This document shows, piece after piece, positions 1-64,000 of a stretch of 64,000 bases of DNA. A program made the position numbers and the translations under genes. The notes beneath the pieces are model-generated. The model saw nothing but the letters and a program-made list of their open reading frames with translations. It had not been told where the DNA came from and did not search any database. The DNA is taken from positions 1,744,501 to 1,808,500 of the forward strand of contig NZ_CP038865.1 of the NCBI RefSeq assembly GCF_004792515.1. The letters are read 5' to 3'. This DNA is from Vagococcus xieshaowenii. Its GTDB lineage: Bacteria > Bacillota > Bacilli > Lactobacillales > Vagococcaceae. The first letter of the stretch is position 1. Each line of letters starts with the position of its first letter.

Positions 1-1125
1 CCAAGTTGCAATCGTTCTCGTTAAAGGTACTAAACCTGAAGCCATTGCTAAGTACGCAACTACTACATTGACAATCGGTGCTAAAACAAATGGTACTAAT
101 AACATCACATTCAAAACAACAGGCATCCCAAACATAGTAGGCTCATTAATATTAAACAAACCGGGCACAACCGTAATTGGTGCTAAAACTTTCGTACGTT
201 GACTTGTTTTCTTCTTACGCGCTAAGTAACCTAAAACTAAAACTAAACCAATAGTCGCTCCACCACCACCGATGTAAACAAAGTTGTCCATGAACGCCAC
301 GGTAAAAATATTAGGTAACGTTTGACCTGCTTGATAAGCTTCGCGGTTCGCATCTAAATTTGCAATCCAAATCGGTTGCATTACAGAATTCACAACGTTC
401 CCACCATGAATCCCCACAAACCAGAATAAACTATTTAATGCAACGATAATAATTGAACCAAACACGTTACTTCCTACTAATCCTAAAGGTTTCCCTAATA
501 TTACTTGTGCAATATCATGGATATTTGGCAAGTTCAATGAGTCTAATATACCGAATACAAATAACCAAAACGTGATTAAAACCGCACCTGGAATAATTGC
601 GCTAAAACTTTTAGCTACCGCTGATGGCACTGTATCAGGTAGTTTAATTTGAATATTTTTGCTAATAAATAATTGATAAACATAGCCGTTAACTAACCCT
701 AAAATAATTGCTACGAACAAGCCTTTAGCTGCCATATAACCTGTTGGCATACCCGCACCAGCATCAGATGAAATAAATGGGGTTACCGTAATAAACGTTG
801 ATAATGAAATGATACCTGAAGAAACCCCATCGACACCATACTGTTTTGTTAAGCTATACGCTATCCCAAAACTGGCAACTAAACCGATCAAACCAAAACT
901 ACTATCGACACCTTTCCATAAATAACCTGAAACACCAATTTTCCCTAACCAATCTTCCCATCCTGGTATCGGGAAACTAGCAATTACCATAAACAGAGAA
1001 CCCACAATAATGAGCGGCATCGCCAGAGTGATACCATCACGAATCGCGATTAAAAATTTATTGGCGCTTAATTTCCCAGCAACGGGCAACATTTTTTCCT
1101 CTAAAAAGGAATTGATTTTGTTCAT
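1..1125 (-). CDS. PTS sugar transporter subunit EIIC, cellobiose/lichenan family (C-terminus outside window)
   Basis: Membrane permease domain of a sugar phosphotransferase system; it moves a sugar that the partner EIIB phosphorylates. The frame is open from ATG at 1125 (good GGAGG site upstream) to the window edge, about 375 residues, so the 3' end is missing. It starts MNKINSFLEEKMLPVAGKL and has about ten hydrophobic segments. The stretch GIHGGNVVNSVMQPIW and the loop NINEPTMFGMPVVLN (family NEP motif, near residue 340) are typical of the CelB/LicC class. The gene follows the DUF7916-type gene by 23 bp and is probably cotranscribed with it. The substrate cannot be read from sequence; beta-glucosides or chitobiose-like sugars are the usual range. 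No EIIA or EIIB is visible here. Confidence 0.88.
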   Translation of the reverse strand, partial: MNKINSFLEEKMLPVAGKLSANKFLIAIRDGITLAMPLIIVGSLFMVIASFPIPGWEDWLGKIGVSGYLWKGVDSSFGLIGLVASFGIAYSLTKQYGVDGVSSGIISLSTFITVTPFISSDAGAGMPTGYMAAKGLFVAIILGLVNGYVYQLFISKNIQIKLPDTVPSAVAKSFSAIIPGAVLITFWLFVFGILDSLNLPNIHDIAQVILGKPLGLVGSNVFGSIIIVALNSLFWFVGIHGGNVVNSVMQPIWIANLDANREAYQAGQTLPNIFTVAFMDNFVYIGGGGATIGLVLVLGYLARKKKTSQRTKVLAPITVVPGLFNINEPTMFGMPVVLNVMLLVPFVLAPIVNVVVAYLAMASGLVPLTRTIATW

Positions 1126-1148
1126 CTTTTTTCCTCCCAAATAATTAA

Positions 1149-2048
1149 TTATCTATTGATTGAACGTGCTATCATTGAAGCAGTGTGTCTCATCCCTCTA
1201 ATTGCTTTACTGATTGCAAAAATATTTTCAACAGGTGCTACACCAGCATAACCGGCATCACCAATATGTTGAATGTCCACGCCACAAATTTTATTTTGAA
1301 TAGCAATTTGTTTAATAGTATCAGGGTCCGAACTTTCTTGACTAGTACCAATCGCACTTAAAACTAAGGTGTTTTTTGCATGGGCACATTTAACAATCGG
1401 CTTTAAATCTTCCATATCAAAACCTGGAACTGTTCCAACAGCTGGAACTAAGATAATATCTGCTCCTGCTTCAATAAACGCTTTTACTGTTTCTTCATCA
1501 ATAATTTTTTCAGTAGCTCCTGCGCCGTGCATCTTGCCGGCAATAATTAGACCAGAAAAGTTCTCTCTCGCTAATTTAATCGTTTTCAAAATTTCTTTGT
1601 TACTCACTCCTGTCCCGGGATTCCCCGTGAAACAAACAAAATCTAATTTTATTTTTTCAATCTCTTGAATAGTTCGAAGGCTCGCTTTTCTTCCTTCAAC
1701 AATCTCTAAACGTGTTTCTGCCATTTCAGTAGTTTCATCTACTGGTTCTAAGTTAACTCCAATTGGTCGCCCTACTAAATGATGTAAACTTTCAACGAAT
1801 GTTTGATCTGCCGCTGATAATCCATTGATAACTGGATTTAAAACATCAATCCCGTTTAATAAAATCATATCAGCACCAAAGGCACGTGCTAACTCTGCGT
1901 TAGTAATATCGTCTACAAAAGCTTCTCTAAATACAACATTTTCGGACATAATAACACGTCCTTCACTGGCACTAATACTTTGTTTCAATTCTTGTGCGCT
2001 CATTTTTAAAATATCTGAGGCATTAGAACTAATTAATCTTTTTACCAT
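1149..2048 (-). CDS. DUF7916-family TIM-barrel protein (often labelled PEP phosphonomutase-like)
   Basis: 299 residues and soluble. Segments such as FGADMILLNGIDVLNP, LDFVCFTGNPGTGVSN, GADIILVPAVGTVPGFDMEDL and CGVDIQHIGDAGYAGVAPV look like successive beta-alpha units of a TIM barrel. I recognise it as the family commonly found beside cellobiose-type PTS permeases in Firmicutes; its reaction is not established to my knowledge, and the older name PEP phosphonomutase is weakly founded. ATG at 2048 has an AAGGCGG ribosome site. It is the first gene of the leftward operon with the EIIC and lies divergent from the ROK regulator. An enzyme acting on the imported sugar phosphate is a plausible inference only. 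Confidence 0.7.
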   Translation of the reverse strand: MVKRLISSNASDILKMSAQELKQSISASEGRVIMSENVVFREAFVDDITNAELARAFGADMILLNGIDVLNPVINGLSAADQTFVESLHHLVGRPIGVNLEPVDETTEMAETRLEIVEGRKASLRTIQEIEKIKLDFVCFTGNPGTGVSNKEILKTIKLARENFSGLIIAGKMHGAGATEKIIDEETVKAFIEAGADIILVPAVGTVPGFDMEDLKPIVKCAHAKNTLVLSAIGTSQESSDPDTIKQIAIQNKICGVDIQHIGDAGYAGVAPVENIFAISKAIRGMRHTASMIARSINR

Positions 2049-2061
2049 TTTACACCGCCTT

Positions 2062-2088
2062 ATATTGATTATAAAAAATAATTAAAAA
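2062..2088. promoter_or_regulatory. Candidate ROK-regulator operator, PTS-operon side
   Basis: The left half ATATTGATTA (2062-2071) is followed after 7 bp by an imperfect right half beginning TAATTAA. The element matches the stronger palindrome at 2188-2214 in sequence and spacing and lies just upstream of the DUF7916/EIIC operon start. Inferred to be a binding site for the divergent ROK protein. Confidence 0.55.
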
Positions 2089-2187
2089 TACATGTTAAAC
2101 GCTTTTTCATTCTTTTTTGATTTCTTTTACAAATCAATATTAAGCGAAATATCTTAACATGTCAATCTTAACAGTAAAAAATTATTT

Positions 2188-2222
2188 ATATTGATTACAA
2201 AAAATAATCAATATGTTATAAT
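2188..2222 (+). promoter_or_regulatory. ROK-regulator promoter with palindromic operator
   Basis: ATATTGATTA (2188-2197) and its exact reverse complement TAATCAATAT (2205-2214) are separated by 7 bp. A consensus -10 TATAAT lies at 2217-2222, so the palindrome covers the -35 region of the regulator's own promoter. This arrangement suggests autorepression together with control of the divergent PTS operon. Confidence 0.65.
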
Positions 2223-2247
2223 CTAATCAAAGAAAGTTGGGATTATA

Positions 2248-3426
2248 ATGAAACTTACAAAAATTCAACGAGAAAGAAGAAAAAAAATTATTACAACCAT
2301 CTATACCCATGGTGAAATATCTAGAATTGATATTTCAAAAATCACTGGGATTACACCGGCTATCGTAACAGACATTACCAGAGAATTAATTAATGAACAT
2401 CTAGTCGAGGAAACTGGAGAAGAAGAAAATAATATTAAAGCTGGTAGAAAAAAAATATTACTAAAAATTTCTCGTCAACATAGCTTCTACATCGGCATCG
2501 AGTTATCCGAGAAGTTCTTTTCTTTTGTTGTTTGCGATAACAAAGGCGAGGTATTTGAAAAGGATGTTATTTTAGCGAGCGACTCTTCCGAGGGTTTGTC
2601 GGTCGGAGTTTTCTATGATAGTTGCGAACACTTCATAAAGAAAAATCAACATTACAATTCCAAAGCCATTGGCATCGCAATACCTGGACATTTTTCTGAA
2701 GTTAAGCAAAGTATCAAAACCAATAACCCTTATTGGAAAAATTTTATTTTTGACCAATTACCGAATTTTTTTGATGGCCCTATCTACTTCCATAACAACG
2801 TCGAGTGTATGGCCCTATCAGAACGTCTTTTCAATCCAACGTTAAGTAACCAAAATTATTCCATCTTACATGTTGGTAGAGGAATGTTTTGTTCGACTAT
2901 CTATGAGGGAAAACTCTATGGTTTAACCAATGTGTTAGTCGGCGAAATTGGGCATATGGTGGTACACCCAAACGGGGAATTATGTGAATGTGGTAAGCGT
3001 GGCTGCTTGCAAACGTACGCGAGTGAAGCTTGGATTATCAAAAAATCACAATTACTTTATGATAACTCTGAAACAACCTACTTACGTCAGCTATGTCTAA
3101 GCCCTAAATCATTGACGATTGAGACAATATTAACGGCTTATAAATTAGGGGATGAAGGTGTCATTAATATTTTACATAACGCTGTAAGATATTTAGCTAT
3201 CACGTTGAACAACTTACGAATGATGATTGACTCAGACTTAATTATTATCCATGGGGAATTATTCAATGAAGGACAGCTTTTCAATTTATTAGAAAAACAC
3301 ATTAACGAAGAAATTAGCCTCTTCAACACTGCAAGCCAACAACCTATCATCAATAAAGAATACAAACAAATTAACGGAGCTATCGCTGCGACAGGCTTAT
3401 GCATAGAACGAACCTTATTAAATTAA
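2248..3426 (+). CDS. ROK-family transcriptional regulator (NagC/XylR type)
   Basis: 392 residues, the normal length of a ROK repressor. An N-terminal winged helix-turn-helix (residues about 1-75, with ISRIDISKITGITPAIVTD as the recognition region) precedes a sugar-kinase-like ROK domain. The ROK zinc motif appears as CECGKRGCLQTYAS near residues 250-263, after GEIGHMVVHPNG. ROK repressors sense sugars or sugar phosphates through this domain. The gene is divergent from the PTS EIIC/DUF7916 operon, and paired palindromes lie between them, so it is probably the local repressor of that operon. A terminator follows directly. Confidence 0.9.
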   Translation: MKLTKIQRERRKKIITTIYTHGEISRIDISKITGITPAIVTDITRELINEHLVEETGEEENNIKAGRKKILLKISRQHSFYIGIELSEKFFSFVVCDNKGEVFEKDVILASDSSEGLSVGVFYDSCEHFIKKNQHYNSKAIGIAIPGHFSEVKQSIKTNNPYWKNFIFDQLPNFFDGPIYFHNNVECMALSERLFNPTLSNQNYSILHVGRGMFCSTIYEGKLYGLTNVLVGEIGHMVVHPNGELCECGKRGCLQTYASEAWIIKKSQLLYDNSETTYLRQLCLSPKSLTIETILTAYKLGDEGVINILHNAVRYLAITLNNLRMMIDSDLIIIHGELFNEGQLFNLLEKHINEEISLFNTASQQPIINKEYKQINGAIAATGLCIERTLLN

Positions 3427-3451
3427 CAATCTTACTTTACTAACTTGTTAG

Positions 3452-3486
3452 AACTGAGGAGTGACACGCTCCTCAGTTTATTTTTA
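3452..3486 (+). terminator. Rho-independent terminator of the ROK gene
   Basis: A 10-bp stem, AACTGAGGAG (3452-3461) with CTCCTCAGTT (3469-3478), has a 7-nt loop and is followed by TTATTTTT. Confidence 0.85.
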
Positions 3487-3489
3487 TGC

Positions 3490-4246
3490 AAATCATAACC
3501 ACCCGTCAAACGGCTGGTTTGCACTGAGGCTATAAGCCTCTACTACTAACCAGCGTCTCAAGGCGCTGGCTTTTCACTTTGTTCAAGCCACATTGGTTTT
3601 GCCGCTTTCGCCACCTCTTCAGAGGTGTGTGTATCACTTTCTAACCCTTAAAAGGGTCATTATATTCTCGGGTTGTCAATTTATCTATCACCATATCGTG
3701 TTTTTCTTGCTCTTGAATATATTTTTTTATGGTGGCTTCATTTAAACCTACTGTACTTACATAATACCCTTCTGACCAAAAGTGTCGATTTCCAAATTTA
3801 TATTTTAAATTTGCGTGCTTATCAAACATCATTAAGGCACTTTTCCCTTTTAAATATCCCATAAATTGTGACACGCTAAGTTTTGGTGGAATACTTACCA
3901 AGATATGAACATGATCTGGCATCAAATGTCCTTCAATTATTTCTACTCCTTTATAGCTGCATAATCTCCGAAAGTTTTCAATTAAGCTTTCTCGATATTG
4001 ATTATAAATGATTTTTCTTCTATACTTTGGAGTAAAGACAATATGATATTTACACATCCATTTTGTGTGAGATAAACTATTTGTTTTATTTGCCAATCTA
4101 ATCTCTTCCTTTCATTTACAATATGGCCTGAACACCTATATTGTAATGTAAAAGAAGAGATTCTTTGTATAACCGTTTGCCATTCCACCCGCATAGCAGG
4201 TGGTTTTTTGTTTCGCACGCTACGCGAGCTCAACTGGGTCTAAAGA
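3490..4246 (-). mobile_element. IS200/IS605-family insertion sequence, IS200 type (approximate ends)
   Basis: A single-ORF element with tnpA only and no tnpB. Family-type subterminal hairpins flank the gene. On one side, near 3500-3640, several short GC-rich stems occur, for example AACCAGCG...CGCTGG around 3548-3570. On the tnpA start side, CCACCCGC...GGTGG lies around 4186-4210. The family inserts without terminal inverted repeats or target duplication, so I place the ends only to within about 20 bp. It sits between the ROK terminator and the csp terminator and breaks no visible gene. Confidence 0.75.
3641..4096 (-). CDS. tnpA: IS200/IS605-family HUH transposase TnpA
   Basis: 151 residues, full length for the Y1 single-strand transposase family. 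The HUH metal motif is seen as PDHVHILVS (His62 and His64), and the catalytic tyrosine is Tyr126 in KKYIQEQ. N-terminal HTKWMCKYHIVFTPKYRRK is the conserved family opening. This enzyme excises and inserts the element as single-stranded DNA, recognising subterminal hairpins. The frame is intact, so the copy may be active. Confidence 0.95.
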   Translation of the reverse strand: MANKTNSLSHTKWMCKYHIVFTPKYRRKIIYNQYRESLIENFRRLCSYKGVEIIEGHLMPDHVHILVSIPPKLSVSQFMGYLKGKSALMMFDKHANLKYKFGNRHFWSEGYYVSTVGLNEATIKKYIQEQEKHDMVIDKLTTREYNDPFKG

Positions 4247-4248
4247 CA

Positions 4249-4281
4249 TAAAAAAAAAAGCTTACTAGAAAACTAGTAAGC
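4249..4281 (-). terminator. Rho-independent terminator of the cold-shock gene
   Basis: A perfect 8-bp stem CTTACTAG/CTAGTAAG (4261-4280) with loop AAAA. On the plus strand an A-run precedes it (4249-4259), which is the U-tract of the leftward csp transcript. Confidence 0.85.
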
Positions 4282-4313
4282 CTTAAATAAATTCAATTAT
4301 TTAGATGCAATAA

Positions 4314-4514
4314 TTACGCTTTGTTAACGTTTACTGCTTGAGGTCCGCGATCGCCAGATTCTACTTCGAAAGTAACTGCTTGACCTTCTTCTAAAGTTTT
4401 GAATCCTTCACCTTGGATAGCTGAGAAATGTACAAATACATCATCTCCACCTTCAACAGTAATGAATCCGAAACCTTTTTCTGCGTTAAACCATTTAACT
4501 GTTCCTTCTGTCAT
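4314..4514 (-). CDS. Cold-shock protein, CspA/CspB family
   Basis: 66 residues starting [18 protein letters not shown]. The RNP1 motif KGFGFI and RNP2 motif VFVHFS are both present, marking a single OB-fold that binds single-stranded nucleic acid and melts mRNA structure. The start at 4514 is chosen because AGGAGG lies at 4523-4528; the frame remains open upstream but that part is leader, not protein. A promoter about 100 bp upstream gives a long 5' leader, as expected for cold-shock mRNAs. Confidence 0.95.
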
Positions 4515-4622
4515 TATTAAACTCCTCCTTTTCCCAAATATTTCGTGTAGTTCTTGAAGGGAATACAAGGATTCGTTTAATAGACTCCTTTGTTTCTCCG
4601 TTACAAACATATCACTACATAT

Positions 4623-4652
4623 ATTCTAACATATATAACGAAATTCACGCAA
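4623..4652 (-). promoter_or_regulatory. csp promoter: Candidate csp promoter
   Basis: Reading leftward, -35 TTGCGT (4647-4652) and -10 TAGAAT (4623-4628) are spaced 18 bp. Transcription would begin near 4616 and give a leader of about 100 nt before the csp start codon. The rest of 4515-4858 shows no gene; a short ACGCAA/TTGCGT inverted repeat lies at 4647-4663. Confidence 0.5.
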
Positions 4653-4858
4653 CATTTTTTGCGTAAATCTATTTACTAATGATAGTACCAGTTTTTCAGA
4701 TGCCCCTAAACAGGGAATTCTCTCAAAAAAACTAATGTTAACTCGTTATTTAAAAGTAGAATAAAATAACATTAATATAAGCATAATAATTGCGGTTATT
4801 TTTTCGAGGTGATACGCTAAAATCAACAAATAGCCAGACAAAGGAGCGTGCAGATATC

Positions 4859-5707
4859 ATGGAAAACTTTGTATACGGTACTACACTTAAAAAGATAAGA
4901 AAAGAGTTAAAACTGTCTCAAAAAGATGTTTCTGAAAATATTTGTTCCCAAGCTATGCTAAGTCGTATTGAAAATAACGATGTTATACCAAACGTTATGA
5001 TCATGCAACAGTTATGTTCCCGTCTGAATAAATCTGTTGATGAGGTTCTTAATCACAAGACATCTCACCCTAATCAACAACAGGCTCAAGCAAAAGAATT
5101 ATTAGAACTAATTAGTTATTATCACTCAACTGAACAATATACACTACTTAACAAATTAATAAAGGATAATCAGTTATTAGATTACCTAACGGATGATTCT
5201 CAGTTACAAGCCTATGACTATTATAAAGCATGTTTACTCTCTTTTTATGACCCACAATCTTCTCAAGCTTTAAAGCTATTTGAAAAAAGTTTACATTATA
5301 CCTATGAAAAAAATAACAACCTCCCACTATCTGATATGGAAATTATGATTATGTGCGAGATTGCAACACATCACTTAAATAACAATAGTTTTTCACAAAG
5401 TTTGCCTTATATTAATCAAATCTTAAAAAAATTTGAACGACCTGATATTGAACATCATCGCCATGAGCTTTTACGATCTCTTTATAATGTCTGTTTAGCC
5501 CTAATCAATCATTCACAATTAGAATTAGCTAACTCTTTAATCGATTGTGGTATCACTTGGGCAAAAGAGAAACATATTTATTATTATTTAGATCAATTAT
5601 TTCTAATTAAGGGCATTATGAAGCAAGACACTCATAAAATAAATGAGGCGATTGAATTAATCAAAACTATGTCTCATGTACGTACAATCGCTTCACCACA
5701 ACCATAA
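4859..5707 (+). CDS. PlcR/Rgg-like (RNPP-type) helix-turn-helix regulator
   Basis: 282 residues. An N-terminal HTH (about residues 6-64, with LKLSQKDVSENICSQAMLSR) precedes a helical region of about 215 residues that looks like TPR repeats. This is the layout of RNPP regulators, which bind short signalling peptides. ICSQAMLSRIEN resembles PlcR/NprR more than classical Rgg. The start at 4859 follows AAGGAG at 4841; an upstream in-frame ATG has no such site. No hydrophobic signal-peptide gene is visible on either side, so the cognate peptide is unknown or encoded elsewhere. A terminator follows immediately. Confidence 0.75.
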   Translation: MENFVYGTTLKKIRKELKLSQKDVSENICSQAMLSRIENNDVIPNVMIMQQLCSRLNKSVDEVLNHKTSHPNQQQAQAKELLELISYYHSTEQYTLLNKLIKDNQLLDYLTDDSQLQAYDYYKACLLSFYDPQSSQALKLFEKSLHYTYEKNNNLPLSDMEIMIMCEIATHHLNNNSFSQSLPYINQILKKFERPDIEHHRHELLRSLYNVCLALINHSQLELANSLIDCGITWAKEKHIYYYLDQLFLIKGIMKQDTHKINEAIELIKTMSHVRTIASPQP

Positions 5708-5708
5708 T

Positions 5709-5748
5709 AAAAGCCTAAAAGATGATTAATCATCTTTTAGGCTTTTAT
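5709..5748. terminator. Bidirectional terminator between the PlcR-like gene and murB
   Basis: A near-perfect palindrome: AAAAGCCTAAAAGATGA and its complement flank TTAA, with A- and T-tracts on both sides. It lies between convergent genes and would serve both. Confidence 0.9.
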
Positions 5749-5750
5749 TA

Positions 5751-6650
5751 TTAATCTCTACCAATAATTCTAACTTCTGGCTCTAGTCTTACTTGATTTT
5801 TTTCAAAAATCACTTCTTGAATATAGGCGATTAACTTCATATAATCCGTTGCAGTTGCACCACCGATATTAACGATAAAACCAGCATGTTTCATAGAAAT
5901 TTGCGCGCCACCAATTGTATACCCTTGTAAATTAGCTTCTTGGATTAGCGCACCTGTAAAATGTCCTTCTGGGCGTTTAAATACACTACCACAAGAAGGT
6001 AATTCTAACGGCTGCTTACTTTCTCTCAAGAAGGTTAATTCATCCATTTTAGCAAAAATTTGATCATATTTACCTTTTTTCAAGGTGAAAGTAGCACTTA
6101 AAATAACACCTTTTTTCTCTTGCAAGATACTGTGACGGTAGCTAAATTGCATTTCATCTAATGTCAATTCTTCTAACGTCCCATCTTCCCAAATCACTGT
6201 ACATGAGGTAAAAATATCTTTGATTTCTCCCCCATAAGCGCCCGCATTCATATATACCGCGCCACCAATACTTCCTGGAATTCCACAGGCAAATTCAAAA
6301 CCTGTTAATGATGCTTCTAGCGCTAACTTCGTTGTTTCAATTAAAGAAGCTCCCGCATCAACTGTTAGTTGATTACCTGTTAATTCAACTTGCTTCATAT
6401 CTGTTAAAATAATGACAAACCCTTCAATCCCGCCGTCTTTAACAATTAAGTTACTTGCATTTCCTAGAACTAACCATGGATAATGATTACTTAAACAATA
6501 ATCAACCACTTGTCTTACCTGTTCTTGGCTTTCTGGAAACACTAACACATCAGCTGGTCCACCAGTTCGTGTATAAGTATAGGTAGATAAAGGCTCATCA
6601 AAAAATAAACGAATCCCCTTTAAGTCATGAGTAATTAATTCTTTATTCAC
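5751..6650 (-). CDS. murB: UDP-N-acetylenolpyruvoylglucosamine reductase MurB
   Basis: 299 residues. It makes UDP-MurNAc by NADPH-dependent reduction in cytosolic peptidoglycan precursor synthesis and uses FAD. The FAD-binding part contains YTRTGGPADV and GNASNLIV; the catalytic region has the YRHS arginine, the serine in CGSVFKRP and the final glutamate in EPEVRIIG. The short loop layout fits the Firmicutes form. The start is GTG at 6650 with GAGG upstream. It stands apart from potABCD, to which it is linked in many relatives. Confidence 0.96.
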   Translation of the reverse strand: MNKELITHDLKGIRLFFDEPLSTYTYTRTGGPADVLVFPESQEQVRQVVDYCLSNHYPWLVLGNASNLIVKDGGIEGFVIILTDMKQVELTGNQLTVDAGASLIETTKLALEASLTGFEFACGIPGSIGGAVYMNAGAYGGEIKDIFTSCTVIWEDGTLEELTLDEMQFSYRHSILQEKKGVILSATFTLKKGKYDQIFAKMDELTFLRESKQPLELPSCGSVFKRPEGHFTGALIQEANLQGYTIGGAQISMKHAGFIVNIGGATATDYMKLIAYIQEVIFEKNQVRLEPEVRIIGRD

Positions 6651-6748
6651 TATGTCGTTCCTCTTTCTAAAATAAGATCGCTTTTATTTTACCACGTTTA
6701 CACCAATAAGCAAAAATTAGCTTGTTTATTAAAAAACTTTTATTATTT

Positions 6749-7180
6749 TTAATTTAGTTCCATTACAATATGAGGAATATCATCCTCTAAATAGATATCA
6801 GAAATGGACTCAAAACCAAAATGTTGATAAAAACTTTCCAAATAAGCTTGAGCAGAAATTTCTATGCGTTGGGCAAATTCATGTTCTTGAATATAGGCAA
6901 TGGTAGCTGCGACAATTTTTTGCCCATAACCATTACCACGATAATCTTCATTAACTAACACACGGCCAAATGCGGTATGTTGTTCGTAAGGAATAACGCG
7001 TGTGTATGCAACAATTTCTTCTCCTTCAGCTAACCACATATGAATAGCTCGTTCATCCAATTCATCAATTTCTTGATAGGGACAGTTTTGTTCTACTACA
7101 AATACCGCCACACGTTGTTGCATGATATGTAATAATTCAGTGGTAGATAGTTCGTCTAGTTTTTTTATGATTAATTTCAT
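6749..7180 (-). CDS. GNAT-family N-acetyltransferase, ElaA type
   Basis: 143 residues. Acetyl-CoA-binding signature FGRVLVNEDYRGNGYGQKIV (R-G-N-G-Y-G) is near residues 71-90. The opening with RVAVFVVEQNCPYQEIDELD is characteristic of ElaA. The family transfers acetyl groups to an unidentified small molecule or protein. It is a single-gene unit between murB and the divergent exoA. Confidence 0.88.
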   Translation of the reverse strand: MKLIIKKLDELSTTELLHIMQQRVAVFVVEQNCPYQEIDELDERAIHMWLAEGEEIVAYTRVIPYEQHTAFGRVLVNEDYRGNGYGQKIVAATIAYIQEHEFAQRIEISAQAYLESFYQHFGFESISDIYLEDDIPHIVMELN

Positions 7181-7300
7181 GATGGTCCCTACTTTCTCGT
7201 TTTATTTAATCATAAAGGACTTTCTAAAAAGAAACAACCGAGAGCCTTGCCATTTTGTGATACAATAAAAAAGATGATTAAGTAAAATGGAGGCTGACAA

Positions 7301-8053
7301 ATGAAATTTATTTCGTGGAACGTCAATGGATTGCGCGCGGTCATGCAAAAAGATTTTTTAACTATTTTTAACCAATTAGACGCAGATTTTTTCTGTTTAC
7401 AAGAGATTAAGTTACAAGAAGGACAAATTGATTTAACCTTACCTGGTTATCATCAATATTGGAATTATGCCGTCAAAAAAGGCTATTCTGGCGTAGCGAT
7501 TTTTGCTAAAGAAAAAGCACTAACGGCTACCTATGGCTTAGGTATCGAAGAGCACGATCAAGAAGGCCGTGTCATTACACTTGAATACCCTGAATTTTTT
7601 CTAGTCACTTGCTATACCCCAAATGCACAAGCACAATTGAAACGATTAGACTATCGTCTTTCATGGGAAGAGGCCTTTAAGCAACACTTGAACAAACTAA
7701 ACGAACAAAAACCTGTCATTGTCTGTGGCGATTTAAACGTCGCACACCAAAACATTGACTTAAAAAACTGGAAAACCAATCAGAAAAATCCTGGATTTTC
7801 TCCTGAAGAACGACAAGCTTTTACTGATTTATTAGCAAACGGCTATGTTGATACTTTCCGTCATTTTTATCCTGAATTAGAAGGCGCTTATTCTTGGTGG
7901 AGCTATCGTTTTAATGCACGTCAAAATAATGCCGGATGGCGAATTGATTATTTTCTAACATCTGAACGCCTCATTCCTCGATTAGTAGATGCGAAAATTC
8001 ATAGCGATATTTTAGGAAGCGATCATTGTCCAGTTGAGCTAACAATCATATAA
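7301..8053 (+). CDS. exoA: Exodeoxyribonuclease III / AP endonuclease (ExoA)
   Basis: 250 residues of the Mg-dependent EEP nuclease family. It cuts 5' of abasic sites in base-excision repair. Visible catalytic residues: N7 in SWNVNGLR, E35 in CLQEIK, the DxN pair in GDLNVAH, and the terminal GSDHCPVEL histidine. WWSYRFNARQNNAGWRIDYF is the usual DNA-contacting segment. GGAGG lies before ATG 7301. The next gene, also an exonuclease, starts 15 bp after the stop, suggesting a two-gene repair operon. Confidence 0.96.
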   Translation: MKFISWNVNGLRAVMQKDFLTIFNQLDADFFCLQEIKLQEGQIDLTLPGYHQYWNYAVKKGYSGVAIFAKEKALTATYGLGIEEHDQEGRVITLEYPEFFLVTCYTPNAQAQLKRLDYRLSWEEAFKQHLNKLNEQKPVIVCGDLNVAHQNIDLKNWKTNQKNPGFSPEERQAFTDLLANGYVDTFRHFYPELEGAYSWWSYRFNARQNNAGWRIDYFLTSERLIPRLVDAKIHSDILGSDHCPVELTII

Positions 8054-8068
8054 TAAGGAGATGATACA

Positions 8069-8602
8069 ATGAATTTTATCGCAATGGATTTTGAAACAGC
8101 TAATGCACAAAGACATAGTGCTTGTTCCATCGCACTTTCTTTTGTACAAGATAGTCAAATTGTTGGAAAATATTATTCATTATTACAACCAGATACTGAT
8201 TTTCATTGGCGTAATATCCAAGTTCACGGAATTAAGCCGGAGATGGTCAAAAATGCGCCGACTTTCTCGGAGATTTGGCCAGAATTAGCGCAATATTTTC
8301 AATCGCAGCATTTAGTCGTAGCCCATAATGCCCCTTTTGACAACGGGGTCTTGCGAGGCTGTTTGGACTATTACGGCTTACCTGAAGCACATTTCCAATC
8401 ACTTTGCACAGTCCGAAGCAGTCGCAAATTATTTCCTGATTTTGAGAATCATCGGTTGAATACAGTTTGCCAACATCTAGGTATCACTTTAGATAATCAC
8501 CATGACGCTTTGGAAGATAGCGTCGCATGTGCGAATATTTTGTTAACACAAGAAAAGCTTTTTGGTACGGAACCATTAAAACAATTCGTAAAAAAAATCT
8601 AG
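8069..8602 (+). CDS. DnaQ-like 3'-5' exonuclease (DEDDh)
   Basis: 177 residues. The three exonuclease motifs are present: MDFETAN (DxE), HNAPFDNGVL (motif II Asp) and HDALEDSVACAN (His and Asp of motif III). It resembles the proofreading subunit of DNA polymerase III but is short and free-standing, so a repair or RNA/DNA end-trimming role is more likely than replicative proofreading. The stop overlaps the first bases of the terminator stem. Confidence 0.88.
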   Translation: MNFIAMDFETANAQRHSACSIALSFVQDSQIVGKYYSLLQPDTDFHWRNIQVHGIKPEMVKNAPTFSEIWPELAQYFQSQHLVVAHNAPFDNGVLRGCLDYYGLPEAHFQSLCTVRSSRKLFPDFENHRLNTVCQHLGITLDNHHDALEDSVACANILLTQEKLFGTEPLKQFVKKI

Positions 8603-8624
8603 CTCTAATGAGCTAGATTTTTTT
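8590..8624. terminator. Bidirectional terminator between the exonuclease gene and manA
   Basis: A perfect stem of up to 15 bp, with core ATCTAGCTC/GAGCTAGAT, loop TAAT and A/T tracts on both sides, between convergent genes. Confidence 0.9.
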
Positions 8625-9588
8625 AGTTATTTTTTACACCTGGTGTTGATGCAATAATATCTAATTTACCTGATAATTCCCAAGAAGTGACAGTTGCTGG
8701 AATAATGAAATGTTGCCCCTTTGCAAGTGGCCATTCTTTATCCTCAATTTTAATCATTCCTTCACCTTCTAATACACTAACTAACGTATATTTGTTAACT
8801 TGTTCTAAGCTAACTGGTGAATCAATGGTCCAGTGGAAAACATTGAAATAATCACTTGTGATTAATGTTTTCAACTCACTTTCACCAATCTTTTCAACTG
8901 TTTGTTCAAATGGTGCAACCTCATGTGGGACAGTTGTCACATCAATTGATTGTTGAATATGTAATTCACGTTCGTTGCCTTGATCATCTTTACGATCATA
9001 ATCATACACGCGATATGTTGTATCACTGCTTTGTTGCGTCTCTAAAATAGTCACACCTGCTCCGATTGCATGAATCGTCCCACTTGGTACAAAGAAGAAA
9101 TCCCCTGCTTTTACTTCTACTTCTTCTAATAATTCTGACCACTCACCATCATGAATACGTTGCGCTAATTCTTCACGAGTTTGCGCTGTGTGGCCATAGA
9201 CAATTTTTGAACCTGGATCTGCGTCAATAACATACCAACATTCTGTTTTGCCTAATTCGCCTTCATGAGCCAATCCATACGCATCATCCGGGTGAACTTG
9301 AACCGATAAATCGTCTGCCGCATCAATAATTTTTGTTAACAGTGGGAAAACATCCACTTGAGGATTCCCAAATAATTCTGGATGTGTCGTAAATAACTCT
9401 GCCAGTGACATCCCCGCAAATTCATTTTCTGGTAAAACATGTCCCATACCATTTGGATGTGCGCTAATTGCCCAACACTCCCCAGTTTTTTCACTTGGAA
9501 TTTCATAGTGATAAATATCTCTTAATTTTGTTCCGCCCCAAATTTTTTCTTGTAAAACTGGTGCCATAAAAATCGGTTGTTTCAACAT
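8623..9588 (-). CDS. manA: Mannose-6-phosphate isomerase, class I
   Basis: 321 residues, the short Firmicutes cupin form. It interconverts mannose-6-P and fructose-6-P in mannose use and surface-sugar synthesis. Zinc-site segments seen are LSVQVHPDD (Gln, His) and GKTECWYVID (Glu). FFVPSGTIHAIG with its conserved His lies near residue 170. RBS GAGG lies 6 bp before ATG 9588. It is a single-gene transcript with the shared terminator downstream. Confidence 0.96.
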   Translation of the reverse strand: MLKQPIFMAPVLQEKIWGGTKLRDIYHYEIPSEKTGECWAISAHPNGMGHVLPENEFAGMSLAELFTTHPELFGNPQVDVFPLLTKIIDAADDLSVQVHPDDAYGLAHEGELGKTECWYVIDADPGSKIVYGHTAQTREELAQRIHDGEWSELLEEVEVKAGDFFFVPSGTIHAIGAGVTILETQQSSDTTYRVYDYDRKDDQGNERELHIQQSIDVTTVPHEVAPFEQTVEKIGESELKTLITSDYFNVFHWTIDSPVSLEQVNKYTLVSVLEGEGMIKIEDKEWPLAKGQHFIIPATVTSWELSGKLDIIASTPGVKNN

Positions 9589-9690
9589 ACGTCATCCTCT
9601 CATAATTAAACATGATTTCATTATAGAACGATTTCAACCAATTTGCTACAAAAGACTAGACATTTATAAGAAAAAAATCATAAATAACAA

Positions 9691-9722
9691 AAAAAGCGAG
9701 ACGGTTAACCATCTCGCTTTTC
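9691..9722 (-). terminator. Terminator of the 9737-10234 gene
   Basis: Stem AAAAGCGAGA (9692-9701) with TCTCGCTTTT (9712-9721). The leftward U-tract corresponds to the A-run at 9689-9695. Confidence 0.8.
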
Positions 9723-9736
9723 AACTTCACTATTAA

Positions 9737-10234
9737 TTATTTACCAAATGTTTCTTCTAATGTCTCCATAGTGGTCTTTAGACCAACTAACCAAGCCATT
9801 GTAATATAGTTAGTATATTTTTCAGACTTAGTGATTTTAGCAATATCAGATACATCTAATGAAGCAAAAACTTTTTTTACTTCCATTGTTTGCGCGTGGT
9901 CTGTTACTTTCGCTTCAAACATCGCTTTAACTTCTGGGCTATGCCATTGATTTAATCCAAAGATATCTTCAGTTGTTTCTTCATAACCATTAATTGATGC
10001 AAAGGCATTATCAAAATATTGTAAAAGGTTCAATTCACCTTTTTTGAAGTATAAATCCATTGCTTCTACAATACGAGCTGAAGATGTTTTTTTCTTCACT
10101 AATTTATGAATGGCTTCTGCATCAGTTTTTTGGCTTAATAAAGCAAAATCTTCTGCATCTGTCATGTATGTCGCAATCATTTTTTTGATATAGTTTCTTT
10201 GATACTTTAATTTAGGCGTTTTTCCTGTTGTCAT
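9737..10234 (-). CDS. Hypothetical soluble helical protein, 165 aa
   Basis: I do not recognise the family. It is Lys- and Glu/Asp-rich, has no signal peptide or membrane segment, and looks all-alpha (for example DAEAIHKLVKKKTSSARIVE and TNYITMAWLVGLKTTME). AAGGAG precedes ATG 10234, and a terminator lies directly downstream, so it is a well-formed single-gene unit. No catalytic motif stands out. Confidence 0.75.
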   Translation of the reverse strand: MTTGKTPKLKYQRNYIKKMIATYMTDAEDFALLSQKTDAEAIHKLVKKKTSSARIVEAMDLYFKKGELNLLQYFDNAFASINGYEETTEDIFGLNQWHSPEVKAMFEAKVTDHAQTMEVKKVFASLDVSDIAKITKSEKYTNYITMAWLVGLKTTMETLEETFGK

Positions 10235-10434
10235 ATCCGTAATTCTCCTTCAACACTCTATAAATATATAACTAAACTTGTTTTAATCAACCTTTTAAAA
10301 GTACCGTATTTTCAAGAAATATGCAAGTGTTTTCGCCTGTTTTTCATGATTATGTCATTATTGAATAAGCGGTTCTAGCCCTTTATCATGTTTAATTATC
10401 GGTTCTTTCACTATTTTTTCTAGACGCATTTTAA

Positions 10435-10698
10435 TTATTCGGTTAATTTCTTCACTTGATATACTTTAGAAACTGTTAGTATTTCTTCATAAATAGCCAA
10501 TATACATGGCTCATATTCTTTATGTTTTATACACGCAGAGACTTTTTTTAATACATCTTTTTCACGATCTTCATCTAATACTTCTCTTGTCTGTGCTTTT
10601 TTGATTGAAATAACTTCTTCCACCACTTGCATTCTCTCTTCCAACAACGCAACCAACTGGTGATCAATGTCATCTATTTTGCGACGAGCATTTTCCAA
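10435..10698 (-). CDS. Chorismate mutase, AroQ class (type II fold)
   Basis: 87 residues. RRKIDDIDHQLVALLEERM carries the AroQ Arg and Asp active-site pattern, followed by VEEVISIKKAQ with the conserved Lys. A C-terminal helix with YEEI...S completes the three-helix domain. It converts chorismate to prephenate for Phe/Tyr synthesis. The start is TTG at 10698 with GAGGAG 9 bp upstream. It lies 15 bp after the sirtuin gene and is probably cotranscribed; why the two are paired is not clear. Confidence 0.88.
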   Translation of the reverse strand: MENARRKIDDIDHQLVALLEERMQVVEEVISIKKAQTREVLDEDREKDVLKKVSACIKHKEYEPCILAIYEEILTVSKVYQVKKLTE

Positions 10699-10713
10699 TT
10701 TGTTTCACTCCTC

Positions 10714-11430
10714 TTATTTCTTTTCACTCTTTTTTATTTTTTCAAAAAACTTAGTCGCATCTCCTAAGACAGTCAACGTGTCACGACTAACTTGAGTTGC
10801 CTCTTTATTCACTAATATAACCTTAGCATCAGGCGAACGGTAATCTAAGAGCCCCGCGAATGGATAAACACGCAAACTAGTCCCTACTACAACAATCGTA
10901 TCAGCTTGCATGACTTGACGGATTGCGTGTTGCACGTTGTTTTCGTCCAACCCTTCTTCGTAAAGCACCACGTCAGGACGTAATGGTCCGCCACACCCTT
11001 CATGAAAATCATCATCTAAATAGCTGGTCACCGGCACCGACTTGCCACACTGCTGACAGTAAACATGATACAAGCTACCGTGAAATTCAATTAAGTTTTT
11101 TTGACCGGCCTGTTGATGTAAGCTATCAATATTTTGGGTAATCACCGCGACCTCTTTTGTCCGTTCCAACTCAGCCATCACTTGATGAATCACATTTGGC
11201 TGTGCCTCAGGATGATAGAGATTTTTGACAAACTGATAAAACTTTTCTGGTTCACGTTTCAAACACGTATGGCTTAACAAATATTCTGGCGCTTCGAAAC
11301 CGGCATACACACCATCTAACGAGCGATAATCGGGAATGCCCGAGGGAACCGATACACCAGCACCTGTCATAAAGACGAGATGTTTTGCTTGTTGAATGAA
11401 TTGAATCGCTAACGCTTCTTGTTCTGTCAC
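10714..11430 (-). CDS. NAD-dependent protein deacylase, Sir2 family
   Basis: 238 residues. The NAD pocket GAGVSVPSGIPDYRS (about 23-37), the catalytic motif QNIDSLHQQAG with HGS downstream, and the C-terminal VVVGTSLRVYP are present. Sirtuins remove acyl groups from lysine with NAD. The zinc site has CQQC, but the second pair is HEGCGG, so one cysteine is replaced, possibly by His (H-x2-C). The start is GTG at 11430 with AAAGGAG upstream. First gene of a two-gene unit with the chorismate mutase. Confidence 0.93.
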   Translation of the reverse strand: MTEQEALAIQFIQQAKHLVFMTGAGVSVPSGIPDYRSLDGVYAGFEAPEYLLSHTCLKREPEKFYQFVKNLYHPEAQPNVIHQVMAELERTKEVAVITQNIDSLHQQAGQKNLIEFHGSLYHVYCQQCGKSVPVTSYLDDDFHEGCGGPLRPDVVLYEEGLDENNVQHAIRQVMQADTIVVVGTSLRVYPFAGLLDYRSPDAKVILVNKEATQVSRDTLTVLGDATKFFEKIKKSEKK

Positions 11431-11504
11431 TATCCATCACTCCTTTTTCAGTTATCCTTACCCCTCTATTATTTCAAATATTCTAAAAAAAGACTAGCCA
11501 CTAT

Positions 11505-11535
11505 TAAAAAAGCCCTCAGGAACATCCCAAGAGCT
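11505..11535 (-). terminator. Terminator of the EamA transporter gene
   Basis: An 11-bp stem including G-U pairs, AGCCCTCAGGA (11511-11521) with TCCCAAGAGCT (11525-11535). The leftward U-tract is the A-run 11505-11510. Confidence 0.8.
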
Positions 11536-11545
11536 AAGTGACTTA

Positions 11546-12454
11546 CTATCCATCATAAAAGCCTAATATCGCAATTGCCACCATAATCATCGCAATCACT
11601 AAATACTGTTTCACACTTAATTTTTCTTTCAAGAAAATTCTAGACCATAACACAGAAATAATACTATAAGAAGAAATCAACGGTGCGACAATAATAGCGT
11701 TACTAGCAATAGCACCTACATAGAAAAATTGTCCTAGCGTTTCAAAACTAGCGGCTGCTAAACGATTCTTCTCATTAGGGAAAATAATCGATTCTCCTTT
11801 TACAACTTTCAAATATGCCCAACATGCTAAAGCAACCAATAAAAAGGTGATTTCATAACTAATCAATGCTTGATCTTCTGACATAAATTGTTTCGTTTCT
11901 AAATAATAGCCGTCCAAAAATGTTCCCATACCATCAATGATACAATATAAAATTGGGAAAATAATCGCCATCGCACTCTTACGATATTTCTTATCCACAA
12001 CTGTTCCTTCTGCAGCAAGTTCCGCGTCAGCTTCTTGTTTTTCAAATAGTGATAATAAGAAAATACCTACAGAAATCAACGCAACCGCCAAAAACTGCAC
12101 TTTCGTCATCTTGCCACCTAAAAATAAGAACGTTAACATTGCAGAAACTGCACCTGATGAATTACTAATTGGTGAAGAAACCGACAACTCAATATAGCGT
12201 AAGCCTTTGTAGCCTATTGCCATCGACAAAATATACATAAATGAAACAGGCAAATATTTCACTAGATTCAACAAGTCAAAACGTATACCTTCATAAAGCA
12301 TCATATAGAGTATCGCGTGAAGTCCCATCACTAACCCTACCATGATAACTGTTCTTAATGCACTGTAACTCTCTTTAGGATTGTTGCCTTTTTTATAAAA
12401 TAAATCCGCCGTTCCCCATGCAAGAACGGTAATAATCGCTGGTAAAAACCACAT
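11546..12454 (-). CDS. EamA/DMT-superfamily permease
   Basis: 302 residues with about ten hydrophobic segments in two repeats joined by a charged loop (EKQEADAELAAEGTVVDKKYRK, about 143-164, given here as the loop position). It opens with MWFLPAIITVLAWGTADLFY, typical of drug/metabolite transporters. Substrates in the family range from sugars to amino acids and cannot be assigned. The gene has its own promoter downstream of the structured RNA at 12561-12800, so the RNA terminator need not control it. Confidence 0.85.
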   Translation of the reverse strand: MWFLPAIITVLAWGTADLFYKKGNNPKESYSALRTVIMVGLVMGLHAILYMMLYEGIRFDLLNLVKYLPVSFMYILSMAIGYKGLRYIELSVSSPISNSSGAVSAMLTFLFLGGKMTKVQFLAVALISVGIFLLSLFEKQEADAELAAEGTVVDKKYRKSAMAIIFPILYCIIDGMGTFLDGYYLETKQFMSEDQALISYEITFLLVALACWAYLKVVKGESIIFPNEKNRLAAASFETLGQFFYVGAIASNAIIVAPLISSYSIISVLWSRIFLKEKLSVKQYLVIAMIMVAIAILGFYDG

Positions 12455-12493
12455 AAATAATTCCTAACCTTTCAAAATTGTTTTTATTTATTA

Positions 12494-12522
12494 AAATTAT
12501 CCTAATTATCAGTAAAGGTCAA
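12494..12522 (-). promoter_or_regulatory. Candidate promoter of the EamA permease gene
   Basis: Reading leftward, -35 TTGACC (12517-12522) and -10 TAATTT (12494-12499) are spaced exactly 17 bp. Placed between the RNA terminator and the permease start, it suggests that the upstream RNA is a separate transcript. Confidence 0.55.
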
Positions 12523-12560
12523 TCCTTCTAACAAAAAAATTCGAATGAAGCTTGTTTAGA

Positions 12561-12591
12561 TAAAAAAAAGTAACCAGCCTCTGCTAGTTAC
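12561..12591 (-). terminator. Terminator of the structured RNA
   Basis: A 9-bp stem with one G-U pair (12570-12578 with 12583-12591), loop of 4, followed leftward by eight U (A-run 12562-12569). Confidence 0.85.
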
Positions 12592-12800
12592 TAAAAACTA
12601 TCCCACCCATCCTTCTATCTGTTTGGCATACCGTTATAATTGATACACAATAAATTCTACTCATGTACGCGAAGCAGGGATACTCAATAATTGTGGGATT
12701 GCCACTGGCTGTCCCCTACGACATAGCCTACAGGTGAGACAATTAGTTTGTCTCAAACTTTTATACCCGAACGAATAGAAGTTTAACCACCCAGTTTTTA
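12561..12800 (-). ncRNA. Structured RNA of unknown class with intrinsic terminator
   Basis: Read on the minus strand, this about 240-nt segment is rich in nested pairings. An outer AAAAACU/AGUUUUU pairs the two ends (12794-12800 with 12592-12598). A CUUCUAU/AUAGAAG pair can extend this outer stem or be replaced by a local hairpin AAACUU...AAGUUU around 12751-12785. Further hairpins are GAGACAA/UUGUCUC (12735-12753), GGCU(AU)GUC/GACAGCC (12708-12728) and CACAAU/AUUGUG (12646-12695). It ends in GUAACUAGC/GCUGGUUAC and a U8 tract. It begins at the stop codon of the DIP1984 gene. It has no long ORF. I could not match it to T-box, 6S, tmRNA, SRP or a known riboswitch. Confidence 0.6.
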
Positions 12801-13253
12801 TTCTATTAAATCCACTGTCCAATTTTTTTCTTGAATTTTAGTATCTAACAGGCGTAATTCTTTTGACAATTGGTTTATTTTCTTATTAACTTCAACTGGA
12901 TTCATCATGAGTACCGTTTTAATCTCAGCACGAGAAATACGGTAATCTTTTTCTGTCATATAATGATAAAGCTTTTGCATACTATCTCGTTGTGTGGCAA
13001 TCGTTTTTCTATCAATCAGACATTCAACTAATGTTTTGCCCTCAATTGTCACCATTTGATTCGTTCTTGTGATTTTTTTCAATAAATGATTAGACTGTTG
13101 ATAACACATCTCTAATTCGTTCAAAATAGCCTCACAATCTTCATATGACGTTTCACCTTCTTGAATTTTAACGCTTTGACGAAAACGTTCAATTAGTTCA
13201 TATTGCTTATCTTCTAGCGCTTTTTTCTCGATTAATGCCTCTGCTAATTTCAC
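12798..13253 (-). CDS. DIP1984-family protein (septicolysin-like)
   Basis: 151 residues and predominantly coiled-coil/helical. Family hallmarks are the opening MKLAEALIEKKALEDK, ITRTNQMV near the middle, a segment YRISRAEIKTVLMMN, and the ending LDTKIQEKNWTVDL. The function is not known despite the toxin-like label. I place the start at GTG 13253 because GAGG lies 8 bp upstream; the ATG at 13259 is too close to it. Its stop codon abuts the structured RNA. Confidence 0.85.
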   Translation of the reverse strand: MKLAEALIEKKALEDKQYELIERFRQSVKIQEGETSYEDCEAILNELEMCYQQSNHLLKKITRTNQMVTIEGKTLVECLIDRKTIATQRDSMQKLYHYMTEKDYRISRAEIKTVLMMNPVEVNKKINQLSKELRLLDTKIQEKNWTVDLIE

Positions 13254-13410
13254 CTTCATCACCTCGTGTCTTTCTTACTGTTATTATAACAAAACCGTTA
13301 GTAATTGTCTTAAACGAATAAAAAGAAACAACTTATACGATTATTTCATGACAACTTTCACAAAAAATGATATGATAGGTTGAGAATAAACAATAAAGGA
13401 GTAATGTATA

Positions 13411-13707
13411 ATGGTACCAGCAATTATTTATTGGGCATGTATTTTAGTCGGCATCGCGTGGACTGTCTTATCAATCGGATTATCTCTATTCTACTTAGCT
13501 AGAAAAGAAAACGGAAATTTATGGGCATTCGCATTTTTCAATGTGTTAGTTGTTATTCTATTAGCAATTATCTTGTTCGTATACAAAAAATGGGATTTCG
13601 AGATTTCAACTTACAGCTCATTAATCACAAGCTTAATTTGGGCTAACTTAGCATTAACAGTTATTCAAGCTATCGTAGGACGCGTTAAAAAACCTGCTGC
13701 AGCTTAA
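13411..13707 (+). CDS. Small membrane protein, 98 aa
   Basis: Three hydrophobic segments at about residues 4-29, 38-60 and 68-90, with short Lys/Arg-containing loops (LARKENGN, YKKWDFE) and the tail GRVKKPAAA. I do not recognise a family. RBS AAAGGAG lies before ATG 13411, and a perfect terminator follows, so it is a monocistronic gene. Confidence 0.8.
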   Translation: MVPAIIYWACILVGIAWTVLSIGLSLFYLARKENGNLWAFAFFNVLVVILLAIILFVYKKWDFEISTYSSLITSLIWANLALTVIQAIVGRVKKPAAA

Positions 13708-13720
13708 TTCTATTGGCTAA

Positions 13721-13757
13721 AAAAACAGGTCATCATGATGACCTGTTTTTATTTTTT
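13721..13757 (+). terminator. Terminator of the small membrane protein gene
   Basis: A 30-bp perfect palindrome (13721-13750) with AAAAACAGGTCATCA as its left arm, followed by ATTTTTT. Confidence 0.9.
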
Positions 13758-13769
13758 CTTATTTATCTC

Positions 13770-13798
13770 TTGACCTCCCTCTACTCTTCCTTTATGAT
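13770..13798 (+). promoter_or_regulatory. Promoter of the lysine-riboswitch transcript
   Basis: -35 TTGACC (13770-13775) and -10 TATGAT (13793-13798) with 17-bp spacing. Transcription would start near 13805, shortly before the aptamer. Confidence 0.7.
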
Positions 13799-13827
13799 AG
13801 TACCTAACAAAACAATTAAATATGCCT

Positions 13828-14004
13828 CATGATGAGGTAGAGGTCGCGGTAATTAAGAATGATGGTCGAGTTTGAGGAAACAAAGACACTATCAGGAGGG
13901 AAAACCGCCGAAATGTATACTAGCCTCACTAGTATATGTTGGGACAACAGTTAATAGCTGTTGGACTGTCTCAGTCTGCGAAGATTGAGTTGCGCTATTT
14001 TTGT
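13828..14004 (+). promoter_or_regulatory. Lysine riboswitch (L-box) aptamer
   Basis: Conserved L-box blocks appear in order: GAGGTAGAGGTCGCGG (13834-13849), GGAGGGAAAACCGCCGAA (13895-13912), GTTGGGACAACAG near 13938-13950, and the closing GAGTTGCGCTAT (13987-13998). P1 pairs AGGTAG with CTATTT. The 5' strand ATGAGGT (13832-13838) is also complementary to ACCTCAT of the downstream terminator (14035-14041), so lysine binding should free the terminator: an OFF switch. It precedes an amino-acid ABC transporter. Confidence 0.92.
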
Positions 14005-14032
14005 CAGCTAGGCAATTAGAATGTAAACGTTC

Positions 14033-14067
14033 AGACCTCATGTATTTATCATGAGGTCTTTTTTTTA
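14033..14067 (+). terminator. Riboswitch-controlled terminator
   Basis: Stem AGACCTCATG/CATGAGGTCT with a 7-nt loop (14033-14059) and a U-tract to 14067. Its left arm is complementary to the 5' strand of riboswitch stem P1. Confidence 0.9.
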
Positions 14068-14090
14068 TTAAAAATTAGGAGGAAATATAA

Positions 14091-15677
14091 ATGAAACACT
14101 TTTATCGATGGTTCACTGCACTTATTTTATTGATCACAACAATCACCTTATTTGGTGGTACAACCTTAGCCACTGATGATGACAACGTCTTTCGTGTAGG
14201 AATGGAAGCAGGTTATCCCCCATTCAACTGGACACAACAAGATGATGCTAACGGTGCTGTGCCGATTGAAGGCTCTAAAGAATATGCTGGCGGTTACGAT
14301 GTCGAAATGGCCAAAAAAATCGCCGAAGGGCTAGGAAAAGAACTTGTAATCGTCAAAACTTCTTGGGATGGTCTCCCACCTGCCCTAACATCAGGTAAGA
14401 TCGATGCCATTATCGCTGGTATGTCACCTACTGAAGAACGAAGAAAAGCGATTGATTTTACTGAGGCTTATCACGATGCCTCTTTAGTTATCATGGTAAA
14501 AAAAGGCTCACCCTTTGAAAACGCAACGTCATTAAAAGATTTTGCTGGTGCTAAACTAACTGCACAAATGGGGACACTACACTATGATGCCATTGATCAA
14601 ATAGACGGTGTCCAAAAAGAATTAGCGATGGGTGATTTTCCAGAGATGCGTGTAGCATTAGATTCGGGAATTATTGATGGCTATGTATCAGAAAGCGTAG
14701 AAGGAAAAACAGCCAAAAAAGTCAATCCAAACTTCATCGCAGTGGAATTCAGCAAAGAAAACGGCTTCCAACAATCAGACTCAGATTCAACAGCTGCCAT
14801 TGGATTGAAAAAAGGAAGCGACTTACGCGAGGATATTAATGCCATTTTAGCAAGTATTCCTGTTACTGAGCGTGAATCAATCATGAACACTGCAATCGAA
14901 CAACAACCTGATACAGCTAACGATTTAAGTTGGTTTGGCTGGGTCATGAAAATTGCGAAAGAAAACTGGCCGATGTTCTTACGTGGGGCCGCTATGACAT
15001 TGTTCATTTCAATTCTAGGAACGATTATCGGAACAGCTATCGGAATGGGAATTGGTATTTTCCGTGCCATTCCTACACCAAAAAAAGCGGGTAAAAACTT
15101 CTTCTACAAGTTATTGAATGGTTTGTTCTCTATTTATATTGAAATTTTCCGTGGCACACCGATGATTGTACAATCAATGGTTATCTACTACGGTTTAGCT
15201 CAAGCGTTTGGCATCAACATGAACCGTACGTTAGCAGCGGTTTTAATCGTTTCAATCAACACGGGAGCTTATATGACCGAAATCGTGCGTGGTGGTATTT
15301 TCTCTGTGGATAAAGGACAATTCGAAGCCGCTCAAGCTATCGGAATGACTCATTTCCAAACAATGAGACACGTTGTCATACCGCAAGTAATCCGAAATAT
15401 TTTACCAGCTACAGGTAATGAATTTGTTATTAACATTAAAGATACTTCTGTATTAAACGTTATCGCCGTATCTGAATTATTCTTCTCTGCCAAAACAGTA
15501 GCCGGTGCGAATTTCCGATTCTTTGAAACATTCTTCATCATCTGTGTGATTTATTTCGTGATGACATTCTTAGTCACACAAATTTTACGCTACATAGAGC
15601 GCCGTATGGATCAACCGAAGAAATACTACGCACCATATGCTAATCAAATGCAAGTGCAAAAAATCGAACAAGAATAG
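14091..15677 (+). CDS. Amino-acid ABC transporter, fused substrate-binding protein and permease; probable lysine importer
   Basis: 528 residues. A signal peptide (about 1-28) leads into a periplasmic-binding-protein domain (about 33-275; [12 protein letters not shown] and [17 protein letters not shown] are typical amino-acid-binding segments). A HisM/GlnP-type permease domain follows (about 295-505) with the EAA loop [20 protein letters not shown]. Fused binding protein/permease chains are common in Lactobacillales. The lysine riboswitch directly upstream is the main ground for proposing lysine as substrate; similarity alone would suggest glutamine or another polar amino acid. The ATPase gene follows by 11 bp. 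Confidence 0.93.
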
Positions 15678-15688
15678 AGGGAAAAACG

Positions 15689-16429
15689 ATGGAAAATATG
15701 ATTGAAATTATCGATTTACACAAACAATATGGTGATAATTTAGTCCTTAAAGGTGTTGATTTAAGTATTAAACCTGGTGAAGTCGTAACGATTATTGGCT
15801 CATCTGGTTCAGGTAAATCAACCCTACTACGCTGTATTAACCTTTTAGAAGAACCAACAAGTGGTGATATCAAATTCAAAGGTGACAGTATTTTAGCTGA
15901 AAATTATTCACTTTCTACATTACGTACACACTTAGGTATGGTATTCCAGCATTTCAATCTGTTTGAAAACTTGGATGTTTTACAAAACTGTGTCGTTGGA
16001 CAAGTGCAAGTCTTAAAAAGAAATCCTAAAGAGGCGCATCAAATCGCCTTAGCTAATCTAGAAAAAGTTGGCCTTGCAGACTTTGCTCATGCCCAACCAA
16101 AACAGCTCTCAGGTGGGCAAAAACAACGTGTCGCGATTGCTCGTGCTCTATCTATGAATCCTGATTGTTTACTATTTGATGAACCAACCTCGGCTCTTGA
16201 TCCTGAAATGGTGGGAGAAGTATTAAAAATCATGCGTGAGTTAGCCGATGAAGGCTTAACAATGGTGATTGTGACACACGAAATGATTTTCGCTCGTGAT
16301 GTATCCGATCGTGTCATCTTTATGAACCAAGGCGTTGTCGCTGAAGAAGGTACACCTGAAGAAATATTTAACCATCCTAAAGAGGAACGAACGAAAGAAT
16401 TCTTAAAACGTGTTTTAGACAACAATTAA
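15689..16429 (+). CDS. Amino-acid ABC transporter ATP-binding protein (GlnQ/HisP type)
   Basis: 246 residues. Walker [10 protein letters not shown] (about 37-45), Q-loop [10 protein letters not shown], signature LSGGQKQR, Walker [13 protein letters not shown] and the H-loop VTHEM are complete. It energises the preceding fused binding protein/permease and shares its riboswitch control. RBS GAGGG precedes ATG 15689. A terminator follows that overlaps a DnaA-box sequence. Confidence 0.95.
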
Positions 16430-16440
16430 CAGCTAATCAA

Positions 16441-16482
16441 AAAATGTGGATAACTTACACTTAAGTTACTCACATTTTTTTT
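16441..16482 (+). terminator. Terminator of the lysine ABC operon
   Basis: ATGTG(ga)TAACTTA pairs with TAAGTTA(ct)CACAT around loop CACT, followed by a T-run. The left arm contains a consensus DnaA box (16445-16453). Confidence 0.75.
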
Positions 16483-16597
16483 GCTTATTCCACCCTTTTT
16501 CTAGCACTTTTACACATTTTTAACAACTTATCCACAAAAACTGTGTAAAACTTTCTGTGAATAGTGGATAACTATGTAAGAGGTTTCTTTATCCCCA
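16445..16597. promoter_or_regulatory. DnaA-box cluster
   Basis: Within 153 bp there are two exact TTATCCACA boxes (16445-16453 reversed, 16528-16536 forward), one TTATCCACT (16563-16571 reversed), one TTATCCCCA (16589-16597), and two sites fitting the relaxed TTWTNCACA (16508-16516 forward, 16542-16550 reversed). Both orientations occur. The chromosomal origin genes are not nearby, so this looks like a non-origin DnaA-binding cluster or a site through which DnaA affects uppP or the upstream operon. Confidence 0.65.
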
Positions 16598-16656
16598 AAC
16601 TTTGTTTACACTTCTATCCGAATAACAAATTTAACATTTTTTTAACTACCTAGTCA

Positions 16657-16685
16657 TTGGTTTTCTCTTTTAAACACGTTATACT
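16657..16685 (+). promoter_or_regulatory. Candidate uppP promoter
   Basis: -35 TTGGTT (16657-16662) and -10 TATACT (16680-16685), 17-bp spacing, about 30 bp before the uppP start. Confidence 0.6.
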
Positions 16686-16716
16686 TAATAAATATTAGAT
16701 AGGAAAGGAATTTTTT

Positions 16717-17550
16717 ATGGATTGGTTTAATATTTTAAAAGCAATTATTCTAGGAATCGTTGAAGGGATTACAGAATGGTTGCCAGTTAGTAGTACTGGA
16801 CATCTTATCTTAGTTCAAGAGTTTATTAATTTCGATGCTCGTCCTGAATTTATAGAGATGTTTAACGTTGTCATTCAATTAGGCGCTATCTTAGCGGTTG
16901 TCATTATTTTCTTCAACAAATTAAATCCTTTTGCTCCTTCAAAGAGTAAAGAGGAACAAAAAGATACTTGGTCTCTTTGGTTCAAAGTGGTAGTTGGATG
17001 TATCCCTGCAGGTATATTGGGGATTTTATTAGACGATTGGTTTGAATCGAATTTCCACAAGTTTTTACCAATTGCGATTATGTTAATCTTATACGGGGTT
17101 CTCTTTATTATTATTGAAAACTATAATAAAGGTCGCTCTCCAAAAATCAACAATTTTAAAGAGTTCACTTATCAAACTGCTTTCTTAATTGGCTTGTTCC
17201 AAGTATTAGCCTTAATGCCAGGAACATCACGTTCTGGTGCAACTATTTTAGGCGCTTTATTAATCGGAACATCACGCTTTGTTGCAACGGAATTTTCATT
17301 CTTCCTAAGTATTCCCGTCATGTTCGGTGGTAGCTTAGTGAAGTTATTAAAATTCTTTAGCGAAGGAACAGGTTTCCAAGGCGATGAGCTAACTGTTTTA
17401 TTAATCGGCTCACTTGTTTCATTCTTAGTATCAATTGTCGCGATCAAGTTCTTATTAAGCTTTATCAAAACAAATGACTTCAAACCATTCGGATGGTATC
17501 GTATTATCTTGGGTATTATCTTAATCGGTTACTGGATTATCTTCTTATAA
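16717..17550 (+). CDS. uppP: Undecaprenyl-diphosphatase UppP (BacA)
   Basis: 277 residues, polytopic. Both signature motifs are present: [15 protein letters not shown] (about 16-30) and [11 protein letters not shown] (about 168-178). It recycles undecaprenyl pyrophosphate to the monophosphate carrier for peptidoglycan and other wall polymers at the membrane and can give bacitracin tolerance. It is monocistronic, with its own promoter and terminator. Confidence 0.97.
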
Positions 17551-17559
17551 AATAACTAC

Positions 17560-17592
17560 GGCCACTAGATTATTTTCTAGTGGTCTTTCTTA
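17560..17592 (+). terminator. uppP terminator
   Basis: Stem GGCCACTAGA (17560-17569) with TCTAGTGGTC (17576-17585) followed by TTTCTT. Confidence 0.8.
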
Positions 17593-17600
17593 TAAATAAA

Positions 17601-17616
17601 AAGCAAACGTTTACAT
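17601..17616 (+). promoter_or_regulatory. Candidate CcpA (cre) site at the galM promoter
   Basis: AAGCAAACGTTTACAT fits the cre consensus WTGNAARCGNWWWCAW in all but position 2. It lies just upstream of a -10-like TATACT/TATGAT (17625-17635) of galM, a position suited to carbon catabolite repression. Confidence 0.6.
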
Positions 17617-17659
17617 TATTGTGTTATACTATGATATATAAAATTTTAAGAGGTGACTT

Positions 17660-18685
17660 ATGACTATCACAACACAAACTTTTGGTAACGGTGCGACACT
17701 TTACACCTTAACTAACAAACATAACGTTTCACTAAGCGCAACAGACCTTGGCGCCCGTATTGTAAATTGGTACATTCCAACGACTCAAGGAACAAAAAAT
17801 ATCGTCTTAGGCTTTGATTCTTCAGATGACTACCAAACAATTGATAGCTATCTAGGAGCAACTATTGGACGCGTTGCGGGTCGCATTACAAATGGCACCT
17901 TCACTATCGATGACACGGAGTATCACGTAACAACTCAATCAGATCAAAATAACAATACGCTGCATGGTGGACCCGATAGTTTTGAAACAAAAATTTGGCA
18001 TACAACTATTAACGACGAACACAACCAATTAATTTTCACCTATAATAGCTCGGACAGTGAAAATGGCTTTCCGGGTAATTTAGAGGTTCAGGTGAGCTAC
18101 ACGTTAACAGATGATAACGAATGGTTAATTGACTATCATGCGACAACCGATCAAGCAACTTTGTTTAATCCAACCAATCATGTCTACTTCAATTTAACAG
18201 GCAATCCTGAAGAAACAATTCACGAGCATACCCTGCAATTAGCCAGTGAGACATTTGCGGTGATTAATAAAGATGTAACAGTGACCGGTGAAAAACGTAA
18301 CGTGGGTGGAACACCTTTTGACTTCCGTCAACCTAGAAAAATCGCACAAATCTATGACACGGATTATGAACAAAATGTATTAGTTGGTGGATTAGATCAT
18401 CCTTTCTTCCTAGAAAAAACAGATGGACCACAAGCAACGTTAACTAGTCCAACTGGCGATATAAAGGTTGAAATGACGACTGATGAAGAGGCCGTTGTCA
18501 TTTTTTCAGCCAACTTTGGTCCAGATAAAACAGATGAGAGCAAAAAACTGACGAACTTTACTGGTATTACATTAGAAACACAAGCAGCACCTGGTGCAAT
18601 AGAATTCGATGATTTTGGTGATATCATATTACGTCCCAATAAAGCATTTCATTCAAAAACATGTTTTAAAGTGCAATACACGTAA
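17660..18685 (+). CDS. galM: Aldose 1-epimerase (galactose mutarotase)
   Basis: 341 residues. It interconverts alpha and beta anomers of hexoses. The family pattern is clear: GARIVNWYIP, GATIGRVAGRI, NTLHGGPDSFETKIWH (active-site His), NPTNHVYFNLTG (second His), and near the C-terminus GITLETQAAPGAIE with the catalytic Glu. GAGGTGA lies before ATG 17660. No Leloir genes adjoin it. The upstream cre-like site points to catabolite control. Confidence 0.96.
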   Translation: MTITTQTFGNGATLYTLTNKHNVSLSATDLGARIVNWYIPTTQGTKNIVLGFDSSDDYQTIDSYLGATIGRVAGRITNGTFTIDDTEYHVTTQSDQNNNTLHGGPDSFETKIWHTTINDEHNQLIFTYNSSDSENGFPGNLEVQVSYTLTDDNEWLIDYHATTDQATLFNPTNHVYFNLTGNPEETIHEHTLQLASETFAVINKDVTVTGEKRNVGGTPFDFRQPRKIAQIYDTDYEQNVLVGGLDHPFFLEKTDGPQATLTSPTGDIKVEMTTDEEAVVIFSANFGPDKTDESKKLTNFTGITLETQAAPGAIEFDDFGDIILRPNKAFHSKTCFKVQYT

Positions 18686-19019
18686 GTATTCATCTAACCT
18701 AATACCCCATCTTAAAACTTATAAAATTAAAAATAAATGAATAATTGTTTTTTTTATCATTTATTTTTAATTATAAAAAACCCTTGTAAACCAACTATTA
18801 TAAGGGTTTTTATCTATTATCTTTTTTCAAATTCTCCACCTTAAAAATATCTGGTTAAAAAACAAAATAAAACTTTCACAAACGGGGGAATTATGAGAGA
18901 ATAATAAAGAGAACGATTTGCAAACGCTTACCCTTGCAGATTGTATTTATTACGTTTGTATGATTGTCAAGCTTGTTCAAATCACCTCATAAACTTAATT
19001 AACGAAAGGAAGTTATATT
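18686..19019 (+). other. galM-pepV intergenic region: two hairpins and a cre-like site
   Basis: No gene is visible. A perfect 16-bp stem (18725-18740 with 18757-18772) is followed by a canonical terminator AAAAACCCTT...AAGGGTTTTT (18776-18811). A cre-like TTGCAAACGCTTACC (18918-18932), one mismatch at its last consensus position, lies about 90 bp upstream of pepV. I found no convincing -35/-10 pair for pepV. Confidence 0.6.
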
Positions 19020-20426
19020 ATGGAAACAATCAATTGGACAAAGGAAGTTGAGAATCGTCAAGAACAGTTAATGTCTGACCTATTTGATTTATTAAGCATT
19101 AATAGTATTAAAGACGTTGAACACAAAACAGATGATATGCCTTTAGGACCAGGACCAGCAAAAGCATTATTTAAATTTTTAGAAATTGCTGAACGTGATG
19201 GATTTGTAACAAAAAACATTGAAAATGTTGCAGGACATATTGAATTTGGTGAAGGTGATGAAACATTAGGAATTTTAGGTCACGTTGACGTGGTTCCTGT
19301 TGATGATAATTGGGATAGCGATCCTTTCAAACCTGAAATTCGTGACGGCAAACTATATGCTCGTGGTTCTAGCGATGATAAAGGACCTTCAATGGCAGCA
19401 TATTACGCACTTAAAATTATTAAAGATTTAGGATTACCTACTTCTAAAAAAGTAAGATTTATTATCGGAACAGATGAAGAAAGTGGTTGGTATTGTATGG
19501 ATCGCTATCAAGCGAACGAAAAAATGCCAGACTTTGGTTTCTCTCCAGATGCTCAATTCCCAATTATCAATGGCGAAAAAGGGTTATCTACTTTTGATGT
19601 GAACTTTAATTTACCTGTTACAACTGATGGTAATTACCAATTAACCTCTTTCACAGCAGGTTTACGTACTAATATGGTACCTGGTGATGCACACGCAACG
19701 TTATTAGTAAATCAAAAAGATGATACATTAGAAGAACGCTTTAACGCTTTCTTAGCTGACAATAATTTACAAGGTAGCCTTACTTCTAATGACAACAACG
19801 TAACATTAGAAGTTATTGGTAAAGCGGCTCATGCTCAAAATCCAAAAGCAGGTGTAAATGCTGCGACTTTCTTAGCTACTTTCTTAGCTAACGAAGCATT
19901 AGATGCATCTGGTAAAGAATATGTCTCTACGACAGCTAAATTCTTACACAATGACCCTTCTGGTGAATTAACAGGTATTAACCATACTGATAGCGTGATG
20001 GGTGAATTAACATCAAGCCCTAATATTTTTGCTTACACACCTGGAGAAGAACAATTAATTTCGATTAATATTCGTTTCCCTCAAGGTATTGATGCTGAAA
20101 CAATCATTAAAAACTTATCAGCAACATTCCCTAACGCAACAGTTGCTCCTCAAGCTGGTTTACAAGGACCTCACTATGTATCAGCTGATGATGAATTAGT
20201 TAAAACATTATTAGAAGTATACGAAGAACATACTGGCCAAAAAGGTGCAGAAAAAACAATTGGTGGCGGAACATACGGACGTCTATTCGAACGCGGTGTT
20301 GCTTATGGCGCATTATTCCCAGGACGCGAAGATGTTATGCACCAAGCAAATGAATACATGCATGTCGAAGATATTTACAAATCTGCTATTATTTATGCAG
20401 ATGCCATTTATCGTTTAATCAAATAG
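19020..20426 (+). CDS. pepV: Dipeptidase PepV, M20 metallopeptidase
   Basis: 468 residues, the usual PepV length. It hydrolyses dipeptides in the cytosol, part of peptide use by lactic acid bacteria. Zinc ligands and catalytic residues are visible in LGHVDVVPVDDNWDSDPF (His, Asp), ARGSSDDKGP (bridging Asp), GTDEESGW (catalytic Glu pair), FSPDAQFP (Asp) and MHQANEYMHVED near the end (His). The next gene is an OPT-type peptide transporter, so uptake and cleavage may be linked. A cre-like site lies upstream. Confidence 0.95.
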   Translation: METINWTKEVENRQEQLMSDLFDLLSINSIKDVEHKTDDMPLGPGPAKALFKFLEIAERDGFVTKNIENVAGHIEFGEGDETLGILGHVDVVPVDDNWDSDPFKPEIRDGKLYARGSSDDKGPSMAAYYALKIIKDLGLPTSKKVRFIIGTDEESGWYCMDRYQANEKMPDFGFSPDAQFPIINGEKGLSTFDVNFNLPVTTDGNYQLTSFTAGLRTNMVPGDAHATLLVNQKDDTLEERFNAFLADNNLQGSLTSNDNNVTLEVIGKAAHAQNPKAGVNAATFLATFLANEALDASGKEYVSTTAKFLHNDPSGELTGINHTDSVMGELTSSPNIFAYTPGEEQLISINIRFPQGIDAETIIKNLSATFPNATVAPQAGLQGPHYVSADDELVKTLLEVYEEHTGQKGAEKTIGGGTYGRLFERGVAYGALFPGREDVMHQANEYMHVEDIYKSAIIYADAIYRLIK

Positions 20427-20456
20427 ACACTGTATACCTACTCATTAAAGTAAATG

Positions 20457-20526
20457 GTGTGACAATAAGCAGAACTCGACAAAAATCACTCGTAATTTTT
20501 GAACGAGTTCTCTTATTGTCCAACAC
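20457..20526 (+). other. Long imperfect stem-loop between pepV and the OPT gene
   Basis: GTGTGACAATAAG (20457-20469) pairs with CTTATTGTCCAACAC (20512-20526) apart from two unpaired bases. Inside, AACTCG pairs with CGAGTT and AAAAAT with ATTTTT, so nearly the whole 70 nt folds. No T-run follows, so it is not a classical terminator. It may act as a processing or stability element between pepV and the transporter. Confidence 0.5.
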
Positions 20527-20565
20527 TATTTATCTTAAAAAATAAATTAATGGAGGAATTTGTAC

Positions 20566-22491
20566 ATGAATAAGTTGTCCAAAGGTGCCTACTCGGGCGT
20601 CAAAGGAAAAGATTACAAACCCTATGTTCCTGATGGTAAGAACAGGAAAAATGGGGGCAATTTAATTATTATTGCAGGTATTATTTTATCGGCTATCTTT
20701 GCTGCTTCAACTACCTATTCAGGAATGAAAGTTGGGTTAACAGTTGCTGCTGGTATTCCAGGATCAATTATTGGTTCAGGGATTGTCGCATTATTTTCTA
20801 AAGAAAAAAATATTCTATCAAAAAATATTTTGTCTGGGATGTCTACTGCCGGAGAAGGTATTGCGAGTGGTTTAATTTTCGTATTACCGGCTATTATTTT
20901 AATTGGAGGAAAAGTTAATTTCTTCGAAGGTGTATTAATTGGTGGTACTGCTGTCTTAGTAAGTATCGGGGTAATTGGATTAGTTCAAGATTACTTATTA
21001 GTTGAAGAACACGGTAACTTAGTTTACCCTGAAGCCATGGCGATTTCAGAGTCCCTAGTAGCTTCTAATTCCGGTGGTGATTCACTTAAAAATATGGGAA
21101 TTGGATTTGGTATTAGTGGTGTCATTACTGCTGCGACCTCTTCTGTTTTTGGTTGGATTAACAATATTGTGACATATTCAACTAATGGACTTTATAAAAC
21201 TAAATTCGACCTAGAAGCCAATCCTATGTTAGTCGGTATTGGATTTATTGTCGGATTAGACGTGGCATTAACGATGTTTGCTGGGGCACTTCTAACAAAC
21301 TTCATGTTAATCCCATTAATTGCTTACTTCACTGAAATGGCTGCAAGCAGTGAAACTGTTTGGAACGCTAGCTCTATATTAGTTAAAGATGCAACAGTTA
21401 CAGATATTGCAGGTTCTTATACAAAATATATTGGTGCTGGTATGATGATCAGTGGTGGGTTAATCGGTGCTATCAAATTAATCCCAACTATCGTAAGTTC
21501 AATCAAAGCAACTTTAGCTGCTAAAAAAGATACAACAAACGGCAACAACGAAGCTGCTGGTGTTGGTATCCTATTAGCAGGAGTTATTTTAACCTTTGTA
21601 ATGGGATTTGTTATTTCTAAAAATATCTTTATCGCTTTATTTATTGGTCTAGTTTCATTAATTTTAAGTGCATTATTTGCAATCGTTGCAGGACGTTTAA
21701 CTGGGACAATTGGAACATCAAACTTACCTGTATCAGGTATGACAATTGCTTCTTTAGTTATTATGACCTTAATCTTTGTTATTATGGGATGGACATCTCA
21801 AGCTGATAACATTATGTTATTATTATTCGCTACTTTCGTTGTAGTAGTTATTTCTACAGCTGGTGGCTATACTCAGTCTCAAAAAGCAACATTCATTATG
21901 GGCGGAAGCAATAATGAAATGAGAAAATACTATATGATTGCTGCTTTAGTTGGTGTTGTCGTAGTAGTTGGTGTTATTGATATCTTAGCACCTCAATTAC
22001 AATTAACAGGTGATGAAATACAATTTGCTGTTCCTCAAGCAAACTTAATGGCTACATTAACTCAAGGGATCATGCAAGGTGAATTACCTTGGTTAATGAT
22101 CATTTCCGGAATAGTATTAGGAATTATCTTCTTCCTATTAGATTTATCTGTTATGAGTTTAGCTGTAGGTCTTTACTTACCTATTTCAACAACTTCTATC
22201 ATCTTAGTTGGTGCCTTACTTAAAGTATTTGTTGAAAAAACAACAAAAGATGAACTTACTCGTGAAAGCCGTATCTCAAGCGGGATTAGTTTATCTTCTG
22301 GTTTAATTGCTGGTGGTTCAATTATCGGCTTGTTAGGTATTATCTTACAAATCACTGGTATCGTAGATGTTGCCACACCTTCTGGCTTCTTTAGCGGTAA
22401 CTCTGGTGCATATCTATTACTTGTTGTTTTACTCGTTACTTCATTAATTCCTATCTTACGTACTAAAGCGTCTAAACAAGGAATTGAATAA
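20566..22491 (+). CDS. OPT-family oligopeptide transporter
   Basis: 641 residues with about 14-16 hydrophobic segments. Near the N-terminus ASTTYSGMKVGLTVAAGIPGS matches the conserved opening of the OPT family, followed by LVYPEAMAISESLVASNSGG. Members are proton-coupled importers of small peptides or metal chelates. The start is ATG 20566, 9 bp after GGAGG, rather than the in-frame TTG six bases earlier. A PqqD-like gene follows after 2 bp and is surely cotranscribed; pepV lies upstream. A peptide substrate is the simplest inference. Confidence 0.9.
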   Translation: MNKLSKGAYSGVKGKDYKPYVPDGKNRKNGGNLIIIAGIILSAIFAASTTYSGMKVGLTVAAGIPGSIIGSGIVALFSKEKNILSKNILSGMSTAGEGIASGLIFVLPAIILIGGKVNFFEGVLIGGTAVLVSIGVIGLVQDYLLVEEHGNLVYPEAMAISESLVASNSGGDSLKNMGIGFGISGVITAATSSVFGWINNIVTYSTNGLYKTKFDLEANPMLVGIGFIVGLDVALTMFAGALLTNFMLIPLIAYFTEMAASSETVWNASSILVKDATVTDIAGSYTKYIGAGMMISGGLIGAIKLIPTIVSSIKATLAAKKDTTNGNNEAAGVGILLAGVILTFVMGFVISKNIFIALFIGLVSLILSALFAIVAGRLTGTIGTSNLPVSGMTIASLVIMTLIFVIMGWTSQADNIMLLLFATFVVVVISTAGGYTQSQKATFIMGGSNNEMRKYYMIAALVGVVVVVGVIDILAPQLQLTGDEIQFAVPQANLMATLTQGIMQGELPWLMIISGIVLGIIFFLLDLSVMSLAVGLYLPISTTSIILVGALLKVFVEKTTKDELTRESRISSGISLSSGLIAGGSIIGLLGIILQITGIVDVATPSGFFSGNSGAYLLLVVLLVTSLIPILRTKASKQGIE

Positions 22492-22493
22492 CG

Positions 22494-22826
22494 ATGTTAA
22501 CTGATTTAGCACAAGTCTATCAAATTGCACCTGATTTAAATTATACTGTCGAGGATGGGCTTGTTACGATTGTTCAAGAGCAAAATCATTGGATTCAACG
22601 TCTAGTACGAAAATTAAAATTCAAATTACCAGAAACCTCTTCTCTGACATTAGATCCCTACGGAAGTTTTATATTTCAACAAATTAATGGAAAACTTAGC
22701 GTAGAAGAAATTGGAGAACTATTAGGTGAACAATTTGAAGAAGCCAATAATCAGCTCTATGAACGTCTAATCACCTATCTCAACTATTTATCTTTTGAAA
22801 AAAAATATGTCTATCTAGTAAAATAA
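22494..22826 (+). CDS. PqqD-family protein (RRE-like peptide-binding domain)
   Basis: 110 residues. SSLTLDPYGSFIFQQINGKLSVEEIGELLGE matches the PqqD winged-helix core: the L-D-x-x-G-x-x-I-(W/F)xxI(D/N)G pattern with helices after it (about residues 50-80). PqqD domains bind leader peptides of ribosomally made natural products, but no precursor or radical-SAM gene is near. Here it directly follows an OPT transporter (2-bp gap), so it may bind or gate peptides for that transporter. AAGGA lies about 9 bp upstream of ATG, inside the end of the OPT gene. Confidence 0.8.
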   Translation: MLTDLAQVYQIAPDLNYTVEDGLVTIVQEQNHWIQRLVRKLKFKLPETSSLTLDPYGSFIFQQINGKLSVEEIGELLGEQFEEANNQLYERLITYLNYLSFEKKYVYLVK

Positions 22827-22833
22827 TTTTTAT

Positions 22834-22887
22834 TGACCTTTCAAGGTAAGATGTTCATTCTAACGTTGAAAGGTCCTATTTTATAGT
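22834..22887 (+). terminator. Probable terminator after the PqqD-like gene
   Basis: GACCTTTCAA pairs with TTGAAAGGTC across a loop of about 20 nt and is followed by CTATTTTAT. The U-tract is imperfect, so partial read-through into the next gene is possible. Confidence 0.5.
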
Positions 22888-22917
22888 CTCTAGACTAGTA
22901 ATACGGGGTGATCTATT

Positions 22918-23205
22918 ATGACTAAAAAAGAACGCTTAGATTTCGTTACAGATCGTATTGGTAAAAAACGGATTATCCTTAGAACCCGTACTGAAGTATT
23001 GATGGAACAATTATTAGAACAACCGTTTATGAAAGAGGATCTTATTATCATTAATCGAGGAGCTTCACCTGCTTATCTGGATGGCTATTTATCTTATAAG
23101 TCTCTTGATGCTCTAAAATTATTTATTCAAGAATCATCATTAATTCATGAAGAGGACATCCATCTATCTCTCAATATAGGTCTAAGTGATTTATATCCTT
23201 TATAA
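22918..23205 (+). CDS. Hypothetical protein, 95 aa
   Basis: I do not recognise it. It is soluble, with a basic N-terminal third (MTKKERLDFVTDRIGKKRII) followed by mixed helix/strand sequence and the end GLSDLYPL. A GGGGTGAT site precedes ATG 22918, and a strong bidirectional terminator follows. It may be the third gene of the OPT-PqqD unit, or separate if the hairpin at 22834-22887 stops transcription. Confidence 0.65.
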   Translation: MTKKERLDFVTDRIGKKRIILRTRTEVLMEQLLEQPFMKEDLIIINRGASPAYLDGYLSYKSLDALKLFIQESSLIHEEDIHLSLNIGLSDLYPL

Positions 23206-23210
23206 CAGAT

Positions 23211-23261
23211 AAAAAAGAAACGTCAAGAAGGGCTAATACCCGTTCTTGACGTTTCTTTTTT
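23211..23261. terminator. Bidirectional terminator between the 95-aa gene and msrB
   Basis: A 19-bp perfect stem (23211-23229 with 23243-23261) carrying GAAACGTCAAGAA on its left arm, A/T tracts on both sides, between convergent genes. Confidence 0.9.
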
Positions 23262-23263
23262 GC

Positions 23264-23698
23264 TTATTTTTGCTCAAACAAGACCAAATATTCACCATAT
23301 CCTTGTTTAGCCATTTCACTAACTGGTACAAAGCGTAACGCCGCACCATTGATACAATAACGTAAACCACCTGCTTCAGCTGGACCGTCTGTAAATACAT
23401 GTCCTAAATGTGAATCCGATTGACTACTACGCACTTCCACTCGTGCACGACTTAATTTAAAGTCATCTAATTCCTGTAATGTCGCAATCGGTTTAGTAAA
23501 CGATGGCCAACCGCACCCCGCATCATATTTATCCAAGGAACAAAATAGTGGCTCGCCCCCAACAATATCGACGTAAATCCCATCTTCTTCAAGAGTATCG
23601 TACTCACTTGAAAAGGGCATCTCCGTTCCACTTTCTTGTGTTACTTCATATTGTAACGGTGTTAATTTCGACTTTAGTTCTTCTTTAGATGGCTTCAT
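23264..23698 (-). CDS. msrB: Peptide-methionine (R)-S-oxide reductase MsrB
   Basis: 144 residues. It reduces methionine-R-sulfoxide in oxidised proteins. The catalytic cysteine is in [11 protein letters not shown]; substrate-pocket segments [11 protein letters not shown] and [12 protein letters not shown] are standard. The two CxxC zinc pairs of some MsrBs are absent, as in many Firmicutes. GAGG lies 8 bp before ATG 23698. Last gene of the leftward mutS-mutL-maf-msrB block. Confidence 0.96.
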
Positions 23699-23716
23699 TA
23701 TACCAACCTCATTTCT

Positions 23717-24271
23717 TTAGAAACTTTTCAAACATTCATTGACCAACCCTACTGGGAAACCAACAATTGCATAATAATCTCCAATAATCTCTTTAACAAA
23801 AACAGCTGCCCCACCTTGGATACCATAAGCCCCAGCTTTATCCATCGGTTCGTTCGTTGCAACATAGGCATCTATTTGTGCCTCATCTAAAGGATAAAAC
23901 GTCACACGCGCTTGTGCAAGTTTGGTGATTTGCTTGTCTTTTGATAATAACGTTAAACCTGTTAAGACTTCGTGTGTACGATCAGAATAACGCTGTAACA
24001 TCTCTTTAGCCTCTTGATGATCGACAGGCTTACCTAATATTTCACCATCTAATACCACAACCGTATCACAGCCTATGACTAGACTCTCAGGATATTCCTT
24101 AAAAATATGGGCTGCTTTTTGTTGGGACATGCGTAAAACATAGTCTTCTGGGCTAATGCCAGGCGTCACTGTTTCATCTATATCCGCAGGCATTACGTCA
24201 AATGCTTCGGTAATCAACGCTAATAATTCTTTTCTTCTTGGTGATTGTGAGGCTAAAATAATTTTTTTCAT
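23717..24271 (-). CDS. maf: Maf-type nucleotide pyrophosphatase
   Basis: 184 residues. Opening ILASQSPRRKELL is the Maf signature; GCDTVVVLDGEILGKP and the KAGAYGIQG loop complete the active site. The family hydrolyses dTTP/UTP or modified nucleoside triphosphates and slows septation when overproduced. It lies 35 bp downstream of mutL and 18 bp upstream of msrB in the same transcript. Confidence 0.94.
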   Translation of the reverse strand: MKKIILASQSPRRKELLALITEAFDVMPADIDETVTPGISPEDYVLRMSQQKAAHIFKEYPESLVIGCDTVVVLDGEILGKPVDHQEAKEMLQRYSDRTHEVLTGLTLLSKDKQITKLAQARVTFYPLDEAQIDAYVATNEPMDKAGAYGIQGGAAVFVKEIIGDYYAIVGFPVGLVNECLKSF

Positions 24272-24306
24272 ACGCTTCTTCTTTCTCTTGAATGATTAGC
24301 TAAAAG

Positions 24307-26325
24307 CTAGTGTGGGTCTTGAATACGTTTAAACATTTTTTCCATTTCTTGATTAGTAAAATGGACTAAAACAGGACGACCGTGTGGACAATTATAAGGA
24401 TTTTCACATTTGGCTAAATCTTCTAATAATTGACGGGCTTGATTGGCTTCTAGATGATGGTTAGCTTTAATTGATTTTTTACAACTCATCATAATAGCAG
24501 TATCTTCACGGAACTTTGCGACACTGACTTTGCCCGTATGAAGTAACGTATCAATCATTTCACGAATAATTGCTTCCTCTTCCCCTTTTGGATACCAAGT
24601 TGGATGAGAACGCACGATGAAACTGTTACTGCCAAACGGTTCTAAGTGAATCCCGACCTCTTGTAGAAGAGATTCTTTTTCCTGTATTTTTAACAAATCC
24701 GAACGAGGATATTCTAATACGATAGGAATTAATAACTCTTGTAAATCTGACCCCACGTCACCGATTTTTTTACGGTAATATTCATATTTAATTCGTTCTT
24801 GCGCTGCATGTTGATCTACAATGAATAGACCTTCTTCACTTTGTGCAAATAAATACGTCCCATGCATTTGGCCAAAATATTCTAATTGAGGGAATGCTTG
24901 TTGTACAGGTTCTTCTAAAGTAGCCGCTTCTTCAGCGACGACTAACGACTCTTCTATCACTACAGGTGAGGACTCATTAAATGGATTAGCTAACTTCTCT
25001 AATGAAATATTAGTGATATCAATGAGACGCCCTTCATGACTTGGATCAATCGACAGCTGATCACTAATTGAGCTATTTTCAGGGGCTACTTTAGATTCGA
25101 TAAACGGCTCTAGTGGTTGAGGAGCTTTTGATTTATCTACATAAAAACGACCACTTGTCGCATCATAAGCTAGACCTGTTTTGCCTACTGTTTTTGGTGT
25201 TGTTTCTTCGGAAGATGTGGTATTTAATTCTTTTAATTTTGATTGTACCTCGTCATTAGTTAAACGTAATTGCTCAACTGCTTGTTCTTTAGGTACTTTC
25301 TTTTTGAAAATATCTTTGGTATCTACTTGAGGAACTAGACGTTGCGCTTCAAAAACGGCTTTAATACTTGTTTCAACTAGGTGCATCAGTTCCGCCTCTT
25401 TACTCAAACGAACTTCTTGCTTAGTTGGATGAACATTGACATCGACTAATAAGGGATCCATCTCAATTTGTAAAACAGCAATTGGATAGCGACCCACCAT
25501 CAATTTCGAACCATAACCAGCAATAATGGCTTTGTTAAGGGAGTAGTTACGAATATAGCGACCATTAATAATAACAGAAATATATTGACGACCAGCTCTT
25601 GTTAGTTCTGGCAATGAAACATATCCCGAAAGTTTAAAGTCTAAGTCTTCTCCATTGATAGCTAACATTTTTTTAGCCGTTGTGACGCCATAAATCCCTG
25701 CAATTGCTTGTTTCAAGTCACCGTTACCGGTTGTACGAAGCATTTGATTCCCATCATGGACTAATCGAAACGCAATCGTAGGATGACTCATTGCTAAACG
25801 ATTTAATAAGTCTACAATATTAGATAGTTCCGTCTGTAAAGTTTTGACATATTTCAAACGAGCAGGCGTATTATAGAACAAATCTGCTACTGTTATACTT
25901 GTCCCTTTACGAAGAGAGTGCGGTTTATGTTCGATTACTTTTCCACCTTCTAGATAGACATAACTACCTTCTGATTCACCTGTAGAGGTTTCTAGGGTAA
26001 AGCGAGAAACCGATGCAATACTCGGCAGGGCCTCTCCACGAAAACCTAATGTTTTAATACGAAATAAATCATCTTGCGTTAAAATTTTACTCGTTGCATG
26101 ACGTTTAAAGGCATTTAAGACATCATCTGATTCAATGCCTTCTCCATTATCAATGACTTGGATCGTTTTTAATCCGGCTTCTTCTAGATGAATATCAATC
26201 TGTGTGCTGCCAGCATCAATAGCATTTTCAACTAACTCTTTAACCACCGAAGCGGGACGTTCGACGACTTCTCCAGCAGCAATTTGATTCGCCAGTTGTT
26301 CTGAAAGCTCTTGAATTTTGCTCAT
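24307..26325 (-). CDS. mutL: DNA mismatch repair protein MutL
   Basis: 672 residues. The N-terminal GHKL ATPase has ELVENAIDAG (about 31-40), DNGEGI and GFRGEAL. A variable linker spans about 340-480. The C-terminal endonuclease domain is intact, with DQHAAQERIKYE near 504, SCKKSIKANHHL and NCPHGRPVLV near 645. It therefore belongs to the nicking class used where no MutH exists. GGAGG lies before ATG 26325, 11 bp after the mutS stop. Confidence 0.97.
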   Translation of the reverse strand: MSKIQELSEQLANQIAAGEVVERPASVVKELVENAIDAGSTQIDIHLEEAGLKTIQVIDNGEGIESDDVLNAFKRHATSKILTQDDLFRIKTLGFRGEALPSIASVSRFTLETSTGESEGSYVYLEGGKVIEHKPHSLRKGTSITVADLFYNTPARLKYVKTLQTELSNIVDLLNRLAMSHPTIAFRLVHDGNQMLRTTGNGDLKQAIAGIYGVTTAKKMLAINGEDLDFKLSGYVSLPELTRAGRQYISVIINGRYIRNYSLNKAIIAGYGSKLMVGRYPIAVLQIEMDPLLVDVNVHPTKQEVRLSKEAELMHLVETSIKAVFEAQRLVPQVDTKDIFKKKVPKEQAVEQLRLTNDEVQSKLKELNTTSSEETTPKTVGKTGLAYDATSGRFYVDKSKAPQPLEPFIESKVAPENSSISDQLSIDPSHEGRLIDITNISLEKLANPFNESSPVVIEESLVVAEEAATLEEPVQQAFPQLEYFGQMHGTYLFAQSEEGLFIVDQHAAQERIKYEYYRKKIGDVGSDLQELLIPIVLEYPRSDLLKIQEKESLLQEVGIHLEPFGSNSFIVRSHPTWYPKGEEEAIIREMIDTLLHTGKVSVAKFREDTAIMMSCKKSIKANHHLEANQARQLLEDLAKCENPYNCPHGRPVLVHFTNQEMEKMFKRIQDPH

Positions 26326-26336
26326 GTCTTAACCTC

Positions 26337-28928
26337 CTATCCTTTTAATTGGCGTTGCCATTCATTAATCAACGTCATCGCTTCAATGGGTGTCATCGTT
26401 AATAAGTTAGCCTGTTTGACGGATTCTAAAACGGCTGTTTCTTCCGAACTTACGTCATCAAATAACGATAATTGACCGACTTCTACGCTTGATTCAGCAA
26501 TAGCCGGCTCTTCTTCAGCTATAAAAGGTGCTGAGGTCTCACTACCTTCAAGCTGGTCTAAAATGACACTAGCTCGTGCTAATAATTGATCCGGTAAACC
26601 TGCTAATTTTGCCACATGGATACCATAGCTTTTATCGGCTGGTCCTGCCATCATTTTATGTAAAAAGACGACATCTCCATCTTTTTCCACTGCACCAACG
26701 TGAATATTCTCAAGACCTGGTAACGTTTGATCTAAGTCTGTTAATTCGTGGTAATGTGTAGAGAACAAGGTTTTCGCACCGACTTCTTGATGGATATATT
26801 CAACAATGGCTTCAGCCAATGCCATCCCGTCATAAGTAGCCGTTCCTCGACCAATTTCATCAAATAAGATGAGACTTTGTGGTGTGGCACGACGAAGAGC
26901 TTCATTAGCTTCCATCATTTCAACCATGAACGTACTTTGGCCAGAAATCAAATCATCTGAGGCGCCAATTCGGGTGAAAATTTGATCAAAAATTGGCATA
27001 ATTGCTGATTCTGCCGGGACAAAACAACCCATTTGTGCCATAATCACCGTCAAAGCTAATTGACGCATATACGTGCTTTTACCTGACATATTAGGTCCGG
27101 TAATTAATAAAATCATGGTTTCTGATGACATTTCTACTGTATTAGGCACGTACGTTTGATGACCTAATACTTTTTCAACAACCGGATGACGGCCTTCAAT
27201 TAAGCTTAGTTCTTTGCCATCTTCTATCATTGTTGGGCGCACATATTGATATTTTTCACTGACACTAGCAAAGCTTTGTAAGACATCAATCGCTGACACA
27301 GCTTTAGCGAGTGTTTGTAGTCGTTCAATTGACGCTTTGATGGCTTCACGTACTTGCAAGAATAGTTGATATTCGAGGCTCTGTGATTTCTCTTCAGCTT
27401 CTAAAATCAATCGTTCTTTTTCTTTTAATTCTGGCGTAATAAAGCGCTCGGCATTTGCTAATGTTTGTTTGCGATCATAGCGATTTTCTGGTACTAACTC
27501 TAATTGACTCTTTGTGACTTCAATATAATAACCAAACACACGGTTAAAGCCGATTTTTAATTTTTTGATGCCTGTTTCTTCACGTTCACGTGCTTCTAAT
27601 TCGGCAATCCAACGCTTCCCATTGGTCATCGCATCACGGTAGACATCTAGTTGTTCATCAAAACCTGGCTTGATGATATTCCCTTCTGTAATGGCAAGTG
27701 GCGCATCTTCATCAATTGCTTGCTCTATTAATGTTACGACATCTTGCACAGGATCCAACTTATCTAACAGTTCTACCCATTCACCTTGGTTAATTCCTTC
27801 TAATAACTCTCTAATAGCAGGTATTTGTTGTAATGAGACTTTCAGTTGTAACAAATCACGACCATTAACTGATCCATAAGCCACACGCCCAGCTAAGCGT
27901 TCCAAGTCATAAACGTTTTTTAAAGCTTCTTGTAAGTCTAATCGTTCAAAATAAGCATTTAAAAGTGAGGCTACCATATTTTGACGCGCTTCAATTTGGC
28001 TTGCTTGAATTAACGGACGGTCTAGCCATTGTTTTAATAAACGGCCACCCATTGCTGTTTTTGTTTCATCTAATAACCACAGTAACGTGCCTTGCTTTTT
28101 CCCTGATCGAATAGACTGACTTAATTCTAAATTAAATTTTGAATAATGATCTAACTTCAAGAAATGTGCTGGTTCATAACTTTGTGCTTGTTGTATATGG
28201 CCTAAGCTACGTTTTTGTGTATTACTTAAATAAGCCAATAATCGTTCAAGCACTTTGCGTTGTGTAGCATCATGGATATGTTCTGATAAGTAAGTGACTT
28301 CTGTGGTTACACTGCTTTCTAATTGACTAGAAAACAAGACGTTTAATCGTTGCGCTAATCGTTGTGTTAATGTCTCACTTATCTCACTCGTCAAGACGAC
28401 TTCTTTTGTCTGTAGACTACTGCACTCGTTTAAGACGCTCTCTTCATTCTCAAGCGTGCTAGTTTTTAACTCACCTGTGCTCAAGTCGACGTATGCAAAA
28501 CCATATCGATCAACGCTTGCATCGTAATAAAGAGCCGTTAAGTAGTTGTTCACTTTCGCATCTAAGCCTTTTGACTCCATTACCGTGCCTGGCGTAATCA
28601 AGCGAACCACTTCTCGCTTTACCATTCCTTTTGTTTCCTTAGGATCCTCTACTTGCTCACAAATAGCGACTTTATAGCCTTTTTCTATTAAGGTATCAAT
28701 ATAACCTTGCGCAGAATGATACGGAATCCCTGCCATTGGAATAGGGTTTTCAGCGTTTCTGTTACGGCTTGTTAATGTAATTTCTAAAATTTGTGAGGCA
28801 TTGGTTGCATCCTCATAAAACATTTCGTAAAAATCTCCCAGACGGTAAAAAAGAAAGGCATCAGGATACTGTGCCTTGATACCTAAATATTGTTCCATCA
28901 TTGGAGTTAACTTTGCTTGCTTGGACAA
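26337..28928 (-). CDS. mutS: DNA mismatch repair protein MutS
   Basis: 863 residues, full length. The mismatch-reading Phe-x-Glu motif is in RLGDFYEMF (about 30-38). The ATPase has Walker [10 protein letters not shown] (about 609-617), Walker B with DEIGRGTAT near 689 and the FSTHYHELT loop. A C-terminal tail of about 60 residues precedes the end. It recognises mismatches and recruits MutL. The gene lies between ymcA and mutL with gaps of 15 and 11 bp. Confidence 0.98.
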
Positions 28929-28943
28929 ACGGATTCACTCCTT

Positions 28944-29354
28944 CTAATTCTCTTTATCTTGTAAGTTTAGCGCATTTTCAAACTTTAATGCTAATTGAAT
29001 ATTTACTTCTTTTTCCACTAAATTCGTGACATATTGTAATAAATCATTGGCTTCAATCAAACGTTGACGATACGTCACCACTAACGGATGCTCTTCAAAT
29101 TCTTTCATCAATACATCCGCTTTTTTTATGGCTTCACGTTCTGCAATAGGTTTGCCATAATGTGCAAACTTTACTGCTTGTTTCTGTTCATGTTTAATGG
29201 CTTCGGCAATCTCTAATAACTTTGGATGATTCTTAGCCTGATCCTCAATTGCTTTATACGCTATAATGATTGGATTCTCAGCTAGCTCTGCTAATAAATC
29301 TTGCAACGCGGCTTCAACCGTTTGTTCCATTTGAAATTTATCTGCTTCACTCAT
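28944..29354 (-). CDS. ymcA: YlbF/YmcA-family protein (RicA-like)
   Basis: 136 residues, almost entirely helical and charged, with PIIIAYKAIEDQAKNHPKL and VVTYRQRLIEANDLLQYV as the typical YlbF/YmcA blocks. In Bacillus these proteins form the Ric complex with YaaT, which guides RNase Y maturation of polycistronic mRNAs. Placement just upstream of mutS and after ymdB matches Firmicutes order and supports YmcA over YlbF. No complete cysteine cluster is visible. Confidence 0.85.
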   Translation of the reverse strand: MSEADKFQMEQTVEAALQDLLAELAENPIIIAYKAIEDQAKNHPKLLEIAEAIKHEQKQAVKFAHYGKPIAEREAIKKADVLMKEFEEHPLVVTYRQRLIEANDLLQYVTNLVEKEVNIQLALKFENALNLQDKEN

Positions 29355-29370
29355 GATTTATTCTCCATTA

Positions 29371-30171
29371 TTATCCTCTAAACGGATGATCTTCATTGAT
29401 TAATCCATTCGTAATTTTCGTTGCTTTTCCTGTTTTATCATTAATATCTATCACACAATATGACAGAATGCCTCGACCATGCTCAACTACTTCAAAACGA
29501 TGAGGTAAGGCTGTCATAAATTTATTAATAACATTATCACGTTGCATCCCTAAAATTCCATCATATGGTCCCGTCATACCCACATCTGTTAAATACGCTG
29601 TCCCTTGTGGTAAAATTCGGGCATCTGAGGTCTGAACATGCGTATGAGTTCCCACAACTGCTGATACTTGGCCATCTAAAAACCAACCAATCGCTTGCTT
29701 TTCACTTGTTGTTTCCGCATGAAAATCAACAAAAATAAACGGTGTACGTTTACGTGCTTCAGCTACTAATTCTTCGATTTTTGCAAATGGGTCATCAATT
29801 GGTGTCATGAATGTACGTCCTTGTAAGTTAATCACGGCTAGTTCAATTGCATTAACCTTCACATAGACAATCCCTGTTCCTGGTGTACTAGCTTCAGGAA
29901 AATTCGCTGGACGAACCATTTTAGGCGCACGGTCGATAAATTCAAAGATTTCTCGATTATCCCATGTATGATTGCCTAACGTTACAACGTCAGCGCCATC
30001 TTGTAACAGTTTTTTATAAATTTTCTCAGTAATACCACGACCACCGGCAGCATTTTCGCCGTTCACAATCGTTACCTGAGGTTTTTCTTTTTGTTTTAGT
30101 TTTGGGAGATATTCTGTAATTAAGTCTCTTCCTAAAGAACCCACTACATCTCCGACAAATAATATGCGCAT
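29371..30171 (-). CDS. ymdB: YmdB-type metallophosphoesterase
   Basis: 266 residues (TIGR00282 class). Metal-binding motifs: FVGDVVGSLGRD, VNGENAAGG, LGNHTWDN, VDFHAETTSEK and GTHTHVQTSDA. Family members hydrolyse 2',3'-cyclic nucleotides and affect RNase Y-dependent RNA turnover and colony behaviour in Bacillus. It leads the leftward block ymdB-ymcA-mutS-mutL-maf-msrB; the gap to ymcA is 16 bp. Confidence 0.95.
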   Translation of the reverse strand: MRILFVGDVVGSLGRDLITEYLPKLKQKEKPQVTIVNGENAAGGRGITEKIYKKLLQDGADVVTLGNHTWDNREIFEFIDRAPKMVRPANFPEASTPGTGIVYVKVNAIELAVINLQGRTFMTPIDDPFAKIEELVAEARKRTPFIFVDFHAETTSEKQAIGWFLDGQVSAVVGTHTHVQTSDARILPQGTAYLTDVGMTGPYDGILGMQRDNVINKFMTALPHRFEVVEHGRGILSYCVIDINDKTGKATKITNGLINEDHPFRG

Positions 30172-30264
30172 TTACGCTTCCTCTTCTCTTTTTATCATCA
30201 TGTCTTATTTTATCAATAAATCGCCTTAATTAAAAGTAACGTATTTTTTAATGCTACTTATTTT

Positions 30265-30300
30265 ACAAAAAAACAGACTCCTTGAATAAGGAATCTGTTT
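30265..30300 (-). terminator. Terminator of the EIIA gene
   Basis: AAACAGA(C)TCCTT/AAGGA(A)TCTGTTT stem (30271-30283 with 30288-30300, one mismatch). The leftward U-tract is the A-run 30267-30273. Confidence 0.8.
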
Positions 30301-30312
30301 GAATTCTAACTA

Positions 30313-30804
30313 TTAGGCAACTGTTACGGTTGCTACTTCTTCTTGAGCAGCTACTGCATGCTCGTTAACGGTTGAAACAGCACTTACTTTGTCCATGTTA
30401 GTTACGACTACTACAATCGTTGACGTCGTGTTAGTTTCGGCCAATTTAGCTAGATCCATGTTAGCTAATTTAGTTGCCGGTGTAACGGCTTGTCCTTCTG
30501 TTACAAATACCTCAAACGGTTCGCCTTTTAATTCTACCGTGTCGATTCCCATATGAACTAAAATTTCTAAACCTTCTTCAGTTTCAATCGTAATTGCATG
30601 CTTTGTTGGAAAAACACTCACGACTTTCCCTACTACTGGTGCGAATACTTCTTCCGTTTCAGGTTTTACGGCATAACCATCACCTAACATTTTAGATGAA
30701 AAGACACCATCGCCTACTGCTTCCAGTGGAATAGCTGTTCCTTTAGCGACTGCGTGAAATGATACTGTTGTTTCTTTTTTATTTTTTTTGAATAATCCAA
30801 ACAT
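30313..30804 (-). CDS. PTS glucose-type EIIA protein
   Basis: 163 residues, a free-standing EIIA-Glc (Crr-like) domain. The phosphoryl-accepting His is His84 in ILVHMGIDTV, with the partner His69 in FPTKHAITIE. It takes phosphate from HPr and passes it to an EIIB(C). The C-terminal 20 residues (VNEHAVAAQEEVATVTVA) form a low-complexity Ala/Val/Glu tail. It lies 21 bp behind the GlcT-like antiterminator and is probably under the same control. No EIIBC gene is in the window. Confidence 0.93.
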   Translation of the reverse strand: MFGLFKKNKKETTVSFHAVAKGTAIPLEAVGDGVFSSKMLGDGYAVKPETEEVFAPVVGKVVSVFPTKHAITIETEEGLEILVHMGIDTVELKGEPFEVFVTEGQAVTPATKLANMDLAKLAETNTTSTIVVVVTNMDKVSAVSTVNEHAVAAQEEVATVTVA

Positions 30805-30825
30805 GATGTTGCCTCCTAATATTTT

Positions 30826-31677
30826 TTATTCTTTATGATCAGATGATTGTACCTGATTTTTTAAACGTTCAATATGTAACGTTAGATAACCAATTTCCTC
30901 GCTAGGAATGTTGAGATGATAATAATGATTGATAGACGATGTCACATCTAAAGCGATTTGATAACTTGCTTCATACTTCGTTTTAACGATATCTAGAACA
31001 TCTTGATCCATACTATGTAACTTTCCTTGATAGACACGTTCAATCGCGTAACGTAAATGCAAGACCAAACGAGAATAATCTAGACTGTTAGACATTTTTG
31101 AAAAATCAATCGCCAAACGCTCACCAATTAGTTCCACCATTTCGGAAACGATGGTCACTTCCCGTAAGCTTTTAGATGGATTGGTTTTACCGTTAATGGC
31201 ACTATGAAAATGAATCGCAATATACGCGGCTTCATCTAAAGGGAAATCTAAAGAAAAATGTTTCTTCAAACGAGCCACTGCCCACTGTGCTATTCTGAAT
31301 TCATCCGGATACATGATCTGAATTTCATTCAATAATTTATTTTGCATAATGATGCCTGATTTCATTCTTTCTACCGCAAAAGCAATATGATCGGCTAAGA
31401 CTAAGTGAATATGTTCGTTCATGTTAAGGTTCAACGCTTTTTCTGCTTCTGCGATAATTTCTTCTGAAATAATAAAAAATTCCGGATGAATATGTTCTAA
31501 TAGTTGCATCATCTTATTTTTACTTTCATCCGTCACATATACACGTTCCACTTCTTCTGGACGAATCACATCATGACGCTTTCGGGAAAACCCAATCCCT
31601 TTACCTGTCACAATCTTATCTTGTCCCTCATCACATACAAGTACAGCATTTTGATTGAATACTTTTAATACTTTCAT
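30826..31677 (-). CDS. glcT: BglG-family transcription antiterminator, GlcT-like
   Basis: 283 residues. The N-terminal co-antiterminator RNA-binding domain (about 1-60, MKVLKVFNQNAVLVCDEG...GKGIGFSRK) is followed by two PRD domains whose regulatory histidines lie in HIHLVLADHI, YIAIHFHSAI, LVLHLRYAIE and YLTLHIERL. When dephosphorylated by an active glucose PTS it binds an RNA element and prevents termination. The start at 31677 has AAGGAG; the upstream in-frame codon lacks one. A candidate RNA target and terminator lie in its own leader, implying autoregulation together with the EIIA gene. Confidence 0.88.
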   Translation of the reverse strand: MKVLKVFNQNAVLVCDEGQDKIVTGKGIGFSRKRHDVIRPEEVERVYVTDESKNKMMQLLEHIHPEFFIISEEIIAEAEKALNLNMNEHIHLVLADHIAFAVERMKSGIIMQNKLLNEIQIMYPDEFRIAQWAVARLKKHFSLDFPLDEAAYIAIHFHSAINGKTNPSKSLREVTIVSEMVELIGERLAIDFSKMSNSLDYSRLVLHLRYAIERVYQGKLHSMDQDVLDIVKTKYEASYQIALDVTSSINHYYHLNIPSEEIGYLTLHIERLKNQVQSSDHKE

Positions 31678-31689
31678 AAACGTCTCCTT

Positions 31690-31774
31690 AACTATAAAAA
31701 AATAGACACAGAAATAAGAGCTTGTGTTTCTTTTCAAGTTCTTAGTTCCATGCCTAGTATTATCCAGTCACATG
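31690..31774 (-). promoter_or_regulatory. Candidate ribonucleic antiterminator (RAT) and overlapping terminator in the glcT leader
   Basis: On the minus strand CATGTGACTGG...CTAGGCATG (31749-31774) folds as CATG(TGA)CTGG/CTAG(G)CATG, a shape like the GlcT-type RAT. Downstream AG(AA)ACACA/TGTGTCT followed by ATTTTTTT (about 31690-31728) forms a weak terminator before the glcT start. A 13-nt near repeat, CATGYCTAGTATT on the plus strand, occurs at 31749 and 31771. The assignment rests on shape and on the neighbouring antiterminator gene. Confidence 0.5.
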
Positions 31775-31829
31775 TCTAGTATTTAACTAAATTATAAAGG
31801 TTTCTGTTCAAAAATCAAGAGATTTTTCA

Positions 31830-32684
31830 TTACTGATTAATCGTTCTCACTAAATGAACTTCCTTACAAAAACCACGAAACGCATTATACACACGTTTAG
31901 CACGTGAATAATTTTGACACAAACCAAAAACAGTGGGACCACTACCACTCATTAATGCCGCATCTGCTCCGTATTTAAGCATCTTGTCTTTAATTTCTCT
32001 TACCACTGGACGACGCATCATTGTCGCACGTTCCATTGAATTGCCCATCAAACTAATCATTTTATCGTAATCTTGTTCAATGATACTTGCTTTTAAACCT
32101 TGAATATCTGGATGTTCAATTCCTCGCATATCAAAATCCGCAAAAATCTTGCGAGTAGAGACACTAAACTGGGGCTTTACAATCACAACCCAACATTGTG
32201 GCATCGCTGGAATTGGCTGTACAATTTCACCACGACCAGCTACAAAGGCAGTTGTCCCATGAACACAATACGGGACGTCCGTTCCAACCTGAAAACCAAT
32301 CGCGCTCATTTCTTCTGTAGTCAAACCGAGATTCCATAACTTGTTAACCCCTCTTAGAACAGCAGCCGCATCACTACTACCCCCGCCAAGTCCAGCAGCT
32401 ACAGGAATCGTCTTTTTAATTTCAACAGACAGACCTTGTTTAATACCGAATTGCTCTTTTACTAGCGACACTGCTTGATACACATTATTCTTCTCATCCA
32501 CGGGTAAAAAAGTCGCATTTGTTCGTACGATAATCTGGTCCTTTGGCAATTCATTGATTATTAACTTATCTGCTAAATCGACACTTGCCATAATCATTTC
32601 TAGGTCATGATAGCCATCTTCACGCTTACGAAGAACATCTAAGCCTAGATTGATTTTAGCTGGCGCTTTTTCAATGATTTCCAT
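31830..32684 (-). CDS. ispE: 4-diphosphocytidyl-2-C-methyl-D-erythritol kinase (IspE)
   Basis: 284 residues of the GHMP kinase family. KAPAKINLGLDVLRKREDGYHDL is the IspE opening (given across residues 5-27), with the ATP loop PVAAGLGGGSSDAAAVL and the C-terminal MSGSGPTVFG. It phosphorylates CDP-methylerythritol in the MEP isoprenoid route. Most Lactobacillales use the mevalonate route instead and may carry ispE as an orphan; no other MEP gene is in the window. The start at ATG 32684 has AAGGA 9 bp upstream and is preferred to the TTG three codons earlier. Confidence 0.92.
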   Translation of the reverse strand: MEIIEKAPAKINLGLDVLRKREDGYHDLEMIMASVDLADKLIINELPKDQIIVRTNATFLPVDEKNNVYQAVSLVKEQFGIKQGLSVEIKKTIPVAAGLGGGSSDAAAVLRGVNKLWNLGLTTEEMSAIGFQVGTDVPYCVHGTTAFVAGRGEIVQPIPAMPQCWVVIVKPQFSVSTRKIFADFDMRGIEHPDIQGLKASIIEQDYDKMISLMGNSMERATMMRRPVVREIKDKMLKYGADAALMSGSGPTVFGLCQNYSRAKRVYNAFRGFCKEVHLVRTINQ

Positions 32685-32784
32685 AGCTATCAATCCTTAC
32701 TAAATTTTATTAAGTTCATGATAACATATTTTAATAGTTGAGAAACTAAAAAAGAGCTTCAAACCAGCACGCTTATAAAAAAAT

Positions 32785-32817
32785 AAACAAAGTGATGACA
32801 AAATCATCACTTTGTTT
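32785..32817 (-). terminator. Terminator of the pot operon
   Basis: A perfect 14-bp stem AAACAAAGTGATGA/TCATCACTTTGTTT, loop CAAAA. The leftward U-tract is the A-run 32777-32783. It lies 325 bp beyond potD, so the tandem repeats fall in the operon's 3' untranslated region. Confidence 0.88.
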
Positions 32818-32885
32818 GTGGATTTGGTATTAGCTAGAAGAGACTTGTAGATATTCTGTAGCTTTCAAACAAAAGTTAAAAGCAT

Positions 32886-33141
32886 CCTCAAGCACTTTTC
32901 TCAATCCGGCTTTCGGAGGCTACTTTTTTCGACAATATGTTGTGACTCTCAAAAATTGTTGTACCATTTTCGTCGTCCCACGCATATTGCTCAAAAGTAA
33001 ACCGCCCCCTCAAGCACTTTTCTCAATCCGGCTTTCGGAGGCTACTTTTTTCGACAATATGTTGTGACTCTCAAAAATTGTTGTACCATTTTCGTCGTCC
33101 CACGCATATTGCTCAAAAGTAAACCGCTCCTCAAGCACTTT
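32886..33141 (-). repeat. Tandem ~121-bp repeat abutting the potD stop codon
   Basis: Two nearly identical units, 32886-33007 (122 bp) and 33008-33128 (121 bp), plus the first 13 bp of a third unit up to the potD stop. They differ only around the joint. Read leftward, each unit holds an open frame; in the unit next to potD it begins directly after the TAG, in potD's own frame, and runs 43 codons (33141-33013) before TGA, with YAWDDENGTTIFESHNIL in its centre. A degraded further unit may precede 32886. The unit has small internal inverted repeats (ACAAT...ATTGT, CCG...CGG) but no clear terminal repeats. I do not know the family. Confidence 0.85.
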
Positions 33142-34215
33142 CTAGTTCCGATGCATCTTAAATTCTAAGAATAATTCATTATAAATACTTAGATAATCTA
33201 AGCCTAAATCTTCGTAAACTTCTAAATTATTAATGACTTCATCACTTGGATAAAATTGTTCATCGCTAGTGATTTCTTCAGGCATTAAGGCTAAAGCTTT
33301 TTTATTTGGTGTAGCATAACCAATATATTCAGCATTTTGTGCCGCATTTTCTGGCTCCAACATGAAATTAATAAAGTCATACGCACCATCAATATTTTTA
33401 GCGGTTTTAGGGATTACAATGTTATCAAACCATAGATTAGACCCTTCATTTGGGATCACATAGTGTAAATGTTCATTGCTATCAACCATTTCAGAGGCTT
33501 CTCCTGAAAATGTTACCGCAACTGTTGCTTCTTCATTAATCATATACATTTTGATTTCATCAGCAACAATCGCCTTGACACTTCCAGTTAATCGACTTAA
33601 TTTTTCTGATGCTTGTTTTAATTCCTTATCGTCTGTACTGTTCAATGAGTGACCGTCACTATTCAAGGCTAAGCCCATCACTTCACGAGCCCCATCAATT
33701 AACATCAAACTATTATGAACTTCTGGCTTCCACAAGTCATCCCAATGCTGAATATCTTCTTCATTGAATTGTTTATCATTATAAATAATTCCTAGCGTAC
33801 CCCAGAAATAAGGAATCGAGTATTGATTCCCTGGATCAAAATCTAAATTTAAGAAACGTGGATCGATTTCATCAATCCCTTTGATTTTAGAATAATCTAG
33901 AGGATGTAACATCTCTTCTTTCATCATTTTCTGAATCATGTATTCACTTGGAATCGTTAAGTCATAAGACGTTCCACCTTGTTTAATTTTGGTAAACATC
34001 GCTTCATTTGAGTCAAATGTTTCATAACTTACTTTATAACCTGTTTCTTGCTCGAATTTCTTAATTAAATCAGGGTCAATGTAGTCTCCCCAGTTATAAA
34101 TCGTTAAGGTATTGCTACCCGTATGACCTTGTGAGGTACGCATATGACGACCTGTAAAGAAGAGTACTGCAATAATGGCAATAATGCCGATTAAAAGAAC
34201 TTTTAATTTTTTCAT
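33142..34215 (-). CDS. potD: Spermidine/putrescine ABC transporter substrate-binding protein PotD
   Basis: 357 residues. A hydrophobic N-terminal segment (about 5-21) leads to LTIYNWGDYIDPDLIKKFE, the classic polyamine-binding opening. FWGTLGIIYND, GAREVMGLALN and SNLWFDNIVIPKTAKN follow. It captures polyamines outside the membrane. There is no lipobox cysteine after the hydrophobic segment, so it may be held by an uncleaved anchor rather than a lipid. The ATG overlaps the potC stop by 4 bp, indicating translational coupling. The stop codon adjoins a repeat unit. Confidence 0.95.
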   Translation of the reverse strand: MKKLKVLLIGIIAIIAVLFFTGRHMRTSQGHTGSNTLTIYNWGDYIDPDLIKKFEQETGYKVSYETFDSNEAMFTKIKQGGTSYDLTIPSEYMIQKMMKEEMLHPLDYSKIKGIDEIDPRFLNLDFDPGNQYSIPYFWGTLGIIYNDKQFNEEDIQHWDDLWKPEVHNSLMLIDGAREVMGLALNSDGHSLNSTDDKELKQASEKLSRLTGSVKAIVADEIKMYMINEEATVAVTFSGEASEMVDSNEHLHYVIPNEGSNLWFDNIVIPKTAKNIDGAYDFINFMLEPENAAQNAEYIGYATPNKKALALMPEEITSDEQFYPSDEVINNLEVYEDLGLDYLSIYNELFLEFKMHRN

Positions 34216-35042
34216 AGTAAGTCAGCCACCTCTTTTTGTTTCTTACCATTCAGACGTTGTTTTTTCGTTGTATTCTCTTGGCTGATGAAATAGTAGCCGG
34301 CTACTAACAACATAGAGAATAAGAATAATAACGTACTTAGCGCATTGATTTCTAAACTAATCCCTTGACGCGCACGTGAATAGATTTCAACTGCTAACGT
34401 TGAAAAACCGTTACCTGTAACGAAAAAAGTTACCGCAAAATCATCTAATGAATACGTAAAAGCCATGAAATAACCGGCAATAATACCCGGTGTGATGAAT
34501 GGCACAATCACTTTACGAATAATTTGCCAATTAGTTGCACCCAAGTCTTTGGCGGCATCGACTAATGACGGATTCATTTCTTTTAATTTCGGTAAAACCA
34601 TTAACACCACAATAGGAATACTAAACGCAACATGGGATAACATAACCGAAAGAAAATTCAAACTAATGCCTAGCATAGTAAAGAAGATTAAAAAACTTGC
34701 CCCAATAATAACGTCAGGCGACACCATCAAAATATTGTTTAAACTTAGTAACAAGTTACGACGCTCTACTTTTTTAGTGTAGTAGATCATCATCGCACCA
34801 AACGTACCGATTACGGTTGCAATTAACGCAGATAGGAACGCTAATAAGAACGTGTCCGCTACAATTAATAATAAGCGTTTATCTTCGAATAACGCTTGAT
34901 AATGTTCCCACGTAAAACCTGTAAAACCGTTCATATCACCACCGGCATTAAACGAGTAAAACGTTAAGTAAAAAATAGGTAAATACAAAATCACAAAAAC
35001 TAAAAGTAAATATAAGTTAGACCACTTGAATGATTTTTTCAT
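34212..35042 (-). CDS. potC: Spermidine/putrescine ABC transporter permease PotC
   Basis: 276 residues, six hydrophobic segments. The EAA loop, PSLVDAAKDLGATNWQIIRKV (near 168-188, contacts the ATPase), is standard. It forms the translocation pore with PotB. Its start overlaps the potB stop by one base. The C-terminus QRLNGKKQKEVADLL is short and cytoplasmic. Confidence 0.96.
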   Translation of the reverse strand: MKKSFKWSNLYLLLVFVILYLPIFYLTFYSFNAGGDMNGFTGFTWEHYQALFEDKRLLLIVADTFLLAFLSALIATVIGTFGAMMIYYTKKVERRNLLLSLNNILMVSPDVIIGASFLIFFTMLGISLNFLSVMLSHVAFSIPIVVLMVLPKLKEMNPSLVDAAKDLGATNWQIIRKVIVPFITPGIIAGYFMAFTYSLDDFAVTFFVTGNGFSTLAVEIYSRARQGISLEINALSTLLFLFSMLLVAGYYFISQENTTKKQRLNGKKQKEVADLL

Positions 35043-35854
35043 TACTTCACTTTCACTCCTTTACGTTTTTTCTCACCGGTTGCCGTCATAATAAGTAGCA
35101 TCGCAACGATTAATACCACGCCAATCGTCGATCCCATTCCCCAGTTTTGTGTCACCATGAAGTGTTCTTCAATAGCTGTCCCTAGCGTAATCACACGATT
35201 ACCACCAATCAAACGCGTCAACATGAATAAACTTAACGATGGGATGAATACCGCTTGAACACCACTACGGACTCCGTTCATTGATAGTGGGAAAATTACA
35301 CGACGAAACGTTTGCCAACTATTAGCTCCTAAGTCACGACTTGCGCTAATTAATGATGGATTCAATTCTTCCAAGGCATTAAAAATAGGGATTACCATAA
35401 ACGGTATTTCAATATAAGCCGCTACCATGATAAAACTTAAATCAGTAAATAAAATTTGTTGACGTCCAATGCCCATAAAAGATAAAAAGTTGTTCACACT
35501 GCCATTAATACTAAAAATCCCAATAAACGCATAAGCTTTCAACAATAAATTAATCCATGTTGGTAAAATAATTAACATAAGCCATAGCTGTTTATGTTTT
35601 GTCTTGCTTAATAAATAAGCCGTTGGATAGCTAATAAGTAGTACAACTAGCGTGATTAGACCTGCGTAGATTAACGAATTCAACGTCATACGAAGACTCG
35701 TACTCGAGGTGAAATAGTTCTTATAGTTAGCTAGTGTAAAACCGCCACTACTATCTATAAATGAATAATAAACAATCAACAGTACCGGTGCGACAACAAA
35801 TAATAATAGCCATAATACATAAGGAATAGAATAAACACGTTTTGTATTGGTCAC
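35042..35854 (-). CDS. potB: Spermidine/putrescine ABC transporter permease PotB
   Basis: 270 residues, six hydrophobic segments. The EAA loop NPSLISASRDLGANSWQTFRR pairs with PotA. TWINLLLKAYAFIGIF is the conserved segment before it. The gene starts 2 bp after potA and shares a base with potC, so all four pot genes are one unit. Confidence 0.96.
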   Translation of the reverse strand: MTNTKRVYSIPYVLWLLLFVVAPVLLIVYYSFIDSSGGFTLANYKNYFTSSTSLRMTLNSLIYAGLITLVVLLISYPTAYLLSKTKHKQLWLMLIILPTWINLLLKAYAFIGIFSINGSVNNFLSFMGIGRQQILFTDLSFIMVAAYIEIPFMVIPIFNALEELNPSLISASRDLGANSWQTFRRVIFPLSMNGVRSGVQAVFIPSLSLFMLTRLIGGNRVITLGTAIEEHFMVTQNWGMGSTIGVVLIVAMLLIMTATGEKKRKGVKVK

Positions 35855-35856
35855 TG

Positions 35857-36963
35857 TTAGTCCTCCTCTTGCTCGTCATAACTTTCTAGACGGGCATCGA
35901 ATTCTTCTTCTGTTTCACCAAAACGCATCACGTGAATGTCTTCTGGCTCAAAGTATAACCCGACTTCTTCACCTTCTGTTGCTTTACGCGTTGAATGTAC
36001 TACCCACTCATTCCCATCCTCGTCATAACAAACAATTTCATAATGAACGCCACGGAATAGTTGCGTATCAACTTTAACTTTTAATTTACCTTTTTCAGTC
36101 GTCGTGATAAAAATATCTTCAGGACGTAACACTACTTCTACTGGCTCATTTTTGCGCATCCCGCTATCGGCACATTCGAATTCTTTGCCGACAAATTCTA
36201 CTAAGTTGTCCTCTTTCATAATTGCTTCAACAATATTACTTTCACCGATAAAGTCCGCCACATAACGGTTAATCGGTTCATCATAAATATCAACAGGTGA
36301 GCCACTTTGAACGATTTCCCCTTTATTCATAACAAAAATCTCATCACTCATCGCTAACGCTTCTTCTTGATCATGAGTAACAAAAATAAAGGTGATGCCT
36401 AAACGTTTTTGTAATTCACGTAATTCATATTGCATGTCTGTACGTAATTTTAAATCTAGTGCTGATAACGGCTCATCTAATAATAGCACTTCTGGTTCAT
36501 TGGCTAACGCTCGAGCAATAGCCACACGTTGGCGTTGTCCGCCAGACATTTCACTGATTTCACGATTCTCAAAACCAGTCAATTGAACCATTTTTAATAC
36601 TTCTGTGACTTTTGCTTCAATCTCTTTTTTCGGCATTTTCTTCAAGCTCAAGCCAAACGCGATATTGTCAAATACATTCAAATGTGGAAATAATGCATAA
36701 TCCTGAAAAACAGTATTTACTTTACGTTTATTAGCTGGAATATCGTTGACACGCTTGCCTTCTAAACGGATATCTCCTGTATCTGCTTCAATAAACCCTG
36801 CAATCAAGCGTAAAATGGTCGTTTTACCACAACCAGATGGGCCTAATAGCGTATAAAATTTCCCTTGCTCAATATCAAAACTCACATCTTTTAAAACGAC
36901 TTGCCCATCATATTCTTTACGGACATTATGAAAAGTAATAATGTTATTTGACACGTTTTCCAA
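35857..36963 (-). CDS. potA: Spermidine/putrescine ABC transporter ATP-binding protein PotA
   Basis: 368 residues. Walker [10 protein letters not shown] (about 41-49), Q-loop [10 protein letters not shown], signature EMSGGQRQR (Met for the usual Leu), Walker [12 protein letters not shown] and the H-loop [13 protein letters not shown] are intact. The C-terminal third is the TOBE regulatory domain ([10 protein letters not shown]...). The tail is very acidic. It lies 9 bp after the cupin regulator. Confidence 0.97.
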
Positions 36964-36972
36964 CCTCTTTTC

Positions 36973-37515
36973 TTATAAATAGGAATCTGTCGCAACTAAT
37001 AGTAAGCGGCTCGTTCCTTGATAATTATTTTTAATTTGGTGCGTTTCTGTTGCTTGATAATAAATGGTTTCACCTTCACGTGCATAATAACGACGTAGCC
37101 CAATTTCAATACATACCTCGCCTTCCATTACATAAGCAAAGGTATCTGAAAGCGATGGATCAAATGCTTTATACTCCCCATGCTCTGACAATGTTAAAAA
37201 AATCGGCTCCATATCATTTTCATTCGATTCTGGTACTAACCATTCAATCTGATATTTTTTGTCTTCATCAACAAATGATGTGCGATCTTCTTCTTTATAA
37301 ACAACCGTTTGTTCCCCTTGTTCTTCATTAAAGAACGTTTGTGGGGTTGATCCTAATACTTCTAATAGCGTAAAAAAAGTTTCCATAGAAGGCGAACTTA
37401 GATCGCGTTCTAGTTGACTAATATAGCCTTTCGTCAAATCGGTTCGTTCCCCTAGCTCCTCTTGGGTTAAACCTTTTTGAACACGAAGATTTTTTATTTT
37501 TTGGCCAATCTCCAT
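36973..37515 (-). CDS. XRE-family regulator with cupin domain (polyamine operon regulator)
   Basis: 180 residues. HTH_3 domain (about 4-58, KGLTQEELGERTDLTKGYISQ) joined to a C-terminal cupin (about 105-178, VMEGEVCIEIG...). This is the PuuR-like layout that senses polyamines or related ligands. First gene of the pot operon, so it probably controls that operon and itself. GGAGG precedes ATG 37515. Three ACTAAACTT-like half-sites lie in its leader. Confidence 0.92.
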   Translation of the reverse strand: MEIGQKIKNLRVQKGLTQEELGERTDLTKGYISQLERDLSSPSMETFFTLLEVLGSTPQTFFNEEQGEQTVVYKEEDRTSFVDEDKKYQIEWLVPESNENDMEPIFLTLSEHGEYKAFDPSLSDTFAYVMEGEVCIEIGLRRYYAREGETIYYQATETHQIKNNYQGTSRLLLVATDSYL

Positions 37516-37550
37516 GATAACTCCTCCATTTCCTCCAAAAGTTAAGTGAT

Positions 37551-37590
37551 ACTAAACTTCAACTGACAAAAGTTTGCTAAAACTAAACTT
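37551..37590 (-). promoter_or_regulatory. Candidate operator of the pot-operon regulator
   Basis: Half-sites ACTAAACTT at 37551-37559 and 37582-37590 are direct repeats 31 bp apart (three helical turns), with an inverted-like AAGTTTGCT between them (37570-37578). They lie between the promoter and the start codon, where a bound repressor would block transcription. Confidence 0.5.
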
Positions 37591-37608
37591 CGTGTTTACA
37601 ATAAGATG

Positions 37609-37637
37609 ATTATACAAGGGTATTGACTATTTTTCAA
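37609..37637 (-). promoter_or_regulatory. Promoter of the pot operon
   Basis: Reading leftward, -35 TTGAAA (37632-37637) and consensus -10 TATAAT (37609-37614) with exactly 17 bp between. The start point would be near 37602. Confidence 0.75.
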
Positions 37638-37717
37638 TCGAAAAAACATTCTGGACTCGCTTTTTTTATTTTTTTTTCATATACTAAACATACTAAGAAT
37701 AGAAACGAGGACAGATC

Positions 37718-38728
37718 ATGATATATACTTGTTTGGAGTATCAAAAGGACGAGCTTTCCGGAAAAATAACACCTGTCTTATCAGAAAAAGATGTAACCGT
37801 TTTAAAAGACGGCGAGGTACAAATCAACGTGCATTATTCTAGCGTTAATTTTAAAGATGCTTTAGCCTCTGATCATGCGAAGAATGGTGTGGTTGCTCAT
37901 TATCCATTAGTGGGTGGTATTGATTTAAGTGGGGAAGTAACCCTCTCAAAGGACGAACGATTTAATGTTGGCGATAAAGTAGTTGTAACAGGTTATGGCT
38001 TAGGTGTCTCTCATCCAGGTGGCTACAGCGAAATCGCTCAAGTGCCTGGGGATTGGGTGACCAAATTACCAGATGCGCTTACAACAAAAGAAGCCATGAT
38101 ATATGGGACAGCCGGACTCACAGCGGCTCTTTCAGTTGATGCATTACTAAACAACGGGCTAACTAATAAATCCGATGCACGCATTCTTGTCACCGGAGCA
38201 ACAGGTGGCGTTGGCAGCACGAGTATTGCCATTCTCCACAAATTGGGCTATCACAATATCACTGCACTCTCTCGCAAAAAAGGAGCCCAAGACGATTATT
38301 TAACGCGCATCGGTGCCTCTAAAATAATCACTATCGAAGACCTAACACCTGAAAAAGTCCGTCCTCTAATGAAACAACAATTCGACTTTATTTTGGATGC
38401 AGTAGGTGGTGAACAACTAGGTATTCTACTTCCCCAACTTGCATATGGTGGCTGTATCACAGTATGTGGTAACGCGGGTGGTATTAAACTAAACACAACC
38501 GTGCTGCCTTTCATTCTGCGTGGCATCTCGATGATAGGTATTGATTCAGTGAATATACCCGCTGAGCATCGTGAACAATTGTGGCATCGCTTATCAAACC
38601 AGATGAAGCCTCCTCACTTAAACGAACTAATTAAAGCGACTGTTTCACTATCAGAACTTCCTCAAACATTCCAACAATTATTAGTTGGCACAATAGTAGG
38701 TCGTTATTTAGTTAAACTAAAGGATTAA
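37718..38728 (+). CDS. Zinc-independent MDR oxidoreductase, YhdH/AcuI family
   Basis: 336 residues. GroES-like N-terminal domain (YSSVNFKDALAS, GGIDLSGEV) and NADPH-binding Rossmann domain with VTGATGGVGSTSIAILHKLGY (near 150-170). The family reduces acryloyl-CoA or quinone-like enones with NADPH. The structural-zinc cysteines of classical alcohol dehydrogenases are missing, as expected. Single gene with its own terminator. Confidence 0.92.
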   Translation: MIYTCLEYQKDELSGKITPVLSEKDVTVLKDGEVQINVHYSSVNFKDALASDHAKNGVVAHYPLVGGIDLSGEVTLSKDERFNVGDKVVVTGYGLGVSHPGGYSEIAQVPGDWVTKLPDALTTKEAMIYGTAGLTAALSVDALLNNGLTNKSDARILVTGATGGVGSTSIAILHKLGYHNITALSRKKGAQDDYLTRIGASKIITIEDLTPEKVRPLMKQQFDFILDAVGGEQLGILLPQLAYGGCITVCGNAGGIKLNTTVLPFILRGISMIGIDSVNIPAEHREQLWHRLSNQMKPPHLNELIKATVSLSELPQTFQQLLVGTIVGRYLVKLKD

Positions 38729-38737
38729 TTTAATACC

Positions 38738-38770
38738 AAAAGACGCTTACATAAGCGTCTTTTTAATTTT
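38738..38770 (+). terminator. Terminator of the YhdH-type gene
   Basis: Stem AAAAGACGCTT/AAGCGTCTTTT with loop ACAT (38738-38763), then TTAATTTTT. Confidence 0.88.
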
Positions 38771-38845
38771 TACTCAAGAAATTATCACTCACATTGTTCT
38801 GTCGTTCAAATAATGTTATTATTTAGAAACAAAAAGGAGGGCTAT

Positions 38846-39871
38846 ATGTCAATTTATCAAAAGTTTATTGAAAACATTAAATTAAGACGTTTCGTCATTT
38901 TATTTAGCATAATTTTGTTGCTCTATATTACCCGCTCGTTTATTAGTTACATCTTATTCACATTTATTTTCACGTATTTATTTTTATCTATGAAAAAAAT
39001 CATTACAAAACGAGTACCTATTCCACCGAAAATCGTGATCTCTGTTTTGTATAGTTTAGTCGTCTTTTTTCTTTATATTGCATTGACTAAATATGTGCCT
39101 ATTATTATTAATCAGTCTGTTCATTTAATTGAAACGATCAGTGATTTCTATGCAAACGATCAGACCATTAAACATAATAATGTGACCGCTTGGATAATGA
39201 ACTACTTGAACGAACATAATATTTTTGAGCAGCTTCAAAAAAGCACCTTCGTTATTTTTGATTATTTAACAAGTGTTGGACATTTTACGTTTAAGTTTGT
39301 CATGTCATTTGTATTAAGTTTTTTCTATTGTATCGAAGAAGAACGTATGAAAAATTTCTCAAAAAACTTTCTAACTAGCGATTTGGGTTGGTTATTTGAA
39401 GATATCTTATATTTTGCCAAGAAATTTATTGGGACTTTTGGTGTGGTGATTGAAGCACAGCTATTTATCGCCATATGCAACACCGTTCTAATGATTATCC
39501 CAATGATGCTATTAGGATACGGACAAATTCCTAGTTTGATTTTAATGATTTTCTTGATGAGTTTAGTCCCTGTTGCAGGTGCCATCATTTCAACGATCCC
39601 CTTAAGTTTTATTGCGTATTATCAAGGGGGCGTCGACTATGTCTTCTATATGATTTTAATGATTATTATTATTCATTTATTTGAATCTTATTTTCTAAAC
39701 CCTAAATTCATGTCAAACAGAACACATTTACCTACATTTTATACTTTTGTTATTTTAGTTATTAGTGAACAAGTCTTTGGTATTTGGGGACTGATTGTCG
39801 GAATTCCTATTTTCGTATTCTTTTTAGATATTATTAACGTTACTAGGTCTAGTATAAAAAAAGAGACTTAA
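38846..39871 (+). CDS. AI-2E family membrane transporter
   Basis: 341 residues with about eight hydrophobic segments. The C-terminal stretch SLVPVAGAIISTIPLSFIAY followed by NPKFMSNRTHLPTFYTFVIL and FGIWGLIVGIPIFVFF is diagnostic of the AI-2E exporter superfamily (PF01594). Members include TqsA and sodium/proton antiporters, so the substrate is open. The start at 38846 follows AAGGAGG; an upstream ATG in frame has none. Single gene. Confidence 0.88.
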   Translation: MSIYQKFIENIKLRRFVILFSIILLLYITRSFISYILFTFIFTYLFLSMKKIITKRVPIPPKIVISVLYSLVVFFLYIALTKYVPIIINQSVHLIETISDFYANDQTIKHNNVTAWIMNYLNEHNIFEQLQKSTFVIFDYLTSVGHFTFKFVMSFVLSFFYCIEEERMKNFSKNFLTSDLGWLFEDILYFAKKFIGTFGVVIEAQLFIAICNTVLMIIPMMLLGYGQIPSLILMIFLMSLVPVAGAIISTIPLSFIAYYQGGVDYVFYMILMIIIIHLFESYFLNPKFMSNRTHLPTFYTFVILVISEQVFGIWGLIVGIPIFVFFLDIINVTRSSIKKET

Positions 39872-39900
39872 CACCTTAAAATGACAAATTATTAATTAAT

Positions 39901-39943
39901 AAAAACAACCAATTGCCATATTAGATGGCAATTGGTTGTTTTT
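39901..39943 (+). terminator. Terminator after the AI-2E transporter gene
   Basis: A perfect 19-bp stem with left arm AAAAACAACCAATTGCCAT, loop ATTAG, T-run at the end. Confidence 0.9.
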
Positions 39944-39996
39944 TAATATACATTATATATATGGTATGATTAATATAATAAGGAGGCTCGGAAATT

Positions 39997-41931
39997 ATGA
40001 AACACTTATTGCAAGAACGTATAAATAAGATGCTTATGATGATTTATGAAAATGATGTTATCCCCCTCAAAGATATTATGATGAAATTTAATATCTCCGA
40101 CAGAACCGTAAGAAATGATATTAAAGAGTTAAATGAGTATTTAAGTCCTTATGGAGCAAAAATTATCCTATTAAGAAAAAAAGGCTATACCATTGAATCA
40201 AAACAATCTTTAGATACTCTTTATCACGATATTAGTCAATATGAACAACTCAATTTATCTATTGACTCATTAGAGAATCGTGTTTTTTTAGTTATCACTT
40301 ATTTGTTGAGCAAAAAAACATATGCGTCAGCTAATGAACTATGTCGTGTCGTGTACGTAAGTCCATCTACTATGACAAGTTATTTACGTTCGATTAAAGA
40401 AAGCATCCAACCGTTTAAATTAAAACTTATTTCTAAAAATAATGCTGGGTATAAAATATCTGGATCTGAGAAAAATATTAGACGTTACATAATTGAACGC
40501 TTAATTAATAAAAATGACCCCAACTATATGACCACGTTTTCCGCCTTTGAAGTCAAACTTCTTGAACACGTTGATTTAGAAATGCTTTATACAACTAGCT
40601 TAACGTTTTTCCCACCTGAAACTTATCCATTTAGTGACTATTCAAGAAAAAATTTTATTATTCAACTGGCTATTATGATGAATCGATTAATTCAGGGTCA
40701 TTTTCTTAGCACTTCACCTGAAGAAAAAATTCTCACAAATTTTAGCAATCATTCCCTAACTCACTTTCTTAATGAACTAGAAGAACAGTACCAAATTACC
40801 ATTGGAAAAGATGATCGTCACTGGCTACTTTCTAAATTATTACCAGAATTGATGACCGTAAAGGACCATCATTCTGATAGTACACCATTTTCCGTCTTAG
40901 TAACTGAATTTCTTAAAACGATTAAAAAACAGTCGCAATTAAATTTCACATCTGATAAGTTATTAATTAATGATTTAAACAATCACTTCTCTAGGTATTT
41001 ACCTATTAAATCTAACAACCTGAACAAACCGAATCCACTATTACCTTTTATTAAAAAAAGATACGCTTACGCCTATAAAATTTGTACAGACGCAGTTAAA
41101 GGTCTTTCTTCATTTGATAGATTTAAGTTGAATGAACATGATATTGGTTACTTAGCTCTTCATATCACTACTGCACTTGAACGTCGAAGAAAAGTATCGC
41201 CACCTAAAATCAACATTATAATTCTTTGTAGCCAAGGCTTTTCTACTAGTCGCTTAATTGAGACGAAAATAAAACAATACTTTTCAGATCGAATAGAAAT
41301 CACCAATACGTTATCTTATGCCGAATTCAAATCTAGACCTCCCGATACTACCGACTTAATCGTCTCTACTGTCCCTATAAAATGTTCAAATATTCCTGTT
41401 TTTTATTTTGATTTGTTACATTTAAATAAAAGTCTAGCATTGTTAGAAGAGCAATTAAATAAACAAACCAAACAACAAGACGTATTGAATCATTTATTTC
41501 ATCCGGCTGATTTTTTTTATGTCACAAAATATTTTTCAAAGGCAAAAAGCATCTATTATTTATTGGAAAACTACTTGTCTAATAAGTCCGAAGCCAAACG
41601 TATGGCACACATTATGATGGCTAGAGAAAATACTAATCCGACAAATATCAGCTCGTTCCTTGCTATCCCGCACATTATGGATGACACATTTGAAAAATCA
41701 AAGATTTTGACCTTAATAACAGACCAACCTATTAAATGGGATAGCCAAAATACTGTCAATGTGGTGTTTATGATGTTAATTTCCAATAAAGATTCCTCAC
41801 TAATTCAAACATTTATGGAATGGATAAACAACCTATTAGCGAATCATTCCATGCAAGAACAACTTAGCTATTGCCAAACATTCGACGACTTTCTTGACGT
41901 CCTAAGAGAACATCAAGAAAAGGATCTGTGA
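39997..41931 (+). CDS. PTS-regulated transcriptional activator with PRD, EIIB-like and EIIA-like domains
   Basis: 644 residues. Two N-terminal HTH regions (about 5-60, FNISDRTVRNDIKELNEYL; and about 88-150), PRD region(s) up to about 395 (NEHDIGYLALHITTALERR), an EIIB-like domain from 405 with the phosphorylatable Cys in IILCSQGFSTSRL, and an EIIA(Fru/Mtl)-like domain with His559 in LAIPHIMDD. This is the LicR/MtlR layout, in which PTS proteins phosphorylate the regulator according to sugar supply. No PTS operon adjoins it, so its target is not in view. The terminator stem overlaps its stop codon. Confidence 0.9.
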   Translation: MKHLLQERINKMLMMIYENDVIPLKDIMMKFNISDRTVRNDIKELNEYLSPYGAKIILLRKKGYTIESKQSLDTLYHDISQYEQLNLSIDSLENRVFLVITYLLSKKTYASANELCRVVYVSPSTMTSYLRSIKESIQPFKLKLISKNNAGYKISGSEKNIRRYIIERLINKNDPNYMTTFSAFEVKLLEHVDLEMLYTTSLTFFPPETYPFSDYSRKNFIIQLAIMMNRLIQGHFLSTSPEEKILTNFSNHSLTHFLNELEEQYQITIGKDDRHWLLSKLLPELMTVKDHHSDSTPFSVLVTEFLKTIKKQSQLNFTSDKLLINDLNNHFSRYLPIKSNNLNKPNPLLPFIKKRYAYAYKICTDAVKGLSSFDRFKLNEHDIGYLALHITTALERRRKVSPPKINIIILCSQGFSTSRLIETKIKQYFSDRIEITNTLSYAEFKSRPPDTTDLIVSTVPIKCSNIPVFYFDLLHLNKSLALLEEQLNKQTKQQDVLNHLFHPADFFYVTKYFSKAKSIYYLLENYLSNKSEAKRMAHIMMARENTNPTNISSFLAIPHIMDDTFEKSKILTLITDQPIKWDSQNTVNVVFMMLISNKDSSLIQTFMEWINNLLANHSMQEQLSYCQTFDDFLDVLREHQEKDL

Positions 41932-41953
41932 CAAACATTAGTCACAGATCCTT
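41920..41953 (+). terminator. Terminator of the PRD regulator gene
   Basis: A perfect 13-bp stem AAGGATCTGTGAC/GTCACAGATCCTT with the TGA stop inside the left arm. The following tract (CGTTCTT) is a poor U-run. Confidence 0.65.
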
Positions 41954-42000
41954 CGTTCTTGAAGCCAAACGCTTTTGTCATAATCTCTTTTTCATACTTT

Positions 42001-42465
42001 CTAGTTAAGTGTTGCTACTAGTTCATTGGCACGTCGTTTGCCGTTGGCACCTTGGCCTTCAATGCGTAATGAACGCCCGTCTCCTTCATAATTCAAGAAA
42101 ACTTCTATATAGTCAATCGGCAATTCATCTCGTAAATTATTGCCCCACTCCATAATAACCACACCATCTTGTTCAAAGTATTCTTCTAAGCCAAAACTTT
42201 CACCCTCGCCTTGGCCTAAACGATAAACATCCATATGATAAAGTGGTAAACGTCCGTTGGTATATTCCCTCACGATAGTATACGTTGGACTTTTAATCAT
42301 TTGAGTAATGCCAAGTCCTAATGCAATCCCTTTAGTTATCGTCGTTTTACCAGCACCTAATTCACCTGTTAAAACTAGTACGTCACCCGCTTGAAGTTGT
42401 TCACCGATTACCTGACCACCCCTCAACATCTCGTCTTCATTTTTTAAATACTTTTCCATAACCAT
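42001..42465 (-). CDS. tsaE: tRNA threonylcarbamoyladenosine biosynthesis ATPase TsaE
   Basis: 154 residues. Walker A GELGAGKTT (about 34-42), then KSPTYTIVREYTNGRLPLYHMDVYRL and the Walker B-like VVIMEWGN. It drives the TsaBD complex that makes t6A37 on ANN-decoding tRNAs. Relatives with pta upstream of tsaE are common in Lactobacillales; here a terminator separates the two. Confidence 0.95.
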   Translation of the reverse strand: MVMEKYLKNEDEMLRGGQVIGEQLQAGDVLVLTGELGAGKTTITKGIALGLGITQMIKSPTYTIVREYTNGRLPLYHMDVYRLGQGEGESFGLEEYFEQDGVVIMEWGNNLRDELPIDYIEVFLNYEGDGRSLRIEGQGANGKRRANELVATLN

Positions 42466-42592
42466 TCCCTATCCTTATTTAAGATTCACCCTCATTGTAC
42501 CTCAATACAAACCAAAAGGCACTTCTTCTTTTTAGTTAAATTTTAACTAGCATTAACTCTAATCACTCGTTAAAAGGAACTTCTATTAACCA

Positions 42593-42625
42593 AAAATGCC
42601 AACGATTTCACATCGTTGGCATTTT
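42593..42625 (-). terminator. pta terminator
   Basis: AAAATGCCAACGAT/ATCGTTGGCATTTT around a short loop; A/T tracts on both sides. Confidence 0.85.
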
Positions 42626-42662
42626 ATTTATTCTTTGAGTGATTGAACGATTGCTTACTTAA

Positions 42663-43640
42663 TTATTTATCCATTAAATATTGTGCAGCTGTAATAATCG
42701 CTAATTTGTAAACATCTTCTTCGTTACATCCACGAGATAAATCAGAAATAGGTTTGTTTAAGCCTTGTAAGATTGGTCCTACTGCTTCGAACCCACCGAA
42801 ACGTTGCGCAATTTTGTAGCCAATGTTTCCTGATTGAATTTCAGGGAATACATAAACAGTTGCTTTACCAGCAACTTCTGATTCAGGTGCTTTTTGAGCA
42901 CCTACAGATGGTACAAACGCAGCGTCGAATTGTAATTCGCCATCAATTTGGTATTGAGGTGCTAATTCTTGCGCGATTTTTGTTGCTTCAGCAACTTTGG
43001 TTACTTCTTCTGAAGCTGCTGAACCTTTAGTTGAGAAGCTTAACATGGCAACACGTGGTTCGATATCAAACATTTCAGCTGTACGAGCACTTTCAACTGC
43101 AATTTCACCTAATGCTTGTGCATCTGGGTTGATGTTAATTGCACAGTCAGAGAAGACATATTTTTCTTCTCCACGAATCATTAAAAATGCACCACTTGTA
43201 CGGCTAACGCCTGGTTTTGTTTTGATGATTTGTAATGCTGGTCGTACTGTATCACCTGTAGAATGAATTGCGCCACTTACCATGCCGTCTGCGATACCCA
43301 TGTGTACTAACATAGTACCAAAGTAGTTAGGATCTAATAATGTTGTGCGTGCTTGGTCTTCTGTTGCTTTACCGTTACGACGCTCAACAAATGATGCCAC
43401 CATCTCTTCAAATTTGTAGTAAGACGTTGGGTCAATCACTGTTAATTTAGAAGCATCCCAACCATTTTCACTTGCTACTGTATTGATAGCTTCTGGTGAA
43501 CCAACTAATACAGGTTCTACCACTTCATCATTTTTCAAACGAATAGCTGCCCCTAATACACGTACATCTGTTGCTTCTGGGAAAACGATTTTTACATCTT
43601 TACCTTTAACTTTTGCTGTTAGATTAATTAAAATATCCAA
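42663..43640 (-). CDS. pta: Phosphate acetyltransferase
   Basis: About 325 residues. It converts acetyl-CoA and phosphate to acetyl phosphate, the step before acetate kinase in ATP-yielding acetate production. Family segments KIVFPEATDVRVLGAA, GMVSGAIHSTGDTVRPALQ, SDCAININPDAQALGEIA and FPEIQSGNIGYKIAQR are complete. I prefer the TTG at 43640, 8 bp after GGAGG; the in-frame ATG at 43655 lies within the ribosome-site sequence itself. ung is upstream in the same direction. Confidence 0.96.
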   Translation of the reverse strand: MDILINLTAKVKGKDVKIVFPEATDVRVLGAAIRLKNDEVVEPVLVGSPEAINTVASENGWDASKLTVIDPTSYYKFEEMVASFVERRNGKATEDQARTTLLDPNYFGTMLVHMGIADGMVSGAIHSTGDTVRPALQIIKTKPGVSRTSGAFLMIRGEEKYVFSDCAININPDAQALGEIAVESARTAEMFDIEPRVAMLSFSTKGSAASEEVTKVAEATKIAQELAPQYQIDGELQFDAAFVPSVGAQKAPESEVAGKATVYVFPEIQSGNIGYKIAQRFGGFEAVGPILQGLNKPISDLSRGCNEEDVYKLAIITAAQYLMDK

Positions 43641-43793
43641 TTGAATTTCCTCCATTCAGTATTATCTCTTTTTATAATACAACGTATTCAATAAAAAATA
43701 CAGATTTTGATATGGAAATTTAGTCGTTTTAATAAGAATCCTCTATTTTTGCTCATTTTTTAATAAAACAGTTTCATTGCTAAAATATAACAG

Positions 43794-44465
43794 CTAGATT
43801 TCCCAATTAATTGGCGCTTGTCCCCATGATTTTAATTGGTTATTAATAGACGAATAAGGTTTTGATCCAAAGAAACCACGATAAGAAGATAATGGACTTG
43901 GGTGTGGTGCGGTCAAAATGACATGTTTATTTTTATTAATGAAACGTTTTTTAACTTGCGCTTGCTTACCCCATAGTACGAAAATGATAGGCTCTTCTCG
44001 CTCACCTAATTGTCTAATAACTGCATCAGTGAATCGTTCCCAACCTTTACCACTATGTGAATTAGCTTTTCCTGCTTCAACCGTTAACACTGTATTTAAT
44101 AAAAAGACGCCTTGTTGTGCCCAGGAGGTTAAGTTACCATTCTCCCCTAACAATAAAAGGTCTAAATCATCTTCTAATTCTTTAACCATATTTCTTAATG
44201 AAGGTGGACGAGTGACACCTTCTTTCACAGAAAAACTCAGTCCATGGGCTTGATTTTCACCATGATATGGGTCTTGTCCCAAAATTACCACACGAACATC
44301 ATTAAAAGGCGTTAAGTTAAACGCTGTAAATACTTCATCAATTGGCGGATATATGGTAGATGTATCATAAGCGTGTGTCACAAATTGCCATAACTCTTTA
44401 AAATAATCCTGGGATAATTCATCCTCTAAACGTTCTTGCCACTTTTTATCTAACGTAAGTTCCAT
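43794..44465 (-). CDS. ung: Uracil-DNA glycosylase, family 1
   Basis: 223 residues. Active-site GQDPYHGENQAHGLSFSV with the catalytic Asp, the NTVLTVEAGKANSH block, and the HPSPLSSYRGFFGSKP leucine-loop are all present. It removes uracil from DNA. AAAGGACG precedes ATG 44465. Confidence 0.97.
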   Translation of the reverse strand: MELTLDKKWQERLEDELSQDYFKELWQFVTHAYDTSTIYPPIDEVFTAFNLTPFNDVRVVILGQDPYHGENQAHGLSFSVKEGVTRPPSLRNMVKELEDDLDLLLLGENGNLTSWAQQGVFLLNTVLTVEAGKANSHSGKGWERFTDAVIRQLGEREEPIIFVLWGKQAQVKKRFINKNKHVILTAPHPSPLSSYRGFFGSKPYSSINNQLKSWGQAPINWEI

Positions 44466-44622
44466 TAAATCACGTCCTTTCGTTTACTCAAGCATACAAA
44501 ATCATGCGTCATCTTGCAAATGTAGTAAAACACTAACCTTGATGATTTATTGTGCGTTTTTTCGTATGCCTATCTCTTTTATGGTAAAATAGAGGATAAG
44601 AAGACGTTTAGGAGGACATAAT

Positions 44623-45492
44623 ATGATTCAATTAATAGCATCAGATATGGATGGCACTCTTTTAGGCCAAAAAATGGAGGTTTCTGCCGAAAATGTTGCG
44701 GCAATTCGCTATGCTACAGAGCAAGGCGTCAAATTTGTCATTGCAACTGGTCGTAATTACGCAGAAGCTATCACGCCTTTAACCGAAGCAGGAATTGAAT
44801 GCCCTATCATTTCAGCCAATGGCGCTCAAGCGTTTGACGAAACAGGGAATGAATTATTTACGATTGAAATTGCTAAAGAAACAGCTAAAGATATTATGAA
44901 GGCACTAAATCATGACCGTGTATACTATGAGATTTGTACACAAAATAGTGTGTACACCAATAACATGGCAAAACGTGTTGAAAACATGGCGATTCACGTC
45001 GCTCATCAAATTCCTCACTTAACATTCAAAATGGCACTTGCGATGGCTTCAGCACAGCTTCATGAGTTACCAGTAACACCGATTGATAGTTTTGATGAAT
45101 TGATTGATAATCCTGAACATAAAATCTTGAAATTCATTGCCTTTTCACATGATGAAGCAAAAGTGTTAAGTCCTATTCGTGAAGCAATTGAAGCATTAGA
45201 TGATGTCGTCGTTACGTCATCATATCCCAATAATATCGAAATTAATCACCAAAACGCGCAAAAAGGCATTGCGGTAAAACAATTAGCTGACCAATTGAAT
45301 ATCCCCTTAGAACAAGTTATGACAATTGGGGATAATTTCAATGACTTAAGTATGCTAGCTATTGCTGGTGTGAGTTTTGCTATGGGAAATGCTGAACAAG
45401 ATGTCAAAGAAACAGCTAAATATATCACCGATTTAAATACTGAAAGCGGCGTAGGAAAAGCCATTAGACGAGCAATCGACGAAAATTTATAA
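44623..45492 (+). CDS. Cof-type HAD-superfamily phosphatase
   Basis: 289 residues. HAD motif I SDMDGTLL (about 5-12), motif II ATGRN, motif III Lys in NAQKGIAVKQLADQL, and motif IV GDNFNDLSML with GVSFAMGNAEQDVKETA. A C2-type cap sits between. Such enzymes dephosphorylate sugar phosphates, FMN precursors or PLP; substrate unknown. AGGAGG precedes ATG 44623. The LURP-one-like gene follows after 16 bp. Confidence 0.93.
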   Translation: MIQLIASDMDGTLLGQKMEVSAENVAAIRYATEQGVKFVIATGRNYAEAITPLTEAGIECPIISANGAQAFDETGNELFTIEIAKETAKDIMKALNHDRVYYEICTQNSVYTNNMAKRVENMAIHVAHQIPHLTFKMALAMASAQLHELPVTPIDSFDELIDNPEHKILKFIAFSHDEAKVLSPIREAIEALDDVVVTSSYPNNIEINHQNAQKGIAVKQLADQLNIPLEQVMTIGDNFNDLSMLAIAGVSFAMGNAEQDVKETAKYITDLNTESGVGKAIRRAIDENL

Positions 45493-45508
45493 GCTTGAGG
45501 TGAAAAAA

Positions 45509-46057
45509 ATGGGACATTACTACATTCAAGAAAACATGCTAGCTACTAATACACCAACTGTTGTGAAAGATGAATCCGGCAAACAGTGTTACTTAATAGT
45601 TGGAAAATGGGGATCTAAGGGTGATGTCCTGTCTATTTTTACTATGAAAAATGAATTAATTGTCCATATTAAACAGGAATCTTTCGGTATGAGAGCTAAT
45701 AATCATTTTTCAATCTACTTTGAACAAAAAAAAATAGCCACCTTGAAACATCTTTTGTCCTTTAAACGAGATTATTATTTTGTGACGCAATTATCTTGGT
45801 TAGTGACAGGAAACATTCCCAAGCACCAATACAAAATTTATCAATTTAATCAAACGATAATGAAAATGAATAAGACGTATCTTGCTCAGGGAAACTTTTA
45901 TGAATTAGAGATTTCAAAAGATGAATTTGTGCCAATTTGTCTTGGTATTGCTTGCCTTTTAGACTACTGGCAACTTAATCGTTCAAAAGAACTACAACCC
46001 GTTCTAGCTAAAAACAAACTAGGATGGGCTTACAAGTTGAATCTCTTCAAAGATTAA
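45509..46057 (+). CDS. LURP-one-related / YxjI-like protein
   Basis: 182 residues, soluble and beta-rich. The repeated short strands (CYLIVGKWGSKGDVLSIFTM, ELIVHIKQESFGMRANNHFSIYF) fit the Tubby-like C-terminal fold of LURP-one-related proteins; this is a moderate recognition only. Function unknown. ATG 45509 lies 8 bp after TTGAGG and is preferred to the GTG at 45500. It probably shares a transcript with the HAD phosphatase gene. Confidence 0.65.
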   Translation: MGHYYIQENMLATNTPTVVKDESGKQCYLIVGKWGSKGDVLSIFTMKNELIVHIKQESFGMRANNHFSIYFEQKKIATLKHLLSFKRDYYFVTQLSWLVTGNIPKHQYKIYQFNQTIMKMNKTYLAQGNFYELEISKDEFVPICLGIACLLDYWQLNRSKELQPVLAKNKLGWAYKLNLFKD

Positions 46058-46133
46058 ATCTATTTATTCTTAAAAAAAGAAAATTTATGTTAAAATGAGA
46101 ACATTATCAATACTATTTCACTAGGAGGTTCGC

Positions 46134-47111
46134 ATGGCAATTCACTCCATATGGGAAAAATTTCCAGAACTACAACAAGAATTATTACAAACTCAAAAAA
46201 TTATGAATCAAGAAGTGACGATTCGAAATAAGGAAATCTCTCGTGCCTTGCAATCTTTCTTTGCCAATGGTGGAAAGCTTTTAAGACCAGCCTTTTTCTT
46301 ACTCTTCAGTAAATTCGGCGAAGTACCTTCTGAAAAGCGTAAATTTCAATATGCAGCTGCGATTGAAATTTTGCACGCCGCAACGTTAGTTCACGATGAT
46401 ATAATTGACGACGCACCTGTCCGTCGTAATATGGAAACTATCCAATCTTTATACGGCAAGGATGTCGCTGTTTATACGGGGGACTTTTTATTTACTGTCT
46501 ATTTCCAATTGGTGACACAAGCAACACGCGATTACAAAACACTTGATTTCAACGCAAAAAATATGCGTCATATTCTAATTGGGGAATTAGATCAAATGCA
46601 TTTACGACATAACCCCGATATTACAGTGAAAGAATATCTCCGCCATGTCAAAGGTAAAACCGCTCAATTATTCCAATTGAGTTGTGCAGAAGGCGCTCGT
46701 TTTGCTGGATGCTCAAAAATGACGCAATTACGTGCATATCGTATTGGCCATGATATTGGAATGGCGTTTCAAATTTTAGATGATATTTTAGACTTCACGG
46801 CTGATGAATCAGTCCTACAAAAGCCCGTCCTTGAAGATATTCAAAACGGGAATTATACGCTCCCACTTATCTTAGCGATGAGAAATAATCGCGAAGCGTT
46901 TGACTGCCTTCGCACAAAAGACGTATTATCTGAAGAAGATGTCAAAAGTGTTTTAGCCAACATCAAAACCTATAACGGGATTAGTCAAGCACAACAAATG
47001 GCCAAACGTTATACGGATAGTGCGTTAAAAGAAATCAACAAACTACCAAATATCCCTGCTAAATCTATCTTAATAGAAATGACGCAACAGTTACTTCAAC
47101 GAGATTATTAA
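46134..47111 (+). CDS. Polyprenyl diphosphate synthase (heptaprenyl-type, component II)
   Basis: 325 residues. First aspartate-rich motif DDIIDD (about 88-93, in LVHDDIIDDAPVRR), second motif DDILDF (near 219), with GGKLLRPAF at the substrate site. It elongates farnesyl diphosphate to a long chain, in this setting most likely for demethylmenaquinone. The nearby cydABCD block supports a respiratory role. Chain length cannot be read from sequence. AGGAGG precedes ATG 46134. Confidence 0.92.
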   Translation: MAIHSIWEKFPELQQELLQTQKIMNQEVTIRNKEISRALQSFFANGGKLLRPAFFLLFSKFGEVPSEKRKFQYAAAIEILHAATLVHDDIIDDAPVRRNMETIQSLYGKDVAVYTGDFLFTVYFQLVTQATRDYKTLDFNAKNMRHILIGELDQMHLRHNPDITVKEYLRHVKGKTAQLFQLSCAEGARFAGCSKMTQLRAYRIGHDIGMAFQILDDILDFTADESVLQKPVLEDIQNGNYTLPLILAMRNNREAFDCLRTKDVLSEEDVKSVLANIKTYNGISQAQQMAKRYTDSALKEINKLPNIPAKSILIEMTQQLLQRDY

Positions 47112-47141
47112 TAGGTGCTATTTTAAGTTCAACTAGTTCAT

Positions 47142-47176
47142 GGACTGCGACCGAAACGGGAACAGTCCTTTTGTTT
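47142..47176 (+). terminator. Terminator of the polyprenyl synthase gene
   Basis: GGACTG (47142-47147) pairs with CAGTCC (47163-47168); an inner CCG/CGG pair is possible; TTTTGTTTT follows. Confidence 0.6.
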
Positions 47177-47208
47177 TATAAATTTTTTACACAACGGAGG
47201 CTTCTTTT

Positions 47209-47862
47209 ATGAAAAAATATATCTCACTACTCTTACAAATTCTCTTGTTAGTTGGTCTGTTTATTGTCTATTCTCTACCTAGTGCCTTTATTATGCTAGG
47301 CTACGAAAAAATTGGCGTAATAGCTATTTTCTTAGTATTAATCGCATTTATTGGGTTTTATTTATCTAAGACTAACACCACCACTTTTCCAAAGTTACTC
47401 CAAAAAAAACACTTGTATTATATCCTAGGTGGTTATCTGGCCATTTATTTATCAAATATCATTATTTCACCTTTTATGAAAACTGATACTACCAGTAACA
47501 ATGAAGCTATTTATGATTTAGCGACTCAAATCAATCCAGTAACCTTATTCTTTTTATTATGCGTACTAGCACCAATTGGAGAGGAACTCCTTTTCCGTTT
47601 TGGTATCATCCGATTATTTGGAGATATTACGCAACCTAATGATAAAATCAAAGTATGGATAGGTTTAATTATTAGTTCAATCGTTTTTTGTATTCCTCAT
47701 TCACCTGACTCAATACCAGCCTTTTTTGCCTATACAATTATGGGATTCTTTCTTGGTCTTGTTTATGTGAAGTCTAAACGTATTGAAGTTTCGATGGGTC
47801 TGCATTTTATAAATAATTTTTTGGCCTATCTAGTCATCGTCTTTGCATCACATCTACTTTAA
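47209..47862 (+). CDS. CPBP-family intramembrane metalloprotease (Abi/CAAX-like)
   Basis: 217 residues with about six hydrophobic segments. Motif 1 GEELLFRFGII (Glu-Glu-x3-Arg, near 124-134), motif 2 FCIPHSPDS and motif 3 MGLHFINNFLAY provide the conserved Glu and His residues. The family includes bacteriocin self-immunity and CAAX-type proteases. No bacteriocin gene is nearby. GGAGG precedes ATG 47209. Confidence 0.9.
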   Translation: MKKYISLLLQILLLVGLFIVYSLPSAFIMLGYEKIGVIAIFLVLIAFIGFYLSKTNTTTFPKLLQKKHLYYILGGYLAIYLSNIIISPFMKTDTTSNNEAIYDLATQINPVTLFFLLCVLAPIGEELLFRFGIIRLFGDITQPNDKIKVWIGLIISSIVFCIPHSPDSIPAFFAYTIMGFFLGLVYVKSKRIEVSMGLHFINNFLAYLVIVFASHLL

Positions 47863-47972
47863 AAAAATCAAATAATGACCAAACGTTACGCCCTATTTAT
47901 GGTAAAATAAAATAGAACTTAGTTTTGCTTTTGGTTGTTTCTTGGGATCGAAAAAACTAAAGTAAAAGCGAC

Positions 47973-48007
47973 AAAAAAACTCTCGAATTAAATTCGAGAG
48001 TTTTTTT
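47973..48007. terminator. Bidirectional terminator between the CPBP gene and cydC
   Basis: AAAAAAACTCTCGAA and its complement around TTAAA, with A/T tracts on both sides, between convergent units. Confidence 0.9.
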
Positions 48008-48016
48008 GTTTGATAA

Positions 48017-49807
48017 TTACGCCTCATCAAGCGTTAACAAGTAGTTAAAATGCTCATTTGTTTCTTTTAAAACTTGTGGGCTACCATCCATCTTAATAGC
48101 GCCATCTTCCATGAAAATCACACGATCTGCATGTTGAATAGAAGCCAAATGATGGGTAATCCAAAAGACTGTTTTTCCTTTTAAAACATCAAAAACGGTT
48201 TCTAATAAAGCGCGTTCGGTAATCGGATCAAGTCCAATGGTTGGTTCATCAATAATAACCACCGGCACATTTTGAAGTAAGATGCGCGCTAAAGCAATCC
48301 GTTGACGTTCACCACCAGAAAAACGTTTGCCCCCTTCTTCTACAAAGGTATGGACACCGTTAGATAACTCATCTACTACTGGACCTAAGCCTGCTTGATA
48401 AATAGCCTGAATAACTGCTTCATCACTAGCTGAAGTATTCCCCATACGAACATTATTAAAAATCGTTGTATCAAAAATATGTGGCGACTGATTTAAGACA
48501 CCCACTACTTTAGACATATCATCACCCATTTGCGTGACAGGTATGCCATCAATTAAAATCTCGCCACTAGTCGTTAAAAGATCCCCTCTCAATAGTTTTG
48601 ACAAGGTCGTCTTCCCTGTTCCACTTTTACCCAAAACCGCTAAAACCTCACCAGAAGGCACTTCTAAATCAAAGGCATTAGCGACTAATTTTTTGCTGTC
48701 TGGATAATGGAACGTGACATCTTGAAATGATAAATCACCTTGTTCTGGTAATTTATCTAATAAATGTGTTTCCTTTAGAGCTTCTTCATCAGGATTTGGT
48801 AACTGATGTAGACGTTGCGCAGAATCTTCGTATAGTGGCATCTCCGTTACACCATTTGCAATTGGATTAAATGCATCCATTAACGGAAACGCCGCTAAAA
48901 CAAACGCGCCTACCCAGTTTAGTTTATCTGGTGCAAAATAAGTACCTGCCCAAATGAACAACCCAATAATTAACACACCATACACTAATTGAATCAATAA
49001 ATTACGCAGACGTGTATGTTTATTCAAGGCGGCTTCTTCTTCACGAACACTGGCTTCACTTTGATTATAATGTTCTAAAAATTCTGCTTGTCGACCACTA
49101 TATTGCCAATCTCCAACACCTAAAACAGAATCCGTTAATTCCGTATACAACTCATGACGTTTTGCTTTTCGGCGATAGATTCTCGCTTGGTTCACCGCTA
49201 CAGAAACTAACGGAATTAAAATCGTAATTACCCCAAACATCAATGCGGCAAACAAGGCAAATGGAATAGAAAACCATCCTAATGCGATAATCACTAACAC
49301 ATACATTGCTAAGCCAATTAGCGTTGGAAAAATAGTTCTTAAATAAAGATTTTGAATATGCTCAATATCTTCGGCTAAAATCCCCATAATGTCACCTGTC
49401 TGATAACTTTGCTTTGATTTAGCAGCACGTGTTTCAAGGGCATTATATAAACGTAAACGAATATCAGAAGTCATCTTTAAGACCCAGTTATGACTGCCTA
49501 AACGTTCAGCGTAACGGAACGTTGGACGGCTAATACCAAATAAACGTGTTAACACAGAGGCTACATATACTTTCATGATATTCTCAGGCTTCGCTGGCAA
49601 CGTGGCATTGAATACTCCAATAGCTGCTGAACGACTAATCAAGAAACCTGATGTAAACATCAAGGCACTCGCAGAGAAGAAGGTTAAAAGACCTAGGAAT
49701 AAAACGAGTGCTAATAATTTTTTATACTTCTTAAAGTATGGACGAATCCATGTATCTTCTTTTGATAGAAGTAAACGTTTTGGTGTATTCTTAGACATGT
49801 TCGCCAC
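48017..49807 (-). CDS. cydC: Cysteine/glutathione ABC exporter, CydC subunit
   Basis: 596 residues. Six-helix membrane domain (about 30-330) and an ABC domain with Walker A GKSGTGKTT (near 393), signature FSGGERQR and Walker B VVIIDEPTIGLD. With CydD it exports thiols needed to assemble cytochrome bd. The start overlaps the cydD end by 17 bp. Last gene of the leftward cydA-cydB-cydD-cydC operon. Confidence 0.95.
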   Translation of the reverse strand: MANMSKNTPKRLLLSKEDTWIRPYFKKYKKLLALVLFLGLLTFFSASALMFTSGFLISRSAAIGVFNATLPAKPENIMKVYVASVLTRLFGISRPTFRYAERLGSHNWVLKMTSDIRLRLYNALETRAAKSKQSYQTGDIMGILAEDIEHIQNLYLRTIFPTLIGLAMYVLVIIALGWFSIPFALFAALMFGVITILIPLVSVAVNQARIYRRKAKRHELYTELTDSVLGVGDWQYSGRQAEFLEHYNQSEASVREEEAALNKHTRLRNLLIQLVYGVLIIGLFIWAGTYFAPDKLNWVGAFVLAAFPLMDAFNPIANGVTEMPLYEDSAQRLHQLPNPDEEALKETHLLDKLPEQGDLSFQDVTFHYPDSKKLVANAFDLEVPSGEVLAVLGKSGTGKTTLSKLLRGDLLTTSGEILIDGIPVTQMGDDMSKVVGVLNQSPHIFDTTIFNNVRMGNTSASDEAVIQAIYQAGLGPVVDELSNGVHTFVEEGGKRFSGGERQRIALARILLQNVPVVIIDEPTIGLDPITERALLETVFDVLKGKTVFWITHHLASIQHADRVIFMEDGAIKMDGSPQVLKETNEHFNYLLTLDEA

Positions 49808-51530
49808 CTCCTGTCACTTCATTGACGAATTGTTTGTAGGCACCATTTTTGGCGATTAATTCCTCATACGTTCCACTTTCAACAATTTGTCCTTTATCCA
49901 TGACTAAAATATAATCCATCTCGCGCATCCAATGTAATCGATGAGTCGCAAAGAAAACTAGTTTATTATCAAACATCGGTAAAATGGTTTCTTTTAATTC
50001 CGCCTCAGTTTCTATATCTAAGTGAGCAGTTGGCTCATCAAACAATAGAATGTGACGATTTTTGTCTAGAAAAGCACGCGCTAAGGCAACACGTTGCATC
50101 TGGCCGCCACTCAATACTTGCGCACCTTCACCAATAATTGTATTTAAACCATCCGGTAATTCTTCCACAACTTCCTTAAGTCCTGCTTGTTGTATCGCCA
50201 GTTCCACCTCTATTTGACTAGCTTCCGGTACGTAAAACTTAATATTGTCAGCTAAACTTGCATGGAAGATATACGGGTCTTGTGGAATATAGAATAGTTG
50301 ACGTTGCCATGATACTTCACGGAAACCTTTCATCTTATGACCATTGACCATCAGCTGCTCATAGCTAGCTGGTTGAAGGAAGCCACCTAAAAGTTTAATC
50401 AACGTTGATTTTCCAGAACCAGATAAACCAACTACTCCGATTTTACCATGTCCCTTCCATTCAAAATTGATGTTCGCTAACGTATTTTTTTCCATCGTAC
50501 TTGAATACTTCACATTGACATTCTTTAACATTAGCGTTGAAGATTCTTGCCAATCTGTTAAAGCTAACTCATCCGTAATCCCTTCTTCTTCTTCGTTTAA
50601 AATCCCAAAAATTTGCTTCAATGTATTCCCACCATCTAATGTTGCATGGTAGTCATTCGCAAAATCACGGACTGGCAGGAAGAAATCAGGGGCTAAAATT
50701 AACGTCGCTAACGCTGGTAAAAGAACAATGTGCTGTTCAATTAAATCAATCCCTAATAATAAAGCAATCAAGGCAATCGATAAGGTTGAAAAGAAATCAA
50801 GCGCAAAGGTTGAAAGAATCGCAATTTTCAACGTACTCATTGTAGCCTTACGATAATCTTCACTCACTTTAAATACATTCTTCGCATAACGTTTTCCTAA
50901 TCCTAATAGATTCAATGTCTCTAATCCACGTAATGTATCTAAATAATGATTACTCAAACGTTGGAAACCTTCGTACTGTTTGTCCGCCTTATTTCTCGCT
51001 GCATAGCCTAATACAATCATAAAGATAATAATTACAGGAAAAACTAGCATTAAAATAATCGCCGAACGTTTATTTTGGAAAAAGACAAATAACGCAATAA
51101 TCCATGGAATGATCATCATGTTAGTAATTTTAGGTAAAATAATTGTCAAATAATTTTCGATTTGACTAATCCCTTCAATCGCCATTGTGACCATATTTCC
51201 AGACCCCTCACGTTGGACAAAATTAGGCCCAAGTGAAAAAACTTTTTTCATTAATTGTTGACGAACTTTTCTTGATTGCTCATACGCATAGCGGTCTAAG
51301 ACCTTATCTTTAATAAAATTGATCAATTGACGTGCCATAAAACAACCAAAGAAAATACCAATATTAACGAATTGTTCGCGGACAGGTTGTCCTGACCACA
51401 CATTGGTGATACTTTTCGATAAAAAATACGCCTGGCCGATAATTAAAAGAGCTTGCAGTATACTATACGCTGCAAGCCCTACGAACACAGGTCGAATCTT
51501 TTCAAATTTGAAAATATTCTTATCTATCAT
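49791..51530 (-). CDS. cydD: Cysteine/glutathione ABC exporter, CydD subunit
   Basis: 579 residues. Membrane domain about 15-310, then Walker A GLSGSGKST, signature LSGGQMQR and Walker B ILLFDEPTAHLD. Partner of CydC. Position right after cydB supports CydD over a generic multidrug exporter. Confidence 0.95.
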   Translation of the reverse strand: MIDKNIFKFEKIRPVFVGLAAYSILQALLIIGQAYFLSKSITNVWSGQPVREQFVNIGIFFGCFMARQLINFIKDKVLDRYAYEQSRKVRQQLMKKVFSLGPNFVQREGSGNMVTMAIEGISQIENYLTIILPKITNMMIIPWIIALFVFFQNKRSAIILMLVFPVIIIFMIVLGYAARNKADKQYEGFQRLSNHYLDTLRGLETLNLLGLGKRYAKNVFKVSEDYRKATMSTLKIAILSTFALDFFSTLSIALIALLLGIDLIEQHIVLLPALATLILAPDFFLPVRDFANDYHATLDGGNTLKQIFGILNEEEEGITDELALTDWQESSTLMLKNVNVKYSSTMEKNTLANINFEWKGHGKIGVVGLSGSGKSTLIKLLGGFLQPASYEQLMVNGHKMKGFREVSWQRQLFYIPQDPYIFHASLADNIKFYVPEASQIEVELAIQQAGLKEVVEELPDGLNTIIGEGAQVLSGGQMQRVALARAFLDKNRHILLFDEPTAHLDIETEAELKETILPMFDNKLVFFATHRLHWMREMDYILVMDKGQIVESGTYEELIAKNGAYKQFVNEVTGGGEHV

Positions 51531-51553
51531 TCGTTTTTTACCCTCTAACTTTT

Positions 51554-52582
51554 TTAATAATGTTCATTACCTTCGCCAACTTTTAAACGTTTGCGGAAGA
51601 TATAATATGACCATGAAAGATATGCTAACACAAACGGTAAGATACATACTGTGACAATAGTCATTGTTTTTAATGTATATAACGTGCTAGCTGCTTCACT
51701 AATTTTCATGCTATTAGCTGCCACATCACCAATCATTACAAATGGGAAAATCCCATTGAAGATTAAGACCACGATACCAGCTAAAACAGCACCTGTTGAA
51801 ATAAATGATAATTTTTCTTTGCCTTTTAAGCTACCATAGTATGCAGCTACTGCTGCGGCTACCATAACGGCTAAAATAGCAATCGTTGAAACTGGACGAC
51901 GTTCGATGAAATCTGTGTTTGTATAAACCAAAATCGCAAAGACAACTAACCCAGCAAATAATAATGGGTATAATTTTTGAGATAATCGTTCTGCACGAAC
52001 ACGTAAGTCGCCTTCAACTTTAAGACGGATATAGTTCAAACCATGAATGAAACAAATTAAAGTAACCGCGATACCACCAACGATTGACATTAAATTAACA
52101 TAATCACCAAATTTAGCAAAAATATTAAAGTTTTCATCAATTGGCATACCTTGAATCATACTTGTAAAAATCATACCGAATAAGAAGGGTACGATTAAGC
52201 TTCCAACAAATAACATCCATTGCCAGAAGTTTTTCTCTCTTTTAGTTTCAGAATGTGCAGCGAATTCAAATGATACCCCACGCACGATTAAACCAACTAA
52301 AATTAAGAATAGCGGAATATAATAACCACTAAATAATGTCGCATACCAATGTGGGAACGAAGCAAACATCGCACCACCAGCCGTAATTAACCAAACTTCA
52401 TTGGAATCCCAAACAGGTCCAATTGTTTGAACAACTGTATCACGTTCCTCTTCATCTTTAGCTAACAAACGCGTTGCTAGACCTACACCAAAGTCAAATC
52501 CTTCTAAGAAGAAGAATCCTACAAATAAAACACCAATCAATACAAACCAGATAAAGTGTAACGGTTCTAAACCTGCTATCAT
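51554..52582 (-). CDS. cydB: Cytochrome bd oxidase subunit II
   Basis: 342 residues, about eight transmembrane helices. LEGFDFGVGLATRLL and GPVWDSNEVWLITAGGAMFASFP are the conserved CydB segments. It forms the membrane quinol oxidase with CydA. It starts 1 bp after the cydA stop. Confidence 0.97.
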   Translation of the reverse strand: MIAGLEPLHFIWFVLIGVLFVGFFFLEGFDFGVGLATRLLAKDEEERDTVVQTIGPVWDSNEVWLITAGGAMFASFPHWYATLFSGYYIPLFLILVGLIVRGVSFEFAAHSETKREKNFWQWMLFVGSLIVPFLFGMIFTSMIQGMPIDENFNIFAKFGDYVNLMSIVGGIAVTLICFIHGLNYIRLKVEGDLRVRAERLSQKLYPLLFAGLVVFAILVYTNTDFIERRPVSTIAILAVMVAAAVAAYYGSLKGKEKLSFISTGAVLAGIVVLIFNGIFPFVMIGDVAANSMKISEAASTLYTLKTMTIVTVCILPFVLAYLSWSYYIFRKRLKVGEGNEHY

Positions 52583-52583
52583 C

Positions 52584-53993
52584 TTAGAATTCCTCCTTTT
52601 TCAAAGGATCAATATGATTATTTGCTGCATCTGGATCTACATAGTAAGGACCTTTTTTGTTTTCACGTAAGATCATTTTGACTAAAACAGTTCCCATTAA
52701 AGCAAATAATAAGAAATAAACAATGTTTGTAAACAGTAATTGATTAGCTGTTACGTTTGGTGACACACTGTCAGCAATCGTAAAGATACCATATACTGTC
52801 CATGGGAAACGACCTAATTCAGTAATTAACCAACCTGATGTATTCGCAATAAATGGTGCAAATGCCATTAAGCTAGTTCCAAATAACGCCCATCCCATGT
52901 TCATGATTTTGTCGTTTCGTAAGAAGAATAATACTAGTAAACCAACGATGGCCATCACTGAACCAAATCCAGCCATGAAGCGGAAGCTCCAGAATAATGT
53001 TTTAACTGGTACATAAAAACTTGCAATATCGTGCTTACCTTTGTATTTTTCTACTAACTCTTTATCAAGAGTGTTCATTCCTTTATAGGTTGTGTTACCA
53101 TCATCACCCATTAATAAACTCATTAGTTTTGGTACTTTTAATTCAAAGCCTGCATTTTTATTTTCTGTATCTGGGAAAGCAACAGCTGTCCAAGAACCAT
53201 CTTCTAAATCATCATACATCGCTTCCATTGCAGCAAATTTCATTGGTTGGTCTGTCGCAAGAGCGATCATTTGTTGATGTCCAACCATCATAGTAGCTGC
53301 TGCAAAAATTGTGCCTAAAATAGCCCCTAATTTTAATGACTTACGGTTAAATTCAATGTTTCTCTTCTTACGTAAGTTCATCGCTGCAATTCCGACAATC
53401 ACAAATGCACCTGTTGTAAATGCACCTAAGATAACGTGTGGGAATTCTAACCATAATTGTGGGTTTTGTAATAACCCTAAGAAACTATCCATTTCAGCAC
53501 GGTTTGTTTCGGGATTAATTTTGAATGCCACTGGATGTTGCATAAATGAATTAGCCGCCAAAATCCATAACGCTGAAAGTGCTGAACCAATTGCTACTAA
53601 CCACATGAAAATCGCATGTGTTCTTGGTTTTACTTTATCCCAAGTAAACGCCCATAATCCGATAAAAGTAGATTCCAAGAAGAACGCTAATAATGCTTCC
53701 ACAGCAAGTGGTGCACCAAATATATCTCCCATAAATCTTGAGTATTCAGACCAGTTCATTCCGAATTGGAACTCTTGGATAATACCCGTAACAACACCAA
53801 CCGCAAAACTTAGTAGGAAAATTTTTCCCCAGAATTTGGTCATGTCTTTGTAAATCTCATCTTTTTTGATAACATATAATGTTTCCATGATAGCAACAGC
53901 CAGTCCTAGACCGATTGATAATGGCACAAATAAAAAGTGGAAAACAGTGGTCATTCCGAACTGGATTCTTGCTAATGTTAAAATATCCATCAA
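52584..53993 (-). CDS. cydA: Cytochrome bd oxidase subunit I
   Basis: 469 residues, multiple transmembrane helices. RIQFGMTTVFHFLFVPLSIG carries the N-terminal heme-ligand His near residue 19; EFQFGMNWSEYSRFMGDIFG and GWLITELGRFPWTVYG are conserved Q-loop and heme segments. The Q-loop is short, as in Firmicutes. It reduces O2 with menaquinol-type donors and needs heme; many lactic acid bacteria take heme from outside. No heme-synthesis genes are visible. An inverted repeat lies about 50 bp upstream. Confidence 0.97.
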   Translation of the reverse strand: MMDILTLARIQFGMTTVFHFLFVPLSIGLGLAVAIMETLYVIKKDEIYKDMTKFWGKIFLLSFAVGVVTGIIQEFQFGMNWSEYSRFMGDIFGAPLAVEALLAFFLESTFIGLWAFTWDKVKPRTHAIFMWLVAIGSALSALWILAANSFMQHPVAFKINPETNRAEMDSFLGLLQNPQLWLEFPHVILGAFTTGAFVIVGIAAMNLRKKRNIEFNRKSLKLGAILGTIFAAATMMVGHQQMIALATDQPMKFAAMEAMYDDLEDGSWTAVAFPDTENKNAGFELKVPKLMSLLMGDDGNTTYKGMNTLDKELVEKYKGKHDIASFYVPVKTLFWSFRFMAGFGSVMAIVGLLVLFFLRNDKIMNMGWALFGTSLMAFAPFIANTSGWLITELGRFPWTVYGIFTIADSVSPNVTANQLLFTNIVYFLLFALMGTVLVKMILRENKKGPYYVDPDAANNHIDPLKKEEF

Positions 53994-54017
53994 AACAAAT
54001 ACCTCCTTAAAAATATT

Positions 54018-54063
54018 TAATTATTTAACTTGAAAGTACATTGCGATGAAAACTTCACCACAA
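54018..54063 (-). promoter_or_regulatory. Candidate cydA promoter with 23-bp imperfect inverted repeat
   Basis: TTGCGATGAA (54041-54050) and TTCACCACAA (54054-54063) are inverted copies at 8 of 10 positions with a 3-bp spacer. Reading leftward, a -35-like TTGTGG and a -10-like TGTACT spaced 17 bp overlap the repeat. It recalls redox-regulator operators but does not match the Rex consensus exactly. Confidence 0.4.
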
Positions 54064-54077
54064 TGTCCTTCAATTTG

Positions 54078-55421
54078 TTAACGCATGGTCACGAATTCTT
54101 CTGCTCCTGTAGGATGAATCGCTACAGTATTGTCAAAATCCGCTTTTGTTGCCCCCATCTTAATAGCAACCGCAAAGCCTTGTAACATTTCGTCGACCCC
54201 AACACCAATTCCGTGTAAGCCGACAATTTTTTCTTCTGGTCCGACACAAATCAATTTCATCGTCGATTTAATCTTACGGTCTTGTAATGCATACAGCATC
54301 GGATTAAATTGGCTACGATATACCTTGACTTGCTCTTGACCGAATTGTTCAAGGGCGTCTTCTTCTGATAGTCCGATTGTCGCAATCGGTGGATGGGTAA
54401 AAATAACTGTTGGAACATTATCATAGTCCAAATACAAATCTGTTTGACCGTTGAATAAACGTTCCGACAAACGACGACCCGCTGCAATAGCGACTGGTGT
54501 TAGCTCAATCTTACCAATCACATCTCCAATGGCATAAATACCTGATTGTGACGTATTTTGGTATTGATCAACGTGAATATAACCACGTTCATCTAACTTA
54601 ACACCCGCTTTTTCTAAGCCCAGCATCTCAATATTAGGCTGACGACCAATTGCCCAAATTAAGCGATCAATCTCAAGTGTTTCTTTTTGAGTCGATAGTA
54701 CAAGAGAACCTGTTGCTGTTTTTTCTATTTGTTGGATATGGCTTTCAGGATGTAAATGAATGCCCTCTTCTTCATAAATTGATAAAAGCTCGGTCACAAT
54801 ATCTGAATCAAAACTTCTAAGTGGTTGAGCATAACGATAGAACAAATGTGTCTCAACGCCTAAGCCATTTAACACACCTGCTAATTCTAATGCGATATAG
54901 CCCGCACCAACAATTGCGACTTTTTCAGGCAATGTGTCCCAAGCAAAGAAACTATCTGAATCGTCTCCATATTCCGCACCAGGAAGCTCTGGAAAAATAG
55001 ATTTCCCACCTGTTGCTACTAAAATATGTGTCCCTTCATACATTTGACCATTCACTTCTACCACATGTTCTGAAACAAATTGCGCATAACCTGTAACAAC
55101 TTCAACCCCATTACTAGCTAAACCTTGTGCATATAAACCATTCAAACGTTTAATATACGCATCACGATTAGCGACTAATGTTGGAAAATCAAAAGTTGTT
55201 TGTACATCAAAGCCATATCCTTGGCTATCAAGTCTCATGTTTTCACGCATAACACTTGCTTGCCACATGACTTTTTTCGGCACACAACCTACGTTGACAC
55301 ATGTACCTCCCAAGCGATTGCCTTCAATTAATAATACGTTGGCACCATGCATTGCTGCACGATTTGCTGAAGCAATACCACCACTTCCGCCACCAATGAC
55401 GATATAATCATAGTTATTCAA
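54078..55421 (-). CDS. gor: Glutathione-disulfide reductase
   Basis: About 447 residues. FAD site [18 protein letters not shown], redox-active disulfide in [16 protein letters not shown](P) site [16 protein letters not shown], and the C-terminal dimer motif with AIHPTGAEE (catalytic His). It reduces GSSG with NADPH. I prefer TTG 55421, which lies 7 bp after GGGGGG and matches the [11 protein letters not shown] family opening; ATG 55436 is the alternative. It lies directly upstream of cydABDC in the same direction; CydDC can export glutathione or cysteine. Confidence 0.94.
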
Positions 55422-55555
55422 ACACAATCCCCCCATCCTATCATCTCTACATTATACAAAGAATTTCCGCATTTGGGAAACAAATCGTATTGAAAACGGT
55501 CTATTAATGAGGGATTTCTAATTTAGAATAATTATAAATTAGAATTAATGATTAT

Positions 55556-56797
55556 TTATTTCTTTTTACGCATCATATCGCCAACTTTTACCGGTTGAGC
55601 CACAGGAATCGTTAGTAGTTCCATTGGATTTGGCGCACGATCAATCGCAACACCTTCTTCATTCCACATCTCATCAATTGTTTGTTCAAAATGATGGAAT
55701 CCTGGTCCATAAAATTCTACTTCATCACCCACGCTAAAGACATTACGTTGGCGAACGGTTGCCATTTTTGTTTTTTCATCGTAAGCCATCACTTCTCCGA
55801 TAAAACTATAAGCCGGTATCTTACGACGTTCCCCAAATAATTGCTCATCTTCTCCAGGCGTCTTGTAGTAGAAACCTGTTGCTAACTCGCGTTGGGCTAC
55901 TTTCCATAATTCATCGACCCATTCTTGTTTGCAAACATAATTATCCGGATCTTCCATGTAACTATTAACCGCTGCCTTATAAACATTTGCGACCGTTGAC
56001 ACATAATGAATAGATTTCATACGTCCTTCGATTTTAAAACTATCAACACCATTTTGAATTAATTCAGGAATATGTTCAATCATTGACATATCTACCGCAC
56101 TCATTGAAAATGGCTCTTCTGATTTGGTACGCGCAACTAGTGATCGTTTTTGATTAGCAAATGGCATCTCATACAAGTCATATTTCCAACGACAAGACTG
56201 ACAACAACCACCACGGTTCGCATCACGCTTAGACATATGATTAGATAATGTACAACGACCTGAATAAGAAATACACATTGCGCCATGAATAAACGCTTCA
56301 ATTTCTACATCGGTATTTTCACGAATCGTTTTCACTTCTTCCATTGATACTTCACGCGCCAATACCACTCGTTCCAAGCCTTCTTCTTTCCAAAACTCTA
56401 GTGTTTCAAAGTTAGTTGCTGAAGCTTGCGTAGATAAATGGATCGGCAGGCCTGGTGCTTCAGTCGCACAAATTTCAATTAACGCGGGATCTGATACGAT
56501 AACCGCACTAATTCCCACATCACGTAATTCACGGAAAAACTCGCCTGCTCCTTCTTCATCGTGTTCGTGCGTCACCATATTCGCCGCCACATATACTTTT
56601 GCACCATGTTCTTTAGCAAACGCCACACCTTCTTGCATTTCTTCATAGCTAAAATTTCCTGCTCGACTACGTAACCCATACGCATTCCCGCCAATATAGA
56701 CCGCATCTGCGCCATAATGAATTGCTACTTTTAATTTTTCTAATGTTCCTGCAGGTGCCAACACTTCAGGACGCTTCAATTCTTTTTTTGTTGTCAT
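55556..56797 (-). CDS. U32 family protein, tRNA hydroxylation (TrhP2/YrrO-like)
   Basis: 413 residues. RPEVLAPAGTLEKLKVAIHYGADAVY is the U32 opening (residues 9-34). The iron-sulfur cysteines lie in HGAMCISYSGRCTLSN and GGCCQSCRWKYD. A C-terminal beta domain (about 330-410) is present. In Bacillus, TrhP1 and TrhP2 help make 5-hydroxyuridine at tRNA position 34 from a prephenate-derived donor. The gene starts 3 bp after its partner. Confidence 0.92.
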   Translation of the reverse strand: MTTKKELKRPEVLAPAGTLEKLKVAIHYGADAVYIGGNAYGLRSRAGNFSYEEMQEGVAFAKEHGAKVYVAANMVTHEHDEEGAGEFFRELRDVGISAVIVSDPALIEICATEAPGLPIHLSTQASATNFETLEFWKEEGLERVVLAREVSMEEVKTIRENTDVEIEAFIHGAMCISYSGRCTLSNHMSKRDANRGGCCQSCRWKYDLYEMPFANQKRSLVARTKSEEPFSMSAVDMSMIEHIPELIQNGVDSFKIEGRMKSIHYVSTVANVYKAAVNSYMEDPDNYVCKQEWVDELWKVAQRELATGFYYKTPGEDEQLFGERRKIPAYSFIGEVMAYDEKTKMATVRQRNVFSVGDEVEFYGPGFHHFEQTIDEMWNEEGVAIDRAPNPMELLTIPVAQPVKVGDMMRKKK

Positions 56798-56800
56798 TTT

Positions 56801-57727
56801 TTATTTCACCTCTTCAGGACTCATCAAGAAGAAGCCATTGTCTAAATCACGCTCTTCAGGATGTAGTGCCTTCACCTTTTCATTTAGTTCAAACCCTTTT
56901 TCAACTGTCCACTCGCCTTTAACCAACAAGTCTCTAGCTTCTACAAATAACTTCACGATAGCTACAAATGTTTCTCCTGGTGTATAAATGCCTTCTAATT
57001 TCCACTCACAAAAATCTATCGCTGCTAATGCATCTAATTGTGCCATTAAGTTCACATCGTTGTTTGCAAAAATATGCGTGCCATGTTCGTCTTCATAAAT
57101 AGAATAGTGCGTACCACCTTTACGAGGTTCTGACAAATACAAATGACTTTCCTTTGACTTATCTTGTTCAGGTGTTTCTACAAAATTCAAATAATTCTCG
57201 ACTAATGGTCGCTTAGATTGATGAATGCATGACGCTCCGTAAACTAAAATTTCACCAAAGCCCATAAGTTTATCTTTCATTTCACATAATTCTAAATAAG
57301 GAACTTCACGTGCGACAATCGAGCCAATCGCACCACGCTTCGCCCAAAAGTTCATTTGACGCGCACTCGTAACCATCGTATGACCATCATAAATATAAGG
57401 GATTTCGTAGCCGTCACGACGTAAAACATGAATCACACCCGTATCCCCGACTGTGATCGCATCAACCTTAATATCTGATAAAAAATTCAAATAATCCTTA
57501 ATACCCAACATTTTTTCAGGATGCATAATAGCATTTACTGCAATGACCGCACGTTTACCATATTCATGTGCCAACTCAACTAAATACCGTTGCTCTTCCA
57601 AAGAAAAATCATGTGGTAAACGTAATCCGTACGTTCCACCACCAAAATATAACGTATCAACGTCAGCTTCCAACAATCGCTTAGCCTGTTCCAATGATTC
57701 AACTGTTGCTGTTAAATGGATTTTCAT
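56801..57727 (-). CDS. U32 family protein, tRNA hydroxylation (TrhP1/YrrN-like)
   Basis: 308 residues, the shorter U32 partner. VDTLYFGGGTYGLRLPHDFS, FWAKRGAIGSIVAREVPYLEL and VYGASCIHQSKRPLVENYL match the family; the last holds a conserved Cys. It lacks the C-terminal domain of its neighbour and is translated first in a two-gene operon. The older name collagenase-like peptidase is unlikely to describe its role. Confidence 0.92.
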   Translation of the reverse strand: MKIHLTATVESLEQAKRLLEADVDTLYFGGGTYGLRLPHDFSLEEQRYLVELAHEYGKRAVIAVNAIMHPEKMLGIKDYLNFLSDIKVDAITVGDTGVIHVLRRDGYEIPYIYDGHTMVTSARQMNFWAKRGAIGSIVAREVPYLELCEMKDKLMGFGEILVYGASCIHQSKRPLVENYLNFVETPEQDKSKESHLYLSEPRKGGTHYSIYEDEHGTHIFANNDVNLMAQLDALAAIDFCEWKLEGIYTPGETFVAIVKLFVEARDLLVKGEWTVEKGFELNEKVKALHPEERDLDNGFFLMSPEEVK

Positions 57728-57803
57728 AATAACACTCCTTTGTTTACAATCATGATAATATTATCACATAAGAAACAATAAATATAGTTGCTTTTTTCAC
57801 ATA

Positions 57804-57837
57804 CAAAAAAACGCCACAAGTTTTACTTATGGCGTTT
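57804..57837 (-). terminator. clpC terminator
   Basis: AAACGCCA(T/C)AAG/CTTGTGGCGTTT stem with a 5-nt loop; the leftward U-tract is the A-run 57805-57811. Confidence 0.85.
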
Positions 57838-57872
57838 CCTGTTATAATACAGTTAATCTTTGTGAAGTAAGA

Positions 57873-60356
57873 TTATTTTGTTTTAACTTTCTCTTTTAAT
57901 GCTTCTTTATCTTTAACCGAAATAGTGATTTCACCTTTACTTGCACCAACGGTTACCTTATCTCCCATCGCAATCTTACCTGCTAAGAGTTCTTCACTCA
58001 AGCGGTCTTCAACCTTTGTTTGTAAGGCACGTTTTAATGGTCGCGCACCGTACTCTGGGTCAAACCCTGCTTCACCAACCAAATCTAAAGCTGTTGCAGT
58101 AAATTTCAATTGAATAGTTTGTTCTGATAATCGTGTCACAAGTGATTGTGACATAATTTTCACAATCTGTCTTAATTCTTTTTTGTTTAACGAACGGAAG
58201 ACAATCGTTTCATCTATACGGTTAATAAATTCTGGTCGGAAAGCTTTTTTCAACTCTTCCATCATACGTCCTGACATGGCTTGATGGTCTTTACTTAAAT
58301 CTGCCGCATTGAATCCAACTGATTTTTCTTCTTTCAAGGCTGTTGCACCAATATTGGACGTCATAATAATAATCGTATTACGGAAATCGACTTTACGACC
58401 TTTCGTATCTGTTAAGTGACCGTCATCTAACACTTGTAGTAAGACATTAAATATATCCGGATGTGCTTTTTCTACTTCGTCAAATAAAATTACTGAATAA
58501 GGTTTTTGACGGATTTTTTCTGTTAATTGACCACCTTCATCATATCCCACATAGCCAGGAGGTGAACCAATCAAACGACTTGTTGAATGTTTCTCCATAA
58601 ATTCTGACATATCGACACGAATTAAAGCATCTTCTGTTCCAAACATAGCATCTGCCAAGGCTTTTGCTAATTCCGTCTTACCTACACCTGTTGGTCCTAA
58701 GAACATGAACGAACCAATTGGACGTTTTGGATCTTTCAAACCACTACGCGCACGTCGAATAGCCTTTGATACAGCAACTACTGCTTCATCTTGTCCTACA
58801 ACACGTTTGTGTAATTCTTGTTCAAGACCTAATAAACGTTCGCTTTCTTTTTTCTCTAGCTGTTGTAACGGAATACCTGTCCATTGAGAAATAACTTCCT
58901 CAATATCTAGCGCTGAAACTGATTTTTGATACTGATTTACCTTATTAGCTTGTTCTTCTTGTAGTTTAGCGATTTTTTCTTCTTGACGCTTTTCTTGTTT
59001 GCGAAGTTTAGAAGCTTCTTCAAAATTTTGCTCTAAAATAGCGCCGTCTTTAGCTTCACGAATACTCGCTAATTTATTGATAGCTTTAACAAGTGGTGTA
59101 ACTTTGGCCGTAGTATTTAAGCGGACTTTTGCAGCACTTTCGTCGATTAAATCAATCGCTTTATCAGGTAACTGACGACCACTAATATAGCGGACCGATA
59201 AATTAACCGCTTCTTCTAACGCTTCGTCTGTAATAGCGACTTGATGATGTTCTTCATACTTAGAACGAATTCCTTTTAATATTTCTAAGGCTTCTTCAGG
59301 CGTTGGCTCATCTACTTGGATTTTTGCAAAACGTCGTTCAAAAGCTGAATCTTTTTCGATATATTTTTGATATTCTTCTAGAGTAGTTGCCCCAATTGTT
59401 TGAATTTCACCACGTGCTAAGGCTGGTTTTAAAATATTAGAGGCATCAATAGCACCTTCTGCTCCACCCGCACCAATTAACGTATGTAATTCATCGATAA
59501 ATAAAATCACATTGCCATCAGCATAAATTTCTGTCACCAATTGCTTCATACGTTCTTCAAATTCACCACGGTATTTTGTTCCTGCCACTACCGCGCCCAT
59601 ATCAAGCATCATCAAACGTTTCATTTGCATATCTTCAGGTACTTCACCATTAATAATCTTTTGGGCAAGTCCTTCAGCAATAGCTGTTTTACCTACACCG
59701 GGTTCCCCTACCAAAACAGGGTTATTTTTCGTACGTCGACTTAAAATTTGGATTAGTCGCTTCACTTCTTTTTCACGACCTAAGACAGGGTCAAGCATCC
59801 CTTCTCTTGCTAGTGCGGTTAAATCACGCGCTAATGCGTCCAATGTTGGCGTTTTAGAATCTAGAGTTTGCTCGCTCATACCACCTGATCGTTTTCCTTT
59901 TAATCCTTTACTTTCCATTGCACCAATCTTTTTTAAAACTGTTTGGCGTGTTTTGGCTAAATCCATGCCAAAATTACGCAATATACGTGAGGCTAATATC
60001 TCTTCATCACGTAAAATCCCTAATAAGATGTGCTCTGTCCCCACTTTAGGCGAACGCAATCTTACCGCTTCATCTTGCGCAAAGGTTATAATTTGGCTTG
60101 TTCTTGGAGAGTATGGTAAATAATCCACAACTTTTCCATATCGACTTGTATTAAAGCCTGTTAATGAGTCAATTTCTCTTTTTACATCTTCTACTTGAAT
60201 GTCATAACTTCTTAATATCGAGCCTGCAACGCCTTCTTGTTCGATTACTAAACCTAGTAATAAATGTTCTGAACCTACGGATTGATGGCGGAAACGTTTG
60301 GCTTCTTCTTGCGCAATCACTAATACTCGGCGCGCTTTTTCTGTCAATTCTAGCAT
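57873..60356 (-). CDS. clpC: ATP-dependent protease ATPase subunit ClpC
   Basis: 827 residues. Two Clp_N repeats (about 1-150), first AAA+ domain with Walker [10 protein letters not shown] (near 205), a UVR-containing middle domain (about 410-470), and a second AAA+ domain with GPTGVGKTE. It unfolds proteins for ClpP. The start at 60356 with AAGGGG upstream gives the [12 protein letters not shown] opening; the longer frame is not used. The adaptor genes mcsA/mcsB, present in Bacillus, are absent. Confidence 0.97.
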
Positions 60357-60360
60357 ACTA

Positions 60361-60831
60361 TTACCCCTTTTCTTCATAACGTAAGCGATCAATGACGGCT
60401 TTGATTATATTACTTCTAATATAGTCTTCCTGTTCATTGTGCTTGCCGATAACTTCATAACTGATGATTGATAACAATAATTGTGTTTCACTTTTCGTTA
60501 ATAAGTTTTGCTGAAAAAGTTGTTCAATCACAGCGTTTGCTTCACTATAAGTTAATCTTTCTTCAATTAAATCACTTATATAGCACAAATAGTCTTCATT
60601 ATGCCCTAATTGTACCCTTTGTATTCGAATATAGCCACCGCCACCACGCTTACTTTCAACCATATAACCTTGTGCCAATGTAAAACGCGTTTTAATGACA
60701 TAATTAATCTGTGAAGGAACACAACTAAACTGTGAAGCCATCTCAACTCGACGAATTTCTACAACTTCTTCTTCTTGCAAAATTGTTTTTAAATACGCTT
60801 CGATCAAATCTGACATATTCTGATTATTCAT
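60361..60831 (-). CDS. ctsR: Class III stress-gene repressor CtsR
   Basis: 156 residues. N-terminal winged HTH (SDLIEAYLKTIL...EMASQFSCVPSQINYVI) and the RGGGGYIRI wing typical of CtsR, then a helical C-terminal domain. It represses clp genes until heat. The start at ATG 60831 has GGTGAG just upstream. clpC begins 4 bp after its stop. Its own operator lies upstream, so the operon is autoregulated. With no McsB, release must occur by intrinsic heat sensing or another route. Confidence 0.96.
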   Translation of the reverse strand: MNNQNMSDLIEAYLKTILQEEEVVEIRRVEMASQFSCVPSQINYVIKTRFTLAQGYMVESKRGGGGYIRIQRVQLGHNEDYLCYISDLIEERLTYSEANAVIEQLFQQNLLTKSETQLLLSIISYEVIGKHNEQEDYIRSNIIKAVIDRLRYEEKG

Positions 60832-60845
60832 TTCTCTCACCAACT

Positions 60846-60876
60846 TTTGACTATATTTGACCTTAAATATATTATA
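60846..60876 (-). promoter_or_regulatory. CtsR operator and -10 element of the ctsR-clpC promoter
   Basis: Reading leftward, the heptad tandem GGTCAAA-TAT-AGTCAAA (60846-60862) matches the CtsR box with one change. A TATAAT -10 (60871-60876) lies immediately upstream. No good -35 was found. Confidence 0.88.
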
Positions 60877-61009
60877 CAGATTTTGAAAGCAGGAATAAAG
60901 GAAAAGGGGTTTATAGCTTCACAAAATATAAAACAACACGAGAAAAATAGTTATTACATACAAAGATTTGATACAATAACTATATCACTCTATGAAGGAC
61001 GTAATTATT

Positions 61010-61402
61010 ATGAAAAAACAAATCAATGTGGTCGGCGCTATTTTAATGAACGATGGTAAAATACTCTGTGCTCAGCGTAGCGAAAATATGTCGCTTAGCC
61101 TAATGTGGGAATTCCCAGGAGGTAAGATTGAAGAAGGTGAAACGCCGCAAATGGCGTTAAAAAGAGAACTAAACGAAGAATTATTAATCAATGTAGAGGT
61201 ATCTCCAGATATCTTCGAAACAACGACTTACGAATATGATTTTGGTATTGTTACATTAACAACATTTATTTGTCAGTTAATTAACGGAACGCCTCAATTG
61301 ACAGAGCACGCGGCGATTAAGTGGTTGAAACGCAATGAATTAGAAACGTTAAACTGGGCCCCAGCTGATATTCCCGCGGTAAAAAAATTAGCTCTTGATT
61401 AA
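61010..61402 (+). CDS. MutT-like Nudix hydrolase (8-oxo-dGTP diphosphatase type)
   Basis: 130 residues. Nudix box from G38 to I60: GKIEEGE...RELNEELLI, complete except that the last Gly of the box is Leu59. WEFPGGKIE is typical of MutT. It cleaves oxidised or non-canonical nucleoside triphosphates. ATG 61010 lies 10 bp after AAGGA and is preferred to ATG 60992. The helicase/nuclease gene follows 22 bp after the stop and is probably cotranscribed. Confidence 0.9.
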   Translation: MKKQINVVGAILMNDGKILCAQRSENMSLSLMWEFPGGKIEEGETPQMALKRELNEELLINVEVSPDIFETTTYEYDFGIVTLTTFICQLINGTPQLTEHAAIKWLKRNELETLNWAPADIPAVKKLALD

Positions 61403-61424
61403 TCACTTTTAAAGGATGTGTTAT

Positions 61425-64000
61425 ATGGAAATTTTAGAACGCTCGCTAAAAAAGGCTTTTATCGACAAGACAATTCCCGGATCTTCCTATGATCCTGAAG
61501 TCATTATTAATCAACCGGTTAATCATACTTTTCTATTAAATACACTACAAAATGAATTAAACCATTGCGAAGATTTCTTTTTCTCCATTGCTTTTATAAC
61601 AAAAGATGGATTAGATGCTATTAAAGCACAGTTAGCGGATTTAAATAATCAGGGACGACACGGGCGACTATTGACGTCCACTTACCTATCGTTTAACCAA
61701 CCGAAAGTTTTTGAAGATTTACTAAATATTCCTAACTTAGAGGTTAGACTTTCAGATAAAAAAGGGTTTCATGCCAAAGGTTATTTGTTTGATAAGGGAA
61801 CTTCTCATTCATTAATTATCGGCAGTTCTAACTTAACGTTAAGTGCCCTAAAGTTAAACTATGAATGGAATGTTAAGTTAACGTCCTATGAACATGGAGA
61901 AATTATCCACCAAATAAAGCATCATATGGAAGCAGAATGGCAAGCAGCCACACTATTATCACCACAATGGATTGATGCTTACGCTGCTAACTATGTACGG
62001 CCTATCTTTGAACCAAACGAGTTCGTAGAAACTATCACTGAACATCAAACGACTTACATCGCACCTAATAACATGCAACGACAGGCCCTTGAAAATTTAC
62101 AACAACTACGCCAAGAAGGTCATCATAAAGGCTTAATTATTTCGGCAACAGGAACTGGTAAAACATTCTTAGCTGCTTTTGATGTCCTTCATTACAAACC
62201 GAAAAAAATGCTTTTTATCGTCCATAGAGAACAAATTCTTCATAAAGCAAAAGAATCTTTCCAGCGAATTATTGGTGGACCAGATGACGACTATGGTATC
62301 TTTTCAGGTAACTTACGAGAAACAAACGCCACCTATCTCTTTGCAACGATTCAAGCCATTTCAAAACCTGAGAACCAACAACTTTTTTCTGAAGATTACT
62401 TTGATTATATTTTAATTGATGAAGTTCATAGAGCAGGCGCTCAGTCATATTTAACTACCTTAGACTACTTTAAACCTAACTTCTTATTAGGTATGACAGC
62501 TACACCAGAACGAACTGACCATGTAAATATTTTTGAATTATTTGATTACAATATTGCTTATGAAATTCGCCTGCAAGATGCTTTAGAAGAAAACATGCTC
62601 TGCCCTTTCCATTACTTTGGTGTAACCGATTATGAAAAAGATGGCCTAACAATACATGAGAGTGTTGACTTCAACTATTTAATTGCCGATGAACGGGTCG
62701 ATTTTTTATTAGAAAAAATCAAGTATTATGGCTGTAGCAATAACCAACCAAAAGGACTTATCTTCTGTTCTTCTGTTAAAGAATCCGAAGAATTAGCCGT
62801 ATTATTTAATAAACGAAATATTCCTTCAGCCTATCTATCAGGACAACACTCTATAAGCGAACGAGAACGTGTGATAGCTGAATTAGAACAGGGCGACTTA
62901 CACTATATTTTTACCGTTGATATTTTTAATGAGGGCATTGATATCCCTATGATTAACCAGGTCATCATGCTTAGAAACACCCTATCAAACATTATCTTTA
63001 TCCAACAATTAGGACGTGGTCTTCGAAAATATCCCGATAAAGATTATGTAACAATCATCGATTTTATCGGTAATTACCAAAATAATTATTTAATTCCGAT
63101 GGCCTTGTCGGGTGATACGTCATTAAATAAAAACAATTTAAGAAAAGACACTTATGATACCCACTATATTTCAGGTTTATCTGTGATAAACTTCGAACAC
63201 ATTGCGAAAGAACGAATTTTTGAATCGATTGATAAAGTAAAAATCGATAGCCTAGCTATGTTACGCCAACCCTATCAAACACTAAAAAAACGACTAAATC
63301 GGATTCCAACTTTATGGGATTTTCATCAACATAACCTCGTCGATCCCATCGTTATCGCAACAAAAGAAAAAAATTATTACCAATTCTTAAAGAAAATGAA
63401 AGAAGACATTCCTAGACTTTCTGCTCTAGAAGAAACTTACTTAAATTTTGTCTCTGATGAATTACTATTAGGCTTGCGATTAAATGAACTAATTGTCATC
63501 CAAGATATCCTGAAACATCAAACAATGAGTTACACAACCGAAGAACTGATAGAACTTTTTAAAACTAATGAGCTTAATCATGATATAAACACAATAAACG
63601 CTACTTTAAATACTTTATCACTCAATTTTTATACAGGTGGTGACAAAAAACGATTTGAGCCGGCTGCTATTATTGATTTGAACGCTCAAGTAACACCCAC
63701 TTTTAAGCAAGTGATGAACAATCCTTATTTTCTCGCACACTTGAACGATCTTCTTAAAGTAGCCATTGTCAATTATCAGACACGGATTACCACTATTCCT
63801 TTTACGTTGTACCAAAAATATCGTCGACGTGATACTTTACGATTATTAAATTGGGATAAACAAATGGTAAACCAAAACATCGGTGGATATGTCTATAATG
63901 AGACTGATTTTATTATTTTTGTCACACTTGAAAAAGGTGATGACTTCCGAGGCTCGCTCGTTGCTTATGAAGATGGCTTCGTTGATAACCAAACAGTCCA
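61425..64000 (+). CDS. PLD-nuclease / SF2 DEAD-like helicase with probable DUF3427 C-terminus (3' end outside window)
   Basis: At least 858 residues, open to the right edge. N-terminal HKD/PLD nuclease domain (about 30-165): FHAKGYLFDKG with His116, Lys118 and Asp123, then GSSNLTLSAL. SF2 helicase core (about 215-560): Walker A SATGTGKTF (about 240), DEVH box at 332-335, motif III TATPER (358), and motif VI QQLGRGLRK (527). The remaining region, with TLRLLNWDKQMVNQNIGGY, fits DUF3427. AAAGGA precedes ATG 61425. Similar multidomain proteins are suspected restriction, repair or defence factors; the role here is not established. Confidence 0.88.
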   Translation, partial: MEILERSLKKAFIDKTIPGSSYDPEVIINQPVNHTFLLNTLQNELNHCEDFFFSIAFITKDGLDAIKAQLADLNNQGRHGRLLTSTYLSFNQPKVFEDLLNIPNLEVRLSDKKGFHAKGYLFDKGTSHSLIIGSSNLTLSALKLNYEWNVKLTSYEHGEIIHQIKHHMEAEWQAATLLSPQWIDAYAANYVRPIFEPNEFVETITEHQTTYIAPNNMQRQALENLQQLRQEGHHKGLIISATGTGKTFLAAFDVLHYKPKKMLFIVHREQILHKAKESFQRIIGGPDDDYGIFSGNLRETNATYLFATIQAISKPENQQLFSEDYFDYILIDEVHRAGAQSYLTTLDYFKPNFLLGMTATPERTDHVNIFELFDYNIAYEIRLQDALEENMLCPFHYFGVTDYEKDGLTIHESVDFNYLIADERVDFLLEKIKYYGCSNNQPKGLIFCSSVKESEELAVLFNKRNIPSAYLSGQHSISERERVIAELEQGDLHYIFTVDIFNEGIDIPMINQVIMLRNTLSNIIFIQQLGRGLRKYPDKDYVTIIDFIGNYQNNYLIPMALSGDTSLNKNNLRKDTYDTHYISGLSVINFEHIAKERIFESIDKVKIDSLAMLRQPYQTLKKRLNRIPTLWDFHQHNLVDPIVIATKEKNYYQFLKKMKEDIPRLSALEETYLNFVSDELLLGLRLNELIVIQDILKHQTMSYTTEELIELFKTNELNHDINTINATLNTLSLNFYTGGDKKRFEPAAIIDLNAQVTPTFKQVMNNPYFLAHLNDLLKVAIVNYQTRITTIPFTLYQKYRRRDTLRLLNWDKQMVNQNIGGYVYNETDFIIFVTLEKGDDFRGSLVAYEDGFVDNQTV

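Follow-up and report, generated by a model that had tools for sequence, protein, structure and literature searches.

Likely EFAR-type structured repeats, arrayed behind the stop codon of potD and of other genes in Vagococcus xieshaowenii and a congener

The repeat array behind potD

The window analyzed here is a stretch of 64,000 nucleotides (nt) from V. xieshaowenii (contig NZ_CP038865.1, positions 1,744,501 to 1,808,500). On its minus strand the TAG stop codon of potD is followed by two near-identical units of 121/122 nt, then by a truncated third unit and a terminator-like stem (Table 1). The name potD is presumptive, having been taken from the operon context both by an earlier reading of this DNA from the sequence alone and by us; the ispE-like label of the next gene is likewise our assumption, based on its sequence. 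Orthologs of potD were present in all six of the six genomes searched.

Behind the TAG the order is AAAGTGCTTGA, a hairpin, AAAGCCGGATT, four bases, AAAGTGCTTGA again, a second hairpin with the same ending, and a third AAAGTGCTTGA; all three copies of this linker lie on the minus strand. The start-to-start spacing is 122 and then 121 nt, with the gene-proximal unit having one base fewer than its neighbor. Units 1 and 2 are 98% identical, and a comparison of direct copies of 122 nt at 32870–32991 and 32992–33113 gives 96% identity without gaps. When the 368-nt stretch of the array was folded it had a z-score of -4.6, and none of 100 shuffled sequences was as stable. The sequence-only reading had described near-identical units and a partial third between the potD stop codon and a terminator, and the coordinates, the threefold linker and the terminator-like stem confirm this description.

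Table 1. Features of the potD array, its neighborhood and a palindrome elsewhere in the window (window positions)
Feature	Positions	Strand	Basis and remarks
potD, predicted spermidine/putrescine-binding protein	33142..34215	-	ORF; stop codon TAG at 33142-33144
Gene-end linker AAAGTGCTTGA directly behind the potD stop codon	33131..33141	-	
Unit 1, gene-proximal hairpin with its linker	33025..33141	-	covariance model match, 106 bits
Unit 2, second hairpin, linker at 33010-33020	32903..33020	-	covariance model match, 115 bits
Third linker (32888-32898) with 5' fragment of truncated third unit	32855..32898	-	model match, 15 bits, E 0.13
Terminator-like stem downstream of the potD array	32785..32817	-	15 pairs, loop of 3, T-rich tail
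Downstream gene, same direction as potD, presumably ispE-like	31830..32693	-	ORF
Possible distant or decayed relative, strong palindrome	20434..20548	.	30 bits on +, 23 bits on -; z = -7.1

Dispersal and kinship of the repeat

A blastn search with the unit returned 8 matches in the V. xieshaowenii genome itself (G000) and, when restricted to the genus, 28 in the congener G003; over 60 genomes, G000 included, matches were confined to these two. Plasmid relatives of the window unit were not found by blastn. The exact linker pattern was absent from viral contigs and gave seven single matches in unrelated taxa, which we take for chance, in a genome contig collection from which records near G000 may be absent. 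A covariance model (R1) was built from 54 aligned units. It started from 57 candidates, of which three were dropped before alignment (in our judgment, two were truncated and one was a chance hit inside a gene), and the pattern used to collect units missed some real units of G000 and G003. At E <= 0.01 the model matches 30 times in G000 and 47 times in G003 (22 and 43 above 49 bits), with no match in the congeners G001 and G002.

The matches form 39 arrays or single elements, 14 in G000 and 25 in G003, leaving out five weak antisense matches and a 30-bit match at window position 20448. The palindrome at 20434–20548 starts a few bases behind the stop codon of the gene at 19020–20426 and is perhaps a decayed or distant relative of the element. 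The proposal of a dispersed repeat family beside stop codons is thus upheld by 13 arrays or single elements that V. xieshaowenii has besides that of potD and by the 25 of the congener, with 34 of the 39 located at a sense stop codon, and the search of this and related genomes for further copies shows that the unit is not private to the potD site. A private tandem duplication or an assembly artefact would account for the close identity of the two potD units, as just one other array among the 54 units has so alike a pair; with 39 arrays in two genomes, and with another unit at the potD site of the congener, we give this explanation practically no chance. The near-identity of the two potD units remains a local event.

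In an order-wide search the model matched 60 of 295 sampled genomes (G000 and G003 included) in 22 of 74 genera, whereas phylum-wide it matched only 1 of 398 genomes, which was G000. These runs used stricter filters, with at most 12 (order) and 9 (phylum) candidates scored per genome, and their per-genome counts are lower bounds. No match occurs in 235 of the 295 genomes sampled from the order, nor in two of the four congeners, so the element is dispensable. In the window, no Rfam 15 family matched the repeat at gathering score. Relaxed Rfam searches of six loci, five of them in other genera, returned over the element only unrelated families far below gathering score (best 37 bits versus 107). 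Elsewhere in the window, a lysine riboswitch (RF00168) lies at 13830–14005 (91.7 bits).

In 747 kb of a record named Enterococcus faecalis (NZ_CP143580.1) the model has nine full matches and one partial antisense match (best E 2.4e-15), and in another record, whose host is E. faecalis, three full and one partial antisense. In 10 of these 12 full elements a hairpin of ~118 nt is followed by a common second hairpin of ~60 nt, for about 175 nt in total. A plasmid named Lactiplantibacillus plantarum carries one element, 21 nt behind the aspT stop codon. Several elements each also occur in "phage" records without annotation such as OR846588.1 (hosts E. faecalis and Listeria); these may be host contigs and were not counted as phage evidence.

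These features recall EFAR/Efa-1, the original description of EFAR being reportedly that of Venditti in 2007. EFAR/Efa-1 has two independent stem-loops in an L-shape and integrates into stem-loop targets; its second stem-loop is absent from the window array. Published accounts describe Efa-1 as a dispersed E. faecalis repeat of 163 bp with 65 copies in the published genome (PMC2267715), place Efa elements near the 3' ends of coding sequences in E. faecalis (PMC1590033), and class EFAR as a MITE of enterococci (PMC3733652). The likeness is that the model built from our genus matches E. faecalis elements, and that both are long irregular hairpins, dispersed and at gene 3' ends. The matched E. 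faecalis elements, at ~175 nt with the second hairpin, compare with the 163 bp that those accounts give for Efa-1, and the location near coding-sequence 3' ends that they report is shared by 34 of 39 arrays here and by 23 of 48 elements of other genera. What sets the present form apart from that of E. faecalis is the array of hairpins, a linker (AAAGTGMTTGA / CCGGATT) that we saw in no other genus, exact abutment to the stop codon in 15 of 35 cases, and a truncated distal unit. Two single elements, G000:C1:493296-493416 and G003:C1:61420-61537, end in ACCGTTT like those of other genera and are followed by a terminator-like hairpin.

Because the model matches E. faecalis elements in a form that fits EFAR/Efa-1, we regard the element as EFAR-type. 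This kinship fits on the grounds of model match, size, place and host, and not of letter identity with published EFAR. We consider it likely that the repeat is an EFAR-type structured repeat, in an array form with its own linker, in 3' untranslated regions (UTRs). To our knowledge the repeat is known in print only from enterococci, and no account of such arrays from other genera came up in the open-licence literature that we searched.

Structure, placement and turnover of the units

On the sense strand each unit is predicted to fold into a short stem formed by the linker, opposed G-A steps, a variable closing stem, a bulge of ~4 bases, a second G-A loop and a long upper stem. RNAalifold predicted 30 pairs over the 54 units, 23 of which show at least one compensatory change. 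In particular, a linker base and its right-arm counterpart form a C-G pair in 36 of the 54 units and an A-U pair in the remaining 18, with no exception, and the nine units of four arrays in which both types occur obey this rule too. Within the genus, most bases at the unpaired G-A positions and in the bulge are conserved (0.57–1.00 per column) compared with variable stem columns that go down to 0.35. For other genera we aligned 48 elements, after dropping four antisense matches of 52 and keeping one row that contains N letters; compensatory changes appear in 25 of the 30 pairs, in an alignment that the model guided and that is biased toward the model's structure, and the consensus at the G-A loops and the bulge is similar. 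The structured element that had been proposed between stop codon and terminator is borne out by this hairpin prediction with its compensatory changes, and it sits ahead of the terminator-like stem of potD.

In the 48 elements of other genera G-U type pairs outnumber A-C type ones by 65 to 6, which points to the sense strand, and coding-strand deamination could add to the G-U excess. Inside the genus the imbalance is weaker (48 to 31). The minimum free energy is lower on the sense than on the antisense strand in 46 of 54 units, but shuffle z-scores do not favor sense (median -5.9 for antisense versus -5.2 for sense). Among five unit pairs compared between G000 and G003, two of which stem from a locus duplicated in G000 and are not clear orthologs, substitutions fall on 20 of 401 paired versus 20 of 184 unpaired positions. 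The changes within base pairs are not mainly compensatory, with 12 pairs broken and 6 kept. This last ratio, along with the long perfect stems of some elements in other genera, would agree with quasi-palindrome correction (template switching), rather than structural selection, as the source of the paired changes. Such correction should, however, make mismatches vanish, yet the bases of the G-A loops and bulge are mostly conserved, and we consider it an unlikely source of the covariation.

The placement of the arrays is sharply defined. A sense stop codon lies within -30 to +15 nt of the start in 34 of the 39 arrays, while an antisense stop codon occupies the same window at the far end in one. 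In 35 arrays a sense frame of 70 or more codons ends near the start (four have no such frame), and in 34 of these 35 the stop lies between -11 and +11 nt. Abutment is exact in 15 of the 35, where the stop codon ends at +2 from the first A of AAAGTG, which puts AGTGMTTGA, or a sequence differing from it by one base, directly behind the TAA or TAG. In other genera, 23 of 48 elements lie within 30 nt of a sense stop codon and two within that distance of an antisense one.

We compared orthologous gene ends, located by a joined-query search, by eye. In the two closest genomes the last codon of the protein is the same whether or not the array is present at 15 of 17 sites, and at the other two the ends differ by one codon. 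Against the more distant congeners G001 or G002 the protein ends one codon earlier at five of eight loci and at the same codon at three. In one small gene, also judged by eye, the last two codons and the stop come from the element (KKGD and stop, versus KKEDQ and stop in G001). In at least 6 of 17 comparisons made by eye, a recognizably similar terminator stands downstream whether the array is there or not, most sites being unclear; an example of a terminator kept without the array is the site of G003 685975 in G000. This suggests insertion beside the terminator.

Arrays follow a pattern of n hairpins and mostly n+1 linkers, and unit numbers differ at linkers between the congeners. After the last full unit there is a further linker in 31 of 39 arrays and a 5' fragment in 26 of 39. 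The unit farthest from the gene is in most cases a remnant cut short at its 3' end. In the array at G000 1960032, two units are flanked by two copies of GCATAAAGTGATTGA, where G003 has one GCATAAAGTGATTGA and no unit; this gene ends differently in G001 and G002. At the site of G003 1435717, one linker and a fragment remain in G000. At G000:C1:1332831-1332935 two units have lost their hairpin interiors, with closing stems that can still pair, and the congener has both in full.

Internal linkers are more similar within arrays (0.59) than between them (0.38). They also resemble the end of the local gene. Internal linkers agree with gene-end bases at 98 of 212 positions (shuffled 81.0, sd 6.3, p 0.006), and the linker dinucleotide agrees with the gene end in 46 of 53 cases (shuffled 36.4, sd 2.2), both against shuffles that ignore the orthology of some arrays. 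This test covered 53 linkers in 29 arrays, three of the 39 arrays having been excluded by name and seven of the remaining 36 having no internal linker.

Units at the same site can differ between the two congeners. The potD site of G003 has one unit of another type that is 0.67–0.68 identical to those of G000, compared with 0.84 for the 150 nt upstream, and in G001, G002 and G004–G006 no linker lies directly behind the potD stop codon. Similarly, the units at G000 1686962 and G003 1878473 are 0.67–0.69 identical. Three units lie at sites that are clearly orthologous between G000 and G003, with identities of 1.00, 0.93 and 0.92; the 150 nt before them are 0.89–0.93 identical and the 100 nt after them 0.54–0.61. 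Two further unit pairs (0.87 and 0.91) involve the locus duplicated in G000, and the other units at orthologous sites differ (0.56–0.76).

Reading frames, mobility and possible role

The frame after the potD TAG does stay open for 43 codons, from 33141 to a TGA at 33010–33012, as the sequence-only reading had said. It had also proposed that the repeat could supply C-terminal tails when a stop is lost, and the 43 open codons themselves favor a tail or a reading frame in register with the repeat. So does the next frame, which is open in 14 of 54 units versus 4.2 expected after shuffling, all of them with the C-type linker; we saw no gene that uses it. The third frame is open in none of the 54 (1.2 expected). 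However, the potD frame itself is open in one of 54 units versus 5.3 expected after shuffling, which rules out a coding tail in this frame as a property of the family, and the single open unit is the one adjacent to potD. Unit lengths are spread over all three phases (31, 7 and 16 units), and 81 of 83 indels are of 1–2 nt. The 43-codon frame is accidental and private to the potD-adjacent unit, and a tail in register with the repeat retains next to none of our credence. Of the earlier interpretation, the dispersed family at stop codons and the structured element stand and the C-terminal tails do not.

We believe that the most likely role of the units is that of mobile 3'-UTR hairpins. The units adjoin the stop codon, follow the direction of the gene and precede its terminator; given this position and orientation, transcription should place them one after another as hairpins in the 3' UTR of the mRNA. 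Arrays gain units at linkers and lose them between linkers, and the linkers are similar to the end of the local gene. The units may be moved by an enzyme that acts in trans. By analogy with REP hairpins, which shield mRNA 3' ends, the hairpins might affect mRNA decay by shielding the 3' end. A benefit to the host through mRNA stability is a tentative proposal; with just three units clear at a shared site, we put its chance somewhat below even.

On a purely selfish reading, the miniature element would have no host function at all, its place being what survives selection and its pairing being needed for mobility only. The patchy presence in 60 of 295 genomes is what such an element would show, as are the different units at one site in two congeners (at potD 0.67–0.68, with 0.84 in the upstream 150 nt), the remnants with internal deletions, and the sites that hold just a linker and a fragment. 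Against it, the three units at clearly orthologous sites are conserved like the sequence upstream of them and the 100 nt after them are not, and sense orientation in 34 of 39 arrays with exact abutment in 15 of 35 is tighter than mere gene avoidance requires; we judge the chance of this reading to be close to even, falling a little short of it. Alternatively, the hairpin could act at the DNA level as in attC or REP, where a single strand is the recombinase substrate and the RNA form is incidental. Conserved bases at unpaired stem places would agree with this, as would n hairpins with mostly n+1 linkers and unit numbers that differ at linkers between congeners. Orientation nevertheless follows the gene, with both orientations found in both chromosome halves of G003, taken without reference to the origin, and G003 has no match to the Y1 transposase domain (Y1_Tnp). 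The 65 to 6 excess of G-U over A-C in other genera opposes a two-stranded cruciform, though not a single sense strand. Taken together, we regard an exclusively DNA-level hairpin as improbable.

REP/BIME elements are, like the present ones, extragenic hairpins at gene ends that form arrays, and an effect on mRNA stability is expected of both; they differ in that units here are ~110 nt versus 20–40 bp and sense-oriented, and in that no Y1_Tnp match exists in G003, the genome with the most copies (43 model matches above 49 bits). On the absence of this match we rejected the REP/RAYT system. The V. xieshaowenii genome has six Y1_Tnp matches, and searches for this domain in G000 and G003 revealed no mobilizing enzyme for the element. 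One of the six, an IS200/IS605-type transposase match, lies in the window at 3707–4063 (G000:C1:1748207-1748563). Integron attC sites are imperfect hairpins with conserved unpaired bases, arrayed behind stop codons. The present units share these traits, but the genes here are ordinary chromosomal genes with orthologs at array-free sites. BOX elements are modular. BOX and RUP of Streptococcus pneumoniae are listed among dispersed intergenic structured repeats (PMC2267715), a likeness to our repeat in description.

The broadest reading would be that of an order-wide class of mobile structured RNAs that target stop codons, inserting in sense orientation at the native stop or no more than about a codon from it, repeating gene-end bases, and forming 3'-UTR arrays that tune mRNA life gene by gene. 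We hold this to be speculative and rather unlikely; if it were true, a coupling of insertion to transcription or translation would account for both the precise place and the orientation. What the analysis offers is a structured element that occurs in 22 of the 74 genera sampled from the order, with no Rfam match in the searches made and a sharp placement rule. A family model could spare annotators the small accidental frames inside units. Moreover, array-bearing and array-free sites in close congeners make the question of whether the hairpins serve mRNA stability or are selfish directly testable.

What the first reader, a model, noticed from the sequence alone, without database searches (positions are those of the whole stretch)
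61010..64000. MutT-type Nudix enzyme coupled to a PLD-nuclease/SF2-helicase/DUF3427 protein
Seen: two genes 22 bp apart with a complete Nudix box, an HKD nuclease motif and a full set of SF2 helicase motifs in one chain. Known: PLD (HKD) nucleases and COG1061-type helicases occur in restriction and repair systems, and MutT enzymes clean the nucleotide pool. Inference: the pair may form a DNA-damage or anti-invader system in which altered nucleotides or nicked DNA are handled jointly. This is the best candidate here for a poorly described system.
Basis: partly seen in the sequence, partly recalled or inferred. Interest (0 to 1): 0.7.

Follow-up and report, generated by a model that had tools for sequence, protein, structure and literature searches.

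The report
Anti-phage DNA cutter with nucleotide-cleaning partner
The big gene is a relative of SauUSI, the Staphylococcus aureus enzyme that shreds foreign DNA carrying methylated cytosine, and the small gene beside it probably destroys methylated-cytosine building blocks so that they never enter the cell's own DNA and make it a target; the cutter is known, but this steady partnership has not been explained before in the literature I could search.

Summary
In detail: a Nudix gene (61010-61402) lies 22 bp before a PLD-nuclease/SF2-helicase/DUF3427 gene that runs past the window end (complete: 948 aa, to 64271). [quoted passage not shown] The Nudix is a constant partner. It occurs in 108 of 125 genomes of the order with the enzyme, in 15 of 220 without; in the rest of the class in 71 of 71, beside the gene in 67. 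S. aureus and a Bacteroidota plasmid have the pair too. Partner Nudix enzymes carry the Asp of NudG and of a Bacteroides 5-methyl/5-hydroxymethyl-dCTP hydrolase (140/140), not MutT's Asn. Where SauUSI's cytosine-reading Asp became Asn, the Nudix is usually gone (19/21; at least four switches, three with loss), also between two copies in four genomes. Best explanation: the Nudix removes 5-modified dCTP so that the host does not write the enzyme's target into its own DNA. The substrate is inferred, not measured. The adjacency was noted before; I found no functional proposal in the papers searched.

The parts
60847..60875 (+). promoter-like site TTGACT-17-TATTAT upstream of the pair (weak)
   Evidence: consensus scan, 10 of 12 matches at L002:10348-10376; fewer sites in the region than in shuffles, so not evidence by itself
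61010..61402 (+). Nudix hydrolase, PADLOC PDC-S07; predicted 5-methyl/5-hydroxymethyl-dCTP pyrophosphatase
61425..64000 (+). SauUSI-type type IV restriction enzyme (gene continues to window-equivalent 64271; 948 aa)
61617..61940 (+). PLD nuclease domain (PLDc_2, residues 65-172) with HxK at 61770-61778
62061..63026 (+). SF2 helicase-like ATPase (ResIII 213-363, Helicase_C 431-534); Walker A 62142-62165, DEVH 62418-62429
63447..64000 (+). DUF3427 = coupler plus SRA-fold modified-base reader (residues 675-947, continues beyond the window); pocket residues Y822, F832, V833, D850, W860 (D850 and W860 just within the window)

Best explanation
A two-gene type IV restriction module. Shown by homology: the large protein is a SauUSI-type enzyme, a PLD-nuclease dimer with a translocating SF2 ATPase and an SRA reader that flips out 5-methyl- or 5-hydroxymethylcytosine and shreds the DNA. 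Inferred: the Nudix partner hydrolyses 5-methyl-dCTP and 5-hydroxymethyl-dCTP to the monophosphate. Such nucleotides can come from degraded foreign methylated DNA, from phage-encoded kinases or from outside. Without the Nudix they could be built into the chromosome, which would then carry the enzyme's own target. The Nudix would be the self-protection half, doing at the nucleotide pool what a methyltransferase does in ordinary restriction-modification. Likelihoods: type IV restriction enzyme 0.95; Nudix functionally dedicated to it 0.85; substrate 5-modified dCTP 0.7; purpose self-protection 0.55.
For: End-to-end match to SauUSI 7clg and PADLOC mREase_IV; catalytic and pocket residues kept. 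C5-methyltransferases are depleted in genomes with an intact enzyme (28% vs 59%, p 3e-7) but not with a broken one (67%). Nudix co-occurrence 108/125 vs 15/220 and 71/71, in four gene arrangements. S. aureus SauUSI has the same partner; Bacteroidota plasmid too. Third-best solved relative of the Nudix, B. fragilis 3gwy/Q5LBB1, has kcat/Km near 5e6 on 5-Me-dCTP and 5-hydroxymethyl-dCTP. Base-reading position is Asp in 140/140 partners, as in NudG and Q5LBB1; Asn in MutT and in 7 of 12 relatives from genomes without the enzyme. Reader Asp/Glu: Nudix adjacent 138/149; reader Asn: 2/21; same contrast between two copies in four genomes; at least four independent switches, three with Nudix loss, none the other way. 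Records fetched later fit (Fusobacterium Asn without Nudix; Hymenobacter, L. curvatus, L. plantarum and G796 Asp with Nudix). A DCTPP1-like MazG gene joins some clusters.
Against: No substrate has been measured for this Nudix; 38-40% identity does not fix Nudix specificity, and Asp can also read purines (human MTH1, own knowledge). Only four independent reader switches; sign test p 0.25. Divergent DUF3427 enzymes (G202, G273, G362, Proteobacteria) keep Asp without a neighbouring Nudix. Asn-type genomes are not richer in C5-methyltransferases (4/14). SauUSI alone is active and tolerated as a clone in E. coli, although that host has NudG.
Confidence: 0.55

Rival explanations
1. The Nudix is a second weapon: it destroys the phage's own 5-hydroxymethyl-dCTP (or 5-methyl-dCTP) pool during infection, while the restriction enzyme destroys modified DNA already made.
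For: The characterised relative does not distinguish 5-methyl from 5-hydroxymethyl dCTP; PADLOC lists the Nudix as a defence candidate; the same reader-Nudix coupling would be expected.
Against: Draining the modified pool lowers the number of targets for the enzyme; a stand-alone weapon should occur often without the enzyme, but only 15 of 220 enzyme-less genomes have it and 8 of the 12 aligned from such genomes lack the Asp.
Confidence: 0.18
2. The Nudix is an ordinary MutT-type housekeeping enzyme (8-oxo-dGTP) that travels in the operon by linkage or shared promoter only.
For: MutT-like models score well (TIGR00586, 92.9 bits against a cut-off of 97.9); the S. aureus protein 5x1x is deposited as mutator MutT.
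Confidence: 0.12
3. The Nudix regulates the enzyme directly (protein contact, or control of the ATP/dATP level that drives it) and does not act on modified dCTP.
For: The enzyme uses ATP or dATP; tight operon in most genomes.
Against: Does not explain the coupling between the base-reading residues of the two proteins, the unlinked cases, or the second, dCTP-pyrophosphatase-like partner in some clusters. SauUSI works alone in vitro.
Confidence: 0.08

Closest known systems
SauUSI (type IV restriction enzyme, S. aureus; PDB 7clg; PMC7913695, PMC3874153)
   Same: Full-length collinear homologue; same domains, HxK, Walker A, DExH, SRA pocket with Asp; in S. aureus also directly preceded by the Nudix.
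   Different: About 43-45% identity, so the sequence context of the site may differ; Gly instead of the intercalating Met829; the Nudix has not been treated as part of the SauUSI system in the papers read.
PADLOC PDC-S07 (candidate defence gene)
   Same: The Nudix belongs to this family (E 6e-56).
   Different: PDC-S07 is listed as a single-gene candidate with no function; here it is tied to mREase_IV and to a predicted substrate.
NudG/Orf135 of E. coli and Q5LBB1 of B. fragilis (5-methyl-dCTP Nudix hydrolases; PMC5158307)
   Same: Same subfamily level of similarity (38-40%), same Asp at the base-reading position.
   Different: nudG lies in a non-defence neighbourhood in E. coli K-12; the context of Q5LBB1 was not examined.
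MutT homologues beside SauUSI in Streptococcus (PMC7641849 Fig. 9) and PDC-S07 with type IV RM in S. suis (PMC12813430)
   Same: The same adjacency, noted in one line each.
   Different: Labelled 'DNA repair' or co-localised candidates; no link to cytosine or self-protection is proposed in the passages read.

Membership tests
SauUSI-type type IV restriction enzyme | PLD nuclease - SF2 ATPase - coupler - SRA (DUF3427) in one chain of about 950 aa | tested here: met
   948 aa, aligned to 7clg over residues 5-946; Pfam domains
SauUSI-type type IV restriction enzyme | catalytic HxK, Walker A, DExH residues | tested here: met
   H116, K118, Walker A Lys, DE of DEVH present and conserved
SauUSI-type type IV restriction enzyme | 5mC pocket (Y831, F841, I842, D858, W868) | tested here: met
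   Y822, F832, V833, D850, W860
SauUSI-type type IV restriction enzyme | no cognate methyltransferase; incompatible with host m5C | tested here: met
   no C5-methyltransferase in this genome; depletion across the order
SauUSI-type type IV restriction enzyme | ATP-dependent cleavage of 5mC/5hmC DNA | not testable with these tools
   needs biochemistry
5-methyl-dCTP Nudix hydrolase (NudG/Q5LBB1 type) | Asp at the base-reading position (MutT Asn119) | tested here: met
   Asp here and in 140/140 partners
5-methyl-dCTP Nudix hydrolase (NudG/Q5LBB1 type) | score over the curated NudG-type model (PRK10546) | tested here: not met
   100.2 bits against a cut-off of 156: not filed as a NudG orthologue, only as working like it
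5-methyl-dCTP Nudix hydrolase (NudG/Q5LBB1 type) | hydrolysis of 5-Me-dCTP | not testable with these tools
   needs biochemistry
MutT (8-oxo-dGTP diphosphatase) | Asn119 and score over the curated MutT cut-off | tested here: not met
   Asp; 92.9 bits against 97.9 for TIGR00586 and 87.8 against 148 for PRK10776
RadD/XPB-type DNA-repair helicase | score over the curated repair-helicase models | tested here: not met
   helicase core only, far below the cut-off (RadD 92.6 against 720)

The most novel reading that the evidence does not exclude
Cytosine-reading SauUSI-type enzymes form a two-gene system with a 5-modified-dCTP hydrolase that acts as a nucleotide-pool antidote: self is protected by keeping the target base out of the dNTP pool, not by marking DNA.
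Probability: 0.5. Interest if true: 0.82.

Novelty: new variant of a known kind. Interest (0 to 1): 0.64.

Why it matters
Type IV restriction enzymes have no methyltransferase and are treated as self-sufficient; how a host avoids writing the target into its own genome from salvaged nucleotides has hardly been asked. A pool-cleaning partner would be a different kind of self/non-self safeguard, would explain PADLOC's PDC-S07, and would give a function to the solved MutT 5x1x. The Asp/Asn switch predicts from sequence which SauUSI relatives still read cytosine, which can be tested directly and could yield new modified-base-dependent enzymes.

Tried and rejected
Repair-helicase reading: rejected. 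RNA elements near the pair: none. Promoter scan: no better than shuffles. Relatives in viral contigs: only two distant helicase matches, not followed. The genome-contig scan with the single protein gave six loci, so the survey was done with family models instead. Orphan Nudix genes beside C5-methyltransferases looked at first like a second m5C partnership, but most of these Nudix carry MutT-like Asn and six of them are one resident gene of one genus, so it is not claimed. Asn-type enzymes were expected to tolerate C5-methyltransferases more often; they do not (4/14). No structure was predicted, because a full-length solved homologue exists.

Full report
WHAT IS THERE. The window holds a 130-aa Nudix gene (61010-61402) and, 22 bp on, a gene that runs off the window. 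From the whole genome the second gene is 948 aa and ends at window-equivalent 64271. It carries PLDc_2, ResIII, Helicase_C and DUF3427 domains; the small protein is a Nudix domain. The pair points away from a divergent ctsR-like/clpC-like gene pair and is followed by a terminator-like hairpin (L002:13780-13815) and a convergent amidohydrolase-like gene (these neighbour names are from reading the sequence).

WHAT THE LARGE PROTEIN IS. The best match among solved structures is 7clg, 953 aa, aligned over residues 5-946, E 9e-236. 7clg is SauUSI: its sequence reproduces the HxK motif at residue 119 and the pocket numbering given in PMC7913695. PADLOC calls our protein mREase_IV at E 8e-243. SauUSI is a type IV restriction enzyme: a PLD-nuclease dimer, a translocating ATPase and an SRA-fold reader of 5-methylcytosine and 5-hydroxymethylcytosine that shreds DNA between sites (PMC7913695; PMC3874153). 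In our protein the pocket residues are Y822, F832, V833, D850, W860 for Y831, F841, I842, D858, W868; HxK, Walker A and DEVH are intact. It is a member of a known family.

A FUNCTIONAL TRACE IN GENOMES. If these enzymes cut m5C DNA, their hosts should avoid cytosine-C5 methyltransferases. In 345 genomes of the order, 28% of those with an intact main-family enzyme have one, against 59% of those without the enzyme (p 3e-7). Among genomes whose enzyme is broken the share is 67%. This genome has none. The genomes are not independent and could not be stratified fully, so the p-value is only a guide.

THE NUDIX IS A CONSTANT PARTNER. In the same genomes the PDC-S07 Nudix model hits 108 of 125 enzyme-bearing genomes and 15 of 220 others (odds ratio 87). 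Of 132 enzyme hits, 103 have it within 3 kb: 82 upstream on the same strand, 18 convergent, 2 divergent, 1 downstream. Keeping the neighbour through four arrangements argues for function over hitch-hiking. In the rest of the class, 71 of 71 genomes whose enzyme scores above 360 bits have the Nudix, in 67 beside the gene; nine genomes with only lower-scoring, mostly ~800-aa paralogues have none at comparable strength. The genome whose Nudix is identical to the solved MutT 5x1x (127/127) has, directly beside it, a gene identical to SauUSI 7clg in the two segments compared (202/202). A plasmid record named S. aureus shows the same neighbours. The pair also occurs on a Hymenobacter plasmid (Bacteroidota), on Lactobacillaceae plasmids and in a Clostridiales contig.

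WHAT THE NUDIX PROBABLY DOES. It is 40% identical to the B. fragilis enzyme 3gwy (named there Q5LBB1), whose measured kcat/Km is 4.8e6 on 5-Me-dCTP and 4.4e6 on 5-hydroxymethyl-dCTP (PMC5158307), and 38% to E. coli NudG, for which that paper lists 5-methyl-dCTP as a likely physiological substrate. In MutT, Asn119 reads O6 and N7-H of 8-oxoguanine (PMC11460165). At this position NudG, the B. fragilis enzyme and every enzyme-linked Nudix (140/140) have Asp. Of 12 relatives from genomes without the restriction enzyme, 7 have Asn and 1 Glu. In G190 two Nudix genes flank the enzyme: the partner has Asp, the resident one Asn.

THE TWO READING SITES CHANGE TOGETHER. SauUSI D858 is placed to hydrogen-bond the flipped cytosine. 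Across 170 aligned enzymes (one lower-scoring paralogue, L236, left out), those with Asp/Glu there have an adjacent Nudix in 138 of 149 cases, those with Asn in 2 of 21 (p 1e-15; within one family 11/11 against 1/20). In four genomes with two copies (G192, G240, G250, G301) the Asp copy has the Nudix and the Asn copy does not. On a tree built without the SRA domain the switch happened at least four times; in independent pairs the Nudix goes the same way in 3, the other way in 0, unchanged in 1. With four pairs the sign test cannot be significant (p 0.25). Records fetched afterwards fit: Fusobacterium vincentii has Asn and no Nudix within 3 kb; L. curvatus, L. plantarum, Hymenobacter and G796 have Asp with the Nudix. 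L. fermentum has Asn with the Nudix, but its enzyme gene is broken.

A SECOND POOL ENZYME. In L. plantarum, L. fermentum, G212 and G029 a MazG-like gene lies in the same cluster; the solved relatives of the L. plantarum protein include human DCTPP1 and mouse RS21-C6, another fold with 5-methyl-dCTP hydrolase activity (PMC10742078).

MECHANISM. Shown by homology: modified-cytosine-dependent DNA shredding. Inferred: the Nudix hydrolyses 5-methyl- and 5-hydroxymethyl-dCTP. Inferred further: this keeps the enzyme's target base out of the host's own DNA. The main rival role, attack on the phage's modified dCTP pool, would lower the number of targets and fits the scarcity of the Nudix without the enzyme less well.

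LIMITS. No substrate has been measured for this Nudix. More divergent DUF3427 enzymes (G202, G273, G362; Proteobacteria) keep Asp without a neighbouring Nudix; a NudG elsewhere in the proteobacterial genomes was not looked for. Asn-type genomes do not show more C5 methyltransferases (4/14). What base Asn-type enzymes read is unknown. The class-level count covers enzymes above 360 bits only.

PRIOR WORK. Fig. 9 of PMC7641849 notes MutT homologues beside SauUSI in Streptococcus. PMC12813430 finds PDC-S07 and type IV RM co-localised in 23/23 S. suis cases. PADLOC lists PDC-S07 as a candidate. My searches of the held open-access papers found no functional proposal; subscription papers were not searchable.

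Noticed in passing
L250:5377-5697; L253:5009-5320; L038:718-1026; L024:5111-5464: A MazG-like (PF12643) gene related to dCTP pyrophosphatase 1 joins the Nudix-SauUSI cluster in a few Lactobacillales.
   Followed up: partly
L089-L091, L093-L103, L105, L106, L165, L168, L176, L177, L252: A subgroup of SauUSI-like enzymes has Asn in place of the cytosine-reading Asp and mostly lacks the Nudix; these may read a different modified base.
   Followed up: partly
L071:5312-7176 (G098): A Nudix of the linked type but with Asn at the base-reading position sits directly beside a cytosine-C5 methyltransferase, in a genome without SauUSI.
   Followed up: partly
L196 (G190), G210, G215: Two Nudix genes flank the enzyme: in G190, where both were read, the partner has Asp and a resident genus-wide copy has Asn, as if the module inserted beside a MutT-like gene.
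   Followed up: partly
L253:1990-4997 (L. fermentum DR9); G055, G065, G330, G296, G585: SauUSI-like genes interrupted by stops or frameshifts while the neighbouring Nudix is still there.
   Followed up: no
window 57873-60843, - strand: The pair is transcribed divergently from ctsR-like and clpC-like stress genes, which lie directly next to each other with no other gene between them.
   Followed up: no
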